DNA of 41,903 nucleotides from a virus. A model generated the notes under the pieces. It was not told the origin of the DNA, did not search any database, and worked only from the letters and a program-made list of their open reading frames with translations. Below are positions 1-41,903 of this stretch, one piece after another. A program made the position numbers and the translations under genes. Position 1 is the stretch's first letter; each line of letters opens with the position of its first letter. Location: positions 1 through 41,903 of IMG/VR virus record IMGVR_UViG_3300044776_000009. One strand, written 5' to 3'.

Positions 1-126
1 CGGACTGCCCGGGTGGGGCTTGCCGTCGCAGTCCGGGACGTCGCACAGCCACGGGACCTTGCCTGCTTCCCGGTCTTGTACCAGCCGTTCGAGCAGGGTT
101 TCCATGCGTGTCAGCTCAGCAGGGCT
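1..126. repeat. terminal direct repeat, left copy
   Basis: These 126 bases are identical to 41762-41887. Such an end overlap is expected when a circularly permuted or circular molecule is linearised by an assembler, so it most likely marks one locus seen twice rather than two genomic copies. It lies inside the 5' part of the large terminase gene. After base 126 the two copies diverge in an unusual way, described under the inverted repeat at 116-152. Confidence 0.9.
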
Positions 127-159
127 GAGCTTCTGGAGCTGAGCCCTGCTGATGGTCAC
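1..159 (-). CDS. terL: terminase large subunit, N-terminal part (gene spans the assembly ends)
   Basis: This is the 5' end of the gene that continues at 40499-41903. Reading leftward, the likely start is GTG at 157-159, which overlaps the TGA of the small subunit gene (156-158) as GTGA. That 4-nt coupling is the rule in this genome. The GTG start gives residues TISRAQLQKLSPAELTR ahead of the ATG at 103-105. Counting from the GTG, the whole protein is about 473 aa. The internal ATG is the alternative start, but the GTG model fits the coupling pattern. The segment includes the charged, Cys-containing N-terminus; the ATPase motifs are in the other part. Confidence 0.85.
   Translation of the reverse strand, partial: MTISRAQLQKLSPAELTRMETLLERLVQDREAGKVPWLCDVPDCDGKPHPGSP
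116..152. repeat. 11-bp inverted repeat with 15-nt loop, in terL 5' end
   Basis: Arms TCAGCAGGGCT (116-126) and AGCCCTGCTGA (142-152) flank a 15-nt loop (127-141). At the right end of the window the same left arm (ending at 41887) is followed by the exact reverse complement of the loop (41888-41902) and then the first base of the right arm. So the sequence exists in this record in both loop orientations. Both orientations keep the terminase frame open: this copy encodes QLQKL, the flipped copy ELLEL. Confidence 0.85.
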
Positions 160-632
160 TCCAGTCCCACCCTTTCGAGACGCTCCATGAGCTCTTCCAC
201 CCGGTCCATCTGGGCCGTGGTCTTCTGGTCGTCCTTCAGGAGGAAGGCGTTCGCCTCAACCTTGGCCATGGCGGTCAGGGCCTGTGTCCACCGGATGGTG
301 GGGTCCTGACGCTTGGTGATGAACTCGTCGAGGCGGTCGTTGAGGAGACCGCGCAGCTTGTCCATCAGCGCGATGTTGGCGTCCCGGCATGCGGCCACCT
401 GGTGGACGAGTCCGTCGGTCTTGGCTTCGATCACGTACCGGTCGAATGCCTTGACCCGGTTCACCCAGTGGTGCTTGGCCGACCAGTCTGTGATGAGGGT
501 GTGGGACTTCCCCAGCGTCTCGCAGACGCGTGGGAGAGTCCGGTCGTTGCCCATCTCCAGGTAAAGCCTGAACGCCTTATAGGCGGGTTCCGACTCGGCG
601 TCTCGCCGGGTCCACACAAGATCTTCGTTCAC
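156..632 (-). CDS. terS: terminase small subunit (putative)
   Basis: A protein of 158 aa starting at GTG (630-632), which overlaps the stop of the upstream gene as GTGA. It would recognise phage DNA and hand it to the large subunit for packaging. Residues about 30-65 (RVCETLGKSHTLITDWSAK, then HHWVNRVKAFD) look like the helix-turn-helix of actinophage and Gram-positive phage small terminases. The C-terminal half is helical and charged, suited to ring oligomerisation. Its position directly before the large subunit, with overlapping start and stop, is the main support. It is read here on the DNA-binding pattern and synteny, not on a catalytic motif. Confidence 0.75.
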   Translation of the reverse strand: MNEDLVWTRRDAESEPAYKAFRLYLEMGNDRTLPRVCETLGKSHTLITDWSAKHHWVNRVKAFDRYVIEAKTDGLVHQVAACRDANIALMDKLRGLLNDRLDEFITKRQDPTIRWTQALTAMAKVEANAFLLKDDQKTTAQMDRVEELMERLERVGLE

Positions 633-1156
633 GGTGACTCCTCAACAGCTTTCTTACACAGGAAGTAGTCGTTGCCTTCCAGCTTGACTATGACTCCCTT
701 GTACCCCGTGGGGCACGCTTCGGCGGGCGGCCCCTGATCGCCCTGCGGCCCCGCCGGACCTTGAGGACCCACAGGACCGACCGGGCCCTGATCGCCCGGG
801 AGGCCATTCTCCCCGGGCGAGCCTTGCGGCCCGGTCGGTCCTGTGGGTCCCTGGGCACCGTCGGCACCACGTGCACCGGATTCGCCCTGGACGCCAGGTT
901 CGCCTGTCGGTCCCGGAGTACCCACAGGCCCCTGGTTCCCGTCGGCACCGTCCCTGCCGTCGAGTCCGTTCCTTCCGTCACTGCCACGGGGGCCGGCCAC
1001 GGGGGTGCCTCCCAGATCCCGTACCTGCTGCACGAGTGCGCGCCGGTCGCTCTCGGCCTGGTCGAGACGCTGCGCCAGAGACTGCCCGTAGGCGATGGCG
1101 TAGGCGATGGCCACAGAGAGCGCCACCAGGACCAGCCACCACCGAACCGTCTTCAC
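629..1156 (-). CDS. membrane-anchored collagen-like protein
   Basis: Start GTG at 1154-1156 overlaps the stop of the holin-like gene (GTGA), giving 175 aa; a longer in-frame start exists but breaks the coupling. Order of parts: a few residues, a transmembrane helix (WWLVLVALSVAIAYAIAYG, about 5-23), a short coiled coil (QSLAQRLDQAESDRRALVQQ), then 30 uninterrupted Gly-X-Y triplets (about 90 aa), and a small C-terminal knob with two cysteines (ACPTGYKG, FLCKK). Collagen-like repeats form triple helices, so a trimer anchored in the membrane and projecting outward is likely. It sits between lysis and packaging genes. Phage collagen repeats are common in tail fibers, but a membrane anchor in a lysis cassette is unusual. 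The function is unknown to me. Confidence 0.8.
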   Translation of the reverse strand: MKTVRWWLVLVALSVAIAYAIAYGQSLAQRLDQAESDRRALVQQVRDLGGTPVAGPRGSDGRNGLDGRDGADGNQGPVGTPGPTGEPGVQGESGARGADGAQGPTGPTGPQGSPGENGLPGDQGPVGPVGPQGPAGPQGDQGPPAEACPTGYKGVIVKLEGNDYFLCKKAVEESP

Positions 1157-1395
1157 GGACTCTTCCCCAGTAGGACGTACAGGATGACCCCCACGATGAC
1201 AGGCGCGACGACTCCTGACCACAGCCACCGGCTCATGGCGTCGAGCCGTGCACGGTCCTCTGCCTGGTCTTTGGAGATGGCGCCGAGCTTCAGATCCATG
1301 ATCTCTTTGGTGACGTACATGGATTGCTCGGAGCGCATCCGTGTGACGTCGGCCTGGAGCGCACGGATCATCTCCGCCAGCGTGGGTTCATCCAT
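1153..1395 (-). CDS. holin-like protein (coiled coil plus C-terminal membrane helix)
   Basis: An 80-aa protein with an N-terminal amphipathic, charged region (about 1-55, LAEMIRALQADVTRMRSEQ and DQAEDRARLDAM). A single hydrophobic helix follows near the C-terminus (WLWSGVVAPVIVGVILYVLL). This is the layout of XhlA/haemolysin-type accessory lysis proteins and of one-helix actinophage holins. It starts with ATG 9 nt after the endolysin stop and its own stop overlaps the next start, so it is translated as part of the lysis cassette. A role in membrane permeabilisation alongside the endolysin is inferred from topology and position. Confidence 0.65.
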   Translation of the reverse strand: MDEPTLAEMIRALQADVTRMRSEQSMYVTKEIMDLKLGAISKDQAEDRARLDAMSRWLWSGVVAPVIVGVILYVLLGKSP

Positions 1396-1404
1396 CGAGT
1401 AAGG

Positions 1405-2517
1405 CTAGTTGGGCCACGACTGGACGCTGACCCGGGCATAGGCCATGGTCACCGGCGCGAAGCTGTTGGACTTCACGGCGAACGTGAGCCGGTTGTAGGT
1501 GGTCTCGATGAACGGGACGACTGCCTTGACGCTCCCGGTGCCGTCCCCGAGTCCCTGTACCTGCACGGCGGGGCCCTCCCAGACGGTTCCGCCGTTGGCG
1601 TCTTCCTCCACTTGCCACACTTCTACGGTCTGACCGGCGGCCAGCCCCTCGAAGATCAGATTGACGGTGGCGCTGTACCGGGCGTTGGAGACGACCGTCT
1701 TGCCGTTGGTCCCATGCTGGTTGCCGTCATCGGAGTACTCGACCGACCAGTAGAGCGTCCGGGGGATGTTCTCCAGGAGGGTGACATCGTCGGGCAGGGC
1801 CAGGATGGTGCGCTGCGGTGCGGTCATGTTCAGGACATCTCCGGAGGTCGGTGCGGGCGGGACTGCGGGACCGGTGGGGTTCCAGCTCGGAGGCTGGGAG
1901 AGACGAGCCTGGATACGGTCACGCATGACCGGCATGGACGGCATACCGGGTCCCGCAGGATCCGGCTTCCAGTCCGACCACTCCCGGTGGGCGATGGTGG
2001 ACTTGGCGGACCAGCCGTGGAAGCGGTTGATCGCTGCGGACCAGCGGACCATGGCGTCGATCTGAACTTCCGGCCACGGGTCCTTGCCGTTGCCCAGGTT
2101 GACGCACTCTGCGCCGTAGAGGTGCGCGTTGCCGTCCACCCCGCCGCTCATGCCTTCGTGGAAGTGCGTGGCGGGCGGAACGGAGTTGTAACGCTCGTCC
2201 TTGACCGCCTCGAAGGTGTTCGGGTCACCGGTGCCCGCGTGGTTGGCGCGCCCGTTGCCCACGAGGTAGATGGTCCCGCTCTTGCCGATCACGGCATGGC
2301 AGAGCGGCCCGGGGAGTTCCTCGTAGCCGTCTTCGCACAGCTCGACCGAAGAGAGTTCGCCGCTACTGGCTGTGTGGTGGAGCAGTGACCCGTTGACGGG
2401 TCCCCAGGCACCTTTGTGGTTGCGGTTGTGTGTGCGCCATCCGTCGCGCTCCACCACCTTGCAGCCTTCGGCTCTGAGTGCGGCCACCATTTGGTCAGCG
2501 GTCATGGGTGTAGCCAT
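1405..2517 (-). CDS. endolysin, N-acetylmuramoyl-L-alanine amidase
   Basis: ATG at 2515-2517, preceded by AGGGACG, gives 370 aa. The N-terminal ~190 residues match the Amidase_2/PGRP zinc amidase fold. HHTAS carries the first ligand region (His47-48), and HREW followed by KPDP (His177, Asp186) carries the second. The enzyme cleaves the bond between N-acetylmuramic acid and the peptide stem, releasing progeny. The remaining ~160 residues, after a Pro-rich linker (about 215-230), are beta-rich and probably bind the cell wall. No signal peptide is visible, so export should depend on a holin. It follows a terminator, so it probably has its own promoter in 2518-2560, which I could not define. Confidence 0.9.
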   Translation of the reverse strand: MATPMTADQMVAALRAEGCKVVERDGWRTHNRNHKGAWGPVNGSLLHHTASSGELSSVELCEDGYEELPGPLCHAVIGKSGTIYLVGNGRANHAGTGDPNTFEAVKDERYNSVPPATHFHEGMSGGVDGNAHLYGAECVNLGNGKDPWPEVQIDAMVRWSAAINRFHGWSAKSTIAHREWSDWKPDPAGPGMPSMPVMRDRIQARLSQPPSWNPTGPAVPPAPTSGDVLNMTAPQRTILALPDDVTLLENIPRTLYWSVEYSDDGNQHGTNGKTVVSNARYSATVNLIFEGLAAGQTVEVWQVEEDANGGTVWEGPAVQVQGLGDGTGSVKAVVPFIETTYNRLTFAVKSNSFAPVTMAYARVSVQSWPN

Positions 2518-2558
2518 ACGCTCACGTCCCTGTGTCGTCGTCCTGTACAGCATAAACA

Positions 2559-2591
2559 GCAAAGCCCCCACCTGGGAGATGGGGGCTTTGC
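2559..2591 (-). terminator. Rho-independent-type terminator before the endolysin gene
   Basis: Arms GCAAAGCCCCCA (2559-2570) and TGGGGGCTTTGC (2580-2591) form a perfect 12-bp stem with a 9-nt loop. Leftward it is followed by TGTTTATG, a modest T tract. It lies between the 79-aa gene and the endolysin gene and would separate the small-gene operon from the lysis and terminase cassette. Confidence 0.8.
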
Positions 2592-2618
2592 GTACCCTGC
2601 GAAAGTGGGGCCAGCTTA

Positions 2619-2858
2619 CTACTCTCGTAGGTTCTCGGGGCACGGTGCGCCAAGATTTTCCATGGCTTGGGCCAGATCTCCCGCGTCAAAGCCGTAGCCG
2701 TTGTTGACGGAGATGATCCAGTTCCAGACTGCCTGGACCATCAGGTTTGTGTGCTCCGCCAGGAGAGCGTCGATGATCTCGTTCCTGTACGCGGTTGAGT
2801 AGTTGTCCCACAGCGCCCAGAAGACGATTTCTCGGGCACTGGTGTCTGACTCGGTCAT
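2619..2858 (-). CDS. hypothetical protein, 79 aa, acidic
   Basis: ATG at 2856-2858, preceded by GGAGAAG, overlaps the stop of the upstream 45-aa gene (ATGA). The protein is acidic and aromatic-rich (FWALWDNYSTAYRNEIIDAL, VWNWIISVNNGYGFDAGDL) and appears helical. No membrane segment or metal motif is seen. It is the last gene before the terminator at 2559-2591. I do not recognise the family. Confidence 0.7.
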   Translation of the reverse strand: MTESDTSAREIVFWALWDNYSTAYRNEIIDALLAEHTNLMVQAVWNWIISVNNGYGFDAGDLAQAMENLGAPCPENLRE

Positions 2859-2992
2859 CGCTTCTCCTTCGGGGTGCCCGGGACGGGCTTGGGGACCGGC
2901 GGGAAGTACCCGCCACGGGAGGCTTGGTAGTCGGTCTCATGACCCTTGAGGCGGGGGTCGTCCGGTGCCGGCGTCGGTTGCTTCAGTGCCAT
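2855..2992 (-). CDS. hypothetical small protein, 45 aa, proline-rich
   Basis: ATG at 2990-2992 overlaps the previous stop by one base (TGATG), and its TGA overlaps the next ATG (ATGA). It begins MALKQPTPAPDDPRLKG, includes YQASRGGYFPPVPKPVPG and ends PKEKR. About a quarter of the residues are proline, so it is likely unstructured. Support is the exact fit in the overlapping gene chain. Function unknown. Confidence 0.6.
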   Translation of the reverse strand: MALKQPTPAPDDPRLKGHETDYQASRGGYFPPVPKPVPGTPKEKR

Positions 2993-3204
2993 CAGAGATC
3001 GAATCCTTCCGGGTCGCCGGTTACCTCGCGAACGTGGTGGCCGTAGAAATCCCAGTCCCGCAGATCGTCGCGGTCGTCCAGACCCCTGCTGATCCAGTCC
3101 TGTAGTTGGCTGGCTACTTCATCGACGTCAACGCAGTCGCCGTGGAAGGTGGCCGTGATGCTCAGCTGCACGTACTTCGTAGTGCGTTCAGGCTCGTTGC
3201 TCAT
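2992..3204 (-). CDS. hypothetical protein, 70 aa, strongly acidic
   Basis: ATG at 3202-3204 overlaps the upstream stop (ATGA). The sequence alternates a beta-like N-terminus (TTKYVQLSITATFHGDCVDV) with an acidic helical region (LDDRDDLRDWDFYG). Highly acidic small phage proteins are sometimes DNA mimics that block host defence enzymes, but nothing specific supports that here. Family not recognised. Confidence 0.7.
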   Translation of the reverse strand: MSNEPERTTKYVQLSITATFHGDCVDVDEVASQLQDWISRGLDDRDDLRDWDFYGHHVREVTGDPEGFDL

Positions 3205-3539
3205 GTCGTCCCTGTCTCCTTGTCGATCTCTTCAGTCATCCAGCCGCTTGTCCGGAGGATGAGCCACCTGTTCGGGTGGTCTTTGTCGCGCACGATGCTG
3301 ACCTGCTGTTCCTTCTCGTAGCCCCTCTCGGGAAGCGGTGGGGGAGCGGGGTTAGCTGCACTAGGCACCTTCTTTGCCGCCCAGATGACCGACCCCCACC
3401 CCGCCACCCACACCAGGCCGACCCCGAGATCGGGAACCTGGTAGAAGAGGATTCCGAGAGCGAGGGTGGCGGGGACCGCCAGGATGCATCCGCACCCCTT
3501 GCCGGTCCCCGCTTCTTCCTCTTCTACTTCCTCGTTCAC
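3201..3539 (-). CDS. hypothetical membrane protein, two helices
   Basis: I chose GTG at 3537-3539 because it overlaps the previous stop as GTGA and has GGAAG just upstream. A GTG 9 nt earlier is the alternative. The 112-aa protein opens with an acidic run (NEEVEEEEAGTG), then two membrane helices (GCILAVPATLALGILFY and VGLVWVAGWGSVIWAA). It ends with a soluble tail of about 55 residues containing RWLILRTSGWMTEEID. The tail probably faces the cytoplasm. No family recognised. Confidence 0.65.
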   Translation of the reverse strand: MNEEVEEEEAGTGKGCGCILAVPATLALGILFYQVPDLGVGLVWVAGWGSVIWAAKKVPSAANPAPPPLPERGYEKEQQVSIVRDKDHPNRWLILRTSGWMTEEIDKETGTT

Positions 3540-3739
3540 GACTTCCACTTGCGGTAGTGAATCCTCTGGTCACCCCACGGGATCCAGCGCTGAGGATCCT
3601 TCTGGCGGACTACCATCCGGGCCTGGACCGTAATCGGCTTGGGCTTTTCCCACGGATGGTCGCCGCACCCGTGGAACCTCTGCGGAGTCCCGCACCGATT
3701 GCAGCTGTACGGCTCTCGGCTGTCCCAGTAGACCGTCAC
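3536..3739 (-). CDS. small zinc-ribbon-like protein
   Basis: GTG at 3737-3739 overlaps the stop of the HNH gene (GTGA), giving 67 aa; a longer in-frame start would overlap the HNH gene. The motif YSCNRCGTPQRFHGCGDHPW offers Cys-x2-Cys and further His/Cys ligands for zinc. The C-terminal half is basic (VVRQKDPQRW, HYRKWKS), suggesting nucleic-acid binding. It is placed directly after the HNH endonuclease. Function unknown. Confidence 0.6.
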   Translation of the reverse strand: MTVYWDSREPYSCNRCGTPQRFHGCGDHPWEKPKPITVQARMVVRQKDPQRWIPWGDQRIHYRKWKS

Positions 3740-3969
3740 GATGCCCCCTTGGCCACGTCGCAGGGGCCGCACAGGAGCTGAAGATTTTCTATCTTCGTGG
3801 GGCCGCCCTTGGACCAGGGCTTGATGTGGTCGATGACCAATTCCTTACGGTGCTTGGACTTACCGCACATCGCGCACCGCAGACCGTTCATCCGGGCGAG
3901 TTCCCGCTTGAACCAGGTCTTGTCCAGACCCTTCCAGCGGATTCCCCTGGTAGCCCTGCTGCGCTTCAT
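3736..3969 (-). CDS. HNH endonuclease, 77 aa
   Basis: ATG at 3967-3969 overlaps the stop of the membrane protein gene (ATGA). The core is clear: CAMC (Cys32, Cys35), VIDHIKPWSKGG with the catalytic Asp-His (47-48), ENLQLLCGPC with Asn62 and the second Cys pair (67, 70), then DVAKG. This is the compact HNH fold common in phages, where such proteins nick DNA and often assist the terminase in packaging. Here it is in the small-gene operon about 3 kb before the terminase. It is not inside another gene, so a free-standing accessory nuclease is more likely than a homing enzyme. Confidence 0.88.
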   Translation of the reverse strand: MKRSRATRGIRWKGLDKTWFKRELARMNGLRCAMCGKSKHRKELVIDHIKPWSKGGPTKIENLQLLCGPCDVAKGAS

Positions 3970-4472
3970 GTGAATGTTCCGTAAGTCGCGTCCCCGAGCC
4001 AGTTCACGGCCTGAGCAAGGGGGACGGCTGCAAGACCGGCGACCCCGGATGATGTCGCCAGGCACAGGCCTGCCAGCACGCCCCGGTTCAAGCACTGGGC
4101 GTACGTCTTCTTCCGGCGGAAAGCGATGAACGCGACCGTCAGCAGGAACACCAGGCACGACCCGGTGGACGTGAGAGGTAGGTAGGTGCCGTGGGATGAG
4201 ACGCCGGCTTTCTGTCCTACGCCCAGCCACAGAGCTACGTCTCCGAGCCAGTTGACTACCCACAACGTGGTGTCGAAAGCCCACCCGATGAGCCCTACGG
4301 CTGACAGGATCCCAAGGGCCCCGTAACACCAGGCCAGCGCGAACGGAATCAGGTCCATGATGTACGGGACCGGCTTGCTTTTCAGGGCATCGAACCCCGG
4401 GTACCAGTCGATCAGGTGGTTGATGAGGACAGCCAGACCGACCGTCACACCCCCTAAAGTCGCCCAGATCAT
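3966..4472 (-). CDS. multi-pass membrane protein, 168 aa
   Basis: ATG at 4470-4472 overlaps the upstream stop (ATGA). About five hydrophobic helices are visible: WATLGGVTVGLAVLINHL, IMDLIPFALAWCYGALGI, TTLWVVNWLGDVALWLGV, CLVFLLTVAFIAF and GLCLATSSGVAGLAAVPL. A basic turn (RRKKTYAQ) separates the last two. The motif VNWLGD occurs twice (about residues 74 and 157), hinting at an internal repeat. It neighbours an SpdB/DUF2637-like membrane protein. Function unknown. Confidence 0.7.
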   Translation of the reverse strand: MIWATLGGVTVGLAVLINHLIDWYPGFDALKSKPVPYIMDLIPFALAWCYGALGILSAVGLIGWAFDTTLWVVNWLGDVALWLGVGQKAGVSSHGTYLPLTSTGSCLVFLLTVAFIAFRRKKTYAQCLNRGVLAGLCLATSSGVAGLAAVPLAQAVNWLGDATYGTFT

Positions 4473-4699
4473 GACGGTCGCTCCCCTAGGGCGATAGCCC
4501 GGTTGTAGATCTGACGCCAGTCGGCACGCTCCATCCATCCGGTGAGGAAGAGGAACCTGGCGCCCTGCGTCTCGAACGCGAGCGTCTTGACACTCGCTAC
4601 GAACCTGACGCCGGTCAGATCCTCGTTGGGGCTCTGCTTCCAGCACCAGTCCTCGAACGCCCTGTGGTTCCTGGCGACGACGTACAGGGTTCGGTTCAT
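4469..4699 (-). CDS. hypothetical protein, 76 aa
   Basis: ATG at 4697-4699 overlaps the previous stop (ATGA), and its own stop overlaps the next start. The sequence is beta/alpha-like: NRTLYVVARNHRAFEDWCW, then VRFVASVKTLAFETQGARFLFLTGW, then a short helix. An alternating small-domain pattern of this kind is seen in many actinophage proteins of unknown role. No motif recognised. Confidence 0.65.
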   Translation of the reverse strand: MNRTLYVVARNHRAFEDWCWKQSPNEDLTGVRFVASVKTLAFETQGARFLFLTGWMERADWRQIYNRAIALGERPS

Positions 4700-5400
4700 C
4701 GGGTCTCCCCAAGATGATCGAGAAGACGCATGGCCCGATCCTGACCGACGCCGGCGTACTTCTTCAGTCCACGCACCGACGGGTGCGTACTCGATACTGC
4801 GCACTCCGCCAGGTACGCCTGGGCGCTCGGCAGGTGCACCGCGTCATCCGCACCCAGCCGTGCACCCGTGTCAGGTGCGTGCACCTGGTCGGTGTACTCC
4901 GCCAAGTACGCGGGCGGCAGGGGCGGGAGTGCGGGTACGGGTGCGGCGAGTACAGGTGCACTCGGGTGTACCTGCTCGGCCAGGAACTCGGGAAGCCACT
5001 GGGCGTCGGACTCGGGTACAGCGGGTACAGCCTCAGGTACAGCGCACTCGGGTGACTTCACCGCACCCGAGTGCGCTCGGAGTACGTGGCCACGCCAGAC
5101 GAGTACGGGTACGAGTGCACCTACGGCCGAGTACAGGCCCCAGTGCAGGGGGAGTACACCCGCCTGCACCAGGATCGACGCCACGTTGGCCGCGATCATG
5201 ACAAGTACGGCGGGGAGTACGTCCTTGTGCTTCTGGAGTGCACGGATCACGTACAGGTCGAGTGCGCCGGGTACCGCACCCGCCACGACCCAGTGCAGGC
5301 CGGTGGCGAGTGCGAGCGTGTACTCGGCATGAGCGGTGGCTACGAGTGCGCACCCGAGCTGCGCCCACAGGATCCAGTCCTGTCGGGTACGCGTACTCAT
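4696..5400 (-). CDS. DUF2637/SpdB-like membrane protein
   Basis: ATG at 5398-5400 overlaps the upstream stop (ATGA), giving 234 aa. The N-terminal half has four hydrophobic helices (WILWAQLGCALVATAHAEY; LHWVVAGAVPGALDLYVI; VLPAVLVMIAANVASILVQA; LYSAVGALVPVLVW), the pattern of DUF2637 and of SpdB-type spread proteins of Streptomyces plasmids. A Pro/Ala-rich linker follows. The C-terminal ~25 residues (HPSVRGLKKYAGVGQDRAMR, then LLDHLGE) look like a short DNA-binding helical motif. Known relatives act at the membrane in plasmid spread within mycelium; a role here is inferred only. Codons are unusual: GTA and GCA are frequent, and GTAC is extremely dense through the gene. Confidence 0.6.
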   Translation of the reverse strand: MSTRTRQDWILWAQLGCALVATAHAEYTLALATGLHWVVAGAVPGALDLYVIRALQKHKDVLPAVLVMIAANVASILVQAGVLPLHWGLYSAVGALVPVLVWRGHVLRAHSGAVKSPECAVPEAVPAVPESDAQWLPEFLAEQVHPSAPVLAAPVPALPPLPPAYLAEYTDQVHAPDTGARLGADDAVHLPSAQAYLAECAVSSTHPSVRGLKKYAGVGQDRAMRLLDHLGETR

Positions 5401-5760
5401 GGCTGTACCTGAGTGCACTTGCAGACTTCACCCTTGCCCAGGTACCTCAGGCACTGGTTCTGCACCCCCGAGTGCTCTACCTCAGAGTGCGCGCACCCCG
5501 GGCACTTGCGCGTATTCGGCTGTACTACGGCCAGCGGGGGTGCGGCGTACTCGGGCGGGGACCAGGTGCGGATGCACTTGCACGTGTCGCACCCAGCGGA
5601 GTCATGATTCACCAGGTAGTGCCTGCACTCGCACTTCGAGTACGGGTCGAGTACGTCAGGTGCACTCGGGTGACCGACGTCGGTCGGCTCGGGGTCGTGG
5701 GCGAAGTGCACCTTGCCGTACTTGAAGTAGTACTCATGGCAGGTGCAGTACTCGGGTCCC
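4741..5760. other. GTAC-rich block (about 32 GTAC in 1 kb)
   Basis: I count about 32 GTAC tetramers between 4741 and 5760, roughly ten times the number expected at this GC content. The palindrome GTGCAC and the words GAGTAC and GAGTGC are also abundant. The density falls to background on both sides. The block covers the SpdB-like gene and the 3' half of the Cys-rich gene, and it crosses their junction. It may be a protein-binding array or the mark of a different codon history. Confidence 0.7.
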
Positions 5761-6083
5761 TGCGGATTCGGGTTGACTGCGGCCGGCGACGACAGGTGCA
5801 GGGGCAGAACCGCCACTACCTCCTGGCGGACTAGCTCCCGGACGTCAGCGGGGGTGAGGGGCGCCGGGGCCGGTTTGTTCACCGGACGGGCCGTGATGCC
5901 GTTGTCGGCCAGCCACGCCCCGAGAAGGGCGTGCAGGTGATTGATCGCGTCGGCGTCCAGGTCCACCACGTACGGGTCCACAGAGGGACCCATACCGAAT
6001 CGCAGGTTGCTGCCCCTCGGTAGACTCGTTACGAAGATTTCGTCTCCGTCGGGATCTTCGTACTCGAACAGGTTGTCGCTCAT
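5397..6083 (-). CDS. cysteine-rich putative zinc-binding protein, 228 aa
   Basis: ATG at 6081-6083 shares one base with the previous TAA (TAATG), with GAGGAG upstream. The N-terminal ~120 residues are acidic and alpha/beta-like (DPYVVDLDADAINHLHALLG). The C-terminal ~110 residues hold three Cys/His clusters: YCTCHEYYFKYGKVHFAHD; CECRHYLVNHDSAGCDTCKC; and CPGCAHSEVEH with CLRYLGKGEVCKC. Together they could bind two or three zinc ions. The CxC...H patterns resemble small cysteine motifs found repeatedly in actinobacterial phage proteins, but I do not know a named family. The 3' half lies inside the GTAC-rich block. Confidence 0.65.
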   Translation of the reverse strand: MSDNLFEYEDPDGDEIFVTSLPRGSNLRFGMGPSVDPYVVDLDADAINHLHALLGAWLADNGITARPVNKPAPAPLTPADVRELVRQEVVAVLPLHLSSPAAVNPNPQGPEYCTCHEYYFKYGKVHFAHDPEPTDVGHPSAPDVLDPYSKCECRHYLVNHDSAGCDTCKCIRTWSPPEYAAPPLAVVQPNTRKCPGCAHSEVEHSGVQNQCLRYLGKGEVCKCTQVQP

Positions 6084-6517
6084 TAGTTCTCCTCTTCCTT
6101 CGGCTCCCAGGGGAGCCAGTCCTTGGCTAGCGGTCCGGTCAGTCGCCGGAAGTGCACGGCCTTGAGGCCGGTGGTTTCGTGCTTGGCCCAGTAGGCGACC
6201 AGAGGCACCGCCCCTGCCCTGAACGCCAGATCCTGTACGGCGTGGCGTTCGGCAGGGGGGATGACCGGGTTGGTGATCTTGCACTGGATGAAGAGTGGGG
6301 GCCATATGTCCCCGTCCTCTTCATCCATCCAGTGCGGGGCGGTACTCCAGTCCACAGCTCGCGCTACCGCCACGACATCGACAGCGCCTTTGGAGCCGGA
6401 GCTCCGCAAGCACGTGTAGCCGAATCCCGGTCCGTGCACGTCGGGCTTGGTGCCCGCCAGGTAGTGCATGACCTTGAGTTCGAAGTCAGCACCCTGACGG
6501 TTGGTGTTACGAGCCAT
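6083..6517 (-). CDS. Holliday-junction-resolvase-like PD-(D/E)XK nuclease
   Basis: The 144-aa protein shows the order expected for Hjc/RecU-like or restriction-type PD-(D/E)XK nucleases. GADFELKVMHYL carries the helix Glu, GSKGAVDVVAV carries the catalytic Asp, and PLFIQCK carries a Q-x-K variant of the E-x-K motif. A helical region follows, then RLTGPLAKDWLPW. Such enzymes cut branched DNA, resolving replication and recombination intermediates before packaging. ATG at 6515-6517 lies inside the 3' end of the preceding small membrane gene (11-nt overlap). The Gln in place of the second acidic residue occurs in active members of this superfamily. Confidence 0.7.
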   Translation of the reverse strand: MARNTNRQGADFELKVMHYLAGTKPDVHGPGFGYTCLRSSGSKGAVDVVAVARAVDWSTAPHWMDEEDGDIWPPLFIQCKITNPVIPPAERHAVQDLAFRAGAVPLVAYWAKHETTGLKAVHFRRLTGPLAKDWLPWEPKEEEN

Positions 6518-6674
6518 CCCGGACCTGCTTGCGGATGGCTTCCAGCTCCTCGGGGGAGACCGAGAACTCGCGACGCCACTTGCGTCGCTCGCTCCAGTCG
6601 AAGATCCAGCCGACGCTGTAGCTGAACAGGCCTCCTCCTACGATGATCAGGAGGTACCAGAGCGGTTCACTCAC
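6507..6674 (-). CDS. small membrane protein, 55 aa
   Basis: GTG at 6672-6674 overlaps the stop of the 38-aa gene (GTGA). One hydrophobic helix (LWYLLIIVGGGLFSYSVGWI) is followed by a basic stretch (ERRKWRREFSVS) and a short acidic helix (PEELEAIRKQVRD). The positive-inside rule places the C-terminus in the cytoplasm. Function unknown. The gene and its 38-aa neighbour may form a two-component membrane unit. Confidence 0.6.
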   Translation of the reverse strand: MSEPLWYLLIIVGGGLFSYSVGWIFDWSERRKWRREFSVSPEELEAIRKQVRDGS

Positions 6675-6787
6675 TTCTCGTATCCCTTCTTGCTTCCAGC
6701 TGCCTTCAGGATCGCCATCACGAACAGCGCGATCGCCCAGAAGGCGGTGGCGCCGAACGCTCCGATGATGAGCGGGTTGATGTACAC
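6671..6787 (-). CDS. very small membrane protein, 38 aa
   Basis: GTG at 6785-6787, with AAGGA about 7 nt upstream. The protein begins MYINPLIIGAFGATAFWAIA, continues as one long hydrophobic helix (to FVMAIL) and ends with a basic tail (KAAGSKKGYEK). It is the first gene after promoter P1 at 6867-6905 and is coupled to the next gene by GTGA. Confidence 0.55.
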   Translation of the reverse strand: MYINPLIIGAFGATAFWAIALFVMAILKAAGSKKGYEK

Positions 6788-6809
6788 GCCAGTTCCTTTC
6801 GGTGGGGAG

Positions 6810-6851
6810 TGCCCCGGGCGGGAGTCGAACCCGCCCTGCGACCTTCGGGGC
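6810..6851 (-). ncRNA. tRNA-like acceptor/T-arm minihelix in the P1 leader
   Basis: Read leftward, GCCCCG (6851-6846) pairs with CGGGGC (6816-6811), enclosing a T-arm-like hairpin GGGCGGG TTCGACT CCCGCCC. Between them is GTCGC, as in a tRNA variable region. This equals the top half of a tRNA without D and anticodon arms (about 42 nt). It lies between promoter P1 and the 38-aa gene. It could be a decayed tRNA, an attachment-site-like tRNA fragment, or a leader RNA structure. No integrase is present in the window. Confidence 0.45.
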
Positions 6852-6866
6852 TTCCTTCATGACTTA

Positions 6867-6905
6867 AGTAAAGCAAGTCAGTGCCGGGACTGTCAACCCT
6901 TGCCA
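6867..6905 (-). promoter_or_regulatory. promoter P1 (TGGCAAGG-TTGACA family)
   Basis: On the minus strand TGGCAAGGGTTGACA (from 6906) is followed after 18 nt by TTTACT (6872-6867) and TTAAGTCAT. The same upstream block and downstream motif occur at 10.6 and 15.3 kb. The -35 overlaps the end of the helicase gene: its last codons and stop (GGC AAG GGT TGA) are part of the motif. It should drive the 38-aa gene and the genes to its left. Confidence 0.65.
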
Positions 6906-8551
6906 ACGAAGCGGTCGAAGACGCGGCCTCCCATCCGGCTGTCGATGAGTGCGGACAGCTCGCCGGCACGCATGCCCTCAGTCACTTCGATGCCCAGGTT
7001 GGCGGCCAGGTTCTTAGCCGCATCGCTCGGCTTCTTCTTGCGCCACGCGGCAGACTTGGCCACCCCGAACTGCTGTTGGTGGTCCTCGGCGACCGCCTCA
7101 GCCCATGCCATGGCCTCTCCGACCGACAGGCCGGTGTACGACGTGCGCTGCCACTTCTTGCCTGTCTCAGCCACGCATACGTCCCACAGCTCCGACTGTT
7201 CCGGCGTCGGCCAGAGGAACACCCGGGCAGTGCCGCAGTCGATGAACATCACACCTGCGGGTGTGCGCGCCCATGCGGTGTCAGACGCTCCGAAGCTGTC
7301 TACGTCGCGTACCTTCAGCTCGAAGGCAAGCGAGCCGGCAGGCACCTTCTGGTTCTGCTGCTCAGCCTCCCGAACCACCGCTTCAGCCAGGGATTCGTCG
7401 TCCTCGATCGACTGAACGGCGCCCGGCTCCAGATCGATGAGCGTGCGCAGCTTGTTGGCCGACGCTCCCACCAGGTCGAGAACCAGGGCTTCCTTCTTGC
7501 CTGGCCACGGCCGCAGCACCCGCCCCACCATCTGCGTGTACAGCGGGGACGACTGAGTGGGACGGGCGATCACGGCGACTTCTGCCTGAGGCATGTCGAA
7601 GCCCTCGGTGAGCACCATGCAGTTGACGAGTACCTGGCACTTGCCAGTCCTGTAGTCCTGATACAGCTGTTGCCGATCCTCACGGGGTGTCTCCCCGCTC
7701 ACCACGGCGGACGGGATCCCGGCATTGCCCAGCGCGTACTGAGCCGCTACGGCGGTCTCCACGGTCGGTGTGAACACAATCCCCTGGCGGGACCCCGCAT
7801 GCGCCTTGTAGGCCCGTGCGATGGCTGTGTCGGCCTCAGCATCCATCAGGGCCCGGCCTAGGTCGCCGGCCTGCCAGTCCTTCATGGACGTCTTCACCCC
7901 GCCCAAGTCCAGACCCTTCAGATCGATGCGCTTGGTGCGCACGTCGACCAGATGCCCTTTGCTGATCAGGTTGAGGATGGAGCGCTTGTAGACGACGTCT
8001 TCCCACGTGGACCCGAGACCCACACCGTCGCCCCGGGCCATCGTCGCCGTGACGCCGAGCTGAAGCGCGTCAGGGAACGCCGCATAGATCTTCTTGTACG
8101 ACGCTGCCGCCGCGTGGTGGCACTCGTCCGTGATGATGAGGCCGATCTTGCCTACATCCTGCGCCCAGTCCCTCATCTCCTGGAGCGATTTGTCCCGACT
8201 GAGGGTCTGTACGGAGCAGACCATGACATCCGCAGCTGTTTGACGATCCTGTGCCTTGACCTTGCCGACGTTCACGCCCGGCATGACCGCTCGCAGCTTG
8301 GCAATGGCCTGGTCGACCAACTCATCCCGGTGGGCGAGGATGATGACGCGCTTGCCGTGATTGGCGGGGATACCCGTCACCGTGTCGTCATCGGCCCACG
8401 GCATGAACTCCTTCACCAGAGCCGAGAACACCACCGTCTTGCCCGCCCCCGTGGGGAGGACGATGGCGGGGCGCTTCATGCCGCTCTTCCAGGCCGCGAA
8501 TACCGCGTCGATAGCCTCACGCTGGTAGTCGCGCAGCTTGATCTCAGTCAC
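6893..8551 (-). CDS. SF2 DEAD/DEAH-type helicase
   Basis: GTG at 8549-8551 overlaps the upstream stop (GTGA), giving 552 aa. Motifs in order: Q-like LRDYQREAI at the N-terminus; Walker A PTGAGKT (33-39); LAHRDELVDQAI (motif Ia); TDECHH (motif II, about 137-141); VTATMARGD (motif III); and QMVGRVLRP (motif VI, about 340). This is the UvsW/RecG/ERCC3-like phage helicase group, which remodels branched DNA during recombination and replication using ATP. The C-terminal ~180 residues include DCGTARVFLWPTPEQSELWD and have no clear nuclease signature. It works plausibly with the resolvase-like nuclease downstream. Its last codons form part of promoter P1. Confidence 0.9.
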   Translation of the reverse strand: MTEIKLRDYQREAIDAVFAAWKSGMKRPAIVLPTGAGKTVVFSALVKEFMPWADDDTVTGIPANHGKRVIILAHRDELVDQAIAKLRAVMPGVNVGKVKAQDRQTAADVMVCSVQTLSRDKSLQEMRDWAQDVGKIGLIITDECHHAAAASYKKIYAAFPDALQLGVTATMARGDGVGLGSTWEDVVYKRSILNLISKGHLVDVRTKRIDLKGLDLGGVKTSMKDWQAGDLGRALMDAEADTAIARAYKAHAGSRQGIVFTPTVETAVAAQYALGNAGIPSAVVSGETPREDRQQLYQDYRTGKCQVLVNCMVLTEGFDMPQAEVAVIARPTQSSPLYTQMVGRVLRPWPGKKEALVLDLVGASANKLRTLIDLEPGAVQSIEDDESLAEAVVREAEQQNQKVPAGSLAFELKVRDVDSFGASDTAWARTPAGVMFIDCGTARVFLWPTPEQSELWDVCVAETGKKWQRTSYTGLSVGEAMAWAEAVAEDHQQQFGVAKSAAWRKKKPSDAAKNLAANLGIEVTEGMRAGELSALIDSRMGGRVFDRFVGKG

Positions 8552-8718
8552 GATTCCGTTTCCTCAGGTCGCTTGTTGGAGTTGGAGCACTTCTGGCTGA
8601 GACTGCGGTACCCGCCACCCGGCTTGCCCAGAACGGCCCAGTGGACCCGGATCAGTCCGTTGCGTGCCAAGCCCACAGGATGCTTGCACAGGGGGCACTT
8701 GATGAATCCGGGATTCAC
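8548..8718 (-). CDS. small zinc-ribbon protein, 56 aa
   Basis: GTG at 8716-8718 overlaps the upstream stop (GTGA). The pattern KCPLCKHPVG near the N-terminus and VHW...SQKCSNSN near the C-terminus supplies Cys/His ligands for one zinc ion. Small ribbons like this usually bind nucleic acid or another protein. It directly precedes, and is coupled to, the helicase gene. Confidence 0.6.
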   Translation of the reverse strand: MNPGFIKCPLCKHPVGLARNGLIRVHWAVLGKPGGGYRSLSQKCSNSNKRPEETES

Positions 8719-8885
8719 GACCGAACCTCCCACGGTTCGCCCTCACAAGGCGGACCGGCAATCAGGGTCTGGGACACGCTGATGAAATCCTGATTCCGAT
8801 AGGTCTGGGCCTGGATCTGGTGGCCGGCTTCCTCGATCTCGTTCAGCAGTGCGCACAGCTTGTTTGCTGCCTCTTCCGGCGTCAT
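8715..8885 (-). CDS. hypothetical protein, 56 aa
   Basis: ATG at 8883-8885 overlaps the upstream stop (ATGA). The N-terminal half is a clear amphipathic helix (TPEEAANKLCALLNEIEEAG). The C-terminal half is polar with no motif. Kept because both ends fit the overlap chain. Family unknown. Confidence 0.6.
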   Translation of the reverse strand: MTPEEAANKLCALLNEIEEAGHQIQAQTYRNQDFISVSQTLIAGPPCEGEPWEVRS

Positions 8886-9106
8886 GCGTTCCTCACCTCC
8901 ACCTTCTGCTTGCACCAGCCACCCTCACAGACGGAGTGACCGGGGTAGTTGCGGTTGAACTCCGCCCGGGTCTGAGCCTCCACACGGTCCCGCTGCTCGG
9001 GACGGGAGTGAACGATCTCGGACGCAGTGTGCTGGACGTAGGGGGTGCCCTGCTCACCGGCGAGGGTGTCGCCGAGGAGGAAGTACACCCAGATGCTGAC
9101 GATCAT
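8882..9106 (-). CDS. hypothetical protein, 74 aa, hydrophobic N-terminus
   Basis: ATG at 9104-9106 overlaps the stop of the lipoprotein gene (ATGA). A short hydrophobic N-terminus (MIVSIWVYFLLGDTLAG) is followed by a polar region and a Cys pair near the end (SVCEGGWCKQKVEV). It could be exported or membrane-tethered. The hydrophobic stretch is short for a full membrane span. Function unknown. Confidence 0.6.
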   Translation of the reverse strand: MIVSIWVYFLLGDTLAGEQGTPYVQHTASEIVHSRPEQRDRVEAQTRAEFNRNYPGHSVCEGGWCKQKVEVRNA

Positions 9107-9309
9107 CGCTTTGATTCCTTCGGCTTGGCCGGCCCAGGCTTGGGGGCCTTGTTCTTGTCCCGGGGCTTGCTGCGGTCGATGTCCACGCTGATACCCGTCT
9201 GCTGCGGTCCGGGCTGAGCCTCAGGTGCACAGGCCACCACCAGGATGATCGTCAGTGCGATGACGACCAGGGCCGCAATCACGTACCTCACGGTTTGCTC
9301 GCTTCCCAT
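9103..9309 (-). CDS. predicted phage lipoprotein, 68 aa
   Basis: ATG at 9307-9309 gives 68 aa. A hydrophobic signal segment (VIAALVVIALTIILVV) leads into a lipobox-like VVAC followed by APEAQPG, typical of a lipid-anchored, exported protein. The mature part is short, Pro/Lys-rich and probably disordered (DIDRSKPRDKNKAPKPGPAK). Small phage lipoproteins, such as those of some streptococcal phages, are known to block injection by superinfecting phage. That is a plausible role here but is inferred from topology only. The start overlaps the upstream gene by 22 nt. Confidence 0.6.
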   Translation of the reverse strand: MGSEQTVRYVIAALVVIALTIILVVACAPEAQPGPQQTGISVDIDRSKPRDKNKAPKPGPAKPKESKR

Positions 9310-9614
9310 CGTTGCTCCCAGAGTTCTTCGGTCGTGCGGTCGGTCTTGCACCTGACACATCGGTCGTCTGCGTCGTAGTGGTGCCAGGAGTAGATGAAGC
9401 ACCAGTCGTCCATGCAGACGTACCAGGGGTTCGGCCCCGGAGTGACGGTCGGCACCGCCCCCACCCGGCTGTTCTGGTACCTCTGCCGGTCGTAGGACCG
9501 ACGCCAGTCAAGGCACTCGGCGCACCGGCACCGGTGAGGCTTGTGGTAGGCCGTTGAGCCCCCGTGGGCGACGTGTGCCGGAAGGGTTACCGGCTCCCCC
9601 GGCTCCTGCCTCAC
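9288..9614 (-). CDS. zinc-finger-like hypothetical protein, 108 aa
   Basis: GTG at 9612-9614 overlaps the upstream stop (GTGA). Two metal-type clusters are visible: HRCRCAECLDWRRSYDRQRY (about 27-46), a motif that recurs in small actinophage proteins, and CMDDWCF...CVRCK further on. Aromatic residues are frequent (WYVCMDDWCFIYSWHHYD). Likely DNA- or protein-binding; no precise function. Confidence 0.65.
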   Translation of the reverse strand: MRQEPGEPVTLPAHVAHGGSTAYHKPHRCRCAECLDWRRSYDRQRYQNSRVGAVPTVTPGPNPWYVCMDDWCFIYSWHHYDADDRCVRCKTDRTTEELWEQRWEASKP

Positions 9615-10534
9615 TGCGGGAGCATCTTCTCTGCCCTGCCCCGCAGCTCGTTGGCCAGACCCTCGATGACGTGGTTGGCGTGTTCCTCGGCTTCATGCAG
9701 ATCAGCGCCCCGCCTGATGCCCGCTGCCATCAGCAGGTCGGCCGCATCGGTGTACGCCTTGTATCTGCCGTATCGGCCGATCGCCTGGGCGGTGTTCGCC
9801 ACCTTCATCTTTGCGACGATGACGCGGACGTCTTCGGACACAGCCGTCCGTGAGAGCTTCAGTTCCTGAGCGATGTCGGCGTGCTCACGCCCTGCGGACA
9901 CTTCGGCCAGGATCTTCCCCTGGCGGGGCGTGAGGGGGCCGGTGGTGACCCGCTGGTCAAGGGACGGCATGTCGTTCTCCTTCTGGTAGTGGTCGATGCA
10001 CCCGAAGCACTTCCGGGTGAGCTTGTTGGCCACGAGCTTGTTGTTCGCTTCAGCGTCGGTCAGGCGGACCGCGTTTACGGGCCGCTCGCAGAGCGCCTTG
10101 TTGCCCCGGACGATGTGCATCTCCCAGCCCTTGGTGCCCACAGCCCACCGGCGCTCAGAGGCCCGAGTGGCACAACCGGGGTGATGCGGCTTGTCGCCCC
10201 CGTAGTACTTACGCTCCATGACCGGGCAGGTGCACTCGGGAGTCTGCTGCGCGTCGAACGCCGTGTTCATCTCCATAGCCTCTGCGTGGTCCCGGTCACG
10301 ACCGGCGGCGACCGTCTCGGCGTAGACGATGGCTTCGCTGTACTTGCTCTCGCAGTTCGCGCACATCTTGACCCACGGGGTACGGCGGGCCATGTCCTGC
10401 GCCGCATCGCGGTCACGGTGCGGCGTGACCGACGTACGGATGTTGCTGCGGCAGAGCGCTACACCACCCTCACCGAAGGCGTGGAAGGTGTAGCCGCTCT
10501 GGGTCCAGTTCCAGATCTTGCTGTTGGCGTCCAT
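9611..10534 (-). CDS. LuxR-type HTH regulator with zinc-ribbon-like N-terminal region
   Basis: ATG at 10532-10534, with AGAGGAG upstream, gives 307 aa. Residues about 201-255 (LTPRQGKILAEVSAGREHAD, then IAQELKLSRTAVSEDVRVIV) match the LuxR/GerE C-terminal DNA-binding HTH. The N-terminal 190 residues carry Cys pairs (MCANC, ECTCP...HHPGC, KCFGC) that suggest zinc ribbons rather than a ligand or receiver domain. A further helical region (DADLHEAEEHANHVIEG-like) ends the protein. It is the first gene of the long leftward operon and is preceded by promoter P2, so it may regulate that operon or the P1-P4 promoter family. Without a conventional sensor domain, its input is unknown. Confidence 0.75.
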   Translation of the reverse strand: MDANSKIWNWTQSGYTFHAFGEGGVALCRSNIRTSVTPHRDRDAAQDMARRTPWVKMCANCESKYSEAIVYAETVAAGRDRDHAEAMEMNTAFDAQQTPECTCPVMERKYYGGDKPHHPGCATRASERRWAVGTKGWEMHIVRGNKALCERPVNAVRLTDAEANNKLVANKLTRKCFGCIDHYQKENDMPSLDQRVTTGPLTPRQGKILAEVSAGREHADIAQELKLSRTAVSEDVRVIVAKMKVANTAQAIGRYGRYKAYTDAADLLMAAGIRRGADLHEAEEHANHVIEGLANELRGRAEKMLPQ

Positions 10535-10579
10535 GGTTTCTCCTCTGTCTCAGAGGCCCGACCGGCCTTTGATGACTTA

Positions 10580-10617
10580 AGTAAAGCAAGGACACCCGAC
10601 TGTGTCAACCCTTGCCA
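10580..10617 (-). promoter_or_regulatory. promoter P2 for the leftward operon
   Basis: Minus strand: TGGCAAGGGTTGACA, then a 17-nt spacer, then TTTACT (10585-10580) and TTAAGTCATC. The -35 is at 10608-10603. The leader contains a small hairpin (AGGCC, GGTCG, GGGCCT-type) before AGAGGAG and the ATG of the LuxR-type gene. Nearly identical to P3. Confidence 0.75.
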
Positions 10618-10637
10618 TCGCGCATATGCTGATCAGC
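10602..10637 (+). promoter_or_regulatory. possible divergent promoter giving a leaderless transcript
   Basis: Plus strand: GTGTCA (10602-10607, 4 of 6 to TTGACA), a 17-nt spacer, TATGCT (10625-10630), then 7 nt to a GTG at 10638. Transcription would start at or next to that GTG, giving a leaderless mRNA. The -35 overlaps the -35 of P2 on the other strand. No ribosome binding site precedes either candidate start of the MerR-like gene. Confidence 0.4.
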
Positions 10638-10862
10638 GTGGACACACAGAACGCGCGCGTCACACGCGCGCAAGCGGCAGAGCTGGCCGGCGTATCGATG
10701 CGGCAGATCAACCGGTGGAGTGCCGACGGACTCCTCCGCGTCTGGCACGATCCGAAGTTCCGGAAGCCCGCCATGTACGACCGGGCGGAGGTAGAGCGCA
10801 TCGCACAACGGGCGAAGAGGATGAAAGACGTACCGCTGCCGGAAGCCGACATCTCGACCTAG
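10626..10862 (+). CDS. MerR/excisionase-like HTH protein
   Basis: From ATG 10626 the protein is 78 aa; a leaderless start at GTG 10638 would make it 74 aa. The core (TRAQAAELAGVSMRQINRWS, then ADGLLRVWHDPKFRKPAMYD) matches the winged HTH of MerR and helix-turn-helix_17 proteins: recognition helix, a wing with basic residues, then a closing helix (RAEVERIAQRAKRM). Phage proteins of this type are excisionases or small transcriptional regulators. No integrase is found, so a regulator is more likely. It is divergent from the LuxR-type gene and shares its promoter region, which suggests an early switch. Confidence 0.75.
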   Translation: MLISVDTQNARVTRAQAAELAGVSMRQINRWSADGLLRVWHDPKFRKPAMYDRAEVERIAQRAKRMKDVPLPEADIST

Positions 10863-10883
10863 GAGGAACCTACAAAAAGTAGC

Positions 10884-10974
10884 TTCTAGACGGGTTAGAC
10901 AGGTAGTCCGGTTAACTTGGATATAGAGTCTCTTACGTGAGGAGGATCCGGAGTAGCTGTCTAACCCGTCTAGG
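10884..10974 (+). repeat. inverted-repeat element A (~91 bp)
   Basis: Left arm CTAGACGGGTTAGACAGG (continuing TAGTCCGG) and right arm CCGGAGTAGCTG plus TCTAACCCGTCTAG frame a core of about 35 nt containing GGATATAGAG and CTTACGTGAGG. Each arm carries two TAGAC half-sites 9 bp apart. A second copy, element B, lies at 35761-35853. The element sits upstream of the primase-polymerase gene. A promoter or operator cluster, a recombination site or a mobile palindromic element would all fit. Confidence 0.8.
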
Positions 10975-11011
10975 ACGAGGCTAAGCGCAGCTCAGGGCCC
11001 CTCCAACGAAA

Positions 11012-11045
11012 CCGCCCCCGAACCTCTGAGAGGCACCGGGGGCGG
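11012..11045 (+). terminator. hairpin terminator or attenuator before the primase-polymerase gene
   Basis: CCGCCCCCG (11012-11020) pairs with CGGGGGCGG (11037-11045), with an inner CCTC/GAGG stem in the loop. It is strong, but only a short T-rich stretch (CTTG) follows. It would stop transcription entering from the MerR-like gene or element A, or act as a leader attenuator, because the next start codon is only 38 nt downstream. Confidence 0.6.
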
Positions 11046-11082
11046 CTTGCGCACCGCTAGACACGCACCTGAAGGGTATCGA

Positions 11083-14000
11083 ATGGACCTGACCACCGCT
11101 CTGTCCGCAGAGCACTACCAAGAGATCACTCACGACTCGGCTGTAGCTGCCGACGTCGCCGCAGCACGCGGCTACCGCACCCTCACGGGTACCGGCGCCG
11201 ACCGCGACGAACTGAACGATCTGGGCTTCAAGCCGTTCGTCTGGAGCAGGGACGACGCCTACCCCGGCCTCCTCATCCCGATGCACGGGGCGGACGGCAC
11301 CGTCCGGGGCCATCAGTTCAAGCCCGCAGTCCCCCGCAAGCGGGTCAAGACCGACCAGAGCACGACCCCCATCAAGTACGAGAGCCCCTCCAAGGCACCC
11401 CTGGTGATCGATGTCCCGGAGTACACCCGGGGTGTCCTGACGGACACCAGCGTCCCTCTGTGGCTCACCGAGGGCATGAAGAAGACCGACGCGCTTGTGA
11501 GCCAGGGTCTTGCGGCCATCGGCCTCACCGGCGTCTTCAACTGGCGTAACTCCCATGGGGTCCTCGGGGACTGGGAAGAGATCCCGATCAAGGGCCGCGT
11601 CATCGTCCTCTGCTTCGACGCGGACGCTGCGGGCAACCGCAACGTGCAACTGGCCATGAGCCGTCTGGGCGCGTGGCTGAGGACCAAGGGTGCGTCGACC
11701 GTGCATTACCTGGTCGTCCCGCCGAAGGTGGGCGAGAGCGACGTCAAGGGAGTCGACGACTACTTCGCTGCGGGCGGGGACCTGGAGACGCTGCGGTCGG
11801 CAGCCACCCAGACTGCACCGGGCGCCGGTGAGAAGGATGCCGCCTTCACGGACGCGTTCCTGGTCGAGGAACTGGCCGAAGCACTGGACGGGCAGTATTG
11901 CTGGGCGTCCGGTCTCGGGTGGCTTCGTTGGACCGGCAGGGTGTGGAAAGAGGTATCCGACGTCGAGCCGCTGGAAGCGGTCCGGGTGTGGGCGTCGGAG
12001 CAGTTCGACAGGATCCTGACGCAGCAACGCCAGGAACCCGCCCGCAACCTGGGCGGTCAGATCATGGGCTGGCGTGCCGTCCTCGGCAAATCCCGCTTGA
12101 CCGCCCTGCGTGATCTGGCGCGTGGCCTGCTCCAGAAGGACTCCGCCGAGTTCGACGGTGATCCTGACCTCTTCACGGTGGAGAACGGGACGCTGCACCT
12201 TCCGTCCGGCCGGCTCCTGCCGTTCGACCCGTCGCACTGCATCACCAAGGCAGCTGACGCGGAGTACCGGCGGGGCTTCACGCATCCGTTGTGGACCAAG
12301 GCTCTCAGGGCGATCCCCGGTGACATGCACGAGTGGTACCAGGACCGGCTTGGTCAGGCTCTGACCGGTTACCCGGTGCCGGATCACACGCTCGTCATCG
12401 GGCACGGCTCGGGGTCCAACGGCAAGTCCACGATCGTCAGCACGGTGCGCCGCACCATGGGCGACTACGGCGTGATGATCTCTGACCGGGTACTGATGGC
12501 GTCGCCGGACGCACACCCCACAGAGCTCATGGATCTGCGGGGCGCCCGGTATGCGGTCATGGAGGAGACGCCGGAGGCCAGGCACCTGAACGTGCAGCGG
12601 CTCAAGACGGTTCTCGGCACCGAGTCCATCAAGGCGCGCCGGATCCGTCAGGACCCGGTGGAGTTCCTCACCTCGCACAGTCTGTTCATCAACACGAATT
12701 ACCGGCCTGTGGTGACGGAGACGGACTGGGGCACGTGGCGTCGGCTCTCCCTGATGCCGTTCCCTTTCACCTTCAAGAAGCCCGGGAAGCCCCTGGAGAG
12801 CCCCTGGGACCGTGAGGGCGATCCGGCTCTGGCCTACGCGGCCAACGACCCGGAAGTGCGCTCTGCGGCTCTGGCGTGGATGGCCGAGGGTGCGCGCGAG
12901 TGGTACGCCCGTGGACGCATGATGCTGCCGGCTCCCGACCGGGTGGAGAAAGAGACCCGGGAGTGGCGTGCCGAGACGGACTTGATCCTGGGCTTCACGG
13001 ATGAGTGTCTGCGCTTCGACCGTGAGGCGTTCACGCAGACGCGGGACATGCTCACCGCGTTCAACAGCTGGGTGGAGGAGCGGGGTCACCGGCCGTGGAA
13101 CGACCGGACGTTCGCGACACGGTTCGGGGATCACGACACGGTGCGTGGCGCGAAAGTGAAGCAGGGCAGATTCTCGGTCAAGGGCAAGCAGCTGCGAGGG
13201 TGGTCGGGCGTGGAGATCAACAGGGATGGCGAGGATCCGTTCACTGGCGAGCGAGACGTGCCGCAATCTCCGGCCGGCGGGTACGACGCGGGTGAAGGCA
13301 ACATGACGTGGATCGAGGACGGTGTGCCCGGTCCGATGGACTACTCCGACTTTCCGGAGCAGACGCCCGAATCACTTTGCGAGCAACCGCAAAGTGATCA
13401 CTTTATTGGTGCCAATAAAGTGATCAAGGCCCCCGTCACCCTCGCATTCGATCTGGAGACCGCAGACGCCAAGCACATGTTCACCGGCCAGTACGAAGGC
13501 CCGTTCGTCCGGCTGGCTGGAGCTGCCGACACGACGGATGAAGAAATCGGTGCGGCCAACCCGATGTTCGTAGCGGCCTTGAACGCGGCCGACGTGATTT
13601 ACGGCGCCAACATCCTGGGCTTCGATCTCCTCGCTCTGGCCCACCACCATGGCGCTGACTATGACGCGCTCGCTGCCAAGGCTGTGGATCTCACTGCCCG
13701 GGAGCGGTTGGTGGATCCGCCGATGTCGAAGAAGAAGACGTCGTACAAGCTGGATGCGATCGCCGAGCGGTACGGCGTGGCCGGCAAGACGGACGACATC
13801 AAGGCTCTGGCCAACCGGTACGGGGGCTTCGACAAGATTCCTGTGGATTCCCGGGAGTACCAGGACTACTTGAGGGGCGACCTTGCCGCCACGAAGGCTG
13901 TGAAGGCCGCCCAGGATGCGCGCGTAGCCGAGCTGGGGTTGGAGGAGTACGCGGCCCGTGAGATGCGCGTGGTCGCCATCCAGAACCGCGTGACGCTCAA

Positions 14001-15321
14001 CGGCTGGAAGGTGGACACGGAGCTTCTAGCCGAGCGCGTCGCGCACGAAGATGAGCAACGTTCGGCCGCAGTGAAGGTGTTGAACGAAGAGTTCGGCGTA
14101 CCGCTGGCCAAGCCCGACCGGTTCAAGCTGCGGAAGAAGTCCGACATGCCGGAGGCTTACCGGACATGGCCGATCGAAGATCTCCGGGGTGCTATGGCCG
14201 AAGATCCAGCCATGGCCGAGTTGGAGGGGCTGGCCGAACGCATCCCGGGAGAGGTCTCCAAGAAGCCGTGGACCACCAACGAGGGGCGTGACGCCATCGT
14301 GAAGGCGTTCGCGGACGCCGGAGCGCCCCAGGTACCGCGTAGCCCCACGGGGACGCTGAGGACGTCGTCAGACGCTCTCGGGGAGGAAGAGTGGTACGAC
14401 AAGGACCGCCGGAAGAACGTGAAGGGGATGCTTCAGGTCTACGGCCACATCCCGGAAGTCCGCCGGATCGTCGATCACCTGATGCTGGCCACCGGCGCCC
14501 GGGACAAGTACGCGGAGATCGTCAAGTGGTTGTCGCCCCAGGGGCGTGCGCACAGCAAGGTCGGGGCGGCCCAGGGTTCCGGCCGGTGGGCGTACACGGA
14601 GTTCTCTGTGACCAACATGGGCATGCGGGGTGCGGCGGGCGAGGAGCGCGCCGTGATGGTCGCCGATGAGGGCCAGGTGCTGCTCACCTGTGATGCCTCT
14701 CAGGTGGACATGCGCGCCGTGGCCGCTCTCTCCCAGGATCCTGCCTACATGGCGCTGTTCGAGCCGGGCCGTGACGCGCACATGGAGATGGCGGAGGTCT
14801 ACTTCGGCGAGCGGACTCCCGAGAAGCGGCAGCGTACGAAGCGGATCAACCACAAGTTCAACTACGGGGGCGGGGTGGAGTCCACGTCCGTCATGGAGAA
14901 GATTCCCCGGGAGATCGTGCAGCAGGCGTTCGACGCGCGCGAGGCTGCATACCCGGTGCTGCGGGAGTGGCTGGCCGGCATCCGCAACCTTGCGGCCTCA
15001 GGCGCACTGCTCGACAACGGGTTCGGTCGTCTCATGCGCCCGGATCCGGAGCGCGCCGCTACTCAGGGGCCTGCTCTGATGGGTCAGGGGGCCGCCAGGG
15101 ACATCGTCTGTGAGTCGCTGCTGCGGCTGGTCGACCGGGACAAGCGTGTACTCGGGCATCTGCGGGGGTTCGTCCATGACGAAGCCATCCTCAGTGTTCC
15201 CGAGGATGAAGCGGGGTACTGGGCGGAGGTACTGGCCGACGCGTTCACGTGGACGTGGCGTGACGTTCCGATCCTCTGTGAGGTGGGCAAGCCCGCTTTC
15301 CGCTGGTCGGAGTGCAAGTAG
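11083..15321 (+). CDS. primase-helicase / family A DNA polymerase fusion, 1412 aa
   Basis: ATG at 11083, with GAAGGG upstream. The N-terminal part has a TOPRIM-like domain (LTEGMKKTDAL near 129; LCFDADAAGN near 180), then a D5/P4-type primase-helicase with Walker A GSGSNGKST (near 445) and the sensor-like FINTNYRPV. After a polar linker (about 740-783) comes a 3'-5' exonuclease-like domain (DLETAD near 790; YGANILGFD; YLRGD). A family A polymerase follows: motif A LLTCDASQVD (near 1200), motif B RINHKFNYGG (near 1255) and motif C VHDEA (near 1365). All expected catalytic residues are visible. One polypeptide could thus prime, unwind, proofread and polymerise. These are usually separate phage genes. 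The linker is encoded by two perfect palindromes (13371-13425). Confidence 0.93.
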   Translation: MDLTTALSAEHYQEITHDSAVAADVAAARGYRTLTGTGADRDELNDLGFKPFVWSRDDAYPGLLIPMHGADGTVRGHQFKPAVPRKRVKTDQSTTPIKYESPSKAPLVIDVPEYTRGVLTDTSVPLWLTEGMKKTDALVSQGLAAIGLTGVFNWRNSHGVLGDWEEIPIKGRVIVLCFDADAAGNRNVQLAMSRLGAWLRTKGASTVHYLVVPPKVGESDVKGVDDYFAAGGDLETLRSAATQTAPGAGEKDAAFTDAFLVEELAEALDGQYCWASGLGWLRWTGRVWKEVSDVEPLEAVRVWASEQFDRILTQQRQEPARNLGGQIMGWRAVLGKSRLTALRDLARGLLQKDSAEFDGDPDLFTVENGTLHLPSGRLLPFDPSHCITKAADAEYRRGFTHPLWTKALRAIPGDMHEWYQDRLGQALTGYPVPDHTLVIGHGSGSNGKSTIVSTVRRTMGDYGVMISDRVLMASPDAHPTELMDLRGARYAVMEETPEARHLNVQRLKTVLGTESIKARRIRQDPVEFLTSHSLFINTNYRPVVTETDWGTWRRLSLMPFPFTFKKPGKPLESPWDREGDPALAYAANDPEVRSAALAWMAEGAREWYARGRMMLPAPDRVEKETREWRAETDLILGFTDECLRFDREAFTQTRDMLTAFNSWVEERGHRPWNDRTFATRFGDHDTVRGAKVKQGRFSVKGKQLRGWSGVEINRDGEDPFTGERDVPQSPAGGYDAGEGNMTWIEDGVPGPMDYSDFPEQTPESLCEQPQSDHFIGANKVIKAPVTLAFDLETADAKHMFTGQYEGPFVRLAGAADTTDEEIGAANPMFVAALNAADVIYGANILGFDLLALAHHHGADYDALAAKAVDLTARERLVDPPMSKKKTSYKLDAIAERYGVAGKTDDIKALANRYGGFDKIPVDSREYQDYLRGDLAATKAVKAAQDARVAELGLEEYAAREMRVVAIQNRVTLNGWKVDTELLAERVAHEDEQRSAAVKVLNEEFGVPLAKPDRFKLRKKSDMPEAYRTWPIEDLRGAMAEDPAMAELEGLAERIPGEVSKKPWTTNEGRDAIVKAFADAGAPQVPRSPTGTLRTSSDALGEEEWYDKDRRKNVKGMLQVYGHIPEVRRIVDHLMLATGARDKYAEIVKWLSPQGRAHSKVGAAQGSGRWAYTEFSVTNMGMRGAAGEERAVMVADEGQVLLTCDASQVDMRAVAALSQDPAYMALFEPGRDAHMEMAEVYFGERTPEKRQRTKRINHKFNYGGGVESTSVMEKIPREIVQQAFDAREAAYPVLREWLAGIRNLAASGALLDNGFGRLMRPDPERAATQGPALMGQGAARDIVCESLLRLVDRDKRVLGHLRGFVHDEAILSVPEDEAGYWAEVLADAFTWTWRDVPILCEVGKPAFRWSECK
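13371..13425 (+). repeat. two tandem perfect palindromes at the fusion joint
   Basis: First: ATCACTTTGCG (13371-13381), 6-nt loop AGCAAC, CGCAAAGTGAT (13388-13398). Second: GATCACTTTATTGG (13396-13409), 2-nt loop TG, CCAATAAAGTGATC (13412-13425). They overlap by three bases, making AAAGTGATCACTTT between them. They are translated in frame as the linker just before the exonuclease motif. A related palindrome is at 31972-32009. Confidence 0.9.
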
Positions 15322-15323
15322 CT

Positions 15324-15360
15324 GGCAAGGCTTGACACAGTCGGGTGCTCTTGCTTTACT
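15324..15360 (+). promoter_or_regulatory. promoter P3
   Basis: GGCAAGG then TTGACA (15332-15337), a 17-nt spacer, TTTACT (15355-15360), then TAAGTCATC. Except for a CTC/TCC-type difference in the spacer, it matches P2 almost base for base. It is followed by a small hairpin (GAACC, GGTTC) and GAGAGGAAAG before the ATG of the 51-aa gene. Confidence 0.75.
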
Positions 15361-15397
15361 TAAGTCATCGAACCAGAGGGTTCGGGGAGAGGAAAGA

Positions 15398-15553
15398 ATG
15401 AGCGATATGGAAGCACAGCTAGCCGCAGAAGCGGCACAGAGGGAAGCCGAACGCCAGGCTCAGGCGGCAGCTGCCGCACAGGCCCTGCGAGACGCACAGG
15501 CGGCACTGGACCAGAGCGGGGTATCCATCCCGCCCGGTGGATGGGGGCACTGA
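15398..15553 (+). CDS. alanine/glutamine-rich helical protein, 51 aa
   Basis: ATG at 15398, with GAGAGGAAAG upstream, first gene after P3. The protein is one long predicted helix rich in Ala, Gln and Glu (EAQLAAEAAQREAERQAQAA, then AQALRDAQAALDQSG) with a short Pro/Gly tail. Such helices usually form coiled coils. Its stop overlaps the next ATG (TGATG). No function assigned. Confidence 0.65.
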   Translation: MSDMEAQLAAEAAQREAERQAQAAAAAQALRDAQAALDQSGVSIPPGGWGH

Positions 15554-15714
15554 TGGCCGACACCGGAGCACCTAGGTACCCGGTCATCGTGGTGACCGAC
15601 GTAGGGGCGACCGAACCGGGGATGGTCACCATCCACGACGAAGCGACCGGCCAGACGATCCAGGCCGACAGGGAGATGTACCTCCTGTCGATCAAGAACG
15701 ATCTGAGCAAGTAA
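15553..15714 (+). CDS. hypothetical protein, 53 aa, beta-rich
   Basis: ATG at 15553 shares a base with the previous stop. The sequence (RYPVIVVTDVGATEPGMVTI, then HDEATGQTIQADREMYLLSI) suggests a small beta-barrel-like fold, with a short charged C-terminus. It ends just before a strong terminator, so it and the 51-aa gene form a short P3 transcript. No family recognised. Confidence 0.6.
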   Translation: MADTGAPRYPVIVVTDVGATEPGMVTIHDEATGQTIQADREMYLLSIKNDLSK

Positions 15715-15725
15715 CACGGACAACT

Positions 15726-15764
15726 GAGAGGGACCGGCCCCGGTGAAGTGGGTCGGTCCCTCTC
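15726..15764 (+). terminator. terminator of the P3 transcript
   Basis: GAGAGGGACCG (15726-15736) and CGGTCCCTCTC (15754-15764) form a perfect 11-bp stem with a 17-nt loop. It begins 12 nt after the 53-aa gene and overlaps an upstream GTG that could otherwise be taken as the start of the nuclease gene. This supports the later ATG at 15788. Confidence 0.75.
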
Positions 15765-15787
15765 TGATCAGGGTAGATGGGATCAGC

Positions 15788-17467
15788 ATGGAGAAGAAGA
15801 GCTGCCCCGAGTGTGACGGGATGTTCGTCCCGCTCACGGGTGGGGGTCTGCGGGCGCACGGGCCGGTGTACGCGCGTTGCACCCAGGATCCGGCCAACCG
15901 AGCTGGGACGCGGGTCTGCCCCGGGTGTGACAAGGCGTTCATCTTGACGGACGCTGATGAGATTCCGCCCCACGGGCCGACCCTCGGTGAGCTGTGCCCG
16001 GCAGTGTCAGACCCCGCACCTACGGTGGAGACCATGGACGACGAATTGGCGGCCCAGTACGCGGCTGTCTCAGGCTTCACAGGAACGAACGCCGACAACC
16101 ATTCGCAGGCCGACCCCGTGAAAGGCCCCTGGTTCGGGGCGATGTACGACAGCAAGTGCAACAGCTGTGAGGACAAGATCTACGAGGGCGACCGTATCCG
16201 GGCCGACGGTGAAGGCGGATACGAGTGCGAGGAGTGCGGGGGAGACGACAAGCCGGCCGCAGCACCGATAGTCGAGTTGCGGATCCCGGCAACCCCCGGA
16301 CCGATGCCGACACCGGAAGATGTGACGGACGCGGTGCCACTCCCGACCCCGGACGAGTTCATGGACCCGACACAGCCGAGCGTCACGCTGAACGTCTCGG
16401 GCCAGCCCACGGACATGGCCAAGTTCAGGGACTACCTGGGCCGGTATGCCATCAAGGATCCGGCAACAGGCGACTTCCGGCGGTTCAAGAACGGCGACAT
16501 TCAGGGGATTACCCGAGTCACGACGTTCAACAAGGCCGCGTCGGACTCCAAGGCGATCAACGACTGGAACCGGCGGAACATCGTCATCGGGTCTGCCTTG
16601 CGGGGCGACCTGGTCATCAAGGCCCGGGGCATGACGCACGACGCCAACAGGATCGAGCTGGACAAGCTGGCCGGCGAGTTCGAAACGGCGGCAGGGGCCA
16701 AGGTGGCGTCGTCCATCGGCACCGACATTCACGAGATCACCGAGCGTATCGACGCAGGAGTCCTGCGGGTTGAAGACGCACCTGTCCAGTATCAGGAACA
16801 GCTGCATCTGTACGTCGAGAAGCTGGCCAAGGCCGGGTTCGAGCCGGTGCCGGGGATGATCGAGCGGGTGACTGCGATCACCGAGTTTGGTGGTGTGGCT
16901 GGCATGTTCGACCGGACCTACTACCACCGTCCGTCCGGCACGTACGTCATCGGGGACGTCAAGACCGGCAAGACGATGAAGTACTCGATGGACGAGACCC
17001 AGTGCCAGGAATGGATCTACGCGCACGGCATCAACCAGAACGGCGTGTATGACCTGAACACGCACACGTGGGAAGAGCCGTACACCTTGGCCAACGTGCA
17101 TGAGCGAATGCAGGTCAATGAGACAGTCGGTCTGATCATCCACATGCCGGTGCAGGGGCCCGACGCGGGCAAGGTGATGCTGCTCAAGGCTGACCTGGTC
17201 AAGGGGAAGGCTTACGCGGAGCTGTGCGCCGACGTGAGGGGATGGACCAAGTCCAAGGTAGTGCCGTGGTCTTGGGGGCCTGAGACAGCTGCTGAGCCGA
17301 CTGACGGAGTACGTCCCCTGGTGTGGTGGCAGGATCAGTTCAGCGAGGTGACGACCGACGCCCAGGCTACCGAGCTGTGGCGCCGAGCGAAGGCGGTCGG
17401 TATCCAGGGCGTTCTGCTGAACGATCTCATTGAAATCGCTCGGCAGGCTCTTGCTGGCAAGGGTTGA
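15788..17467 (+). CDS. zinc-ribbon plus RecB-like PD-(D/E)XK exonuclease
   Basis: I start it at ATG 15788, after the terminator, for 559 aa. The first ~160 residues carry three treble-clef or ribbon-like units: CPECDGMF...C, CPGCDKAFIL...C, and CNSCEDKI...CEEC. The last is the pattern of a binding ribbon. The second half shows the Cas4/RecB/lambda-exonuclease-type core: GTDIHEITERI (His), GMFDRTYYH (Asp, about 375), VIGDVKTGK (Asp-x-Lys, about 390) and TQCQEWIYAHG (motif with Gln). The enzyme probably degrades linear double-stranded DNA for recombination together with the SSB-like protein. Zinc ribbons fused to this nuclease are noteworthy. The last codons (GGC AAG GGT TGA) are part of P4. 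Confidence 0.8.
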   Translation: MEKKSCPECDGMFVPLTGGGLRAHGPVYARCTQDPANRAGTRVCPGCDKAFILTDADEIPPHGPTLGELCPAVSDPAPTVETMDDELAAQYAAVSGFTGTNADNHSQADPVKGPWFGAMYDSKCNSCEDKIYEGDRIRADGEGGYECEECGGDDKPAAAPIVELRIPATPGPMPTPEDVTDAVPLPTPDEFMDPTQPSVTLNVSGQPTDMAKFRDYLGRYAIKDPATGDFRRFKNGDIQGITRVTTFNKAASDSKAINDWNRRNIVIGSALRGDLVIKARGMTHDANRIELDKLAGEFETAAGAKVASSIGTDIHEITERIDAGVLRVEDAPVQYQEQLHLYVEKLAKAGFEPVPGMIERVTAITEFGGVAGMFDRTYYHRPSGTYVIGDVKTGKTMKYSMDETQCQEWIYAHGINQNGVYDLNTHTWEEPYTLANVHERMQVNETVGLIIHMPVQGPDAGKVMLLKADLVKGKAYAELCADVRGWTKSKVVPWSWGPETAAEPTDGVRPLVWWQDQFSEVTTDAQATELWRRAKAVGIQGVLLNDLIEIARQALAGKG

Positions 17468-17491
17468 CATCTGAGGTCGGCCAGGTAGAGT
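17457..17491 (+). promoter_or_regulatory. promoter P4
   Basis: TGGCAAGGGTTGACA (TTGACA at 17464-17469), a 16-nt spacer, then TAGAGT (17486-17491). It shares the upstream block with P1-P3 but not the TTTACTTAAGTC part. It would transcribe the tRNA-like element and the SSB-like gene. Confidence 0.6.
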
Positions 17492-17549
17492 TCTTCTTGC
17501 CGGACAGACCGGCAGATGGCGCACAACCCCGGCGGGGGCTAAACGTGGC

Positions 17550-17617
17550 GAGTGGGGTATGGCAGTGCCTCAACCGGATGCATCCGGGGATGCGGGTTCG
17601 AATCCCGTCCACTCACA
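17550..17617 (+). tRNA. tRNA-like element, possibly degenerate
   Basis: GAGTGGG (17550-17556) pairs with TCCACTC, and a textbook T arm (GCGGG TTCGAAT CCCGT) precedes it. The element is only about 67 nt. The region of the anticodon arm is the palindrome CCGGATGCATCCGG, which gives a stem with a 4- to 6-nt loop rather than seven. If read as a loop ATGCAT, the anticodon would be GCA (Cys), but position 37 would be T and the D arm is irregular. No CCA is encoded. It may be a decayed tRNA or a tRNA mimic. Confidence 0.45.
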
Positions 17618-17812
17618 AGGGCAGCAAGGCTAGTAACAGTCACGACAGGGGCTTAATCCCTCACTACAGGGAGTACACCCAGCACGCACTGTGAACTCCG
17701 TTTGGCCCTTCAGCGGACGGCAGTCCCTCATAAAATGCAACCCCCGTACCGGCCGACCATCAGGCGGTCGGTACGGGGACTACAAAGGACAAACGAGCAA
17801 AGGGCAAAGGAC
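17618..17812 (+). other. untranslated leader before the SSB-like gene, with hairpin
   Basis: From 17468 to 17812 there is no convincing gene. Besides P4 and the tRNA-like element it holds a strong hairpin: CCCCGTACCG (17742-17751) with CGGTACGGGG (17769-17778). An alternative inner pairing CCGACC/GGTCGG competes with it. It could be an attenuator or an RNA stability element. GCAAAGGAC precedes the ATG at 17813. Confidence 0.5.
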
Positions 17813-18370
17813 ATGGCGCGCGATCCGTTCAGCACTGAAGCCGCAGAAAACTTCCTCGAAGGAAGTTCCACAGCGGGAAAGTGGCCCAAGGTTGGGTACG
17901 TAGTCGAGGGAACCGTCACGGACTACGTGATGGCACAACAGACTCACTACGACAGTGGCGAGAACCTCTTCTGGGAGGGAAAGCGTCGCGTGGAGGAGTC
18001 AAAGGTCGAGGACAAGGCCAAGGCAGAGCCCGTCATGCAGATGCTCCTGACTATCCAGGGAGAACCGACCGGCGAAACCTGGCAGGGCCTGTTCAACGAG
18101 CGTGTGGAACTCCCGGACGATGACGGTGCACGTACCCTGTACGTCAAGGCTGGTCTCCACGCGGCCCTGAAAGACGCACTCCGCCAGTCGAGGGGCCGAC
18201 TGGAAGTCGGCGCTTACGTCCGTGTGGAGCGCGTGAAGGATGGTCCCAAGACCGACCCGAAGTTCGCCGCACCGCACCGGTACAACGCAGTCTGGACCCC
18301 CGCTTCGAAGAACCCCCGCAAGGTGGAAGCCTTCATGGCCCCCGCCGAAGATGAAAGCCCCTTCGGCTAA
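17813..18370 (+). CDS. ssb: single-stranded DNA-binding protein (putative)
   Basis: ATG at 17813, with AAAGGA upstream, gives 185 aa; longer upstream reading would run through the hairpin. The body is beta-rich with a probable OB-like core (VGYVVEGTVTDYVMAQQTHY ... LLTIQGEPT ... RTLYVKAGLHAALKDAL ... VGAYVRVERV). The C-terminus is acidic and ends DESPFG, close to the DDIPF-type tip by which SSB proteins recruit partners. It follows the RecB-like nuclease, as expected for a phage recombination pair. The assignment rests on the tail, length and context. Confidence 0.65.
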   Translation: MARDPFSTEAAENFLEGSSTAGKWPKVGYVVEGTVTDYVMAQQTHYDSGENLFWEGKRRVEESKVEDKAKAEPVMQMLLTIQGEPTGETWQGLFNERVELPDDDGARTLYVKAGLHAALKDALRQSRGRLEVGAYVRVERVKDGPKTDPKFAAPHRYNAVWTPASKNPRKVEAFMAPAEDESPFG

Positions 18371-18423
18371 CCGAACTCCCCCTGCGTTGCCTCCCCCGAC
18401 CGGCGCGGCGTAGGGGTCGAGAA

Positions 18424-18463
18424 GAGAAGCCCCACCGGGATCAGGCTCCCGGTGGGGCTTCTC
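18424..18463. terminator. bidirectional terminator between convergent operons
   Basis: GAGAAGCCCCACCGGG (18424-18439) and CCCGGTGGGGCTTCTC (18448-18463) form a perfect 16-bp stem with an 8-nt loop. It separates the rightward replication genes from the leftward end of the structural operon. Confidence 0.85.
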
Positions 18464-18469
18464 AGTGTT

Positions 18470-18682
18470 CTAGCGCAGAATCCCTGGCTGGTCGGTGTCG
18501 CCGGTGAACCGCCCCGCAAGACCCTCAAGCAGGGCCAGGAACGCCGCTGAGCCGCTCACCGTCAGCGCTACCGACCAGTGGAACGTCAGGATGTCGAACG
18601 GCTGAGAGGCAGCGGCTAGAGCGAGCAGCGTGGCCAGGAAGACTCCGACCACCTTGAACGCCAGTCTCTTCGCGAACAGCAT
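18470..18682 (-). CDS. holin-like protein, r1t-type
   Basis: ATG at 18680-18682, with AGGAGAG upstream. The 70-aa protein has two hydrophobic helices (LAFKVVGVFLATLLALAAAS and WSVALTVSGSAAFLALLEGL) separated by a short turn with FDILTFHW, then a polar tail. This is the layout of the r1t-like holin family found in Streptomyces phages. It is the last gene of the tail operon, far from the endolysin on the linear map, so holin function and lysin are expressed from different operons. The coiled-coil protein at 1153-1395 may be a partner. Confidence 0.7.
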   Translation of the reverse strand: MLFAKRLAFKVVGVFLATLLALAAASQPFDILTFHWSVALTVSGSAAFLALLEGLAGRFTGDTDQPGILR

Positions 18683-18690
18683 GATCTCTC

Positions 18691-19329
18691 CTAGGCGTTG
18701 GTCATCTTGATGAGCATGATCTTGCGTCGTCCCAGCGTCCAGTCCGCAGCGTCCGGATTGGTATCACCCCGCCATTCCAGCGAGAGCGCATCCGTAGTTC
18801 CGTTGCAGAATGTAGCCAACCCCACCTGGATCATGCGTACCCCGTTGTCATCAGGGCCGATGCCGAAGGTGTGACTACTCGCTGCAATCCTCGGGCCGAC
18901 TGTGCCGGGGGTGCCTGAGTTGTTCTTGTGAATCTCAAGATCCATGAACACCGTCGACACATTGTGCAGGATCTGAGGTACCGCCAAAATCCCCACTACC
19001 ATGTACAAGCCAATCTCAGTCGGCCTCACCATCCGGATACCGGCAGCCTGAGACATCAGCTCCGCGTTGCAGGTGTTGAAGTCGGTCTCGTCGAACGGCA
19101 GACGGAACCGCGTCGGGTTGAACGGGTCGCCCAGCGACGTGGACGGGGCTATGGACTTGTAGGGATTCTCCGACCGGAACTGAGCTGCCGGCCTAGCTCC
19201 TACACCCGCGATGAGCGCGCAGATATCCGCGTCCATGGCCTCAGCCGTCGCCTGCATCGACGCGGGGACGTCCGCCGGATCAGACGGAGCTGCGTAGGGA
19301 TACGCCCTGTTCGGAGTGAAGCCGGGCAT
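18691..19329 (-). CDS. minor tail protein, putative receptor-binding (paralog 1)
   Basis: ATG at 19327-19329 overlaps the previous stop by one base. The 212-aa protein opens with the same short motif as the next gene (NRAYPYAAPSDPADVPASMQ), probably a conserved attachment or trimerisation helix. A beta-rich C1q/TNF-like region follows (IGLYMVVGILAVPQI ... VFMDLEIHKN ... IQVGLATFCNGTTDALSLEW). It ends the row of minor tail genes. Likely a trimeric tail-tip adhesin. Confidence 0.6.
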   Translation of the reverse strand: MPGFTPNRAYPYAAPSDPADVPASMQATAEAMDADICALIAGVGARPAAQFRSENPYKSIAPSTSLGDPFNPTRFRLPFDETDFNTCNAELMSQAAGIRMVRPTEIGLYMVVGILAVPQILHNVSTVFMDLEIHKNNSGTPGTVGPRIAASSHTFGIGPDDNGVRMIQVGLATFCNGTTDALSLEWRGDTNPDAADWTLGRRKIMLIKMTNA

Positions 19330-19883
19330 CAGTCCGCCACCTTCGTTGCTGAGAACGCGCGTGCCGTGATGTTCTCGGACGCGCCTGACGTCTGACGAAC
19401 CACCACTCGGATGACGTCAGCCGCAGTGAGGGAGACAGCCGTTGTGCAGCTCAACTCCACCAATTCGGTAGCCGATCCGCGCAGGGACTGTCGGCCGTAT
19501 GCCGTACCACCGATGTTGGCAATCTGCAAAGCCCGGCCGCCGGCCGCGTTGCCGTTGGTGGCGAAGGTGACGAACGCTGATAGGAGGTAGAACCCCGTCT
19601 CGGTGATCGTCAACCGGTCGTTGTTGACGCCCAGGTTGGCCATGGCCGCGTTGTCGTAGTCCTCGGTTGCGAACGTCACGACCGTGATCGTCGTGTTGGC
19701 GATGGCCTGGTTCGCCGTAGCAGACACGGCCGCTGACGGGGAGAAGAGTGCGTCGGCGATCGAGTTGACCTGGTTCTGCACGTCGGTGTCGACCGCCGTG
19801 GCAAAGGCTTGTGACTGAGACGGGAAGTCCGCCGGATCCGAGTAGAGCGGGTAGGGGTAACCCCTGGGGGTGTTCGCGGGCAT
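19329..19883 (-). CDS. minor tail protein, putative receptor-binding (paralog 2)
   Basis: ATG at 19881-19883, with AAGGAGAG upstream, gives 184 aa. It begins RGYPYPLYSDPADFPSQSQA, matching the N-terminus of the following gene. The C-terminal part has the beta pattern of C1q-like trimers (TETGFYLLSAFVTFATNGNA ... LVELSCTTAVSLTAADVIRV). The N-terminal similarity and divergent C-termini suggest duplication with diversification of receptor specificity. Confidence 0.6.
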   Translation of the reverse strand: MPANTPRGYPYPLYSDPADFPSQSQAFATAVDTDVQNQVNSIADALFSPSAAVSATANQAIANTTITVVTFATEDYDNAAMANLGVNNDRLTITETGFYLLSAFVTFATNGNAAGGRALQIANIGGTAYGRQSLRGSATELVELSCTTAVSLTAADVIRVVVRQTSGASENITARAFSATKVAD

Positions 19884-19892
19884 CGTCTCTCC

Positions 19893-20621
19893 TTACACCA
19901 GTCGGGCTACAACGACGTCCCACACAAGCGCTTGCGTAGCTGCGAGCGTAGAGCGCAGAGCCACCCGCATGAAGCCGGTGACCGGCGCCGTGACGTTGCC
20001 CGCAATGGACTGGAACGGCGGGTACTGAGGCACGGCACTGACCGTGTCCACGACAATGTCAGCACTCGATGTGGTCGGGTACAAGTCCGTGTCGCTGGCG
20101 AACCACAGAGCCACCAGGGCGGAGTCCGCCGTAGCGGGACCACCAACGTAGTCTCCACCGACGAACGCGCTCAAGGACCATATCTGCCCCGACGTCACCA
20201 GGATCGGGCTGGAGTACAGGTAGTGCACCGAGGACACTTCACTGGCAACCCGGACAACCTGCGATCCGCCGAGTGCGTCGGAAGTGTTCAGCACGAGTGC
20301 CGTAGATCCACCCGAGATGTTGTACTGCACCCAGCCGACAGGCGGGATACCCGAAGGGGAATCCTCGAAGCTCGGATTGACGATCGAGTTAGAAGCTCTG
20401 CCCACGATCTTGCCCAATGCCACCCAGGAGGCATCTTGGCGGACTAGCTGGACGATACTGCCCGGCGCCGGCGCCACGACCGTCCCAGACATGAACGGAA
20501 TGACGAACGCTACTTCGATGACGGTCCCACCGACGTCCACGAACAGGGTGTTGGGCGTAGCTGCCGAGACGATACCGATGCGGGATTCTGTGTAGGTGCC
20601 GCTGGGAAACGTACTAGACAC
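19893..20621 (-). CDS. minor tail protein with possible carbohydrate-binding module
   Basis: GTG at 20619-20621 overlaps the upstream stop by 8 nt (GTGTCTAG), giving 242 aa. The first ~75 residues form a small beta-barrel pattern (SRIGIVSAATPNTLFVDVGG ... VQLVRQDASWVALGKIVG), like the OB-fold hubs of tail tips. From SIVNPSFEDSPSGIPPVGW onward the sequence resembles CBM4/9-type jelly rolls that bind polysaccharide. A role in binding host surface sugars is inferred. Confidence 0.6.
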   Translation of the reverse strand: MSSTFPSGTYTESRIGIVSAATPNTLFVDVGGTVIEVAFVIPFMSGTVVAPAPGSIVQLVRQDASWVALGKIVGRASNSIVNPSFEDSPSGIPPVGWVQYNISGGSTALVLNTSDALGGSQVVRVASEVSSVHYLYSSPILVTSGQIWSLSAFVGGDYVGGPATADSALVALWFASDTDLYPTTSSADIVVDTVSAVPQYPPFQSIAGNVTAPVTGFMRVALRSTLAATQALVWDVVVARLV

Positions 20622-21195
20622 CAGGCATCACCAAGAGCGCCCAGATTCGGCTGGTGTACGTCACCGTGGTGGCAGCACTGATCGTGTGGTGAGTGACCGC
20701 ATTGACGAAGTCACCTACGCGCAGATGAACCGTCTCCATCCAAGCGACGTACTCCAGCGAGGTTCCGGTTCCGAAGGTAGGAAAGCCCGGTCCGTGACGT
20801 CCGGCCACAAGCTCACCATTCACGAATGGTTCGATGCGCAGACCCATACTGGTCGCACTCAAAGCTGCGTCGGCATCGACCCACCCGCCCAATAGGTATT
20901 CGCCATCTTCCTGGATGAAGATGCCCCCGGCACCCGTATCCGCCATGCCCGCGTTGTTCGCCTCGATCACCGAATAGATCATGGTCTGTTCCTGACCGGC
21001 GACGTTGTTGAGCGAACCGGACATCGCCACGTAGTCGGGTGAACGCAGCTCCTCCACGATGTCATCGGCCAGTATCTGCACGGCTGCATCCACGGCAATC
21101 GCCAGATCACGGAACTGCCCGATGTCCGACAGGTCCTCGGTCAGGGGCGGATCACATTCAGGGAACGGGAATCCCAAGCAATCAGTGGTATCCAC
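20614..21195 (-). CDS. minor tail protein, C1q-like (paralog 3)
   Basis: GTG at 21193-21195, with AGGAGGAG upstream, gives 193 aa. The N-terminus (FPFPECDPPLTEDLSDIGQF, RDLAIAVDAAVQIL) is a diverged version of the attachment helix in the two paralogs. The C-terminal half has the same beta-strand spacing (EDGEYLLGGWVDADAAL ... LEYVAWMETVHLRVGDFVNA). Likely another trimeric tail-tip subunit. Confidence 0.55.
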   Translation of the reverse strand: MDTTDCLGFPFPECDPPLTEDLSDIGQFRDLAIAVDAAVQILADDIVEELRSPDYVAMSGSLNNVAGQEQTMIYSVIEANNAGMADTGAGGIFIQEDGEYLLGGWVDADAALSATSMGLRIEPFVNGELVAGRHGPGFPTFGTGTSLEYVAWMETVHLRVGDFVNAVTHHTISAATTVTYTSRIWALLVMPGV

Positions 21196-21203
21196 TACTC
21201 CTC

Positions 21204-22298
21204 CTAAAGGAATGTCGAGTTCGCGCGCGTACGGGCGCGCGTGCCCAGGGTCATCAGGTCATTCGACAGTGGATATGTGATCGAGTCGATCAGTTGCGTT
21301 TCCCGTACCCCCCGTGACTCCAGCCGCACCGTATCTCCAGGTTCCAGGGTGTAGTCCGGCACGCAGGACACACCCCACGTAGATGACAGTGCAGTCAGCG
21401 CCTTCAGCTGAGCTGTTGCGTAATCTTTGGCGTCGTCCATCGACAGGGGCGTCTGCACCTTGATGATCTCGGTCACCTTGCCGAACGGCCCGTTGAACAG
21501 CGTCGGCGATCCAACCGCGTTGTCCCGTGCGCGCACTCGGAACGGTGCACCCCCGTCGAAACGCTCAACGATCACCGTGACCGAATTGGCTGCACCATCC
21601 CGGGTCAACGTCGGAGTGCCCGATATGAGTAGTCCCTCAGCCCCGTCGAAAATGTCCTGCACCGGAGTTCCCACGTCGTACGGCAAGCGCCGGACCACGA
21701 AATCTCCGTTGCCCAGCGTGTACCAGCGGGCCCCCAGAGATTCCGCCAAATCGTCCAAAGCCTTGCCACGGTCCTCGTCCCACGTGAGATCAGGCATAGC
21801 TGCGTCGATCACATCGTTGGTGCCGAACGTGGCAGCAGGTAGGGCCGCTTCGATGATGCGTTTGATCTGCGCAACGACGGTCGGACTCTCGGAGCTGACT
21901 GGTGTCTCAAACTGATAAGCAACCACGTCCGCCGCAAGGTCGTCGATGCGCGCTGTGACGCTGCCGTTGTCGTTGCGTGTCAGCTCGCCCACCCTGCCCG
22001 TGATGACGTCGAACAGCTCCGTAGCCCCGTTGCCGTACCGGATACCCGCCTTGATGTTCGCCACCGTCTGATAGGGCGTGAGCGGATCCGTAGCCAGTGT
22101 CGGCCAGAACTCCGGACCCAGGGTGAACGTGCCGGAGCGAGTGACTCGCTGGGTGAGGTTCGCCGATATCGAACCCCCGAAGATCGGCACGCCGCTCTCC
22201 AACAGCACCCCGCCTGGCCCCGCGTAGAGGTCTACCTCGAACGCCAGGGAGTGTGGTGCGTGGATAGCCTGCTTGTACTGCGCCGTGGACGGGAGCAT
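21204..22298 (-). CDS. minor tail protein, DUF5047-like
   Basis: ATG at 22296-22298 shares a base with the previous stop (TGATG), giving 364 aa; longer in-frame reading upstream is out of frame with the real neighbour. It has a beta-rich N-terminus (SLAFEVDLYAGPGGVLLESG ... GSISANLTQRVTRSGTFTLG) and a central part resembling tail-hub proteins (IKRIIEAALPAATFGTND ... LAESLGARWYTLGNGDFVVR). It ends in PLSNDLMTLGTRARTR. These features match DUF5047 proteins of actinophage tail modules, thought to form the distal tail hub. Confidence 0.65.
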   Translation of the reverse strand: MLPSTAQYKQAIHAPHSLAFEVDLYAGPGGVLLESGVPIFGGSISANLTQRVTRSGTFTLGPEFWPTLATDPLTPYQTVANIKAGIRYGNGATELFDVITGRVGELTRNDNGSVTARIDDLAADVVAYQFETPVSSESPTVVAQIKRIIEAALPAATFGTNDVIDAAMPDLTWDEDRGKALDDLAESLGARWYTLGNGDFVVRRLPYDVGTPVQDIFDGAEGLLISGTPTLTRDGAANSVTVIVERFDGGAPFRVRARDNAVGSPTLFNGPFGKVTEIIKVQTPLSMDDAKDYATAQLKALTALSSTWGVSCVPDYTLEPGDTVRLESRGVRETQLIDSITYPLSNDLMTLGTRARTRANSTFL

Positions 22299-22912
22299 CA
22301 GGACAGTGCCGTCCAGAACGCACGCGCGTCGAGCGTGCGGGACGCCATGGTGATGCTCGCGGGGAGCGTGGTCTGAACGGTCGGCCCTGTCGTGTAACGA
22401 GCCGTGGCCGCAGTCAGCTTCAGGTTCACCGTGCTGCCGCCGGAAGCGGCGGAGGAACCACGCCCCATCACCGGCGGGGTGGTGCCGTTGGACAGCATCG
22501 CCAGCCAGTACGGCCCCGCCGAAACCGCTGCGGGAACCGTCAGGGGGATCTCCTGTGCACCGACAGTTCCTGAACCCCATGTGGTCGTCTGGTCTGCGGT
22601 CACGCCCAGTCGGGTACCTGCGGCGTTGTAGAGCCCCATGAAGTTCTGGCCGGCGGTGAGACCAGACCCCAGCGTCACCAGGCTGACGATCAAGTTCGTG
22701 ATCGTGACGGGCTGACGTACCCACATCTTGGTCATGAAGACGGTGCCTGAGATGAGCGACGATGCACCCAGGCTGGTGGCCACGTCCCAGCTCCACGCGA
22801 TCAGGCCGTGATCTGGAGCCGACGTCCCCTGCATCTGATCCAGAGCAACGAACGCGTTGTTGACTGGGGTACCCCATGCGAGGGACCCGATCGGAATCGG
22901 TGTGAACGCCAT
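22298..22912 (-). CDS. minor tail protein, 204 aa
   Basis: ATG at 22910-22912, with GGAGGAT upstream. It begins with a short helix-turn region (FTPIPIGSLAWGTPVNNAFV) typical of small actinophage tail proteins. A jelly-roll-like beta domain follows (SGTVFMTKMWVRQPVTITNL ... GPYWLAMLSNGTTPP). It shows no catalytic motif. Probably an adhesin subunit. Confidence 0.6.
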   Translation of the reverse strand: MAFTPIPIGSLAWGTPVNNAFVALDQMQGTSAPDHGLIAWSWDVATSLGASSLISGTVFMTKMWVRQPVTITNLIVSLVTLGSGLTAGQNFMGLYNAAGTRLGVTADQTTTWGSGTVGAQEIPLTVPAAVSAGPYWLAMLSNGTTPPVMGRGSSAASGGSTVNLKLTAATARYTTGPTVQTTLPASITMASRTLDARAFWTALS

Positions 22913-22914
22913 GA

Positions 22915-23799
22915 CTATCCTCCGTCGCCGAACGGCCCGTCGCCGAACGGGCCCTCTCCGAAACCATCGAACTCAGGGCCGGTACTCGTTGCCTGACCCG
23001 ACGCTACTTGCGCCCACGTGAAGCCAGACGCTGTCAGATCGGCGAACGTGGCGAACGTATCTGCCACGATGCACCAATTTGCGTCCACCGTCCCCTGGAT
23101 CGGACCAAGCGGCCGACGCACAACAGCGAACGGCGCCGACCACAACCTGTACGGCCTACGTTGATCCTGGGACAGGTAGGACTCGGACAGATTGCCTGGC
23201 TGGACAATGATGTCAGGCTGGCTGTAAATCAGGGGTGACTGGATCTGGAGCGGACCACCACCAGCGAACAGGGCGATGGAAGCTTCCTTGGCCGCAAGCG
23301 TCTTGGACATGAGCGTCAGCTCACCGTCGAAGCGCTTGCGGATGCCGTAGATGTCGGCCGGCACCCAGTCGTTGAACACGTCGAACAGGTTGGCGTCCGA
23401 ACGGTATGTCTGGTCACCGAACCCCGCCCACACCAATTCGGGGCCGCCCGGATTGCACATCGCCGCTAGCGCGAGCTGAGGCGTCTCGCAGAACGACAGC
23501 GACAGGTTCGCCCATGGCCGAAGGGGATCCTTCAGCAGAACGGCGCCGGAACTCACTTCGATGAACGCACCCTGGATGATGATCTGGTTTCCGGGCTGGC
23601 CCGTCCAGCGGTACCAAAGGGACGTGTCCAACGGTGCGGTCGTGTCGTAGGTGAACCCCTGCTGTGCAAGCAGAGGGATTTCCCGGATGAACTCCCACGG
23701 CCCCGTGGCCGACAGGCCCCGTTCCAGGGTGGCCGTTGTCTGTGTACCCGGTGCGGCCGTGAAGTCCACGGCCAGATAGATCACTCCTTCATCCGCCAT
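22915..23799 (-). CDS. distal tail or minor tail protein, 294 aa
   Basis: ATG at 23797-23799 shares a base with the tape measure stop. Position directly after the tape measure fits a distal tail or hub protein. The N-terminal ~90 residues form a fibronectin-like beta domain (AVDFTAAPGTQTTATLERGL ... YRWTGQPGNQIIIQGAFIEV). The middle has ADIYGIRKRFDGELTLMSKT, similar to tail proteins that contact the tape measure end. It ends in a Gly-rich repeat (FGEGPFGDGPFGDGG). Confidence 0.65.
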   Translation of the reverse strand: MADEGVIYLAVDFTAAPGTQTTATLERGLSATGPWEFIREIPLLAQQGFTYDTTAPLDTSLWYRWTGQPGNQIIIQGAFIEVSSGAVLLKDPLRPWANLSLSFCETPQLALAAMCNPGGPELVWAGFGDQTYRSDANLFDVFNDWVPADIYGIRKRFDGELTLMSKTLAAKEASIALFAGGGPLQIQSPLIYSQPDIIVQPGNLSESYLSQDQRRPYRLWSAPFAVVRRPLGPIQGTVDANWCIVADTFATFADLTASGFTWAQVASGQATSTGPEFDGFGEGPFGDGPFGDGG

Positions 23800-26540
23800 C
23801 AGCGGCGCACCCCCTGCGAAACCAGTCGGTCCCGATTCTTGTTGGCCATGGTGATCCGGGTGTCCACGTGCTTGTCGAGAAGCTGATTGCCCAGGAAGAC
23901 CTGAACGGTGGGCGCTGCCGCTTGCGGAGTTGTCAGTGTCAGGCTTTGGCCACCCGACATACCGAAATTGGGTGCGAGAGATGCCACGCCTTGCAGCTCC
24001 TTACGCAGTGACGGAACGGCATCCGAGATACCCAGTCGGAAACCCTCCACGGTGTCCTGACCAATCCCCCTCATGACTCGGGACGGAGAGTGACTGTCCA
24101 GGGTGCGAGTGACTGCGCCCACAACCGTGGACGCGATGTCGGATGCGATCTCGCGTAGGCGACCGAGACGTTCTGTGAGTCCATTGATCAGACCTTGAAC
24201 CGCGTCGCGGCCGGCCTGTACGAGGATGCCACCCAGGTTGCCGACAGCTGTCCTGATGGCGGGACCGAACCCGGACGCGATTGTCTGCAACCGGGTCCCG
24301 AACTCCACCATCTTCTGTGCGGCTTGGTCCTTCATCTCCGTAATCCGGTTAACTACGCTCTGCGCCATCTCGCGCAGACGTGCGACTACCCGGTCTTTCA
24401 TAGCGCCGACAATGTCGCCGATCTTGGCCGCGATATTCGAGACCAGATCCTGTGCCCCCCGCCAAGCTGAGGAGAAGTCGCCTCGCAGCAGATCCGCCAA
24501 GATGCCCAAGGCAGGGATGACGATGTTGTTGATCTGCGCTACCAGAATCTTCAGCGCAAAGTTGACTAGCTTGAGGATGAGATCGATCAGCGGTCCGAGG
24601 ACCGGCATCAGGTCATCCAGGAACTTGATCGCCAGGTTTGTGATCTCCACAATGACGGGGACCAGTGCAACCAACAGCTTCGCGAAGGTTTCGCCCAGAG
24701 TCGCCACTATCGGGGCAACACGGACCATGATGTCGGCCAGAAGCGGGAACAGCTTCGTAGCCAGCTCCACGAGCGGCGGCAGGATCTGCGGCAACACCGT
24801 GGTTGCCAACGTGGTGAAAACGGGTATCAGCTGCGCTGCCAGGTTCGACACTAGCTGTTGCACCACCGGGAGCAGTGCATCGAACACCTGGCCCAAGGCA
24901 TCGAATAGCGGGGTCAAGGCTGGCAGGATGGCGCTGATCAGCTGAGCGGCCAGATCCACGAACGGGATGACGAGCGTCACCAACTTGCCAAAAGCCTCGC
25001 CCAACGAGACCAGGACCGGGCCGAGAGCTGTGAGGATCTTAGACAAACCCCCACCAAGCGCCTTAACCAGTTCCTGGATCGGCGGTGCCAGAGTCTGGAA
25101 CACCGGCCCGAGGATCTGAAGCGCTTGAGTGATCAGCGGGAGCACGTTGGCCACCAGAACGGAAGCCGTCTCCGTGAGGGCTTTCAGAGCATCTTGGAAA
25201 CCCTTGGTCGCAGTCACATCCTGGAAAGCCTGAGTAACCCTCTCCAGGGTCGCGAACAGGCCACCACCCTGCGCGTTCACCGTACCCATGATGTTGCTCA
25301 GACCACCGAGAATGTTCCCAGCGATACCCCCGAGCTGTTTGAGCGCATCGATAGAACCGTTGATGGCGTTCTCAAGACCGCCGCTCTCGAAAGCCTTGGA
25401 CAGCTTCTCGCTGATAACGGTCCCCGCGTCACCCGCCGCTCCGGCCAGACGCTCCAGTGACGGACCGGCCGCTGCACCGATCTGGCCCAGACCCTTGACG
25501 AACTGAGCGGGAAGATCCCTCAGCTGAGCCAGCGACACGATGGACGCGTCGAAAGCCTGGCCGAGCGTGCCGTCCTTAGAGAGATTCTGCGCCGCTTGCG
25601 AGGCACCGATCGCCATCAGGTTGAACTGAGCAGATGTACGCGACAGTGCGCCGGCCACGACGGGCAGAACGGTACCGCCCAACCCCCTCAGCTCTGCGTC
25701 GAAACCGGCGAAGAACTTCTGCTGCACATCCTGCTGCACGGCCTTGAGGTTATTGCGCATGGACGACAGCTCGACCACGAACCTACGCGCAGACGGTGCC
25801 AGAGCATCCAGCTGCTTGGCCAGTTCTTCCGGCTTCACATCCGGATCGAACGCACTCTTGACTGCGTCGCCCACACCGAGCATGGCCACCTTGACCGTGC
25901 CCGCTGCCAGCCCCACCGTGATGAGACCGGACACCGCCAGAGCCGACGCGGGGGCGATGGCTTCCAGAGATGCCGCAGTAGCGGCCAGGAGCGGTGCCAC
26001 TGAGCCCAGAGCCTGAAGACTTCCAACGCCGATGGCCACGGTTTTCAGGCTCGGAGCAAGTGTGGAGAACGCCCTGCCCAAGCGGGATACAGCAGCTGAT
26101 GTCTTACCGCCCCGGTCCACGTCGACGTCAAGGTCGACGCTGGGAGCATCGCGTTCCAGGCGGTTGACCAGCGTCGTCAGCTCGGCGTCGAGCAACGCTT
26201 CGTTCGCGTCGAGTTCGGCTTCCAGCTGGATGTCGGCAGCCCGTGCCGATGCATCGTGGATGACCTCACTCAGATCATCCTGAAGACTTTCCAGGGACTG
26301 GATGGAGTCGAGCGTTGCATCGACCGCGATGACGTCCCCAGCTGCCGTGGCAGCGGCTACAACATCGCTCAACTCACTGATCAGGTTGGAGATCGAGGCG
26401 TCGGTGTCGAGCAGGGCTTCCAGCTCGATGTCATCAGCGCCCGCTTCAGCGGCGCGCACGATGCGCGTGAGGTCGCGCTCCAGCTGCGGCAGGGCATCGT
26501 CAGTCGAGATGATGAGATCAACTTCGGCTTGCGATGCCAT
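23799..26540 (-). CDS. tail tape measure protein, 913 aa
   Basis: ATG at 26538-26540. It is the longest structural protein and sits directly after the tail assembly chaperones, as expected. N-terminal ~130 residues are acidic coiled coil (LTRIVRAAEAGADDIELEAL). Hydrophobic segments follow (GLITVGLAAGTVKVAMLGVG). A long region of amphipathic heptads alternates with hydrophobic runs (VLPLITQALQILGPVFQTLA; LVPVIVEITNLAIKFLDDLM). The C-terminus includes DSHSPSRVMRGIGQDTVEGF, a motif common near tape measure C-termini. It sets tail length (about 130 nm if 1.5 angstrom per residue holds) and enters the host with the DNA. Confidence 0.93.
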   Translation of the reverse strand: MASQAEVDLIISTDDALPQLERDLTRIVRAAEAGADDIELEALLDTDASISNLISELSDVVAAATAAGDVIAVDATLDSIQSLESLQDDLSEVIHDASARAADIQLEAELDANEALLDAELTTLVNRLERDAPSVDLDVDVDRGGKTSAAVSRLGRAFSTLAPSLKTVAIGVGSLQALGSVAPLLAATAASLEAIAPASALAVSGLITVGLAAGTVKVAMLGVGDAVKSAFDPDVKPEELAKQLDALAPSARRFVVELSSMRNNLKAVQQDVQQKFFAGFDAELRGLGGTVLPVVAGALSRTSAQFNLMAIGASQAAQNLSKDGTLGQAFDASIVSLAQLRDLPAQFVKGLGQIGAAAGPSLERLAGAAGDAGTVISEKLSKAFESGGLENAINGSIDALKQLGGIAGNILGGLSNIMGTVNAQGGGLFATLERVTQAFQDVTATKGFQDALKALTETASVLVANVLPLITQALQILGPVFQTLAPPIQELVKALGGGLSKILTALGPVLVSLGEAFGKLVTLVIPFVDLAAQLISAILPALTPLFDALGQVFDALLPVVQQLVSNLAAQLIPVFTTLATTVLPQILPPLVELATKLFPLLADIMVRVAPIVATLGETFAKLLVALVPVIVEITNLAIKFLDDLMPVLGPLIDLILKLVNFALKILVAQINNIVIPALGILADLLRGDFSSAWRGAQDLVSNIAAKIGDIVGAMKDRVVARLREMAQSVVNRITEMKDQAAQKMVEFGTRLQTIASGFGPAIRTAVGNLGGILVQAGRDAVQGLINGLTERLGRLREIASDIASTVVGAVTRTLDSHSPSRVMRGIGQDTVEGFRLGISDAVPSLRKELQGVASLAPNFGMSGGQSLTLTTPQAAAPTVQVFLGNQLLDKHVDTRITMANKNRDRLVSQGVRR

Positions 26541-26548
26541 CTCGTCCC

Positions 26549-27076
26549 CTATCCCTTGCCGTTCATTTCCGCCAGTGAAGCCAGGATGGCGGTCGGATCA
26601 TCCGCACCATCATCCCACTCATCCTCGAACTCGGCCGGTGGGACCGACAGCGAGAAATCGAACTTGAGACGCCCCTTGTCGTCATGCCCCTTCACGCACA
26701 ACGCATACGTGGCCGCACACCACTCCCCGAGCGACCGGTTCCATGGATCGACGCCCGACAGAACCAGGCGCCCGAGTACCTCCGTGCTGGAAGACGTGCT
26801 CAGCAGGCGTGCAGCCTCCCACCACTTACGCCCCGCAGACTCGCCCAGAATCCGGCAGGATTCCCGGCGCAAGTCATCCACAGCTTGTGGATACTCCAGC
26901 ACCAGATCACCCATCCGCTCCCGGTCGGCATCCTCGGCGAGCAGAGCAGCTAGAACGTTCAGCCGGTTGAGGCCGATCGCCCATGCACCTGCCGGCCGGT
27001 AAGGGATCCGGAACCGGACTCCCACCACGGTGACGGTCAGCGGCTCACGGAGGAAAGCTGCGAAGTCACTCGGCAT
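26549..27076 (-). CDS. tail assembly chaperone, second reading frame
   Basis: A 175-aa frame whose ATG (27074-27076) lies inside the end of the first chaperone frame (11-nt overlap). In many phages the second frame is made only as a fusion through programmed frameshifting. Here the second frame is +1 relative to the first and has a stop shortly upstream (27084-27086). A slip would have to occur in the last few codons, for example on ACC CCG (+1), or the frame is simply reinitiated at its own ATG. The content is helical (VNRLNVLAALLAED-like, DLVLEYPQAVDDLRRESCRI). Confidence 0.7.
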   Translation of the reverse strand: MPSDFAAFLREPLTVTVVGVRFRIPYRPAGAWAIGLNRLNVLAALLAEDADRERMGDLVLEYPQAVDDLRRESCRILGESAGRKWWEAARLLSTSSSTEVLGRLVLSGVDPWNRSLGEWCAATYALCVKGHDDKGRLKFDFSLSVPPAEFEDEWDDGADDPTAILASLAEMNGKG

Positions 27077-27368
27077 CGACCGGGGTCAGCGCCCCGTCCT
27101 TGTCCTGTCGCTTGATCAGCCGCTCGAACAGACCGACAGTGAACTCATCCAGCTGAAGTTCATCCGACAGGTACCTGTCCGTGATCGCGTCCCACTGCTC
27201 ATCACCTGCCGACTCCGACAGGATCTTCGTCAGGGCCTTGACCATCTTGGCGCCCGAGACGTTCAAATGGAGAGCCGTGATCAACTTTTTCACGTCCTCG
27301 GGGTCCAGCGGCGCAAACCGGTAGGCCACGCCCTTCAACTGCACGGTGTAGTACTTTTCGTCGCCCAT
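27066..27368 (-). CDS. tail assembly chaperone, first frame
   Basis: ATG at 27366-27368 gives 100 aa of acidic, mostly helical protein (YYTVQLKGVAYRFAPLDPED ... LDEFTVGLFERLIKRQDKDG), the usual size of gpG-type chaperones. It precedes the tape measure, which it would coat during tail assembly. The ribosome binding site is weak. Family identity is from position and size. Confidence 0.7.
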   Translation of the reverse strand: MGDEKYYTVQLKGVAYRFAPLDPEDVKKLITALHLNVSGAKMVKALTKILSESAGDEQWDAITDRYLSDELQLDEFTVGLFERLIKRQDKDGALTPVDAE

Positions 27369-27377
27369 GCAACGAGT

Positions 27378-27785
27378 CTAGCGTTGCTTAAAGCTGTAGC
27401 CCCGCTGAGCTGCGACCTCTCGCAGCGCCAGGTCAAGGAACGGTCGCGCGCGCGTACCCGGGTGGTTGACGACTCGCGCGAACACGACCTGCCCGCCCAC
27501 GTTGAACCGCAGCACCTTCGCGTTCTTCGGCCGGATCACGTGCGGCTTGGTGCCGTCGTTGACCATGGCCGCGTACTCCAGATCCGAGCCGACCGTGACA
27601 CTGCCCCTCAGAGAGAACACCCGGGGCGGATCAGCCCTGATCGAGGATCTGAGCCGCCCCGTATCCACCGGCGCCAAAACCTTTGCCCGGTTCACCACCT
27701 GACGCGCCGCTTCCCGCAGCTCCGTCCGTGACGCGTTTGTGATCGTCCGGTTCAGTTCCGCCCGGTCGAGCCGGATCCTCGCCAT
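27378..27785 (-). CDS. HK97 gp10-like tail completion protein
   Basis: I start it at ATG 27783-27785, which forms TTGATG with an upstream TTG. The 135-aa protein carries the clear family signature: APVDTGRLRSSI, YAAMVNDGTKPHVIRPKN, LRFNVGGQVVFARVV, HPGTRARPFLDLAL. It belongs to the neck, joining head connector to tail terminator. Its first ~155 nt overlap, in another frame, the end of the upstream 98-aa gene. Confidence 0.85.
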   Translation of the reverse strand: MARIRLDRAELNRTITNASRTELREAARQVVNRAKVLAPVDTGRLRSSIRADPPRVFSLRGSVTVGSDLEYAAMVNDGTKPHVIRPKNAKVLRFNVGGQVVFARVVNHPGTRARPFLDLALREVAAQRGYSFKQR

Positions 27786-27927
27786 CAACTACCTCCGCCA
27801 CACCTACTTCGATCCAGCCCCGGATACGGTCATTCAGCACCACATCCGCTTCATCACCCTCGTACATCCCGTTGAAAGATGTGCGGATTCTCAGACGCAC
27901 GGTCGATACCGGCTTCTTAGCGGCCAC
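27631..27927 (-). CDS. small head-tail module protein, 98 aa, overlapping gp10 gene
   Basis: GTG at 27925-27927. Residues 1-50 are well behaved (VSTVRLRIRTSFNGMYEGDE ... LNDRIRGWIEVGVAEVVDGE), the pattern of small actinophage head-tail proteins with FNG and RIRGW. The last ~48 residues are low-complexity Gly/Pro/Asp-rich (DPARPGGTEPDDHKRV...) and are encoded in the same DNA as the start of the gp10-like gene, in a different frame. Either the whole frame is translated, giving a long dual-coding stretch, or the C-terminal tail is dispensable. Confidence 0.6.
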   Translation of the reverse strand: MAAKKPVSTVRLRIRTSFNGMYEGDEADVVLNDRIRGWIEVGVAEVVDGEDPARPGGTEPDDHKRVTDGAAGSGASGGEPGKGFGAGGYGAAQILDQG

Positions 27928-27936
27928 GGTCGCTCC

Positions 27937-28446
27937 TCAACAACAGTTGGTCATGCGGATCAATACCGTCATGGTGCCACCGACGCAGTTCCCGTCCACG
28001 CCGAAAGGCTCGTAGGTCCCCACCGACACTTCCTCGGCCGCTGACCCCTCGATATCACCGAAAGCGCAGCAGACAGCAGACTCCATCGCCCCCATGTCCG
28101 CATCCAGCTGGAGCGCCACAGCGGTCCACTGATCCTCGGTAACCAGTACTGACGCGCCAGGTGTCGGCATGCACCGGGCCACGCCAAGCTCAAGCGTCAG
28201 CGTCCGCTCCTGCGAGAAGCACACGATGTTGTCCAGCTCGCCTAGTTGGCGTACCCCCGAGACGGACTGGATCCGCACCCAGCCGAGTCCCGAACAGCAC
28301 TCATCGTCGAGCGTGGACAGCATCGGCGTCACCTCTGCGCCGGCGCGCAGCATGATGCGGCTGGACGGAGGCGGGTTCGGTCCTGCTGCCAACCTGGCCT
28401 CAAGACAGGCAAGCAGTTCCTGTGCCAGCACCATGGCGTTGGTCAC
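27937..28446 (-). CDS. head-tail connector/neck protein, 169 aa
   Basis: GTG at 28444-28446 overlaps the upstream stop (GTGA). It has an N-terminal helix (AMVLAQELLACLEARLAAG) and then a beta-rich body with several Cys residues (DECCSG, AVCCAFGD, terminal TNCC). Position between a connector-like protein and the gp10-like protein suggests a tail terminator or head-tail stopper. No diagnostic motif. Confidence 0.55.
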   Translation of the reverse strand: MTNAMVLAQELLACLEARLAAGPNPPPSSRIMLRAGAEVTPMLSTLDDECCSGLGWVRIQSVSGVRQLGELDNIVCFSQERTLTLELGVARCMPTPGASVLVTEDQWTAVALQLDADMGAMESAVCCAFGDIEGSAAEEVSVGTYEPFGVDGNCVGGTMTVLIRMTNCC

Positions 28447-29291
28447 TGCGTCACCCGCATCGGCCTGACATCCGGCGAGTACACCCGAGACCTCTGAGCC
28501 TTACGCGCCGGGTTGACGGACCTGATCCACAGATCCACCATCGCGATGCCCGTCAGGCCGTTCTCCAGGAAAGTGGACGGGTCCACCACTTCGACCTGCA
28601 CGCCATTACGCGTCAAGGACGCCAGCTGAGCAGGCAGTGCGCAGTCCTGCCCAGCACAAGCCTTGGCGAACTCCCCTGCCATCATGCCTGCGGCAAGCTG
28701 ACCCGATGTCGGCACCGAGATGCCCCGCCGGTATGTGATCGCGAACGATCCGGTCTCGGTGATGTCCGCGTTCATGTCTTGGCATTCCGGCCAGCACTCC
28801 CCGTCGGTGCGCACCAGCGTGGCTGCACCCCCGACCCAGTCGAGCCGGTACGAGGTCTCAGGCACGATCACACCGTCGACGGTGACGCTCTCGATCTCGA
28901 TGACGGGGCCGAGCAGGCGCACTTCGCAATCGGCAGCGCACGTGCAGCCACCGGCACAACCGCAGTTGCGCCAGATACCACCGTCGATCCACGGGACCAT
29001 CCAGGGCATCCCAGCGCCGGACGTACTACCCGAGTTGACCGGGAAAGTCAGGTATCCGTTCGGTCCCTGGCACCGGGCCCCGCACGGACGAACGATGATC
29101 TGACAGGCGCCGAACCGACGACCCGTGAGAGCCCACAGAATGTACGTCGACCACGCCGTGGCAGCGGCCTGCACCGATGGAGAGTAATCCCCCCAGCCAG
29201 CCACACAGGCGACGTCCACGGGCCAGAAACAAGGCCCTTCTTCCGTCGGGTCTGAAGGATCGGGCGGAAAGACCACGTCGATAACGGGCAC
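28443..29291 (-). CDS. head-tail connector protein, 282 aa
   Basis: GTG at 29289-29291. The N-terminal helical region (YSPSVQAAATAWSTYILWAL) followed by a Cys-rich beta segment (CGARCQGPNGYL ... CGCAGGCTCAADCEVRLLGP) and a C-terminal helix bundle (AGMMAGEFAKACAGQDCALP) resemble adaptor proteins under the portal in Streptomyces phages. The high cysteine content (over a dozen) is striking and could support metal binding or disulfides in the mature particle. Confidence 0.55.
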   Translation of the reverse strand: MPVIDVVFPPDPSDPTEEGPCFWPVDVACVAGWGDYSPSVQAAATAWSTYILWALTGRRFGACQIIVRPCGARCQGPNGYLTFPVNSGSTSGAGMPWMVPWIDGGIWRNCGCAGGCTCAADCEVRLLGPVIEIESVTVDGVIVPETSYRLDWVGGAATLVRTDGECWPECQDMNADITETGSFAITYRRGISVPTSGQLAAGMMAGEFAKACAGQDCALPAQLASLTRNGVQVEVVDPSTFLENGLTGIAMVDLWIRSVNPARKAQRSRVYSPDVRPMRVTQ

Positions 29292-29301
29292 GGCACACCT
29301 C

Positions 29302-30477
29302 CTAGGGTCGGGCGAACTTCGCCGTTGCGGGTATGAAGGTAGCTTGCGTCGGGTCGGACAGATTCGTAGCTGCCTTGGTCACGCAGATCCATCCCACCAA
29401 GGCACTCACGAACACCGGGTTGACCACATACGGCTCAACCCCGATCCCAGCCACGGCCGCTGTCAGGTTCGAATAGGTCCTCTGCCCGTACTGCACCACC
29501 AACTGATCAGGAGCGTTGTCCTGTGCGAACACGAATACGCGCTGGATGGTGGACGTGTTCGTGCCTCCCGGAACGGGAGTGATGACCCCGCCCACGTCAT
29601 AGTTGGCCGGATCGACGGTCGTCACCGGCGCCACGAACACCGTGGTGGTCGACGTGGCGCGCCGGAACTGCGCCGGAGTCTGTGCGGCGATCGGGGCGAC
29701 GTTCGGGTTGTTCGGTACATTCATGTGGTTGAAGCTGCGGGAGAACATCTCACCGGCGGTGAGATTCCAGCTGAGGTTCACACCGTTCGGAGAGTGCAGC
29801 GCCCCGTTGATGATGAACGGGCCAAGGTTGTCCGTCAGGTCCGCGTACTGGTTGGCCGGCTGTTCCATGAGGAGCTGTACCGACTTGGTGAAGACGACCA
29901 CCCCGCCGAACACAATGGAGAAGCCCAGCGTGATGGCTGTACGCCGCTGCACGGCGGTCGGATCGTCCAGAAGCTCGATGAACGCCCCCGTGGAGTCCAC
30001 CTGCCACCACGTGAGCGTGCGCGCGAGTGCTGCGGGACTGAGCGCAACCGACTGGGCGGGCACGTGCACGCGCGTGAGCGAGGGACGGAAGTCGTCCGTG
30101 GAGTAGTCGACTACGTAGCCCACGGTCTCCTGGACGTCGATCGACGTGCCGTTGGCGGTGAAGTTGCCACCGGACATGACCCCTGTCGACAGGGCCACTG
30201 AGGCCCCGTCCCAGGCGTCGAGCTGCACCGGGTTGCCGACGCTGATCCGGAAAGACCTGCTGTCGATGTAGACCCAGTACTCACCTTCCTCAGCCCAGAA
30301 CTCCAGGAAACCCGCCCCGTCGGTGTTCAGGGGGTTGGGCAGCGCGACCGCGCCGGTCACATCGGTGAACAGCAGGGCCAGCGTGTTGGAAGACATGGGG
30401 AAGATCCTGGCGGGCACGTTCGCTGCCAGGGTCCCGCTGGGGAACCAGTACAGGTCCCGGTACTTCGCCAGTGCCAC
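29302..30477 (-). CDS. fiber- or decoration-type structural protein, 391 aa
   Basis: GTG at 30475-30477, with AGGAGG upstream. The first ~85 residues (YRDLYWFPSGTLAANVPARI ... GAGFLEFWAEEGEYWVYIDS) match the N-terminus of the 153-aa gene at 31498-31959, so both probably use the same docking domain. The rest is beta-rich without catalytic signature (GQRTYSNLTAAVAGIGVEPY). It sits among head-tail joining genes rather than with tail-tip genes, suggesting a head or neck fiber. Confidence 0.6.
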   Translation of the reverse strand: MALAKYRDLYWFPSGTLAANVPARIFPMSSNTLALLFTDVTGAVALPNPLNTDGAGFLEFWAEEGEYWVYIDSRSFRISVGNPVQLDAWDGASVALSTGVMSGGNFTANGTSIDVQETVGYVVDYSTDDFRPSLTRVHVPAQSVALSPAALARTLTWWQVDSTGAFIELLDDPTAVQRRTAITLGFSIVFGGVVVFTKSVQLLMEQPANQYADLTDNLGPFIINGALHSPNGVNLSWNLTAGEMFSRSFNHMNVPNNPNVAPIAAQTPAQFRRATSTTTVFVAPVTTVDPANYDVGGVITPVPGGTNTSTIQRVFVFAQDNAPDQLVVQYGQRTYSNLTAAVAGIGVEPYVVNPVFVSALVGWICVTKAATNLSDPTQATFIPATAKFARP

Positions 30478-30485
30478 GGCCCCTC

Positions 30486-31157
30486 CTAAGTGAGCTGAAC
30501 AGTAAGACAGGGGCCTTGGTCGGTGCCGTCAGGGGTGCCGAACGTCCCGGGCAGTGCCCCGCCTACTCCGTCAAGGTAGTAGGCGTTGTTGTTGGACGAG
30601 ATCGTTGCGGCGGTGTCCGAGACGATCGGTTCCCAGGATGAGCGTGAAGACACACTGAGCGTCAGCCCGCCAGCCTGACGACCGACCACCAAGTAGTGCA
30701 GCACCGGACGTACGGCGGTGCCGAGACCCGTGATCGATCGGATACCCGTCACAGCTGTGGTCACCGTGCCGTAATCGGCGAGCAGGGTCGTAGGCATCAC
30801 CCCGTCCGACTCGTACACGCCCAGGCGGACAACTCCTCCGACAAGCCCGAGCGTGACGTTCAGCGCCACGGCAGTCACGGTGCAGCTGCGTCCGGGCCAG
30901 AAGGGGATGGCGTACAGGCGTCCGTCTGCGATGTTGATCGAGGCGGCATTGCCGTAGGCGGGCACGTTGTGCCATGCCGTGGACCGGATAACGGGCAGGT
31001 TCCCTGTGGGGCCGATCACGATCGGGGTGCCGGCAGCGCCATCAGAAGCATGTACCTGATCTGTGTCCGAGCGATACCACAGGTCCCCCGACGCGAGTGC
31101 GGCGGGGGTCGACGTCGTGTTGAACAGGCGCGCAAGGTGCCTGAGGAGTACAGACAC
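30486..31157 (-). CDS. fiber-like structural protein, 223 aa
   Basis: GTG at 31155-31157 shares one base with the previous stop (TAGTG). The N-terminus has a short, fiber-shaft-like segment (TPAALASGDLWYRSDTDQVH, typical of the LWY(R)SDT motif in phage fibers). A jelly-roll-like domain follows (LYAIPFWPGRSCTVTAVALN ... VVRLGVYESDGVMPTTLLAD). Likely a receptor-binding or decoration subunit of the same module. Confidence 0.6.
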   Translation of the reverse strand: MSVLLRHLARLFNTTSTPAALASGDLWYRSDTDQVHASDGAAGTPIVIGPTGNLPVIRSTAWHNVPAYGNAASINIADGRLYAIPFWPGRSCTVTAVALNVTLGLVGGVVRLGVYESDGVMPTTLLADYGTVTTAVTGIRSITGLGTAVRPVLHYLVVGRQAGGLTLSVSSRSSWEPIVSDTAATISSNNNAYYLDGVGGALPGTFGTPDGTDQGPCLTVQLT

Positions 31158-31495
31158 TAGGGCACCGGCACCACAAGAACGCGGTACTGGTTGGACGTCG
31201 GTGCGGTGCCGAACACGATGTTGACGTCGTCCTCTGCGCTGCGGGTGACCTGTGCGAGAACCTCTGCGCCGGTGGCGTTCTCGAATACCTGGACGATGAC
31301 GTCGAAGGTACTGAAGCCGTGCGACACCGTGTACGAGGTAGCTGTTCCGTTACCGATGTCGGCCGCGAATCCCTGCGGGGCCGTGGCGGTCAGTTGGTTG
31401 ACGTTGACCGCGTCGGTCCCGGCGGTGCCAGGAGCGAGTTCCGTGATCTTGTTGGAGTTCAGGTCGAGCTGTTGGACGAACTGCACACCGGACAT
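31157..31495 (-). CDS. fiber-like protein with shaft motif, 112 aa
   Basis: ATG at 31493-31495. It opens with VQQLDLNSNKITELAPGTAG and TDAVNVNQL, the repeat-like shaft motif (LDLNSNKI..L..GT...DAVN..Q) frequent in phage fibers. A small beta domain (YTVSHGFSTFDVIVQVFENA ... VNIVFGTAPTSNQYRVLVVP) ends it. Coupled to the next gene by a one-base stop/start overlap. Confidence 0.65.
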   Translation of the reverse strand: MSGVQFVQQLDLNSNKITELAPGTAGTDAVNVNQLTATAPQGFAADIGNGTATSYTVSHGFSTFDVIVQVFENATGAEVLAQVTRSAEDDVNIVFGTAPTSNQYRVLVVPVP

Positions 31496-31497
31496 GC

Positions 31498-31959
31498 TTA
31501 TCCCCTCAAGTACGCGGTGCCCGTGATCGGGGCCCCGAACGTGATGGTTGTCGTCTCATCGTCAGGATGAGCTACGTCGCCCTGACTGTCTTGCGCATCC
31601 ACAAGCACAGTCACTGTCGGCTCGATGCCGAAGTGATGCTCGATGGTCCACACGGTGGCAGGTGAAGCTTGCGTATGGATGAACGTGCCTGGCCAAGCCG
31701 CGTCGGTCTCGTCAGCGTCTACGACGTACTGAAAGAGGCGGCCCGAGACATCGGTTACATACGCCCCCGGGGCCGCGTAGAAGGTGAGCATCCCACCTGA
31801 ATCAGTCAGCACCGGGTTGACCAGAGGAATCGTCCCCGCCTTGTCCACGTACGTGGGAGTGAGGGCGTTCCCGCCCAGCCGCATGACCGGGTAGGGCAGC
31901 GTGTCCACCGGGTTGCCGTCCGGGAAGGTGAGGAACTGCGTGTACTTGATGAGCGGCAT
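31498..31959 (-). CDS. fiber docking-type protein, 153 aa
   Basis: ATG at 31957-31959. The first ~80 residues (YTQFLTFPDGNPVDTLPYPV ... SGGMLTFYAAPGAYVTDVSG) share their layout with the 391-aa protein: KY, FP-x-G, TD-x-x-G-x-L-x-F, G-x-Y and R-x-F. The C-terminal half resembles the small beta domain of the 112-aa protein (VTVLVDAQDSQGD ... ITFGAPITGTAYLRG). Its leader contains the 18-bp palindrome at 31972-32009. Confidence 0.6.
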   Translation of the reverse strand: MPLIKYTQFLTFPDGNPVDTLPYPVMRLGGNALTPTYVDKAGTIPLVNPVLTDSGGMLTFYAAPGAYVTDVSGRLFQYVVDADETDAAWPGTFIHTQASPATVWTIEHHFGIEPTVTVLVDAQDSQGDVAHPDDETTTITFGAPITGTAYLRG

Positions 31960-31971
31960 AGGGACCCCCGA

Positions 31972-32009
31972 GGGTGATCACTTTCGAGGTGCCTCGAAAG
32001 TGATCACCC
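31972..32009. repeat. perfect 18-bp palindrome with 2-nt loop, intergenic
   Basis: GGGTGATCACTTTCGAGG (31972-31989), loop TG, CCTCGAAAGTGATCACCC (31992-32009). It shares GATCACTTT, three variable bases, GGTGCC and the matching complement with the second palindrome in the replication fusion gene. Here it lies between the major tail gene and the next gene, so it may also weaken transcription or stabilise the major tail mRNA. Confidence 0.9.
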
Positions 32010-32016
32010 ATCGTCG

Positions 32017-32718
32017 TTACGGCGCGATGACCAGCGTGACAGTGCCACACGCAGGAGTCGGGAGCGGGGCCGACGTCACTTCGAAGTGCATGACCTGAGT
32101 GGCGCCGATCGGACTGGTGATCTTCTCCAGCGTCGCGGGGACCGTTGCATCCCGGCGGACCAGGTACGGGCCCAGACCCCAAGCGGAGTTGAACACGGCG
32201 CGAGCGACCCAGGTGAACGTCAGGACACCGTTCTCGATGGTCCACTCGTTCCACTGGGCGTCCTTGACCCACGGGAACAGGAAGTACCCGTAGTTCGTGA
32301 ACCCGCCGGCCGTGCAGGCCTGCCCGGACACGCCCGCCCACATCTCCAGCCCGAAGTTCGCCGAGCCGGACACGGCCGCGTCGATACGGAAACCGATGTT
32401 GTTCGGGGTGCCCGCGTCGTCCAGCACGATCGGATCACCGGTGATCAGGTTGATCATGCCCGGGTCCTCGGTGCAGACATTCAGCTCAATGTCGATCCAG
32501 CGCAGCGCGACCGGCCCACGGTCGTCGATGCAGAGGTCACCATTGGCATCCTGCTGCGTGATCTCCTCGGCATCGGCGTAGTTCGGGGTGAACGTCCCCG
32601 AGATGAACGCCTTCGCCACCAGCGAGCCACCGGCGCCGGCCACCGGCGCGCCGCAGGAATCCAGCTTGGTCAGGCGCATCATCTTGCCACGCGACATCGA
32701 CACACAAGTCGTTGCCAT
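32017..32718 (-). CDS. major tail protein (putative)
   Basis: ATG at 32716-32718 shares a base with the previous TAA. The 233-aa protein is beta-rich with few charged helices. It has KMMRLTKLDSCGAPVAGAGG near the N-terminus and tail-tube-like strands (VALRWIDIELNVCTEDPGMI, NYGYFLFPWVKDAQWNEWTI). LTKLD..G near the N-terminus is a recurring feature of actinophage tube proteins. Placement upstream of the fiber-like and connector genes is less common, so the alternative is a decoration protein. Confidence 0.65.
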   Translation of the reverse strand: MATTCVSMSRGKMMRLTKLDSCGAPVAGAGGSLVAKAFISGTFTPNYADAEEITQQDANGDLCIDDRGPVALRWIDIELNVCTEDPGMINLITGDPIVLDDAGTPNNIGFRIDAAVSGSANFGLEMWAGVSGQACTAGGFTNYGYFLFPWVKDAQWNEWTIENGVLTFTWVARAVFNSAWGLGPYLVRRDATVPATLEKITSPIGATQVMHFEVTSAPLPTPACGTVTLVIAP

Positions 32719-32927
32719 TACTCGTCACCTTCCTTCTTCGTGCGGCGTGCCCTCTGCACGACCGGGGGTCGGTTGTACAGGTCCGCAAGGTAGGGCGGGA
32801 TCAGGAACTCATCCGCTGCACCTGCCGTGCGAACGTCGCTGGAATGGTGTGCCAGAGCTTCCAGCTCCTTGCGCAGCGCATCCATGCCCTGCCGTCCAGG
32901 GCCGACGGACACCCAGTCGTCCGTCAT
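32718..32927 (-). CDS. small head-module protein, 69 aa
   Basis: ATG at 32925-32927 overlaps the previous stop (ATGA), and its TAA shares a base with the next ATG. Sequence parts: DDWVSVGPGRQGMDALRKEL, EALAHHSSDVRT, FLIPPYLADLYNRPPVVQ, then a basic tail (RARRTKKEGDE). Kept for its exact fit between two structural genes. Possibly a minor head or joining protein. Confidence 0.55.
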   Translation of the reverse strand: MTDDWVSVGPGRQGMDALRKELEALAHHSSDVRTAGAADEFLIPPYLADLYNRPPVVQRARRTKKEGDE

Positions 32928-33784
32928 GCGACCGCCACCACCCCGGGGGATATGACGGGTACCTCTACGGCGAACACTTCGGGGCAGTCCCACGTGTGCG
33001 CGAACACTTCTTCGGCGACCACGTCCCACTGGTTCAGCGTCCGGTCGAACGTCTGGCGGGGATCCGGCTGAGGCAGGACACCTGATCGCCAAATGGTGAC
33101 GGGTGACGTCATGAACGCCCATACGTTCTCGGGGGCGCCCGGAGCGACGTCGGCCGGTCCGGTGATCCCGTATCCGGCGCCGAAACTCCACACCGACCCG
33201 ATGGGTGTGGTCAGGCGTCCCGCACCGCCGGCACCGACGATCAGGTTGTTGTAGGCGGCAGCGGCGTACGCGCGCGTGGACACGTGGATGGTGCCGATGT
33301 ATCCGTTGACCGCGTAGAACGCCTGCTCCAGGGCTGCGATGGCCGCACCGAACCCTGACCCCAGGGGCGTGACGATCGTCGCTCCTGCGCCTGTCAGGGT
33401 GGGTGTGACGGTCGTCAGAGACCCGCTGTCCCAGATGGCGTTCTCGACCAGCGTCTGAGATGCCGTATAGAGCTGCGACCGCACAGCTGCAAGCATCTCG
33501 TCAGCGCTGCGGCCTACCGAGCCGCATCGCTTGCGCGCGACGACCCAGTACGGGTCTGCCGCCATGAGATCGGAACCGGTGGTGACCGTCTTGGTCGGGT
33601 TGCTCTCACACGTCTGGTCGTAGAGCTGCGCGCCGTCACAGTGATCGGTCAGGAACTGGAGTCCCGAAGCGATGATGCGCGTATCCATGTCGAGCATGGA
33701 CTGCGCTGCCGTGAACACGCCGTAGCGCAGACGCGCCACAGGTGGTGCGGCGATCAGCTCACGGTTGGTGATGATCTTTCCCAT
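32924..33784 (-). CDS. structural head protein, 286 aa
   Basis: ATG at 33782-33784. It follows the major capsid gene after a hairpin. The sequence (FTAAQSMLDMDTRIIASGLQ ... GSGFGAAIAALEQAFYAVNG ... IHVSTRAYAAAAYNNLIVGA) resembles companion head proteins of Streptomyces phages that occur directly after the capsid gene. TIHVSTRAYAAA is like the P-domain of capsid-fold proteins, so a minor capsid or HK97-fold-derived protein is possible. Exact role not known. Confidence 0.55.
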   Translation of the reverse strand: MGKIITNRELIAAPPVARLRYGVFTAAQSMLDMDTRIIASGLQFLTDHCDGAQLYDQTCESNPTKTVTTGSDLMAADPYWVVARKRCGSVGRSADEMLAAVRSQLYTASQTLVENAIWDSGSLTTVTPTLTGAGATIVTPLGSGFGAAIAALEQAFYAVNGYIGTIHVSTRAYAAAAYNNLIVGAGGAGRLTTPIGSVWSFGAGYGITGPADVAPGAPENVWAFMTSPVTIWRSGVLPQPDPRQTFDRTLNQWDVVAEEVFAHTWDCPEVFAVEVPVISPGVVAVA

Positions 33785-33806
33785 GGTCCCTCCCTTCTGT
33801 CTGAGG

Positions 33807-33844
33807 GCCCCCGCCCGCCACAGGGACGACGAGCGGGCGGGGGC
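33807..33844 (-). terminator. hairpin between the major capsid gene and the next head gene
   Basis: GCCCCCGCCCGC (33807-33818) pairs with GCGGGCGGGGGC (33833-33844), a perfect 12-bp stem with a 14-nt loop. No T tract follows. A partial terminator or 3' mRNA stabiliser would help make more capsid protein than downstream proteins. Confidence 0.7.
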
Positions 33845-33859
33845 TGTCCAGGGAGGGCC

Positions 33860-35608
33860 TTACGGCGCGTCGATGCAGTCGATGTTCTGCGCACCGGTGG
33901 TGCCGGCGAGGCATCCGGTCACGGTGTACAGACGCTGTCCCGGGCACGGGTAGATGGGCGCGAAGCCCTCTTCTGCGAAGAGGCTGGTGAACTGGTTCGT
34001 CGCCAGGAGGGTCGAGTCGTAGACGTTGGTCAGCGTGACCACGTCCTGACGGGCGACCGCCACGGATCCCGCCGGGTACGCGAGGAAGCTGACCGTGGAC
34101 GGGAGCGCCGTGTTGAACGGGGTCGTCGCGTCGCCACCGGGGAAGGCGGGGTTGAGCGCGCCACCGGTGATGAGACCGTCCTGCCAGCCGCGTACGAACT
34201 GGACGCGAAGACGCCGGTTGGAGAACAGCGAGGCGATGAAGCTGTCGGACACGTTGAGCAGACCGCCCGTGTCACCGGGGCGACGGGAGAGATCGGCTCG
34301 GATGTTCGCCAGGATCCAGTGCGGCAGAAGGATCTCGATCGTGGAGTCCCACGACAGCATGAGCCGGTAGATCAGGTCTTCGCGCGCCTGCTCCAGGCCG
34401 GAGAGGAGTGCGGCGGTGAACGAGTCGGTGCCGTCCGGGTCGACGCCTGCCAGAACCGTGGCAGCGCCTGCCTTGGTGAGGAGGTCCGCGATGATGATGC
34501 GGTTCATCTCCTGCTCGTTGGCGGCGAGCAGACCGTCCTGCCAGAGCGAGACGACTTCGGGGTAGCCGGCCGCCTGAAGGAAGCTGACCTTGATGCAGAG
34601 GGCGAGCACGTCGAGGCGACGGTTGGTGAAGGTGGGGCAGGGGATCACCGAGCACGTCTTGGCCGTGTCTGCGATGACTTGGGCTTCGGTGAGGAAGTTG
34701 GAGCCACCACCCGCCGCTACGGCGTTCGCGTAGATCGTCGCGAACTCGAAGTCGGGCGTGTAGTTGATGCCACCCCGGGTGACGGTGACGGTCGGGAAGT
34801 CTGCGATGCCGACGCCGGCCGACCACTGGCGGCAGAGGTCGTAGTCGTTCTGGGAAGGCGCACACCACCCAGCTGCGGCTGTGAGGGACGACGCACCTTG
34901 GTCGATGGAGTGCTGCCATGCCTTGGCCAGCGATCCTCCGTGCAGGCGACGTTCGTCACGGGCGTGGTTGAGGACGCGCATCGACTCGGACTCGTTGTCC
35001 GTGTCGATGGTGAACTCGGCCCCACGGTTGCGCTTGAACTGGGCGATTGCCTGACGTCCGCTGCCGCCCGCCGAACCGGTGCTGCGCGCGTTCTCGATCA
35101 GCACCTTGCTGATCTCGTGAATGCCAGCGAACTCTTCGCCGACGTTCTTGCCGATGAACCCGCCGGCGTTGGCGCCGACGTGGGCGGTGACGATGCCCTG
35201 ACGCGGGGTGGAGGCGGGAACGGCCACAGGGGCCTGTACGGCCATCTGGGAGACCGAGGGGACCACGGGGACCTGCACGACCGGTTCGGGCGTCACAAGG
35301 GCCTTCACGGGTGTTACGGGGGTGATCGGCGTCGGTCCGGCGATGGGCGGGAGCGGCTCGATGCTGGCGAAGGCGTCTCGGGAGGCCTGCTGCGCAGCTA
35401 CCCGCTCGGTGCGCGCCTGGTGTTCCGCACGGATGGAGGTGAGCCGGGTAGCGAGTTCACCGAGCTCCGCATCCTCCTCGGTGGTGAGCGTCTCCTTCGC
35501 AGCGAGTTCGACACCGCGTTCCTGCACGCGGGTGAACTCGGCCGCGAAAGCCGCGTCGTCGAGGGTGGTGGGATCGAAGACCGGGGCGGTCTCCTCGTTC
35601 TCTGCCAT
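33860..35608 (-). CDS. major capsid protein with N-terminal scaffold-like domain
   Basis: ATG at 35606-35608, with AGGAG upstream, gives 582 aa. The first ~80 residues are charged coiled coil (LTTEEDAELGELATRLTSIR ... AEHQARTERVAAQQ), a delta or scaffold domain. A Pro/Val-rich linker (about 85-130) is probably where the prohead protease cuts. The rest fits the HK97 fold: FLTEAQVIADTAKTCSVIPC, LIYRLMLSWDSTIEILLPHW (spine region) and the C-terminal VRGWQDGLITGGAL. With the upstream protease it forms the procapsid. Element B and the long leader lie just upstream. Confidence 0.85.
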   Translation of the reverse strand: MAENEETAPVFDPTTLDDAAFAAEFTRVQERGVELAAKETLTTEEDAELGELATRLTSIRAEHQARTERVAAQQASRDAFASIEPLPPIAGPTPITPVTPVKALVTPEPVVQVPVVPSVSQMAVQAPVAVPASTPRQGIVTAHVGANAGGFIGKNVGEEFAGIHEISKVLIENARSTGSAGGSGRQAIAQFKRNRGAEFTIDTDNESESMRVLNHARDERRLHGGSLAKAWQHSIDQGASSLTAAAGWCAPSQNDYDLCRQWSAGVGIADFPTVTVTRGGINYTPDFEFATIYANAVAAGGGSNFLTEAQVIADTAKTCSVIPCPTFTNRRLDVLALCIKVSFLQAAGYPEVVSLWQDGLLAANEQEMNRIIIADLLTKAGAATVLAGVDPDGTDSFTAALLSGLEQAREDLIYRLMLSWDSTIEILLPHWILANIRADLSRRPGDTGGLLNVSDSFIASLFSNRRLRVQFVRGWQDGLITGGALNPAFPGGDATTPFNTALPSTVSFLAYPAGSVAVARQDVVTLTNVYDSTLLATNQFTSLFAEEGFAPIYPCPGQRLYTVTGCLAGTTGAQNIDCIDAP

Positions 35609-35760
35609 GGCTGAACTCCTCACAGTCGGCAGACGGATAGGGACACGTCGTGCACGACCGGCTCTCAGCTCAGCGTCGAACGGTGACAGCGTACTTCACA
35701 GGGTCTTGACCACGCGGGGTAACGGGGCCGCCGATGTCGCGCTCTGTGGCCAAAACAGCG
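35609..35760 (-). promoter_or_regulatory. leader between element B and the capsid gene
   Basis: Read leftward this 150-nt stretch has no convincing gene. It contains weak promoter-like words (GTCAAGACC, TACGCT) but no clear TTGACA with a correctly spaced -10, and it ends in GTGAGGAGTTC before the ATG. Together with element B it is the best candidate region for a strong capsid promoter. Confidence 0.35.
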
Positions 35761-35853
35761 CCTAGACGGGTTAGACAGGTAGTCCGGATCATCCCTCACG
35801 TAAGACTTCTATATCCCGGTTAACCGGAGTACCTGTCTAACCCGTCTAGAAGT
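35761..35853 (-). repeat. inverted-repeat element B (~91 bp)
   Basis: Same architecture as element A: CTAGACGGGTTAGACAGG at one end, TCTAACCCGTCTAG at the other, and a core with ATATAG and CTTACGTGAGG-type words (read leftward). Compared in the plus direction, its arms match element A nearly perfectly, but the core is reversed. Read toward the downstream capsid gene, the core has the same direction as in element A relative to the polymerase gene. Confidence 0.8.
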
Positions 35854-35872
35854 CGACTGAACAGGCCTTTAG

Positions 35873-36043
35873 CTACTTCGCGGTGCGAGGTACCGGCTCG
35901 ATGGTCCCTCCGGAGGGTGACTGAGCCCTCAGAATCCGGGCCTCAGAGAGGTTACTCACCGTCACCTTGGACCCATCGTGCTTGAAGGTGATCACGTAGT
36001 CCACGTTCTGCCGCCTGCCGCCACCACAGCTGCCACACGCCAT
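35873..36043 (-). CDS. small CxxC protein, 56 aa
   Basis: ATG at 36041-36043, one base after the protease stop. It begins ACGSCGGGRRQNVDYVITFK, a Cys-x2-Cys next to a basic patch, then a beta-like segment (GSKVTVSNLSEARILRAQSP). This short form (MACGSCGGG...Y.I....G......A..) recurs near capsid genes of actinophages. It may be a decoration or stability factor; function not known. Confidence 0.65.
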   Translation of the reverse strand: MACGSCGGGRRQNVDYVITFKHDGSKVTVSNLSEARILRAQSPSGGTIEPVPRTAK

Positions 36044-36044
36044 C

Positions 36045-37250
36045 TCAGTTCTCCATCCCTGTCTGGGTCTCAGCCCAAGCCCACAGTGACTTGGCACCCG
36101 TCTTCTTGATCACTTTGTCGCCTCCGCCATAGTCACCCGGCACCGGCGTGATTCCGAAACATCCGATCAGCGCACGCTGTTGACCTGCACTGAAAGCCAC
36201 CCGCGCCCGAGTCACCGGGAAGCCCGGAGCGTTCACGGAGCACACCGCAATCAACTCCAGGTTTCCCCCAACCCGACGCCAGTCACCCGATACCGGGGAT
36301 GCCCTGAAGACAGCCTCAGCGGCCTCTGTGGCGCCCGGAAGCACCCATCCGGCTACCCAGATGCCATGTGCGTCCTCTCCGGCCATTACACGGGCAACAG
36401 CGGCTTCCGGGTTGTCGTAGTGCGCCTGGGCCGCTTGGAAGGCAGCGCCCACATCCGCATGCCGTGGGCCGGCCACCAGCGTCCCCACGGGCAGCGTCAC
36501 GCCCTCGGCTGTCGCCTGCTCACCCACATGGAAGTAGCTGTACCCGCTCGCGCTGGCAGGAGGCGTGACGCACCCCGGAAGCCCGATGTGACAGCTGCCC
36601 CACCCGGCGATGTGCCCGAACACCCTGCCTGTGTCGCTGATGGTCAGCGGAGTCAGCTCGTCAAGATCGGGCTGACGGAACCAGTCGAGGGGCGGCAGGA
36701 CTTCGGGGCATGCCGATGCCGTCATCCAGTCCATCGCTTCGGGGCGCGCCGAAGCGTCTCCGTCGGCCATCTCGATGGACACCCCCGCGAAGGCGGGAAT
36801 CTGGACCAGCGTGGCCCCCGCGATACGCCCCTGAGTGATGACGATCATGCCGTCTTCATCCATGGCGTATTCGATGTCGTCCATGTCGTCCATGACGTTG
36901 GGGCCGACCACCCCCGCCTCGATGAGCGTCTGTACCTCCCGGATGTCGATGTCATCGAAGATGTCGATGGACGGTCCCGTCACCCCGGCCTCAGTTTGAG
37001 CTTGTGCCTCAGCTGCACCCCGCACAGGCAGAAACGATCCGGTGGCAGTCACCATGCCGGACGCGTTGTCGATCGTCAGGGTTTCGATGGCGCCCACCGT
37101 GACACTGCCCGAGTGCCCCGAGTCCGAGACGCGTTGCCACATCAGCGGCAGGGGCAGATCCCGGTTGGTGAGCGCTCCCGGGGCGATGATCCGCTTGTCA
37201 CCTGTCGGTACGCCCAGCCGCGCCAGCACCGCGCTCCACGTCCTAGACAT
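36045..37250 (-). CDS. prohead (capsid maturation) protease, putative
   Basis: ATG at 37248-37250 overlaps the end of the small upstream gene (ATGTCTAG), giving 401 aa. The N-terminal domain matches the U35/S78-like herpesvirus-type protease layout: LPLPLMWQRVSDSGHSGSVT with a candidate catalytic His, IETLTIDNASGMVTATGSFL, and later GRIAGATLVQIPAFAGVSIE. The second half (FGHIAGWGSCHIGLPGC ... HGIWVAGWVLPG) is extra compared with simple prohead proteases and is known from actinophage minor head/protease proteins. It would cleave the scaffold part of the capsid protein. Confidence 0.75.
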   Translation of the reverse strand: MSRTWSAVLARLGVPTGDKRIIAPGALTNRDLPLPLMWQRVSDSGHSGSVTVGAIETLTIDNASGMVTATGSFLPVRGAAEAQAQTEAGVTGPSIDIFDDIDIREVQTLIEAGVVGPNVMDDMDDIEYAMDEDGMIVITQGRIAGATLVQIPAFAGVSIEMADGDASARPEAMDWMTASACPEVLPPLDWFRQPDLDELTPLTISDTGRVFGHIAGWGSCHIGLPGCVTPPASASGYSYFHVGEQATAEGVTLPVGTLVAGPRHADVGAAFQAAQAHYDNPEAAVARVMAGEDAHGIWVAGWVLPGATEAAEAVFRASPVSGDWRRVGGNLELIAVCSVNAPGFPVTRARVAFSAGQQRALIGCFGITPVPGDYGGGDKVIKKTGAKSLWAWAETQTGMEN

Positions 37251-37404
37251 CTTCGACCCCCTCCACCATGTCCCGTACCGCTTCCGGGTACCCGGCGGAC
37301 TGGAGGAACGCGGCTCGCATCATGAGCACCGCTTCCTCTTTGGTCGGTGGAGAAGGGTCGCTCGGGTTGTCGGGCCGGAGCACGTCCCGCCACGTCCTAG
37401 ACAT
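37243..37404 (-). CDS. small head-module protein, 53 aa (MSRTW type)
   Basis: ATG at 37402-37404. It begins with the same 15 nt as the protease gene (ATGTCTAGGACGTGG, MSRTW). The core (TKEEAVLMMRAAFLQSAGYP, EAVRDMVEG) contains GYPE-x-V like its neighbour. Its TAG lies inside the next start (ATGTCTAG, 8-nt overlap). Likely related to the 55-aa gene by local duplication. Function unknown. Confidence 0.6.
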   Translation of the reverse strand: MSRTWRDVLRPDNPSDPSPPTKEEAVLMMRAAFLQSAGYPEAVRDMVEGVEDV

Positions 37405-37564
37405 TGGGCACGTCCCCGATGACCAGGAGGCCGGCCAGAACCTTCATGGCCAGCTCGTGTGCGTCCAGTGCTTCGGCCTGGTCGAGGCGGGGCAGGCGGG
37501 CAACGCCCTCGGGGTAGCCCATGTTGCGCAGGAGCAAGTAGCGCTCTTCAGGGTCAAGCGGCAT
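37397..37564 (-). CDS. small head-module protein, 55 aa
   Basis: ATG at 37562-37564, with AAAGGAACC upstream. Sequence: PLDPEERYLLLRNMGYPEGV, ARLPRLDQAEALDAHELAMK, VLAGLLVIGDVPNV. Helical, with the GYPE-x-V motif shared with the next gene. The stop is again inside an ATGTCTAG junction. No known function. Confidence 0.6.
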   Translation of the reverse strand: MPLDPEERYLLLRNMGYPEGVARLPRLDQAEALDAHELAMKVLAGLLVIGDVPNV

Positions 37565-37579
37565 GGTCGGTTCCTTTCG

Positions 37580-38374
37580 TCATGGCCTCTGCCTGTCGGT
37601 CCAGTCGATCGTCTCACCCAGTACCACAGGCAGCATCGAACACCGGCAGTTGATCACTTCGTTCCCCGGTCCCCGGGGATCACCGGGGAACAGCAGCTGG
37701 GATCCGCCAACCCGGAACGACTCCCGCAGCAGAGTGCGTTGTTGATCAGCTGCCGCGTGGCTGGGGCGGGTGCGTTTGTCATCGGTGCTGATCCACACCT
37801 TGAACGGCGCCGGATCGCCCCGCTGTTCCGCCTCAAGTTCCGCCGAGCGGAAGACGCCGGCGTTGACCGCCCCGATCGTCTCGGTGCGTGCCACGGTGCG
37901 TGCCCGGTTCGACCACCGGTCGGTCCCGCTGGCAGTGAGAATCAACTGCACGTCCTCGGTCACCCGGTCCAGACTTCTGCCTTCACGCATGCCCCGCTCG
38001 ACCTCCACCACGATCAGGGCGTATACCTCGTCGGGTGTGTTGCGCATGCGGTTGCCCGAGTCGTTGAGGTAGCCGCGTACCCAGGGATCGGTGGGCGGAT
38101 CCCCTGCCGTGGTCACCCGTCGCCAGGCGTCCGTCAGGACACCCGAGATGGCTGGGAGGACGTTGACGTTGATCTCGTCCGACCAGAAGCCCGTGTGGTC
38201 GCTGACGCGCCCGGGGTCAATGTGTCCGTCCCGGGTGACGGCTGGCCGTACCCGGTCGAGGAAGCGGGTCATGGACTGGTACCAGGCCCTGCCCACGCGC
38301 TGTTCCCCTTCCCGGATGAACGCCTGGGCGCGTAGGCGTTGAGGGAGGTTCTCGTCTTCCGGCGGGAGGGTCAC
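37580..38374 (-). CDS. MuF-like minor head protein
   Basis: GTG at 38372-38374 overlaps the portal stop (GTGA), giving 264 aa. The C-terminal half has the MuF domain signature: RTVARTETIGAVNAGVFRSA, KVWISTDDKRTRPSHAAADQ, and a closing SQLLFPGDPRGPGNEVINC then RC. MuF proteins are injected or line the portal vertex. In this phage it is a single-domain version with no C-terminal toxin extension. Confidence 0.85.
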   Translation of the reverse strand: MTLPPEDENLPQRLRAQAFIREGEQRVGRAWYQSMTRFLDRVRPAVTRDGHIDPGRVSDHTGFWSDEINVNVLPAISGVLTDAWRRVTTAGDPPTDPWVRGYLNDSGNRMRNTPDEVYALIVVEVERGMREGRSLDRVTEDVQLILTASGTDRWSNRARTVARTETIGAVNAGVFRSAELEAEQRGDPAPFKVWISTDDKRTRPSHAAADQQRTLLRESFRVGGSQLLFPGDPRGPGNEVINCRCSMLPVVLGETIDWTDRQRP

Positions 38375-40197
38375 CTCAGATCCCGCAGCTTCCTTGCGAG
38401 ACGCTCACGGTCGTGCGCGCGCATGCGCGCTATTTCGGTCACGCAGTAATCCTGAAGCGTCTCCGTGAGCGCGCGCGCGTCCAGACCAAAAACTTCGGCC
38501 ACCCGGTCTACGAACTGGAACGAGCCTTCCAAGACCGCGTCTCGGTCGCCGTAGGCCACCTGGATCACCGTGTGCAGCTCATGGCGGGGCGTGGTCTTGA
38601 ACTGCCCCCGGTTCTGGTTCGTGAGCAGGCGCCCGCCCGCCCGTGAGAGAGCGTCGTAGACGATGAGTTCGGCAGCGGCCACCAGGCCATCGGGGACGTC
38701 TGCGGGTTGCGGTTCCTGTCCCTGGGTGCCGGGCAGGGCGTTATTCGGTGCGGGTGCGGGTTCAGGGGCTTCCAGCTCGCCGGACGGTGTGATGGTGGCG
38801 TCGACGCCTGCCGCCACGGGGGCGACGGTGATTCCGAGATCAAGGGCATCAGCCACGTTGGGGTCGGATAGAAGTGTCGGGGCGCCCCCGACGATCTTCT
38901 CCAGGACGCGCCGTGTGCGCTCTTCCTGATCGGGCATGGCGTCCAGGGGTACGCCGTTCTCGGTGAGCATGTACTCATCGGAGATGAGGATCCGGTCGTG
39001 CAGGTCCCTCAGGTTCTCGGTGTCATCGGGGCGCGCCACGATGGCCGTGGTGTCCCAGCCGAGTTCGAACGTCGCCGCTTGTTCGGGGGTGCGGCCCATG
39101 GCGATGAGTGCCGGCCGGAACCACAGCTCGGTGATCGCGTCACCGATGGCTTTGAGGAGCGGCTCGATGTAGATCTTGTAGGTGGATTCCTCCACCTGCC
39201 AGGCACTCCAGTGGTTGCTTTCGCCCTGCCTGCCTTCAGCGACGTCTTTGGGCATGTCGAGGGTGGCCGCAAGACGCCTGAGAGCATCCTGGCGCAGCTC
39301 GACCACGGCCGCGTCGAAGGCTGAGGCGAAGTCCTGCCAGACGGCTTGGCTGATCTGCTCGCCCGGGACGGTGAGGACGATGGGGACGGTGGCCGCTGCC
39401 TGCCCGGGGTTCTGGATGGACGTTTCGGCGACCGACAGGAACAGGTCCATGATCGCCGCACCGACGGTTTCGTGGTCGCCCTTGGGGAAGTCGATCTCCT
39501 CGGGGACCATCCATACGCCGTTCATGGCGAGGCGTGAGTCGAGGCGTGCGGCGATGGACTGGGACGCCTTCTCGATCTCTCGGCAGATGGGTAGCGCCGG
39601 GCGTGCCGATGAGTCGGCTTTGGCCTGGTCGTTCGGGTGGGGGCACCAGATGCGCAGGAGGCGGTCCCGGCTGTCGAGGGTGATCAGCTCGCCGGTGAAA
39701 GGGTCGGTGTACTGCCATGATTCACCCTTGGCCCGGACTTTGTTGCCGGACAGCACCAGCCACGTGTCAGGGTCGCCGGCGCGTTTGGCGGGGCGCACGA
39801 TGATCCATGCCTCGCCCGGTACCTGCCAGCACAGGGCGAGTAGCCGCAGCAGGCCCGCGCGTTGTGCCGCGCCCCCGAGTGCCATGGCCGCGACGGCTTG
39901 TGCCTGTACGTCCTCGGTCGGACCGGTGGGCTTGCCGGTGTCCGGGTCGAGTTCGGTGGCGTGGACGTCCGCCTGGGAGACAGCGTTGGCGATCCATCCG
40001 AAGGGGCCCCTGAGCTCACCGACGCTGTCGAAGTAGTACCAGGCCTCTTGCTGCCACTGCTCGGTGGTGGTGTAGCTGCGGCCACGGTTGACGCGGGCGA
40101 CGCCCGGACCGCTCATGGGCATAGCTGCGGCCACGATGGCTTTGGCTACGGGCGCCTTGCTCCCAGACGTTCCCCTCAGCCGATCCAGTACCCCCAT
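38371..40197 (-). CDS. portal protein, 608 aa
   Basis: ATG at 40195-40197 shares a base with the previous stop; a GTG one codon earlier is the alternative. Recognisable portal features are the N-terminal approach (YYFDSVGELRGPFGWIANAV), beta-rich wing (WLVLSGNKVRAKGESWQYTD), the long clip/stem helices (PICREIEKASQSIAARLDSR) and RLAATLDMPKDVAEG before LLKAIGDAITELWFRPAL. The C-terminus (ALTETLQDYCVTEIARMRAH) forms the crown. It follows the terminase and precedes MuF, the usual order. Confidence 0.9.
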   Translation of the reverse strand: MGVLDRLRGTSGSKAPVAKAIVAAAMPMSGPGVARVNRGRSYTTTEQWQQEAWYYFDSVGELRGPFGWIANAVSQADVHATELDPDTGKPTGPTEDVQAQAVAAMALGGAAQRAGLLRLLALCWQVPGEAWIIVRPAKRAGDPDTWLVLSGNKVRAKGESWQYTDPFTGELITLDSRDRLLRIWCPHPNDQAKADSSARPALPICREIEKASQSIAARLDSRLAMNGVWMVPEEIDFPKGDHETVGAAIMDLFLSVAETSIQNPGQAAATVPIVLTVPGEQISQAVWQDFASAFDAAVVELRQDALRRLAATLDMPKDVAEGRQGESNHWSAWQVEESTYKIYIEPLLKAIGDAITELWFRPALIAMGRTPEQAATFELGWDTTAIVARPDDTENLRDLHDRILISDEYMLTENGVPLDAMPDQEERTRRVLEKIVGGAPTLLSDPNVADALDLGITVAPVAAGVDATITPSGELEAPEPAPAPNNALPGTQGQEPQPADVPDGLVAAAELIVYDALSRAGGRLLTNQNRGQFKTTPRHELHTVIQVAYGDRDAVLEGSFQFVDRVAEVFGLDARALTETLQDYCVTEIARMRAHDRERLARKLRDLR

Positions 40198-40490
40198 CAC
40201 GCCTCACTCTCTTTGGAAGCCAGGTAACCGGCCGCGTAGCTGAACGCCAGTGAGAGCGGGAACGCCCACCACCAGGACCACAGACCGACTGCCGCCCCCG
40301 TCGCCGCTACCGTCCCGCCCGTGTACACGGACACGCACCAGTCGCAGACGATCAGGTACGCCCACAGGCTCTCGGGGTCGAGTCGGCGCAGGATCGCATT
40401 GCGGGGAGCCTGGGTGATCCGGTCGGTGGTGACGAGCCGGGTGAGACGGGCGGTGATGAGAGCTGCAACGAGGATCGTGATCAGGTTCAT
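40197..40490 (-). CDS. DUF1360-like membrane protein, 97 aa
   Basis: ATG at 40488-40490; the TGA shares a base with the portal ATG. The N-terminus (LITILVAALITARLTRLVTT, DRITQAPR) and a conserved VCDWCVSVY are the DUF1360 pattern. Two or three membrane helices follow (WAFPLSLAFSYAAGYLAS at the end). Such proteins commonly sit between terminase and portal in actinophages. The role is unknown. Confidence 0.75.
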   Translation of the reverse strand: MNLITILVAALITARLTRLVTTDRITQAPRNAILRRLDPESLWAYLIVCDWCVSVYTGGTVAATGAAVGLWSWWWAFPLSLAFSYAAGYLASKESEA

Positions 40491-40498
40491 TGTGTCCC

Positions 40499-41903
40499 CT
40501 ATGATGCCCGGCGCCGGGCAGCGAGTGCCGGATGCTCGGTGACGGTGCCTGTGCGCTTGGCCCCGTAGGGGCTGACAGCGACCATGTGGCCGCTCTCCCG
40601 TTTCATGTGGTGGGTAGCCGCGTGCACCATGGCGTCGATGCGGTCGGGGCTGTCCGTGTCTTCTTCGGGGATCCACGTGGTGAGCTGATCCTCAAGTTCG
40701 GAGAAGGCGCCGACGTGGTGGACGCGTCCTTGTTCGTAGCGCATGGCTACCGGCTGGGCGCGCAGCTTCTTGCCCTGACTGGCGTTGACTCGGCGGAGTG
40801 GCGGAGGCCCGTCGTTGTCCGCGTCTTTCCACGCACGCTTGAGAACGGTCTCGATCCAGTCCTTACCGCCGTTGTCTTCTACTACCAATAGGGACGCGTG
40901 GGAGGATTCCACCAGGTTCCACGCCTTTTCGGCAGCTTTCAGCGGGGTCAGCTTCTCCGAGACGTCCGAGATGACGTACAGGTGCCCGTTCTGAGCTGCG
41001 CCGACGACAACCAGGCCGGTCTCATCGCCCAGACCGGTGCCCGCAGGGTCCATGCCGACCACGATCCTGATCAGTTCGGGTACGTCCTCGGGGCGCACAC
41101 GGTTCTCGTCGATGTGCCGTCGCGCCACCAGAGCGCCGGGGAGGTCTTCGAGTACTTCGGCGTCCAGTTCCTGGCGTCCCAGGGTGGTGCCTTCGTATTT
41201 GGCGATGACTGCCCGGCGGAAGGTGGGCGCAAGGTTGTCGAGATTGTCGTACGTCGACCCTCGTACGACGGCTGTCATCTCGTCTTTGAGGAGACGCTTG
41301 ATCAGCGGGATCGGTCGGGGCGTGGTGGTGATGCAGATCTTGGGATGGTCGCCCAGGCGCATGCCGAGCTGGGCCATGTCCCAGGTTTCCATGTACCGCC
41401 ACGCGGCCAGCTCATCGAACCAGCCGTAATGGTGCTGGGGGCCACGCAGACGGTTCGGCTCATCAGCCGAGTAGCACATCTGGATGGAGCCGTTGGGGTA
41501 GGTCAGGCGTCGCTTCGAGGGTTCGTACACCGGCCGGAAGGTGGCCGGCGCGCACGCCATGATGCCCGATTCCCCTTCGATCAGTACGTCACGGGTGTCG
41601 GCTGCGGTCGGGCCTATGAGCGCACCCCGCTCATACTTGCGTGCCTGGGCGATAGCCCATTCTGCGCCGACGCGCGTCTTGCCCCAGCCGCGTCCGGCGA
41701 GTGCGAGCCAGACGTCCCAATCACCGTCGGGCGGTCGCTGGGACGCACGCGCGTGAGCACCCGGACTGCCCGGGTGGGGCTTGCCGTCGCAGTCCGGGAC
41801 GTCGCACAGCCACGGGACCTTGCCTGCTTCCCGGTCTTGTACCAGCCGTTCGAGCAGGGTTTCCATGCGTGTCAGCTCAGCAGGGCTCAGCTCCAGAAGC
41901 TCA
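40499..41903 (-). CDS. terL: terminase large subunit (C-terminal part, runs off the window end)
   Basis: Together with 1-159 this is a ~473-aa packaging motor. The ATPase half has Walker A GRGWGKT (about 76-82 from the GTG start), Walker B HYGWFDE, and the coupling region DLAQLGMRLGDHPKICITTT-like. The nuclease half has the acidic triad: VVGMDPAGTG, LLVVEDNGGKDW, and DRIDAMVHAATH. It matches the Terminase_6 type that pairs with headful packaging in many actinophages. An internal ATG at 41864-41866 is present. In this copy the loop of the inverted repeat is flipped, changing the N-terminal residues to ELLEL but keeping the frame. Confidence 0.92.
   Translation of the reverse strand, partial: ELLELSPAELTRMETLLERLVQDREAGKVPWLCDVPDCDGKPHPGSPGAHARASQRPPDGDWDVWLALAGRGWGKTRVGAEWAIAQARKYERGALIGPTAADTRDVLIEGESGIMACAPATFRPVYEPSKRRLTYPNGSIQMCYSADEPNRLRGPQHHYGWFDELAAWRYMETWDMAQLGMRLGDHPKICITTTPRPIPLIKRLLKDEMTAVVRGSTYDNLDNLAPTFRRAVIAKYEGTTLGRQELDAEVLEDLPGALVARRHIDENRVRPEDVPELIRIVVGMDPAGTGLGDETGLVVVGAAQNGHLYVISDVSEKLTPLKAAEKAWNLVESSHASLLVVEDNGGKDWIETVLKRAWKDADNDGPPPLRRVNASQGKKLRAQPVAMRYEQGRVHHVGAFSELEDQLTTWIPEEDTDSPDRIDAMVHAATHHMKRESGHMVAVSPYGAKRTGTVTEHPALAARRRAS
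41762..41887. repeat. terminal direct repeat, right copy
   Basis: Identical to bases 1-126. It is followed by 41888-41903, which is the reverse complement of 126-141. See the inverted repeat at 116-152. Confidence 0.9.

Follow-up and report, generated by a model that had tools for sequence, protein, structure and literature searches.

The window, by which we mean the whole 41.9-kb virus record, carries the gene set of a siphophage. Portal, capsid, tail, primase-polymerase and exonuclease genes were recognized by profile, terminase and endolysin genes by inspection, and no integrase was seen in this gene set. Three palindromes, here called copies 1 to 3, lie in the window at the following places.

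11047-15321, + strand: primase-helicase (DUF3854, D5_N) fused to a family A DNA polymerase; the gene that holds copies 1 and 2
13371-13425, no strand: tandem pair of copies 1 and 2, an in-frame linker insertion relative to phages A and B (introduced below)
13371-13398, no strand: copy 1, ATCACTTTGCG-AGCAAC-CGCAAAGTGAT, with 11-bp arms and an unpaired, non-palindromic 6-nt centre
13396-13425, no strand: copy 2, GATCACTTTATT-GGTGCC-AATAAAGTGATC, as a whole GATCACTTTATTGGTGCCAATAAAGTGATC, in the DHF reading frame (DHFIGANKVI)
31498-31959, - strand: gene MPLIKYTQF..., directly downstream of copy 3; the gene order is identical in L132 and L137
31972-32009, no strand: copy 3, extended, with 18-bp perfect arms
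31976-32005, no strand: core of copy 3, GATCACTTTCGA-GGTGCC-TCGAAAGTGATC
32017-32718, - strand: major tail protein gene (phrog_792), which ends just before copy 3

All three dyads are of the ATCACTTT-N12-AAAGTGAT type. The first-pass annotation had described them as three perfect palindromes. All were found in their places, but copy 1 is imperfect, its centre AGCAAC being unpaired. The annotation had also noted that the inner triplets change together with their partners and that two copies have a common centre. Both observations held: the triplet pairs are GCG/CGC, ATT/AAT and CGA/TCG, and GGTGCC is common to copies 2 and 3, in which only the central TG is unpaired. Copies 1 and 2 are spaced by 26 bp and overlap by two bases (AT) within a common GTGATCAC. 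As had been reported, they lie in the linker of the primase-polymerase and copy 3 is intergenic, between the tail protein gene and the 31498-31959 gene, just upstream of the start of the latter. The pattern ATCACTTTN{6,24}AAAGTGAT occurs three times in the window against 0.00 expected from window shuffles, which rules out random palindromes as the origin of these dyads. An intrinsic terminator was rejected on inspection because no U tract follows the stem. The window also has two long inverted repeats (765-850 and 35762-35849, with 23- and 26-nt arms) that are unrelated to these palindromes, one of which adjoins the head genes. A LuxR-type HTH (GerE) domain is present in the 307-aa protein encoded at 9611-10534 (- strand); neither an integrase nor a repressor is visible in this phage.

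The three palindromes belong to an apparently undescribed, widespread family of short DNA elements. Its broad form is CAYTTT-NNN-GGNNCC-NNN-AAARTG, and the window copies have the arms CAYTTT/AAARTG, the 12-bp spacing, the covarying inner triplet and the GG..CC. When viral contigs were scanned with a variable gap, AT-rich contigs gave every gap length, and a gap of 12 was dominant (9/12) among the loci with a GC content of at least 0.58. The GC-rich gap-12 form is ATCACTTT-NNN-GGNGCC-NNN-AAAGTGAT, and tighter patterns led to more copies. The search of actinophage and Streptomyces DNA that the first-pass annotation had proposed revealed further copies in viral contigs, in a plasmid and in 10 of 395 Streptomycetaceae genomes; a reversed-pattern control gave 0 matches. 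The Streptomyces-type pattern is thus rare in hosts, and a host chromosomal repeat was rejected because only these 10 genomes and three genome contigs had it. The Streptomyces plasmid, pSM17B (L167, NZ_CP029340), carries a tandem pair of the palindrome. This 28-kb linear record consists largely of a 14.7-kb unit duplicated head to tail, so that most genes are listed two times; it may be a dimer or the result of faulty assembly.

A second arm type, CCATTTT, was found in 29 viral stretches, mostly outside dinD. A query of this form matched a few phages and dinD genes and nothing in E. coli genomes, the E. coli dinD dyad being too different for it. The consensus of the Streptomyces form had no match in named phages. 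Rfam 15 gave no match at gathering score with nine sources searched. Among open-access papers we found nothing relevant on DinD or Bro-N with palindromes, or on these sequences, so the novelty of the family is unproven. Usually there is one copy per genome, and a record has between 1 and 5 copies, each about 30 bp long. Many loci are fragments, and some carriers may have dinD elsewhere. In short contigs, coding status was judged from base composition.

The closest relatives found, phage A (L132/G411) and phage B (L137/G413), have 73-77% nucleotide identity to the window. Both encode the same primase-polymerase fusion, with a joint that lacks any palindrome. The alignment with phage B covers residues 2-1424 of the fusion in a single frame through the joint, and about 51 bp holding the palindrome pair are absent from phage B. 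In phage A the joint spans the contig ends, which we read as circular permutation. The protein sequence of the linker is not conserved. It had been suggested that the fusion arose by reading through a palindrome between two formerly separate genes, and the first-pass annotation had itself named homologous fusions with a palindrome-free joint as evidence to the contrary. Phages A and B have just such fusions, and the read-through origin was rejected. The likeness to Rickettsia palindromic elements, which insert in frame in genes, stood in general terms as regards linker insertions but not as regards the origin of the fusion. Because the fusions of phages A and B are free of palindromes, the tandem pair in the window is, judged from these alignments, a later, clean, in-frame gain in a variable linker. 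All three phages (the window, L132 and L137) have copy 3 at the orthologous place ahead of a late gene. Its arms are identical at 16/16 positions across the three, and its interiors have diverged and covary. Copy 3 is thus conserved and presumably functional.

The commonest place of the family is inside dinD-type (Bro-N) genes, at the codons DHFxGAxKVI, from Streptomyces to E. coli, Streptococcus and Bacteroidota. dinD is an old SOS gene of unclear role. Many of the copies from Streptomyces are in frame within a DinD-type gene with Bro-N and ANT domains (NF008573, E 1e-37, which is under the curated cut-off). At the same 30 bp, dinD of E. coli K-12 has a different sequence that forms a nearly perfect dyad, GACCATTTCGAGGAGATCCTCGATATGGTC, with 13/15 pairs. 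The dyad was found at the same site in 80 further viral loci with very diverse sequences, for example GACCATTTTCCCGGCGCCGGGAAAATGGTC in L193 and AATTTCCTGGGATCCCAGGAAAT in L227, where TTC for F pairs with GAA for E. Two Bacteroidota plasmids and Streptococcus phage Javan290 also carry it in their annotated dinD genes. Javan290 and Javan291 (L332/L336) are prophages of Streptococcus marmotae HTS5; dinD of the former lies between integrase and repressor genes, and in the latter a small gene of the late region holds a matching dyad (DHFREVTKM). A profile of 84 dinD genes found no DinD in the window. The structure model of DinD had low confidence (pLDDT 66.5, pTM 0.44) and matched no fold in the PDB, where no sequence match was found either.

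We tested pairing at the dinD site in 68 non-redundant genes with less than 80% mutual identity, a set chosen by similarity. On average 11.2 of 15 pairs were complementary, against 4.0 (sd 0.55) at other offsets. Shuffling of synonymous codons gave 7.4/15 (combined P = 7e-70). Codon choice was examined in the 50 dinD genes with a GC content of at least 0.60. At the site, F was encoded by TTT in 34/42 cases compared with 8/158 elsewhere in the same genes, and K by AAA in 26/40 compared with 14/179. Among the mismatches at the site, 39 were G-U and 52 were A-C. As the deviations are not biased to G-U, the selection looks to be on DNA. Going by codon usage, this DNA-level selection overrides the usual codon choice inside dinD genes.

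Outside dinD, 35 Streptomyces-type copies were compared, after a mild filter had removed one chance match (L014). The inner three pairs were complementary in 33, 32 and 27 of the 35 copies, against about 14, 14 and 11 in shuffled sets, and the central pair was at chance level. In a structure-pair count, 96.3% of cells were paired against 84.8%, and covariation was 0.296 against 0.095; none of 500 shuffles reached such values, and slid registers gave about 45% paired or less. The covarying inner triplets seen first in the window are therefore a trait of the family.

At least ten copies lie 15-30 nt before a start codon and others lie elsewhere, many of them outside dinD and without a clear leader position. 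A leader position with a Shine-Dalgarno-like sequence was seen in the window, L132, L137, L142, L143, L144, L151, L306 and L316, and one phage has five sites in three leader regions. Mismatches in leaders comprised 0 G-U and 3 A-C. An upstream copy is present in only a few dinD loci: in L303 a perfect copy precedes the dinD start by 23 nt and the internal site has decayed, L258 has a leader copy 239 bp before the internal one, and in L129 a copy lies 335 bp upstream. Tandem pairs at 34-35 bp occur in pSM17B, L011, L145, L151 and L155. Where copies clearly lie in coding sequence, most follow the DHF frame and fall in linkers, many of these interdomain or disordered, as in a primase-helicase (L081) and an SpdB-like protein (L158/L166), both named by inspection. 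L158 and L166 are near-identical SpdB-like paralogues in one Streptomycetaceae genome (G193, each at about position 1500). They differ at 6/12 inner bases within identical immediate flanks, which points to a burst of local change. Another short motif, GCAGGTCAG, was noticed close to many copies of the Streptomyces type, no more than about 25 nt away (L011, L108, L145, L158, L164 and L165). Most non-dinD carriers, including the window, have no dinD in the DNA examined, and the same is true of most Streptomycetaceae genomes with a non-dinD copy.

The family thus exists, is selected at the DNA level inside dinD and has a conserved copy at an orthologous intergenic site. We propose, with a probability of about one half, that the palindrome is a cis-acting site in double-stranded DNA, most likely an operator for a two-fold symmetric protein. 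This reading is suggested by constant half-sites at a fixed spacing, leader positions, tandem copies and the fixed place in dinD. The two half-sites are ATCACTTT in Streptomyces mobile elements and CCATTTT, CAACTTT or CAATTT elsewhere. The best candidate for the binding protein is DinD itself or a related Bro-N protein, because the tie to dinD is tight in lineages that share little else and includes the chromosomal gene of E. coli. The dyad inside dinD would then be an internal auto-operator. Copies just before ribosome-binding sites might put other phage genes under the same regulator; in the window these would be the late gene after the tail protein gene and perhaps the polymerase. As most non-dinD carriers have no dinD, another trans-acting factor may be needed.

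A protein that reads bases does not explain the inner triplet, because the triplet is free to vary while its pairing persists, and because copies within a genome are not alike. Base-by-base reading of the triplet is improbable. Template switching in short inverted repeats is an established source of stem repair and of multi-base compensatory changes (PMC8794818). The inner pairing is probably kept by such hairpin template-switching, in which one arm is copied onto the other; template switching does not require the inner bases to be under selection. A hairpin or cruciform form may be needed. Tolerant places, such as leaders and interdomain linkers, would gain copies, which may have led to the pair in the primase-polymerase linker.

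The palindrome could also be a selfish or mobile palindromic element, like those of Rickettsia, whose short hairpins are copied to tolerant places of phage genomes and linkers and are functionless for the phage. The linker insertion in the window is clean and in frame, many copies share one reading frame within linkers that are interdomain or disordered, and at one locus a prophage element holds dinD with an internal palindrome (L154:433-1480) where another holds the palindrome alone (L150:2249). However, there is mostly a single copy per genome, neither a mobilizing enzyme nor a multi-copy burst was seen, the orthologous late copy keeps perfect arms across about 25% divergence, and one fixed dinD site is conserved at the codon level across phyla. 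We consider this explanation unlikely.

An RNA hairpin that controls translation or mRNA stability from leaders or coding regions seems quite improbable. Stable stems do lie just upstream of Shine-Dalgarno-like sequences and show compensatory changes. However, sense-strand G-U does not exceed A-C in either dinD or leaders, both TTT and AAA are maintained even though a wobble pair with AAG would be tolerated, and Rfam had no match. A site for site-specific recombination, in which half exchange would create hybrid interiors, is more doubtful still. The geometry would suit it (28 bp, two half-sites, a possibly asymmetric central dinucleotide), as would the central pair at chance level, the hybrid-looking interiors such as those of L158/L166, and the serine recombinase genes that adjoin copies in pSM17B and, by inspection, in L316. 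However, we found no recombinase common to the carriers and no inversions or integrations at the sites; half exchange would destroy the inner pairing rather than keep it, and the place in chromosomal dinD is fixed. That the palindrome is a by-product of the conserved protein motif DHFxxxxKMV with complementary codons is scarcely credible: the motif is conserved in DinD, lifts the null to 7.4 pairs and shares its frame with coding copies elsewhere, but the observed 11.2 pairs contradict it, TTT and AAA run against codon bias, and non-coding copies have the same arms.

The family may be set beside known systems. Rickettsia palindromic elements are about 100-150 bp long and occur as many dispersed, near-identical copies per genome. 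They resemble the present family in being palindromic DNA in frame inside unrelated, otherwise normal genes, but the present elements are much shorter (about 30 bp), with roughly one copy per phage genome instead of many dispersed ones, a copy that is conserved at an orthologous site and a constant position in dinD. The stoperators of mycobacteriophage L5 and the conserved inverted repeats of phiC31 are short scattered sites near gene starts in temperate actinophages. The family is similar in its short sites, some of which lie near gene starts, and in proposed protein binding; however, its sequences are different, its inner bases covary, its sites also lie inside dinD across phyla, and its cognate repressor is only putative. 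Operators of the gal type have one external site before the gene and one internal site in the coding sequence; L258 likewise has a leader and an internal copy, although a protein and looping there are putative. Phage antirepressor genes of the dinD/Bro-N type (PF02498) have the same dyad inside at a fixed codon position with lineage-specific arms, whereas the window phage has no recognizable DinD and carries its copies in a linker and next to a tail gene. PARCEL palindromic coding repeats are also dyad-symmetric coding DNA dispersed with mobile elements, but their sequence is unrelated and they are 75-nt tandem protein repeats of the DUF285/TIGR02167 type (PMC2996958). Instead of tandem 25-residue amphipathic repeats, the present family consists of single or paired 30-bp dyads.

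In one gene family, from E. coli to Streptomyces and Bacteroidota, a dyad is conserved as a palindrome and not as a sequence. Coding DNA can thus hold a selected dyad over very long times. The family offers a natural case in which selection for pairing can be separated from template-switch repair, and dinD gains a testable regulatory hypothesis. The palindrome is also a marker for possible cross-talk between mobile elements. Tentatively, DinD-type proteins might be ancient, phylum-crossing regulators that keep their own DNA target as a palindrome in the Bro-N codons, and the spread of this target through phages and plasmids might wire unrelated mobile elements into a shared circuit of control or interference.
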